NCBI GenBank assembly: GCA_001767575.1
Contig: MELI01000071.1
Location: 7,112-20,865 of the forward strand
Length of the DNA stretch: 13,754 nt
DNA from: Candidatus Aquicultor primus
GTDB lineage: Bacteria > Actinomycetota > Aquicultoria > Aquicultorales > Aquicultoraceae
Direction: 5' to 3'
The notes under the pieces were generated by a model. That model was not told the origin of the DNA and did not search any database. It was given only the letters and a program-made list of their open reading frames with translations. Made by a program: the position numbers and the translations under genes. Shown here piece by piece: positions 1 through 13,754 of this stretch. Position 1 is the stretch's first letter; each line of letters begins with the position of its first letter.

Positions 1-98
1 GCAATATATTTGGCCTCAGCGCCACAGAACGGACAATGGCTCGGGATACTGCTTCCCAAATACGGGTCGCCGCATATGCGACACTTGTAGACTTCCAC
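1..98 (-). CDS. Rubredoxin-like domain protein, N-terminal fragment (rubrerythrin-type), cut by window edge
   Basis: Only the first 32 codons lie in the window. Reading from a GTG at 98, the peptide starts MEVYKCRICG and continues with a CPFCG knuckle, so four cysteines (residues 6, 9, 22, 25) form two CxxC pairs as in rubredoxin iron sites. Short rubredoxin domains of this look commonly sit at the N terminus of rubrerythrin/ferritin-like proteins of anaerobes, which use them in peroxide detoxification; the rest of this protein is outside the window, so that assignment is inference. The start is supported by an AAAGGAG Shine-Dalgarno on the minus strand (about 104-110), about 6 nt upstream. 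It is divergent from the BlaI-M56-peptide operon. Confidence 0.75.
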   Translation of the reverse strand, partial: MEVYKCRICGDPYLGSSIPSHCPFCGAEAKYI

Positions 99-133
99 AA
101 TCTCTCCTTTGCGCCGATAGTGTTTCCGTTTAT

Positions 134-144
134 ATGATTCTCAT
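134..144 (-). promoter_or_regulatory. Possible Fur/PerR-like operator half
   Basis: On the minus strand the sequence ATGAGAATCAT forms a perfect 4-3-4 dyad, 36 nt upstream of the rubredoxin-like GTG start. A TATAAC that could serve as -10 lies just upstream of it on the same strand. AT-rich dyads of this kind occur in Fur/PerR boxes, and rubrerythrins are classical PerR targets, but the match to the longer consensus is only partial. Confidence 0.22.
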
Positions 145-324
145 TCAGGTTATAACATAAAGACCACGGCTTTGCACTTGCCCGTCACACAACAATCTGA
201 ATAAAAATGACGCCGGCAAAGCATCAGAGCCTCGACGCTTATCTAGACAAGTCATGCCGCAAATATGCTTAACACAGCGACATCCGCATGTTATGCTTAT
301 ATCGTATTCCTATGTCATATTGTT

Positions 325-411
325 TACAGTAGCATTATTGCCGTAAATCGTGAATTATTGCAGTATAATAGGGTACTGTAGCTTGACTATTTAGCGTTTA
401 ACAAATAAACT
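325..411 (+). promoter_or_regulatory. Promoter/operator region of the BlaI-M56-peptide-rSAM operon
   Basis: Two promoter readings are possible: a perfect TATAAT at 364-369 with no good -35, and TTGACT (383-388) with a 17-bp spacer and TAAACT (406-411). The region also holds an inverted pair, TACAGTA (325-331) and TACTGTA (374-380), and a direct repeat ATTATTGC at 334 and 354, exactly 20 bp apart. BlaI/MecI repressors bind TACA/TGTA-type dyads, so these repeats are candidate operators for the first gene product. Which promoter is used is not decidable by eye. Confidence 0.4.
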
Positions 412-445
412 CAACGTATTAAACGCCCTAAAAGGAGGACTTGTA

Positions 446-850
446 ATGGAAAAAGAATCGCGAACCCGCAAGAGGTCTAAGAAGTTAGGTATTAACGGCC
501 TAAGCACACTCGAAGCCGATATCCTGGATATCGTCTGGCAACACAAGAAGATCACCGTGCGAGAGGTCCATGAGACGATGCTCGAAGAAGGCTACATACC
601 CTATACGACGGTTATGGCCGCCATGAACAACATGTCGCAGAAAGGCCTGCTGAAGCAGAACAAAGACGGTAAAGCGTATGTCTACTCGGCTTCGATATCG
701 CGGGATAACACAGCAAAGGCCATTGTCGATTCGGTCGTCAACCGAATTCTTGGCGGCGTTTCAACACCGCTCGTTTCGCACTTACTTAAACTTAAGAGCA
801 ACGATGATGTCGAGAAACTACTTGAGCTAAAGAAACAATTGAATAAATAG
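446..850 (+). CDS. BlaI/MecI/CopY-family transcriptional repressor, first gene of the peptide operon
   Basis: A 134-residue protein of the usual BlaI size. A basic N-terminal tail (residues 1-15, RTRKRSKK) precedes a winged helix (about 18-82) that begins with the family signature LSTLEADILDIVW and contains GYIPYTTVMAAMNN in the recognition-helix region. Residues 84-134 are the C-terminal dimerisation part. The start is secured by AAAGGAGG at 431-438, 7 nt before the ATG. BlaI proteins repress their own operon as dimers and are inactivated by proteolysis triggered by an M56 partner, and the next gene, 43 bp downstream, is such a partner. I infer autoregulation of the whole cluster. A paralogue sharing the PYTTVMAAMNN stretch lies at 3712-4104. 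Confidence 0.9.
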   Translation: MEKESRTRKRSKKLGINGLSTLEADILDIVWQHKKITVREVHETMLEEGYIPYTTVMAAMNNMSQKGLLKQNKDGKAYVYSASISRDNTAKAIVDSVVNRILGGVSTPLVSHLLKLKSNDDVEKLLELKKQLNK

Positions 851-893
851 CTATTCCGCGAAGACAAGTTTTCGGCTAATAAGGCGGTCGACT

Positions 894-1943
894 GTGCCAG
901 TCTGGCAATCGCTTTTATATAATCACATCATACCATCTATCTTCGATGCGGCGGTCATGCTGCTGCTTGTATTGATTGTCTTTACTATTTTTCGCGTCAA
1001 GAATCCTGCGACCAGATTTGTCTTTCTCTTTCTGCCTATGCTAAAATCATTTCTAATTTTGCTCGACAACCCGTCTCAAGTGCAGTTGCTGCAGTCAGAG
1101 AAAGCATTGCAAAAGGTACTTCGCTTCCCCGACCCTTTGAATCTCATAACATCGCCCTTAAATGAGGTCGCAGAGTTCAGTTACAGCTCTGATGCCGTCG
1201 TTTTAGTCCTGCTAGTCACGGGAGTCTCAGTGCTTGCAGTCATCGCGGCTAGGTGGCTGCAGTTGTTTCTCTTCTTCAACAATTTCAGTCGCGAAGAATC
1301 TCTCAGCAGGTCTGAGTATCCGCAGGTTTATGATATCCTAGATAGGCTCGTTCCTGCGCTTGGAGTCTCATATCCCCGCGTTGTAATTTCCAATTTATAC
1401 CAGTTTGTACCCTTTAGTGTCGGCTATAGGGTGCCGATAGTCGTAATATCAAAAGAGTTTCTCGCCGAATTTCCAGATGAGCAGCTTGAAATAATGCTGG
1501 CCCACGAGCTAGCACATATGCGACGGAAAGACTATCTTACAAGTTGGCTCACGCTTATGTTGCGGGATCTTATGTTCATAAATCCTATCATTCACTATAT
1601 CTATAATAAGCTTGAGGACGAAAAGGAAAAAGCCTGTGACAGGCTTGCCCTTAACGTCACGAGCGCCGCACCAAAAACAGCCGCAAACATGCTTTTAGAT
1701 GTGGCACTCTTCTATAGCAAACAACCAGTGCTTCAGCATCAAACCTATCCAATGCTCGCTAAAGGCCTTCTGCTGCGCCAATCCAAGCTTGAGCATAGAA
1801 TAAACTCGGTAAAACAGTCACAACGAATGAAGAAATCCTCTTATCTGCGAACTTTGTTAAGAACCACCCTCTTTGTCCTCCTTGTCTACGTGCAAATCGG
1901 TGTCATCGTTAATATCGGTGGCCACAATATCTTTCTTCGCTAA
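894..1943 (+). CDS. M56-family (BlaR1/MecR1-like) integral-membrane zinc metalloprotease lacking a sensor domain
   Basis: A 349-residue protein with hydrophobic segments at about 15-33, 41-57, 101-128 and 319-341. The gluzincin motif HELAH is at residues 204-208, and a downstream EKACD (245-249) supplies the probable third zinc ligand E245. This is the M56 layout, cytosolic catalytic domain between membrane segments. BlaR1/MecR1 continue after the last helix with a penicillin-binding sensor of over 200 residues; here the chain ends about 8 residues after the helix, so there is no beta-lactam sensor. The start is GTG at 894 with a weak AAGGCGGT Shine-Dalgarno at 881-888. Its place between a BlaI repressor and a peptide precursor allows two roles: inactivating BlaI, or cleaving the modified peptide. 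The sequence does not decide between them. Confidence 0.88.
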   Translation: MPVWQSLLYNHIIPSIFDAAVMLLLVLIVFTIFRVKNPATRFVFLFLPMLKSFLILLDNPSQVQLLQSEKALQKVLRFPDPLNLITSPLNEVAEFSYSSDAVVLVLLVTGVSVLAVIAARWLQLFLFFNNFSREESLSRSEYPQVYDILDRLVPALGVSYPRVVISNLYQFVPFSVGYRVPIVVISKEFLAEFPDEQLEIMLAHELAHMRRKDYLTSWLTLMLRDLMFINPIIHYIYNKLEDEKEKACDRLALNVTSAAPKTAANMLLDVALFYSKQPVLQHQTYPMLAKGLLLRQSKLEHRINSVKQSQRMKKSSYLRTLLRTTLFVLLVYVQIGVIVNIGGHNIFLR

Positions 1944-1990
1944 TCTTTATACCTATCTCTTCTTGTTTTATTCCTACTCTTACAGCCAAA

Positions 1991-2001
1991 TAAGGAGGTG
2001 A
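1991..2001 (+). promoter_or_regulatory. Maximal Shine-Dalgarno of the peptide precursor gene
   Basis: TAAGGAGGTGA is an 11-nt perfect complement of the canonical 16S rRNA 3' end, 5 nt before the GTG at 2007. It is the strongest ribosome binding site in the window and marks the short downstream reading frame as a truly translated, probably highly expressed, gene. Confidence 0.85.
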
Positions 2002-2006
2002 GTTAA

Positions 2007-2111
2007 GTGCTATCTCTCAATAGGGACGACATGCTTTGGGATGCAATCGTCGCGGATGAGCTATGCGCGGAAAACGCGGCTTCCTGCTGTTGGGCTATTT
2101 GTTGGGGCTAG
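2007..2111 (+). CDS. Putative Cys/Trp-rich RiPP precursor peptide (34 aa)
   Basis: A 34-codon frame starts at GTG 2007 behind the 11-nt perfect Shine-Dalgarno and stops at TAG 2109-2111. The first ~23 residues are acidic and look leader-like, with a predicted amphipathic stretch DDMLWDAIVADEL. The C terminus is a compact core SCCWAICWG with cysteines at 27, 28 and 32 (a fourth at 20) and a repeated Cys-Trp step (28-29 and 32-33). Immediately downstream is a radical SAM/SPASM maturase whose Shine-Dalgarno begins at the second base of this stop codon, implying coupled translation. By position, size and composition it is the likely substrate; thioether links from the cysteines or Trp modification are possible. 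I do not recognise it as a known precursor family. An internal ATG at 2031 would give 26 residues but lacks a good ribosome site. Confidence 0.8.
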   Translation: MLSLNRDDMLWDAIVADELCAENAASCCWAICWG

Positions 2112-2120
2112 GAGAACGTT

Positions 2121-3491
2121 GTGATGAGAGTCAATGAGCGAATATTAACCTACCGTATCTCAGAAGAGGCGTTTCTGCTTCTAAACACATTAACGGGAGC
2201 AATCGACATTACCACCCCGCAGATCTATGATGCACTCGAGAACTTCTCTGCTGTACAACATTTAACACTCGATGAATTCACGAAGGAACGGCTAAGAAAA
2301 AGGGGCTACATTTTCGATAGCCCAGACGACGAGACGCGCTGGCTGCAGCTTATTAAGGATGCTCACGGCAAGCAAGAAAAAACTCTCGACTATATCGTGA
2401 GCCTGACCTATAACTGCAACTTAAGATGCGCCTATTGTTTTGAGGGTGACTTGACTTATACCCGCAGAAACTACATGGACATCGATGATGTCCAACATGT
2501 CTTTGCCGCTATTGATGAGCTAAGCGATGGATATAGTAATCATCGTAAGCTGATCAAGCTATTTGGCGGTGAACCTTTATTACCTCGCAACAAGCAAGCC
2601 ATACGTCGTGTGCTCACTGAAGCGCGTCAAAGGTCTTTGCCGGTTAGTGCTGTAACAAACGGTACTTACGCTAATGACTATGCCGACCTGTTTGATGAGT
2701 TTGCGGACGTCATTGTAGCAGCACAGGTGACACTTGACGGGTCTAAGGAGATACACGACTCGAGGCGAAAGTCTCACGATGGGCGTGGCAGCTTTGATGA
2801 CGTCTGCGCTGCTATCGAAATGTTTCTCGCTAAGAATATCAAAATCAACGTCCGCACCAATTTAGACATGCAAAATATTGGTCGATTACGTGAGCACTTT
2901 GACCTGTTAGTGACAAAAGGATGGATGGATAACCCTGACTTTGGATGCAGCCTATCACCCGTAGAGGACCATTCGTGTAGTGGAACATATGCGTTCTACC
3001 TTCCAGAGAATCTGCTAGTGAAGGAATTCTATGATCAAGTCAAAGAATCACCAGAGATGGCAGATGCGTTCAGATTAGGTCTCTTTCGAAACTTGAAGCA
3101 TATCAAGTCAGTCGTGAACACAAGCCGACCAGTGCTTCCGCTTCTCCACTACTGCGAAGCCAACAATCTCGAACACATTGTCTTCGGGCCGGACGGATAT
3201 ATTTATCCCTGTACCGAATGCTTGGGTCGACCTGATTTGGCGATGGGTAAGTTCCATCCTCAGCTCGAGATGTTCGATGACGTTGTGAAAATGTGGAATG
3301 GTCGCAATGTCCTGCGGATGAACAAGTGCCGCGAATGCGATATTGCCCTTCTCTGCGGAGGCGGATGCGCATATTCGGCGCTCGTCGTAAACGGTGATAT
3401 CAACGAGCCCGTCTGCAACAACGCTCGGGAGACCATATTCGCTTACCTTGACTACATCAAAGCCGATCTAGCCGACAAAGCAAGCGCCTAG
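2121..3491 (+). CDS. Radical SAM/SPASM-domain peptide maturase
   Basis: A 456-residue protein in three parts. Residues 1-90 are an N-terminal region typical of peptide-modifying SPASM enzymes (LTGAID near 24-29, RGYIF near 61-65). The radical SAM core has CNLRCAYC with cluster ligands C99, C103, C106 and the SAM-binding GGEP at 149-152. The C-terminal SPASM domain has C345-X13-G-X4-C364, then C403-X2-C406-X5-C412-X3-C416-X15-C432, close to the SPASM consensus for two auxiliary [4Fe-4S] clusters; C367 is extra. Such enzymes install crosslinks or other radical modifications on ribosomal peptides. The start is GTG 2121 (or ATG 2124), with AGGAG at 2110-2114 overlapping the precursor stop codon. 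It is the last gene before the terminator at 3500-3534. No transporter or separate peptide-binding protein is seen in the operon. Confidence 0.93.
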   Translation: MMRVNERILTYRISEEAFLLLNTLTGAIDITTPQIYDALENFSAVQHLTLDEFTKERLRKRGYIFDSPDDETRWLQLIKDAHGKQEKTLDYIVSLTYNCNLRCAYCFEGDLTYTRRNYMDIDDVQHVFAAIDELSDGYSNHRKLIKLFGGEPLLPRNKQAIRRVLTEARQRSLPVSAVTNGTYANDYADLFDEFADVIVAAQVTLDGSKEIHDSRRKSHDGRGSFDDVCAAIEMFLAKNIKINVRTNLDMQNIGRLREHFDLLVTKGWMDNPDFGCSLSPVEDHSCSGTYAFYLPENLLVKEFYDQVKESPEMADAFRLGLFRNLKHIKSVVNTSRPVLPLLHYCEANNLEHIVFGPDGYIYPCTECLGRPDLAMGKFHPQLEMFDDVVKMWNGRNVLRMNKCRECDIALLCGGGCAYSALVVNGDINEPVCNNARETIFAYLDYIKADLADKASA

Positions 3492-3499
3492 GAACACGG

Positions 3500-3534
3500 A
3501 AAGCGGGGTCCACTTTGATTGGACCCCGCTTTTT
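3500..3534 (+). terminator. Rho-independent terminator of the peptide operon
   Basis: Perfect 12-bp stem AAAGCGGGGTCC (3500-3511) and GGACCCCGCTTT (3521-3532) around a 9-nt loop, with the T run continuing to 3534. It starts 9 nt after the maturase stop codon and closes the transcription unit before the second BlaI gene. Confidence 0.93.
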
Positions 3535-3560
3535 CTATTCAAACAATGTACGAACTTCTC

Positions 3561-3590
3561 TTGATAAACTAATGTCGTATACTCTATAAT
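3561..3590 (+). promoter_or_regulatory. Sigma-A-type promoter of the second BlaI gene
   Basis: TTGATA (3561-3566), an 18-bp spacer and a perfect TATAAT (3585-3590). It lies after the operon terminator and predicts a leader of about 115 nt before the second BlaI gene, so this gene is likely transcribed separately from the peptide operon. Confidence 0.7.
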
Positions 3591-3711
3591 TGTTTTCTGA
3601 GATATTATTCGTTTAGTATCTATGCAGCCCAGCGCAGTCTTGGTTTGTTGTACGCAAGTTTAGCCCTAGTGTCACGATAGGCATACTATGGGAAGAGCGG
3701 AGGTTATTTTA

Positions 3712-4104
3712 TTGGTACGAACTAAAAGAAAACGCAGAGTAAAATTGAACGGATTAAACGAGCTTGAAACCGAAATCATGCAAATAGTGTGGACGAGAGG
3801 CAGAACAACTGTTCGCGATGTTCATGAAGAACTCCTTTTGGTAGGCTATACCCCGTATACAACGGTCATGGCGGCAATGAACAATTTGGCCCAAAAAGGT
3901 GTTCTGAAGCAGGACAAGAAGGATAGGGCTTACTCCTACAAGCCGGCTGTCAGCAGCGCACAGATGGCGAACGATATTGTCGACAACGTAATTGACAAGA
4001 TTCTGGGCGGTTCGGCAAGTCCCATCATCTCTCATCTCTTGAAGCTCAATGGCGAAGATGAAGTAGTAGAGATATTAGAACTCCGCAAAAAGCTCCAGTC
4101 GTAA
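3712..4104 (+). CDS. Second BlaI/MecI-family repressor paralogue (TTG start)
   Basis: The protein has 130 residues from the TTG at 3712. I chose this start because GCGGAGG (3697-3703) sits 8 nt upstream and the resulting basic N terminus (VRTKRKRR) aligns with that of the first BlaI protein; an in-frame ATG at 3688 would add 8 residues but has no ribosome site. The winged helix (about 14-78) carries GLNELETEIMQIVW and the stretch PYTTVMAAMNN shared with the paralogue at 446-850; the C-terminal half (from about 80) should dimerise. It has no M56 partner of its own. It may co-regulate the neighbouring peptide operon, form heterodimers with the first BlaI, or control a distant target; the sequence does not say which. 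Confidence 0.88.
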   Translation: MVRTKRKRRVKLNGLNELETEIMQIVWTRGRTTVRDVHEELLLVGYTPYTTVMAAMNNLAQKGVLKQDKKDRAYSYKPAVSSAQMANDIVDNVIDKILGGSASPIISHLLKLNGEDEVVEILELRKKLQS

Positions 4105-4154
4105 TCGTTAACACACTTTAAACGGCAGCGAATTTATAGCTCACTAAAACATAC

Positions 4155-5225
4155 CTATGGCTTTAGGCTCTTGGCGATTTCGCCATCCAACTTTTTGATG
4201 ACTTCGACCATGAGTTTGACTGTATTCTCGAAATCGTTATGGTCGATAACGGCGACATGACTGTGTATGTAGCGAGTCGGCACACCTATGACTATGCTCG
4301 GCACCCCGGTGCTGTGCAGATGGATTCTGCCGGCATCGGTGCCTCCCCTGGTCCCCGCCTGGAACTGGTAGGGAATCTCATGTTGCTCGGCTGTATCCAC
4401 AATCAAGTCCCGCAGCTTTGTATTTGGTATCATCGACCCGTCGAGAACGACGATGGCCGGTCCTTTGCCCAGCCTAGCTTGGGCGTCGTTTTCCCGCACT
4501 CCGGGCGTGTCTCCCGCGATGGAGACCTCTGCCGCAATCGCGACATCGGGGTTGATGACAGCCGCACTCGTCTTCGCGCCACGCAAGCCGACCTCTTCCT
4601 GAACCGTGCCGACTCCAAAGACCGTATTAGGGTGCTCGATATCTTTCAACCGCTTGATGACCTCGATAAAAACCGCACAGCCTACCCGGTCGTCCATAGC
4701 TTTTCCCATAAGCATATTCTCTTTTTTCATCCTCGTCAGCGGACTATCGACTACTATCGGGTCGCCGGGCTTTATCCCCATCTCTTTGACGTCTTCGTTG
4801 CTGGAGGCACCGATGTCGATGAACATCTCCCTCATCTCAACGACTTTCTTGCGCTCCTCGGGTGCGAGCAGATGAGGGGGTTTTGAGCCTATCACGCCCG
4901 GCACATCGCCTTTACCGCCTTTGACGACAACACGCTGGGCGAGCATGACCTGGTCCCACCAGCCTCCCAGAGGCTGAAACATGATAAAACCCTCTTTGCT
5001 TATGCTCGATACCATAAGGCCGATTTCGTCCATGTGACCGGCAATCATGATGCGAGGCTCCGAGATAGCCCCCGCCTTTTTCGCTATGATGCTTCCGAGA
5101 TTGTCTATTGAAATCTCTGTTAAAGGTTCTAGATGACGTTTGATAACCTCTCTTACCTCCGCCTCGTAACCTGATACGCCTGATGCATTTACCAGCTCTT
5201 CTATGAGCGCGATTGACTCGGACAT
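4155..5225 (-). CDS. M42-family metal-dependent aminopeptidase (FrvX/PepA-like glutamyl aminopeptidase or endoglucanase-M type)
   Basis: A 356-residue cytosolic enzyme of normal family length. Metal-site motifs appear in order: GHMDEIG (H64, D66), AMDDRVG with bridging D178, QEEVG with catalytic E210 and ligand E211, AAEVSIAGDTPG with E233 at a position that is often Asp, and RYIHS with H321. GGTDAG (294-299) is a further M42 signature. M42 enzymes are di-metal aminopeptidases, typically forming large tetrahedral dodecamers, that trim short peptides; some members were annotated as endoglucanases. The ATG at 5225 has AAAGGGG about 7 nt upstream. It converges with the second BlaI gene across 50 bp and appears to be a single-gene unit. 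Confidence 0.93.
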   Translation of the reverse strand: MSESIALIEELVNASGVSGYEAEVREVIKRHLEPLTEISIDNLGSIIAKKAGAISEPRIMIAGHMDEIGLMVSSISKEGFIMFQPLGGWWDQVMLAQRVVVKGGKGDVPGVIGSKPPHLLAPEERKKVVEMREMFIDIGASSNEDVKEMGIKPGDPIVVDSPLTRMKKENMLMGKAMDDRVGCAVFIEVIKRLKDIEHPNTVFGVGTVQEEVGLRGAKTSAAVINPDVAIAAEVSIAGDTPGVRENDAQARLGKGPAIVVLDGSMIPNTKLRDLIVDTAEQHEIPYQFQAGTRGGTDAGRIHLHSTGVPSIVIGVPTRYIHSHVAVIDHNDFENTVKLMVEVIKKLDGEIAKSLKP

Positions 5226-5356
5226 TCAAGATCCCCTTTCACGGTTTATACTGCCCGCTCTGACAATAAAATTTGCCCCTGAACCGTAAAGTAGAAACAA
5301 AGGCATTGACTGCTACACTAAAATACTTAACCTTTAGCGTTCATGTGTGTAATATT

Positions 5357-5394
5357 TTAAGCAGCGCGAATAAGCGTTAAACGCGCTAGCTTAA
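5357..5394. repeat. 12-bp inverted repeat (hairpin) upstream of the LigD-type gene
   Basis: TTAAGCAGCGCG (5357-5368) pairs with CGCGCTAGCTTAA (5382-5394) with a single bulged A and a 13-nt loop. No T run follows on either strand, so it is not a normal terminator. It lies in the 239-bp divergent region between the M42 and LigD-like genes, 71 bp before the LigD-like start, just after a weak TAATAT (5350-5355). It could be an operator or a structured leader. Confidence 0.5.
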
Positions 5395-5464
5395 GGATAC
5401 AACAAAGCCATCTGGCAAAAAAGAGAGGGATCTACCTGAGTGCACTAGATAGTGCTGGTCTTCC

Positions 5465-5968
5465 ATGGTCGTTTCTCCATATAATATCCTCATGGCACTC
5501 GAAGATTATAAGCAGAAAAGAAGTTTTGATAAGACCCCGGAGCCGAGCGGCGAATCCGGTACGGAGCATGGTGGACGGTTTGTCGTCCAAGACCATCACG
5601 CCAGTCACCACCATTATGACTTCCGCCTCGAGCTACCTGCCGACTACTTTGAGTCGGATGAGCCCTCCGGTGAGATGGTACTTAAGAGCTGGGCCGTCCC
5701 CAAAGGGATATCTACCTCCAAGGGGGTCAAGCGACTCGCTGTGATGGTCGAGGACCACCCGGTCGACTATATCGATTTCGAGGGGACGATTCCTGAGGGC
5801 CAGTATGGAGCCGGCACCGTCGCTATTTGGGACTCAGGGACCTTTGAGATCGCTCAGAAAAAGCCTAGCAGTCTCAAAATCATCCTCAAGGGCAAGCAGC
5901 TGGAAGGCGAATTCCATCTCGTCCACACCAAAAAGGGCAAAGGCAACGAGTGGCTTGTTTTTAAATAA
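5465..5968 (+). CDS. Stand-alone LigD-type 3'-phosphoesterase domain protein
   Basis: A 167-residue protein that matches the N-terminal 3'-phosphoesterase module of bacterial LigD (trims 3'-phosphate or ribonucleotide ends during end joining) but carries no ligase or polymerase part. Key motifs: RFVVQDHHASHHHYDFRLE (38-56) with probable catalytic H44, D52 and R54, followed by SWAVPKG (75-81), H98 and GTIPEGQYGAGTV (107-119). The spacing of H44/D52/R54 equals that of the described Pseudomonas LigD H42/D50/R52. The ATG at 5465 has no clear ribosome site; the family usually begins near MALEDYKQKR, so ATG 5492 (158 aa) is an equal candidate. No Ku or ligase gene is nearby. Function in DNA repair is inferred from the family. 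Confidence 0.88.
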   Translation: MVVSPYNILMALEDYKQKRSFDKTPEPSGESGTEHGGRFVVQDHHASHHHYDFRLELPADYFESDEPSGEMVLKSWAVPKGISTSKGVKRLAVMVEDHPVDYIDFEGTIPEGQYGAGTVAIWDSGTFEIAQKKPSSLKIILKGKQLEGEFHLVHTKKGKGNEWLVFK

Positions 5969-6147
5969 GGGCGAACACTCGATTTGCTTGTTAAGCAAGC
6001 GCATGTAATTCAGTAGTAACCGGTTGTCTGTTGCCGGCAAGTTAGCACCCGCTTCATGCATCATCCCTGCTCAAGCTCTCCTGAGATATCAATTGCTTTG
6101 CGGGAAGGTTGACTAGCCTTAACCCATTGGTTAAATTCTATAACTGC

Positions 6148-7389
6148 ATGAGGTTATTACAGAGGTTTTATTGTACAAGAATAATCATAGCAAGTATCAT
6201 AGCGCTCTCTCTTCTTGCCACTCCATCTTTCGCGTCCCAGCTAGACTCTAAGCGCAGCGAACAGGTCGATATCAAGAAACGCTTGGAAACCAATGAAAGG
6301 CTTCTCAATGCGACGGAGAAACGCGAAGCCGACGTCGTGCGCGAGATACAGGCCAACGACCGCAAAATCGTCAAACTCCAGGATGAGCTTGACGAGCTTA
6401 AAGGACAGCTCGATAAAAAGGTCGATGCTAGGAACCGGTTAGAACTCAAGCTTGCCAAGCTCGAGAAAGAGCTCGCAGCTACCGAAGCAGAATTAATAGT
6501 TACCGAGAAAAAGCTCGCCTATAAGAGGGCTGTTTTCAATAAACGGGTCACCGCTATCTACAAGAAAGGCACCACCACCACGCTTGAGGTACTCCTGAGT
6601 GCGTCGGACCTCGGTGATTTGTTTAGGCGTATCGGCTATGTGGAGCTGATAGCGAGAAACGATGCTAAGCTCGTGGCGGACGTCTATGAGATCAAGGTTG
6701 CCGCTGAAGACCACCGCGACCGGCTTGGAGCCGACAGAAAGGTCATTGCTAAAGACCGCCTCGTCCTCATCGACCAAGAAAACGCGATACGCAAAGCCCG
6801 AAAACAAGTCGCTGTCAAACATGAGCTCTTCAAAAACGAGTTAAAGCGCCAGGAGAATATGCTCGCTCGCGTTGAGCGCGAGCAGAACCGCCTGAAAATA
6901 ACGGAAGATATGCTCGAGTCGTCATCGCGGCTGGTAGCGGCGCAAATCAGGACGCTCGAGCAGGGCGGCTCAATAGACCATGCTTATAGCCGCCGCATCT
7001 CGGGAGTGGGTTTTATGAGACCCAGCGCGGGGTCGATCACATCAGGCTATGGTATGCGGCGTCACCCGATTCTTGGCTACTCGCGCATGCATACAGGGGT
7101 CGACTTCAGGGCGGCATATGGCTCTCCTGTCTACGCATCGCATAGTGGAACGGTAATCTTGGCCGGCAGAATGGGTGGATATGGTAAAGCTGTGGTCATA
7201 AGCCATGGGGGCGGTCTTTCAACACTATATGGGCATAATTCTCAGTTGCATGTGAGTGTGGGCCAGGATGTGGAGAGAGGCGACGTCATCGCGAACGCGG
7301 GCTCTACCGGTCTTTCTACCGGGCCGCACCTCCATTTTGAGGTGCGGGTCAACGGTTCACCGCAGAACCCGATGAATTGGCTCAACTAA
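6148..7389 (+). CDS. Secreted coiled-coil M23 (LytM) murein endopeptidase, EnvC/PcsB-like
   Basis: The protein has 413 residues from ATG 6148. This start gives a proper signal peptide: MRLLQRFYCTR, a hydrophobic run and a TPSFA-SQ-like cleavage site near residue 29. A TTG at 6109 would add 13 residues. Residues ~32-270 are charged heptad-rich coiled coil. The C-terminal LytM domain (~290-413) has the zinc motifs HTGVD (H315, D319), YGH (H363) and HLH (H394, H396), so it should be catalytically competent. Such proteins cleave peptidoglycan cross-bridges at division or are activators of amidases. No clear Shine-Dalgarno is seen at either start. The gene is alone on its strand and converges on the reductase activator gene, leaving 27 bp. 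Confidence 0.92.
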   Translation: MRLLQRFYCTRIIIASIIALSLLATPSFASQLDSKRSEQVDIKKRLETNERLLNATEKREADVVREIQANDRKIVKLQDELDELKGQLDKKVDARNRLELKLAKLEKELAATEAELIVTEKKLAYKRAVFNKRVTAIYKKGTTTTLEVLLSASDLGDLFRRIGYVELIARNDAKLVADVYEIKVAAEDHRDRLGADRKVIAKDRLVLIDQENAIRKARKQVAVKHELFKNELKRQENMLARVEREQNRLKITEDMLESSSRLVAAQIRTLEQGGSIDHAYSRRISGVGFMRPSAGSITSGYGMRRHPILGYSRMHTGVDFRAAYGSPVYASHSGTVILAGRMGGYGKAVVISHGGGLSTLYGHNSQLHVSVGQDVERGDVIANAGSTGLSTGPHLHFEVRVNGSPQNPMNWLN

Positions 7390-7416
7390 GAACTGAGCTG
7401 GATTAAAGTCGATGAG

Positions 7417-8163
7417 CTATGATTGTTCCCGGGCGGTTAGCGCGGCGCCGAGCGCCCCGGCTATCTCGGGATGGTCATAGCGGTAGAGCATACGACCGAG
7501 CTTCTGCTCAAAGAGCTTTTGTATGCAGGAGTTGTAGCCTACCCCGCCGGAGAGAACGATATCATCGGCAATACCGACGCGATGGAGCATCGAGCTGACC
7601 CGCTCGACGACGGACTGGTGCAGGCCGAGGCCGATGTTTCGAGGCTCTTCCTTTTTAGCTAAAAGCGAGACGACCTCCGATTCCGCAAAGACAGTGCACA
7701 TGCTGTTCACTTTGACCGCCTTGTCGGCTTTGAGTGACTCTACCCCGAACGCATCGAGTGAGAACCCGAGTGTCTTCGCCATAACTTCTAGGAACTTGCC
7801 GGTGCCTGCGGCGCAGCGGTCGTTCATCTGGAAATCAGCGACTCTACCCTGCTCGTCTAGGGCGATGACCTTGCTGTCCTGCCCACCTATGTCGATGATC
7901 GTGCGGCAGCCGGGAAAGAGGTGCCGCGAGCCGATGGCATGTGCTTTTATCTCGGTAATCACGCTGTCGGCGAAGTCATCGCGCGCGAAGTGGCGACCGT
8001 AACCGGTCGCCACTATCTTCTGCGCATTATAGGATTTCATAAGCTCTAGCGAACGCTCGTGTGGGTTAAAACCGGTATCGACGACCTTGAAATCAGCGAT
8101 TCCCTCTCCGTTGAGTGCGACTACTTTTATACTGCGTGAACCTATATCGATACCGACAAACAC
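7417..8163 (-). CDS. ATP-dependent activator of a 2-hydroxyacyl-CoA dehydratase/double-cubane reductase (BcrA/BadF/HgdC family)
   Basis: A 248-residue ASKHA-fold ATPase. GIDIGS (4-9) is the phosphate-1 loop, DIGGQDSK (91-98) the second phosphate motif and LSGGVG (204-209) the adenosine site. C117 (in NDRCAAGTG) and C156 (in NSMCTVFAESE) are the two cysteines per subunit that hold one [4Fe-4S] cluster across the homodimer. Family members use ATP hydrolysis to fire low-potential electrons into a partner Fe-S protein. The GTG start directly abuts the TAA of the upstream reductase gene (zero-base gap), with AAGGAG about 11 nt before, indicating coupled translation. It is the last gene of this unit. 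Confidence 0.93.
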   Translation of the reverse strand: MFVGIDIGSRSIKVVALNGEGIADFKVVDTGFNPHERSLELMKSYNAQKIVATGYGRHFARDDFADSVITEIKAHAIGSRHLFPGCRTIIDIGGQDSKVIALDEQGRVADFQMNDRCAAGTGKFLEVMAKTLGFSLDAFGVESLKADKAVKVNSMCTVFAESEVVSLLAKKEEPRNIGLGLHQSVVERVSSMLHRVGIADDIVLSGGVGYNSCIQKLFEQKLGRMLYRYDHPEIAGALGAALTAREQS

Positions 8164-9459
8164 TTAGACAATCGCTCCTTGCGTCTCTTTGATTTGCTCC
8201 ATGAACGCCTCGACCCTCGTCGAGAGCTGGCCGGCGTCCTCCATGCTGTAGTCGGTCTCTATCTTTAAGACCGGCACGCCTGCGTATTTGAGCGTCCTCT
8301 CTACGCTATTATACTCCACGGTAAACGGGTCGCAAAACTGGAGCGCGTAGTGGATGACACCGTCGACCTTGTAATCTTCGACAAGCTGCATGATATTATC
8401 GAGTCGCTCCTTGTTCGGTGTGAAGCACGCGCAGTCGAGCTTCATGTAGCGATCGGCGACCGCCGTGAGTTCACCCTCGAGGTCGCTCGGGCTCTCGTCG
8501 ACCATATCCCTGAAGTAGCGGTGGCCGATGCAGGCCTCTTCGCCGACAATGATAGCGCCGGTCGACTCGACGATGTGGTGCATCTTCCAGTTCGGAATGG
8601 CCATCGGGCAGCCCGAGATAAGGATGCGCGGCGCATCCGCCGGGGCGACACCGACACCATCGGCGATTCTCTGCTCCAGCTCGTCGCTGACCTTGTTTAT
8701 CATCTGGGTGAAACGCACCGGGTCGTCGTAGAAAGCGACCTGCTCAATAAGGAGCGCGTCTTTGCCGCTTATCGGTACCGGGCTCGCCTTGCGTGCCTCG
8801 TTCATACGCTTGAGTGCGGCCCGCTTCGCATTTACAGTTGCGACACCTTGTGCAAGCGCGGCTGCATCGATAGTGTTGCCGGTAAGCTCTTCCATCGTCG
8901 CTTTGAATTTCTTGACCTCTTCGAGCCAGAGCTTGCGGCTGGCGTCATCTTTGGTCTGCGGCGTATGCATGACGTGGACGTTCGTGTATTCGCCGAGAAC
9001 CTCGTAGCTCTTCTTCTTGCCGTCGCAGGTCGTCTCACCGACTATCATGTCGCTGGATTCGAAATATGGGCAGACCTTGGTGAGTTTAAAGCCAATGAAC
9101 GACTTGATGAGCGGGCACAAGTTTCGGGGTAGCACCTTCTCGGCTTCCGCAGTGCCCCAGTCGGCGCCGCCGCAGATGCCGACACAGGCCGCACCTCCGG
9201 CGAGTACGACTTCCTCCGGTACATAGAGGCAGAATGCGCCTACTACCTTGCCGCCCGCCTCGCGCAAGTCATTGAGTTCCTTGACCCTCAAGCCGTGAAT
9301 CTCGGACATGACAAAGTCGAGATAGGCCATGCCTTCGGGGCGATTCTGCTGGCTCATGTAGATATCCCCGTACATCTGAGGTATCACGGCGAGAAGTTGG
9401 TCGTGGGCTTCGAGGTCGAGGCCGAGCTCTTCCCACATTTTGCGATAATCTTCGGACAT
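8164..9459 (-). CDS. Double-cubane-cluster-type anaerobic reductase (HgdB/2-hydroxyacyl-CoA dehydratase superfamily)
   Basis: The protein has 431 residues from ATG 9459, chosen because AAGGAGG lies 6 nt upstream; a longer in-frame start at 9498 has no such site. Eleven cysteines (77, 92, 96, 115, 130, 145, 284, 310, 343, 345, 376) lie in conserved contexts such as CVGICGG, RNLCPLIKS, CPYFESSD, ETTCDGKKK, SGCPMAIPNW and QFCDPF. This pattern, a single large subunit rather than the HgdA/HgdB pair, and the activator directly behind it, fit the double-cubane-cluster proteins described in Carboxydothermus, which couple ATP hydrolysis to low-potential reduction and can reduce small molecules such as acetylene; the physiological substrate is unknown. 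An ordinary 2-hydroxyacyl-CoA dehydratase subunit is the alternative but would normally have a second subunit gene. Confidence 0.87.
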   Translation of the reverse strand: MSEDYRKMWEELGLDLEAHDQLLAVIPQMYGDIYMSQQNRPEGMAYLDFVMSEIHGLRVKELNDLREAGGKVVGAFCLYVPEEVVLAGGAACVGICGGADWGTAEAEKVLPRNLCPLIKSFIGFKLTKVCPYFESSDMIVGETTCDGKKKSYEVLGEYTNVHVMHTPQTKDDASRKLWLEEVKKFKATMEELTGNTIDAAALAQGVATVNAKRAALKRMNEARKASPVPISGKDALLIEQVAFYDDPVRFTQMINKVSDELEQRIADGVGVAPADAPRILISGCPMAIPNWKMHHIVESTGAIIVGEEACIGHRYFRDMVDESPSDLEGELTAVADRYMKLDCACFTPNKERLDNIMQLVEDYKVDGVIHYALQFCDPFTVEYNSVERTLKYAGVPVLKIETDYSMEDAGQLSTRVEAFMEQIKETQGAIV

Positions 9460-9538
9460 GTGTTTCCTCCTTGATTGATCATGAGTTCCATGCGACACAG
9501 TTGCAGATTTCTATTATCAGTTAATGGCAATAATAGTT

Positions 9539-9567
9539 ACTATAGCTCATGGTTATCATTCATACAA
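9539..9567 (-). promoter_or_regulatory. Putative promoter of the reductase-activator pair
   Basis: On the minus strand: TTGTAT (plus 9562-9567), 17-bp spacer, TATAGT (plus 9539-9544), about 80 bp upstream of the reductase ATG. Spacing is ideal and both hexamers are near consensus. Confidence 0.42.
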
Positions 9568-9771
9568 GCAATATGTTCTTTACGGGTAGGATTTCAGCGA
9601 ATCACCGACGAGTATTGTTAAATGGAGTTGCTTTACACTTTTATGATTAGGGTTTAGGTAGCAGTCGACGCCTAGAAGAAAGCTGTAAGCTTAAAGCCGG
9701 TCAGCAGCAGATAGCTAAGACACGGAATTATATAATTTATAATTGTTATAGTTTGATGTAGCAGGTGTTAT
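9568..9771. other. Non-coding spacer between the YkvA gene and the reductase promoter
   Basis: No gene or clear terminator was found. The only structure seen is an AT-only palindrome, AATTATA-TAATT-TATAATT at 9726-9744, close to the end of the YkvA-like gene. With the promoter and leader of the reductase unit the full gene-free stretch is 9460-9771. Confidence 0.5.
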
Positions 9772-10206
9772 TTAAGCTTTAAGTTTCTTAGCGATAAACC
9801 GTCCAAATCTCATCAAGCCGCGCCCGATCTTCTTGGCTATCGTGATGGAGGCGGCTCGTAAGACGCGCGCGGAGGTGCTTATGTCGTCGTCTATCAGCTC
9901 GCGGGTCAACTCGGTCTGGATAAGGTAGGGCTCGACAATCTCGCGCGGTGACGAGCGCAGGACGTTTCGCAGGAGTAATAGGACGGCGAGGACATCATCG
10001 AGCTGACCTAGGACCGGGATGAAACCGGGAACAAGGTCGATGGGCGAGACCATGTAGCCCAGCCCCGCGGCAAGCTTGGTCTTTTGCTTGCCGGAGAGGC
10101 GCGGGTCTGAAGCCAGCAGCTTGATAAGCCTGGCGTAGGCCGGCATCCTTTTAAGGACCGGCCATAGGTCTTGTCTTAGATTACCGAGCGTGTAGTCATT
10201 ATCCAT
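9772..10206 (-). CDS. YkvA/DUF1232-family small membrane protein
   Basis: The protein has 144 residues from ATG 10206, chosen because GGGAG lies 8 nt upstream; a frame extended further upstream runs antiparallel-free through the NifX-like gene and gives a low-complexity Ser/Arg/Ala tail, so it is rejected. The DUF1232 core is at about 44-84: KLAAGLGYMVSPIDLVPGF then LGQLDDVLAVLLLLRNVL, the family's S-P-I-D-L-(I/V)-P signature followed by a hydrophobic helix. The C terminus is basic and amphipathic (KKIGRGLMRFGRFIAKKLK), which may lie on the membrane. The molecular role of this family is not established. It is the third gene behind DUF134 and the NifX-like protein, 70 bp after the latter, and may be in the same unit. 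Confidence 0.85.
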   Translation of the reverse strand: MDNDYTLGNLRQDLWPVLKRMPAYARLIKLLASDPRLSGKQKTKLAAGLGYMVSPIDLVPGFIPVLGQLDDVLAVLLLLRNVLRSSPREIVEPYLIQTELTRELIDDDISTSARVLRAASITIAKKIGRGLMRFGRFIAKKLKA

Positions 10207-10276
10207 CACAGGTTCTCCCACAATCCCCTTTATTGAAACATCGACAGAAACCGCTTTTAGAATAATGCTTTTCGAC

Positions 10277-10693
10277 TTAATGGTTGTGGTGGCCGCCACC
10301 GCAGCCCTTGCAGCCGCCGCTAGAGCGTGCCAGCGTGCCTGCGACATATGCCATGACCGCGACATCCGGGTCGCTCTCGGACGTGACGACCGGGTCGATG
10401 CCGGCACCTTTTAGCGCCGCGATCATGCCGCCTCCGGCGCCGTTGGTGATGACCGCCGAGACGTCGGATATCGACCCGACTAAGCCCCCGTGGTGGTCGC
10501 CATTGTGGTTCGCGCGATTATGGTCATGTTCTCCGTGTTGGTGATGGTCTTGCGGGCTATGTACCGGTGTTACGCTGCGAATCTCTTTTGAGACAATCGA
10601 CCCGTTATCCACCTCATATACCAAGAATTTGCTGACATGCCCTAGATGGCCGCAGACTTGCGCGCCATCTTCCGTAGATACTGCTATTTTCAT
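10277..10693 (-). CDS. NifX/NifB-C-type Fe-Mo-cofactor-binding-domain protein with His-rich insertion
   Basis: 138 residues. The fold signature of the dinitrogenase iron-molybdenum cofactor family (PF02579) is clear: MKIAVSTEDG at the start, GHLGHVSKFLVYEVD (15-29), ITNGAGGGMIAALKGAGI (82-99) and a C-terminal GGCKGCGGGHH. A His/Asn/Asp-rich loop at about 45-68 holds eight histidines, and the tail adds C128, C131 and three His, both likely metal ligands. AGGAGGT about 7 nt before ATG 10693 fixes the start. Stand-alone members in non-diazotrophic anaerobes are thought to carry metal or Fe-S clusters and are often next to DUF134 genes, as here (76 bp downstream of DUF134). A role in cluster delivery is inference. 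Confidence 0.9.
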   Translation of the reverse strand: MKIAVSTEDGAQVCGHLGHVSKFLVYEVDNGSIVSKEIRSVTPVHSPQDHHQHGEHDHNRANHNGDHHGGLVGSISDVSAVITNGAGGGMIAALKGAGIDPVVTSESDPDVAVMAYVAGTLARSSGGCKGCGGGHHNH

Positions 10694-10769
10694 CTTAACT
10701 ACCTCCTGTTGATTCTATGGGTGCTCCGTCACTTCGGCGAAGCATCTGCGTCGCTTCAAAGCCTTTTAC

Positions 10770-11147
10770 CTATAGCTTCCCCGCACACACCGGGCATCCC
10801 TCGGACTCTCTTGCATGCCACCGGTGCCCGCAGGCACAACGTTTGCAGACATCTGCTGTTATCGCGTAGACGCCTCCTTCAATGCGAATCGCTTTCCCAT
10901 TGACCAGGGCGTCGCTGATCTTTGCCCTGGCCGAGCGCAAGATTCTCTGAAACGTCGGTCTTGAGATATCCATGCGCGCTGCGGCCGATGCCTGGTCTAG
11001 CCCTTCAAGGTCTTTCAGACGCACCGCTTCGAGTTCCTCGAAACCGAGCACGACCTCCTCGAGCATGAACGCCGGTATGCCTCGCGGCTTAAATAGCTCG
11101 ACATCGGGTTTTGATTCTATCCGGCGACACTTGACCGGCCTCGGCAT
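10770..11147 (-). CDS. DUF134 (UPF0251) family DNA-binding regulator with C-terminal zinc ribbon
   Basis: The protein has 125 residues from ATG 11147 (GAGGGG 7 nt upstream; an in-frame start at 11177 would lie inside the operator palindrome and give an atypical N terminus). It begins with the family hallmark MPRPVKCRRI, has LEAVRLKDLEGLDQASAAARM leading into a sigma-70-region-4-like helix-turn-helix (about 51-75, ISRPTFQRIL), and ends in C101-x2-C104-x-C106 and C118-x2-C121, a probable metal or Fe-S binding ribbon. The family is predicted to regulate neighbouring NifX-like/Mrp genes. A strong promoter and a perfect 20-bp palindrome sit directly upstream, pointing to autoregulation of this gene and the NifX-like gene behind it. 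Confidence 0.9.
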   Translation of the reverse strand: MPRPVKCRRIESKPDVELFKPRGIPAFMLEEVVLGFEELEAVRLKDLEGLDQASAAARMDISRPTFQRILRSARAKISDALVNGKAIRIEGGVYAITADVCKRCACGHRWHARESEGCPVCAGKL

Positions 11148-11167
11148 GTGCGTGCCCCTCTCAAGAT

Positions 11168-11187
11168 TTATGAGCATATGCTCATAA
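11168..11187. promoter_or_regulatory. Perfect 20-bp palindromic operator before the DUF134 gene
   Basis: TTATGAGCAT followed by ATGCTCATAA, a perfect palindrome 21 bp upstream of the DUF134 ATG and just downstream of its -10 box, so it would cover the transcription start. A matching half site (TTATGAG on the minus strand, plus 11207-11213) lies in the promoter spacer, 20-odd bp away. This is the best-defined operator in the window and most probably binds DUF134 itself. Confidence 0.75.
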
Positions 11188-11191
11188 CATC

Positions 11192-11220
11192 ACAATAAAT
11201 CGCCCACTCATAAATGTCAA
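11192..11220 (-). promoter_or_regulatory. Sigma-A-type promoter of the DUF134-NifX-like unit
   Basis: On the minus strand: perfect TTGACA (plus 11215-11220), 17-bp spacer, TATTGT (plus 11192-11197). The operator palindrome begins 4 bp beyond the -10 box, an arrangement typical of repression. Confidence 0.75.
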
Positions 11221-11262
11221 GCGAGCGATTATAGTTCACCGGCAAAGCATCGGCAGCGCGCG

Positions 11263-11916
11263 TTACGCGGCTTTTCTCTCCTCCGCGACACCGACCATGC
11301 GTGAGGCGATCTTCGTAATGCGCGCGCCGAGCGCCCGCGCGACGATGAGATCGTTGTCAGTCGGCGGCCTGTCCGCATTGGGTCCGGAGACCGACGAGGC
11401 TCCATACGGGGAGCCTCCTCCTACAGTCAATTCAAACATACACTGTGCGTCGCTATACGGCACGCCCACCGGGATCATCCCGAAATGCAAGACCGGCGTG
11501 ATCATGCTCAACAGAGTGCTCTCTTGACCGCCGTGAAGTGTTGCGGTGCTCGTGAAGAACCCGGCGACCTTGTCGACTAGCTTCCCTGCCGACCATAACG
11601 CTCCGGTCTGGTCGATAAACTCTTTCATCTGCGCCGTCATGGTTCCGTACCTTGTGGGCGTCCCGAACGCGATACCATCGGCCCACTCCAGGTCATCATT
11701 GCCGGCGATTGGAACATCGGTGAGTTCCTCTTTTACCTGCTTCATCTTCGGATTCGCCTCGATGACATCGTGCGAAATAAGTTCTTTGACCTGGCGCATC
11801 CTGACTTGTGCGCCATGCTCCTCAGCGCTCTGCGCTACCGAGCGCGCCAGCGCCGCTGTGTTTCCCGTCATGCTGTAGAAAACTACCAGAACACGGGTTT
11901 TTCTCATATCGGCCAT
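11263..11916 (-). CDS. wrbA: WrbA-type NAD(P)H:quinone oxidoreductase (flavodoxin fold)
   Basis: 217 residues, slightly longer than typical WrbA because of the N and C termini. The FMN phosphate loop is YSMTGNTA (14-21); GTPTRYG (85-91), STATLHGGQESTLLS (123-137) and GGSPYGASSVSG (167-178) are all WrbA signatures contacting FMN or shaping the tetramer. WrbA reduces quinones by two electrons and limits redox cycling. The start is ATG 11916 with AGGGGGT 6-7 nt upstream. It lies 155 bp downstream of the ArsR-type gene on the same strand and may be its target or co-transcribed with it; DUF134 downstream has its own promoter. Confidence 0.93.
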   Translation of the reverse strand: MADMRKTRVLVVFYSMTGNTAALARSVAQSAEEHGAQVRMRQVKELISHDVIEANPKMKQVKEELTDVPIAGNDDLEWADGIAFGTPTRYGTMTAQMKEFIDQTGALWSAGKLVDKVAGFFTSTATLHGGQESTLLSMITPVLHFGMIPVGVPYSDAQCMFELTVGGGSPYGASSVSGPNADRPPTDNDLIVARALGARITKIASRMVGVAEERKAA

Positions 11917-12071
11917 AATATTACCCCCTAAGAAAACTAAGCTTATCCTTGAATTGAAGTCTTACTTCTTTATGCCGAATTTTGCTGCGATTTAACCTTG
12001 GGATTGTGCGCAATTATGGGTTGGATAAAGCCCACCGGGGGTAAGGCAAGAGTTGCGGCCATAGCTTGCGA

Positions 12072-12353
12072 CTAGAGTTCGGCCAGGAACTCTCTCATCT
12101 TATCGAGGGGCTCTCTGTTGATGGAGTAGAATATCCACTGACGCTCTTTCCGCGCGTGGACAACACCGGCTTTTTTTAGAACATTTAGATGATGAGAGAT
12201 GGTGGATGGGGACAACGATATTTTGTCGACGATTATATTCACGCTCGTCTCACCGTTAGAGACGTTTGCGCCCTGCCCATTCTGAGCAGCACTTAACACT
12301 TTAAGAATCTCAACCCTGGCAGGATTGGCAAGGGCTTTAAATAACTGCTTCAC
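12072..12353 (-). CDS. ArsR-family winged-helix repressor without cysteines
   Basis: 93 residues starting at GTG 12353, fixed by GGAGGA 7 nt upstream. The ArsR pattern is clear: LFKALANPARVEILKVL (4-20), then the recognition helix in SLSPSTISHHLNVLKKAGVV (46-65) and the wing ARKERQWIFYSIN. It contains no cysteine, so the classical thiol metal site of ArsR/CadC is absent. Between helix 2 and helix 3 it has a polar Gly/Asn-rich insert (about 23-38). It probably represses itself and possibly the WrbA gene behind it; the signal is unknown. Confidence 0.88.
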   Translation of the reverse strand: MKQLFKALANPARVEILKVLSAAQNGQGANVSNGETSVNIIVDKISLSPSTISHHLNVLKKAGVVHARKERQWIFYSINREPLDKMREFLAEL

Positions 12354-12410
12354 GGAAAGTTCCTCCAGATGAGCCGATGCGATATCTTCATCACACTAAC
12401 ATGATAACTA

Positions 12411-12439
12411 ATACTATACCCCGCATGGTATGCTGTCAA
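12411..12439 (-). promoter_or_regulatory. Promoter of the ArsR-type gene
   Basis: On the minus strand: perfect TTGACA (plus 12434-12439), 17-bp spacer, TAGTAT (plus 12411-12416). A small dyad, GCAT-ACC-ATGC on that strand, lies inside the spacer and is a candidate operator. Confidence 0.6.
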
Positions 12440-12451
12440 GAACTCTCTATT

Positions 12452-12473
12452 TATAGGGATTGTATAGGGATTG
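12452..12473. repeat. Tandem 11-bp direct repeat
   Basis: TATAGGGATTG occurs twice back to back (12452-12462 and 12463-12473), upstream of the ArsR-type promoter. The 11-bp period is about one helical turn, so a regulator could bind both copies on one DNA face; it could also be a chance slip duplication. Confidence 0.5.
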
Positions 12474-12551
12474 AAACGATTGAATTAAGCAGCCTGCGGT
12501 CTGTACAGGAAAGTAGCGAGTAATAGTTGCGTAACGATACTTTGCATTGTC

Positions 12552-13169
12552 CTACTTCAGTATTGCACTCTCGTAGGCTTTCGAGACTGCCTGCGCCCTA
12601 TCGGCCGCACCTAGCTTTTTGAGAATGATTCGGACATGCGTCTTGACGGTGTCTTCGCTGATTCCAAGTTCAAAAGAGATACGCTTGTTAGTAAAGCCCT
12701 CGCATATCATCTTCAATATCTGTAGTTGCCGATTGGAAAGCCTGACCCCTTTTTCCTCTATGTTTCCATCGATCAACGCATCCGATATTACCGGGTCTAC
12801 ATAAATATCGCCGGACGCTACCGTCCTGACCGCTTGCTTGATATCCTCCATAATGGCGTTGGTCTTGAGTAGGCCGGAGACCTTGAGGTCAAAGAGGAGC
12901 TTCCGCGCCTCCGCCGGGCGTCCGAGAGAAAATACGACAAACCGAACCGATGAACCCGCGCTCTCCAGTAGTCTAGATAAACCCTGTTCAGGCAGGTATA
13001 TGCTAGTGATGATAATATCGGTATGATTGTTAGTGATTCCCGGTAAAGCCTCGTCCACATTTGAGGCTTCGCCTGCTATTTCGATGTCATCTTCGGGACC
13101 GAGTATCGCTTTTAAGGCTTCCCTTAATATTGTGTTTTGGTCGACGATAAAGACCCGTATGCAAACCAC
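12552..13169 (-). CDS. LuxR/NarL-type response regulator with degenerate (pseudo-)receiver
   Basis: The protein has 205 residues from GTG 13169. This start is preceded by GGGGGA at 6 nt and gives the usual MVCIRVFIVD beginning; ATG 13202 would add 11 residues without a ribosome site. The C-terminal LuxR helix-turn-helix is intact (LSNRQLQILKMICEGFTNKRISFELGISE, then TVKTHV). The receiver (about 1-110) keeps the switch Ser and the Lys of SGLLK, but the phosphoacceptor Asp is Ser (DIIITSIYLP, where family members read LMDI) and the acidic pair is DQ not DD. Normal phosphorylation by a histidine kinase is therefore unlikely. No kinase gene adjoins; upstream lies a PP2C-type phosphatase gene on the same strand. 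Confidence 0.88.
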   Translation of the reverse strand: MVCIRVFIVDQNTILREALKAILGPEDDIEIAGEASNVDEALPGITNNHTDIIITSIYLPEQGLSRLLESAGSSVRFVVFSLGRPAEARKLLFDLKVSGLLKTNAIMEDIKQAVRTVASGDIYVDPVISDALIDGNIEEKGVRLSNRQLQILKMICEGFTNKRISFELGISEDTVKTHVRIILKKLGAADRAQAVSKAYESAILK

Positions 13170-13505
13170 GCTTGTTCCCCCGATATCCTGCATGTTCACC
13201 ATAGGCTGGCTAAGTTAATTCTCTAAACCGAGAGGTACTATGCTCGTCCCCATCGGCTGTAGCTTCGTTTAATTATTACAAAGTCTGGCAAATAAGCTAC
13301 GAACACGCGCTTACCGCGTCATACAACTCCCAGAACGATTATACATCAAACTGCGGCTTGAATAAAATCAAGACGGAACGCTCTGGCGAGCGACAACATA
13401 GCCTAGCTGGGACCTAATAAAGAGATAATCTGATGCTCAAAGCATTAGTCTTGGTTTAAGCAACGGCTTGCTATAGCACCTATCCTTTTTATTGCGCATC
13501 ATTTG
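13170..13505. other. Gene-free region between the response regulator and the phosphatase
   Basis: No open frame or RNA gene recognised. Structures seen: a minus-strand TATAAT (plus 13338-13343) without a good -35, a possible promoter of the regulator; a CCGAGAGG/CCCCATCGG hairpin (13228-13256); a 7-bp inverted repeat GTAGCTT/AAGCTAC (13259-13265, 13294-13300); and short hairpins near 13432 and 13459. None matches a riboswitch class I could identify. Confidence 0.4.
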
Positions 13506-13754
13506 TTATATTTTAGCCTCACCGGCAACCGTGTCGGCCCCACGATGGTCACAGGTATCGCTTCTTATATAACGGATAGCGACGACGGCGATGTCATCGG
13601 TCAGTTTGTGCTTGGAAAACTCCGATGCGGCGGCCATCAACGCTCCGACCATATCTCTGGTCGGAGCAGCATATACGGTATCGAGCACCGTCCCTGCCCG
13701 CTCATCGCCAAAGAACTCACCCTCATGACGCGCTTCTATCAGCCCATCGGTATA
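13506..13754 (-). CDS. SpoIIE/RsbU-type PP2C phosphatase, C-terminal fragment cut by window edge
   Basis: The last 82 residues of a protein whose frame stays open to the window end. The fragment begins YTDGLIEARHEGEFFGDERA, the SpoIIE-domain motif with a metal-binding Asp in TDG, and ends with the DDIAVVAIRYI strand (second metal-binding Asp), the normal end of this domain, followed by a short polar tail. Such Ser phosphatases act on anti-sigma-factor antagonists or other phosphoproteins, often fused to PAS/GAF or receiver domains that would be outside this window. It shares strand with the pseudo-receiver regulator but is separated by over 300 bp, so common transcription is uncertain. Confidence 0.88.
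   Translation of the reverse strand, partial: YTDGLIEARHEGEFFGDERAGTVLDTVYAAPTRDMVGALMAAASEFSKHKLTDDIAVVAIRYIRSDTCDHRGADTVAGEAKI

Follow-up and report, generated by a model that had tools for sequence, protein, structure and literature searches.

A conserved Cys/Trp peptide, a SPASM maturase and a sensorless M56 protease form a probable RiPP cassette in Aquicultor and other Actinomycetota

Introduction

The BlaI–BlaR1 (MecI–MecR1) beta-lactam switch pairs a BlaI-type repressor with a membrane M56 zinc protease that carries a C-terminal penicillin-binding sensor, and envelope-active compounds are the classical trigger of BlaR1 relatives. In the window, by which we mean the whole stretch of 13,754 nucleotides of Candidatus Aquicultor primus DNA analysed here, a repressor gene of this type is likewise followed by an M56 protease gene, but the protease lacks the sensor, and a 34-residue peptide and a radical SAM/SPASM enzyme stand in place of beta-lactamase. 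What is this peptide, and what does a sensorless protease do beside it? The original prediction read the operon as a RiPP system comprising BlaI, M56, peptide and maturase. We find this supported by gene co-occurrence, by a conserved peptide and by an RRE-like domain on the maturase, and we give the cassette as proposed overall a probability of about 0.7.

Radical SAM-modified peptides encoded beside a membrane protease have a precedent in the EpeXEPAB epipeptide system of Bacillus. The SCIFF/ranthipeptide systems, which we take to include CteA–CteB, Tte1186 and freyrasin (PapA–PapB), resemble the cassette in having an RRE, radical SAM and SPASM enzyme, a small Cys-rich precursor and broad conservation within a lineage. 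In the literature searched, which reached subscription papers only in small part, we found no prior description of a peptide–maturase–M56 cassette, and no match joining M56 with SPASM or Aquicultor with radical SAM. The only match joining BlaI/BlaR1 with RiPP and radical SAM was PMC6807378, where, in the portion available, BlaR1/BlaI are discussed separately from a radical SAM cluster of C. difficile elements. One further paper, on fungi, joined BlaI and M56 with bacteriocin.

Results

All four ORFs of the operon were found on the forward strand where the original prediction had placed them. The blaI gene (446..850) encodes a winged-helix repressor of 134 aa (PF03965, 90.7 bits against a cut-off of 22.6, E 1.1e-25) and is followed by the gene for a BlaR1-like M56 membrane zinc protease of 349 aa with the zinc motif HELAH (894..1943; PF05569, 85.8 bits, cut-off 31, E 4e-24), by the peptide gene (2007..2111) and by that for the radical SAM/SPASM enzyme (2121..3491; PF04055, 59.6 bits, cut-off 29.5; TIGR04085, 53.2 bits, cut-off 27). 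The tight, co-directed spacing of 43, 63 and 9 bp is borne out by the ORF coordinates, and ORFs and domain matches agree that a 34-aa peptide ending in CCWAICWG lies immediately 5′ of a complete SPASM enzyme. The strong intrinsic terminator described at the operon end (3498..3534, forward strand) also held up: although a simple terminator scan omits the hairpin after 3491, folding of 3492–3537 gave a 15-pair stem of −25.7 kcal/mol (z −6.5), equalled by none of 200 shuffles. Beyond it lies a second blaI-type repressor gene (3688..4104, forward strand; PF03965, 87.3 bits, cut-off 22.6, E 1.2e-24), possibly an accessory gene, which recurs downstream in 9/9 family loci, window included, where the contig continues; in the other two of the 11 the contig ends. 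A scan of the ten other ORFs of the window turned up no beta-lactamase.

The peptide gene has a GTG start preceded by AAGGAGGTGAGTTAA, and its product consists of a putative leader, beginning MLSLNRDDMLW, and a putative core, SCCWAICWG. Both parts of this short ORF are conserved beside the maturase. Alignment of the peptides from syntenic loci, which had been set as a test of the RiPP reading, gave the consensus MxSLNxDxxLW for the leader and CC[WF]x2-4C for the core, and besides Met1 one Trp and three Cys are invariant in 33 aligned peptides. The N-terminal half, which is largely Cys-free, is likewise conserved. In longer ORFs (L022, L031, L056, L063, L095, L096 and others), peptide starts were placed by the conserved leader. 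Each of 47 peptide strings, among which at least one peptide is counted twice with two start choices, contains three to five Cys; all 47 contain CC[WF], partly by construction, as several peptides were recognised via the motif or its profiles. Between core Cys 2 and 3, Asp, Glu, Asn or Thr occurs in 13 of the 47 strings; within four residues before CC, one of them occurs in 17, including the Asn of the window. In leader codons 2–12 of eight family loci, window included, we counted 63, 58 and 126 differences at codon positions 1, 2 and 3 respectively; because the leader varies most at position 3, a chance ORF is unlikely. None of 23 peptides scanned matched any NCBIfam model.

The order M56–short ORF–SPASM, for which a genome search had been suggested, recurs with peptides that align: a conserved short peptide, a SPASM enzyme bearing an RRE by predicted fold and a sensorless M56 protein co-occur across three actinomycetotal classes. 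Each of the 11 Aquicultor-family genomes examined has one maturase and one peptide match. A profile built only from family peptides retrieved two peptides from beyond the family (E 6.4e-7 and 2.5e-4), both of which sit in cassettes. Among 36 genomes of the class, the maturase is present in 18 (E ≤ 1e-40), the peptide in 19 (E ≤ 5.2e-8) and the cassette-type M56 in 19 (E ≤ 1e-20); the last two share an identical set, and the 19th genome lacks only the maturase, its M56 lying at a contig edge. Wherever a class genome has the maturase, the peptide is there too (exceptions 0/36; Fisher p 4e-9, relatedness ignored). Those class peptides that went into profile A3 are recovered by it by construction. 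Peptide profiles extended the cassette to the two further classes. For six matches outside the class, obtained with a profile of class peptides only, the maturase is adjacent in all six and M56 in five, the sixth stretch beginning at a contig edge, and six genomes found last and checked afterwards all have the order M56–peptide–SPASM, with blaI upstream in four. Peptide variants come from 31 genomes, namely 19 of the class and 6 and 6 outside it; in L097 and L116 the cassette is cut by contig ends. Three weak profile matches, in G256, G287 and G257 (E 7.7e-4 to 0.0095), have neither M56 nor maturase on the sequence inspected and were set aside; locus inspection covered matches up to E 0.0095, the weaker ones having E 0.013 to 0.085. 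The genome searches were confined to Actinomycetota; only two database peptides bear an organism name, and both are from Actinomycetota.

A tiny ORF rich in Cys and Trp, situated 9 bp 5′ of the maturase gene in the window, might instead act as an attenuator or translational leader, coupling expression of the downstream radical SAM gene to charged tRNA, and yield a product without function. However, in L057, L058, L060 and L063 the maturase gene is divergent, on the opposite strand, while the peptide gene still lies immediately 3′ of M56. Furthermore, L057, L058, L063 and L103 have a convergent ORF next to the peptide on its 3′ side (response regulators, by eye), and the same-strand ORF that comes next in L060 is approximately 0.5 kb away. 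Conservation of the mostly Cys-free N-terminal half and the excess of changes at codon position 3 also argue against attenuation. On the grounds of the convergent ORFs and the gap in L060, we rejected the attenuator as highly improbable.

The maturase contains radical SAM cysteines 98, 102 and 105 (CX3CX2C) and SPASM cysteines 344, 363, 402, 405, 411, 415 and 431 (numbering of the 455-aa form), all ten of which are invariant in 45 aligned sequences. Its AF2 model (pLDDT 92.1) has 5why/5wgg as the top Foldseek match, and 5wgg, the SCIFF maturase CteB, is also the closest solved relative by sequence; by Z, CteB and ChlB are tied (28.1 vs 27.8). The N-terminal domain (residues 1–86; 2124..2381, forward strand) has a predicted fold most like those of RiPP recognition elements and, on this model, is one. 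Among 25 NCBIfam families listed, the enzyme passed no equivalog cut-off, so its chemistry is not readable from the family. The top scores, to the Cys-every-fifth (CefB) maturases and TIGR04463, come from matches that span almost the whole enzyme, yet at 145.2 and 144.6 bits they lie far below the cut-offs of 600 and 525. Unlike the SCIFF/ranthipeptide enzymes, the window maturase misses the cut-offs of TIGR03974 (SCIFF maturase; 100 bits vs 425) and NF047865 (PapB; 123.7 bits vs 340), and its cassette includes an M56 protease. In a FastTree phylogeny of 146 maturases, a single midpoint-rooted group takes in all 26 locus maturases and 81 of the 120 retrieved proteins; several deep nodes are weak, and we base no conclusion on this tree. 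G286 carries another maturase copy, at the edge of a contig, on a stretch without a peptide (L062).

Alternatively, the SPASM enzyme might, like sulfatase maturases, act on a different protein, with the peptide a mere bystander. The score to the anaerobic sulfatase maturase model TIGR03942 (68.4 bits, cut-off 349.45), the RRE-like domain and the co-occurrence with the peptide all speak against this, and we discarded it as having very little chance of being correct. We regard peptide and SPASM enzyme as very probably a RiPP precursor–maturase pair, the modification itself being predicted.

The claim that the M56 protein is sensorless proved correct. BlaR1 (602 aa, PDB 8exs) aligns with it only up to BlaR1 residue 323, the C-terminal penicillin-binding domain is absent, and the blaR1_generic model gives 50.7 bits against a cut-off of 400; 19 other cassette M56 proteins also end soon after the last hydrophobic segment (alignment of 20, by eye). 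If M56 were purely regulatory, it would sense envelope stress or a metal and cut BlaI, and the peptide would be made on demand and processed by other proteases. In agreement with such a role, blaI is immediately 5′ of M56 in each of the 11 family loci that extend that far, window included. It is also the gene that has changed least: between the window and L022 BlaI is 98.5% identical, M56 58.7% and the maturase 61.6%. In ten other family loci the BlaI protein is 77.6–99.3% identical to that of the window. Another BlaI–M56 pair in the window genome lies among cytochrome-like and membrane genes (by eye). However, blaI is not adjacent to M56 in L055 (where it is approximately 5 kb from the peptide), L056, L057, L058, L063, L120 and L121, and in six of these seven loci M56 is kept directly 5′ of the peptide; in L055 it is convergent with peptide and maturase. 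The set of 19 class genomes shared by M56 and peptide also speaks against a purely regulatory protease, which we consider rather unlikely but worth retaining. Since M56 keeps adjoining the peptide where blaI is non-adjacent and the maturase divergent, we lean towards direct action of M56 on the peptide. Very probably, M56 is the constant third partner and BlaI a frequent regulator.

A promoter-like sequence, TTGACT-17-TAAACT (383..411, forward strand), lies 5′ of blaI, and its TTGACT is conserved in 9 of 10 aligned family loci, window included and the near-identical L024 left out; the promoter scan alone is non-evidential (8 found vs 6.3 expected). Inside this promoter is a candidate BlaI operator, TTTAACAAATAAAC (397–410), with the inverted repeat GTTTA-ACAAA-TAAAC. 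It occurs once in the genome with up to one mismatch allowed, and this search with a single 14-base pattern thus revealed no further member of a BlaI regulon. BlaI probably represses the window operon. Among the six genomes behind the BlaI-less loci, five have BlaI elsewhere, so it could act in trans; no BlaI was found in the sixth (G296, 87% complete). The site at which staphylococcal BlaI is cut, an Asn-Phe pair, aligns to His-Leu in the window BlaI. A peptide-triggered inactivation of BlaI by M56 is a tentative proposal, which we consider less likely than not.

The original prediction noted an operon without an ABC exporter. In agreement with this, clustering of ORFs of at least 90 aa from 15 loci in 10 groups revealed no widely recurrent exporter or immunity gene; maturase and M56 alone recur in all 10 groups. 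Apart from BlaI, response regulators recur (5 groups), as do genes of kinase, permease and other types (2 or 3 groups). An FtsX-like permease (by eye) lies approximately 3 kb from the cassette in two groups (L056, L061) and an ABC-type ATPase (by eye) approximately 3 kb off in L055, so that an exporter in single genomes is possible. A further reading is that the cassette makes a bacteriocin-like antimicrobial (sactipeptide or ranthipeptide type), with M56 and BlaI serving in self-sensing of envelope damage. The hydrophobic Cys/Trp core and the response of BlaR1 relatives to envelope-active compounds would suit such a product, which we nevertheless judge improbable given the one maturase and one peptide match in each family genome and the lack of a widely recurrent exporter or immunity gene. 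For SCIFF, wide distribution in Clostridia is itself taken as an argument against an antimicrobial role in the part of PMC8326336 available. Conservation of the cassette in all 11 family genomes favours a signalling or housekeeping role over an antibiotic.

Discussion

In the RiPP cassette that we favour, the RRE would bind the leader MxSLNxDxxLW and the SPASM enzyme would link one or more core cysteines, of which there are three, to residues close by, with thioethers as the likeliest bonds. SCIFF peptides have six cysteines in forty-five residues, whereas these precursors are Trp-rich with three core cysteines in CC[WF]x2-4C, and the ranthipeptide acceptors Asn, Thr and Asp occupy no fixed place in the family. 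As CCWAICWG itself lacks all three, our guess for the bonding partner of a core Cys is the conserved Trp/Phe or else an aliphatic residue. The Asp, Glu, Asn or Thr near the core of some peptides would allow ordinary ranthipeptide acceptors. The modified peptide, being very hydrophobic, may be handled at the membrane by M56, which would remove the leader, be activated by the mature peptide, or both. Where blaI is present, active M56 would then remove BlaI, directly or not, and raise expression of the operon.

More speculatively, and on balance doubtfully, the mature RiPP of the Aquicultor family could be an intracellular or membrane signal that carries a Cys-Trp or other non-canonical crosslink and replaces the sensor domain as activating ligand or substrate of M56, which would then destroy BlaI. 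Such an arrangement, if true, would amount to a proteolytic switch gated by a RiPP and would involve new crosslink chemistry.

The present analysis defines a precursor family without an NCBIfam model and links an M56 protease to a RiPP, in a cassette found in several little-known, uncultured bacterial lineages. The natural variants of the 31 genomes make leader binding, crosslink chemistry, protease specificity and BlaI control directly testable. The cassette bears on which signals reach BlaR1-like proteases that have no sensor domain, and on why whole lineages retain some RiPPs, as they do SCIFF.

Organization and conservation of the operon

The operon comprises blaI (446–850), an M56 protease gene (894–1943), a gene for a 34-aa peptide (2007–2111) and a radical SAM/SPASM enzyme gene (2121–3491). 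As originally predicted, all four are on the + strand and a strong terminator follows the last. A second blaI-type gene (3688–4104, + strand) is located just downstream, as in all nine family loci with a continuing contig (window included); at locus L026, a further M56 gene lies close by. Elsewhere in the window are a stand-alone LigD 3′-phosphoesterase domain protein (5465–5968, PF13298), whose 167 aa contain no ligase or polymerase domain, a BadF/BcrA-type ATPase paired with a 2-hydroxyglutaryl-CoA dehydratase D-component (7417–9498, − strand), and a dinitrogenase iron-molybdenum cofactor domain protein with a His-rich stretch (10277–11177, − strand, PF02579), which adjoins a DUF134 protein.

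The same maturase is encoded on a contig of Candidatus Aquicultor, a member of the class Candidatus Aquicultoria (locus L009, best segment 100% identical), and a 95% identical enzyme on another Actinomycetota contig. Within the family the maturase is present in single copy (E ≤ 1e-20) in 11/11 genomes, with 47–100% identity, and a profile of the peptide matches in all 11. Among the ten relatives, blaI, M56 and the Cys/Trp peptide occur in the same order in all nine loci that extend upstream of the maturase. The tenth relative, G009, has its contig broken at the beginning of the maturase gene; blaI, M56 and the first part of the peptide gene are found at the end of a different contig.

The peptide family

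Two alignments show what the Cys/Trp peptides have in common. Ten family peptides share M1, L4, D7, an LWD motif, a CC pair and a third Cys, and nearly all have S3, S26 and, behind the third Cys, a Trp; the residues that do not vary across 33 peptides are Met1, a single Trp in the leader and three Cys. Leader codons 2–12 from eight loci (308 codon comparisons) show 63 differences at the first codon position, 58 at the second and 126 at the third, the pattern expected of a translated peptide under selection. None of the 23 peptides scanned matched an NCBIfam model. The pattern CC[WF]-x(2-4)-C, followed by W, F, I, L or Y, is kept in 47 peptide strings, partly by construction. Acceptors named for ranthipeptides in PMC8326336 are Asn, Thr and Asp. 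The window core, CCWAICWG, contains no Asp, Asn, Thr or Glu; these residues occur between the second and third Cys in 13/47 strings and within four residues before CC in 17/47. Since they occupy no conserved place, whereas Trp/Phe is conserved, our preferred guess is a crosslink to the aromatic residue of the core.

The cassette beyond the family

Among 396 phylum genomes, a profile built from family peptides alone matched, besides the 11, G333 (E 6.4e-7) and G161 (E 2.5e-4). The maturase is found in 18/36 class genomes (E ≤ 1e-40), and in all seven non-family genomes among them, reading the locus revealed a similar peptide. At one further maturase copy, the second in G286 (L062), no peptide was found on the stretch, which lies at a contig edge. 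This copy (G286:C57:57-1229), at the contig start, has its matched reading frame interrupted by one stop codon and is close to the L063 copy in a tree of 146 maturases. Extending the profile with eight of the non-family class peptides gave matches in 19/36 class genomes at E ≤ 5.2e-8, a recovery largely by construction, as most of these peptides are in the profile. In the additional genome, G360, M56 and peptide share a contig of 3.5 kb. Cassette-type M56 (E ≤ 1e-20) occurs in the identical set of 19/36 genomes, with weaker matches in three others. That no class genome has the maturase but lacks the peptide is not a result of profile construction.

An independent test came from six out-of-class matches whose peptides are absent from the profile (G239, G311, G388, G139, G254 and G295; E 2.4e-10 to 5.6e-5). 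The maturase adjoins in 6/6 and M56 in 5/6; in the remaining genome, G254, the peptide is at a contig edge. Three weaker matches were inspected and had neither M56 nor maturase on the stretch retrieved. In the class of G139, probably Humimicrobiia because a database peptide of this type is labelled Candidatus Humimicrobiaceae, the profile matched 9/40 genomes. Six of these are additional and did not contribute to the profile; each carries M56, then peptide, then maturase on a single strand, preceded by blaI in four. The cassette is uncommon in the class of G239 (3/299 drawn genomes, all previously found).

Rearranged loci and recurring partners

Four loci (L057, L058, L060 and L063) have a divergent maturase gene, yet in them the peptide is still directly behind M56; at L055 the peptide lies in front of the maturase, with M56 in convergent orientation. 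It follows that the three genes are kept together by function, not only as an inherited operon. A short ORF in front of the maturase gene might be read as its attenuator, but these rearranged orders make that hardly tenable. The gene blaI is not adjacent at seven loci (L055, L056, L057, L058, L063, L120 and L121); of the six genomes concerned, five have BlaI elsewhere and none was detected in G296 (87% complete). The only genes common to all of 10 locus groups are maturase and M56. No exporter recurs widely among these groups; an FtsX-like permease is shared by two, and a single ABC-type ATPase is encoded near L055.

M56 and BlaI

The M56 protein retains HELAH, followed by a Glu-rich helix, and ends after its last hydrophobic segment, in agreement with its description as sensorless. 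Most of 20 M56 sequences also share a conserved loop bearing an (R)xPDP-like motif. The cassette BlaI is unusually conserved, far above its neighbours: window and L022 proteins are 98.5% identical, compared with 58.7% for M56 and 61.6% for the maturase. In front of blaI is TTGACT-17-TAAACT, with TTGACT kept in 9/10 loci; embedded in it, TTTAACAAATAAAC is a candidate operator that occurs only once in the genome even when one mismatch is allowed. The strong conservation of BlaI contrasts with this single genomic site. The window's genome encodes another BlaI–M56 pair (L106, 2858–4251, G000:C100), whose M56 has a Cys-rich tail (GSCGMGPECAAENYECCK) at its end; an FtsX-like permease is encoded nearby, as are multihaem cytochrome-like, CcdA-like and Cys-containing membrane proteins, all judged by eye. 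This pair is possibly a metal- or redox-sensing relative.

A model for the cassette

On our best reading, the SPASM enzyme would modify the peptide, guided by its leader, as suggested by the RRE-like domain, the SPASM anatomy and co-occurrence. M56 would then recognise or cut the modified peptide, since the M56–peptide linkage holds where blaI is not adjacent, and BlaI would control the operon, by analogy with the BlaI–M56 paradigm. We favour a signalling or housekeeping product because the cassette is universal in the family and no exporter recurs; such a role has likewise been argued for SCIFF. The literature searched, most subscription papers aside, contained no description of the cassette. 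We regard it as a variant of RRE-dependent radical SAM/SPASM RiPP systems; what is new is the precursor family, whose constant partner is an M56 protease.
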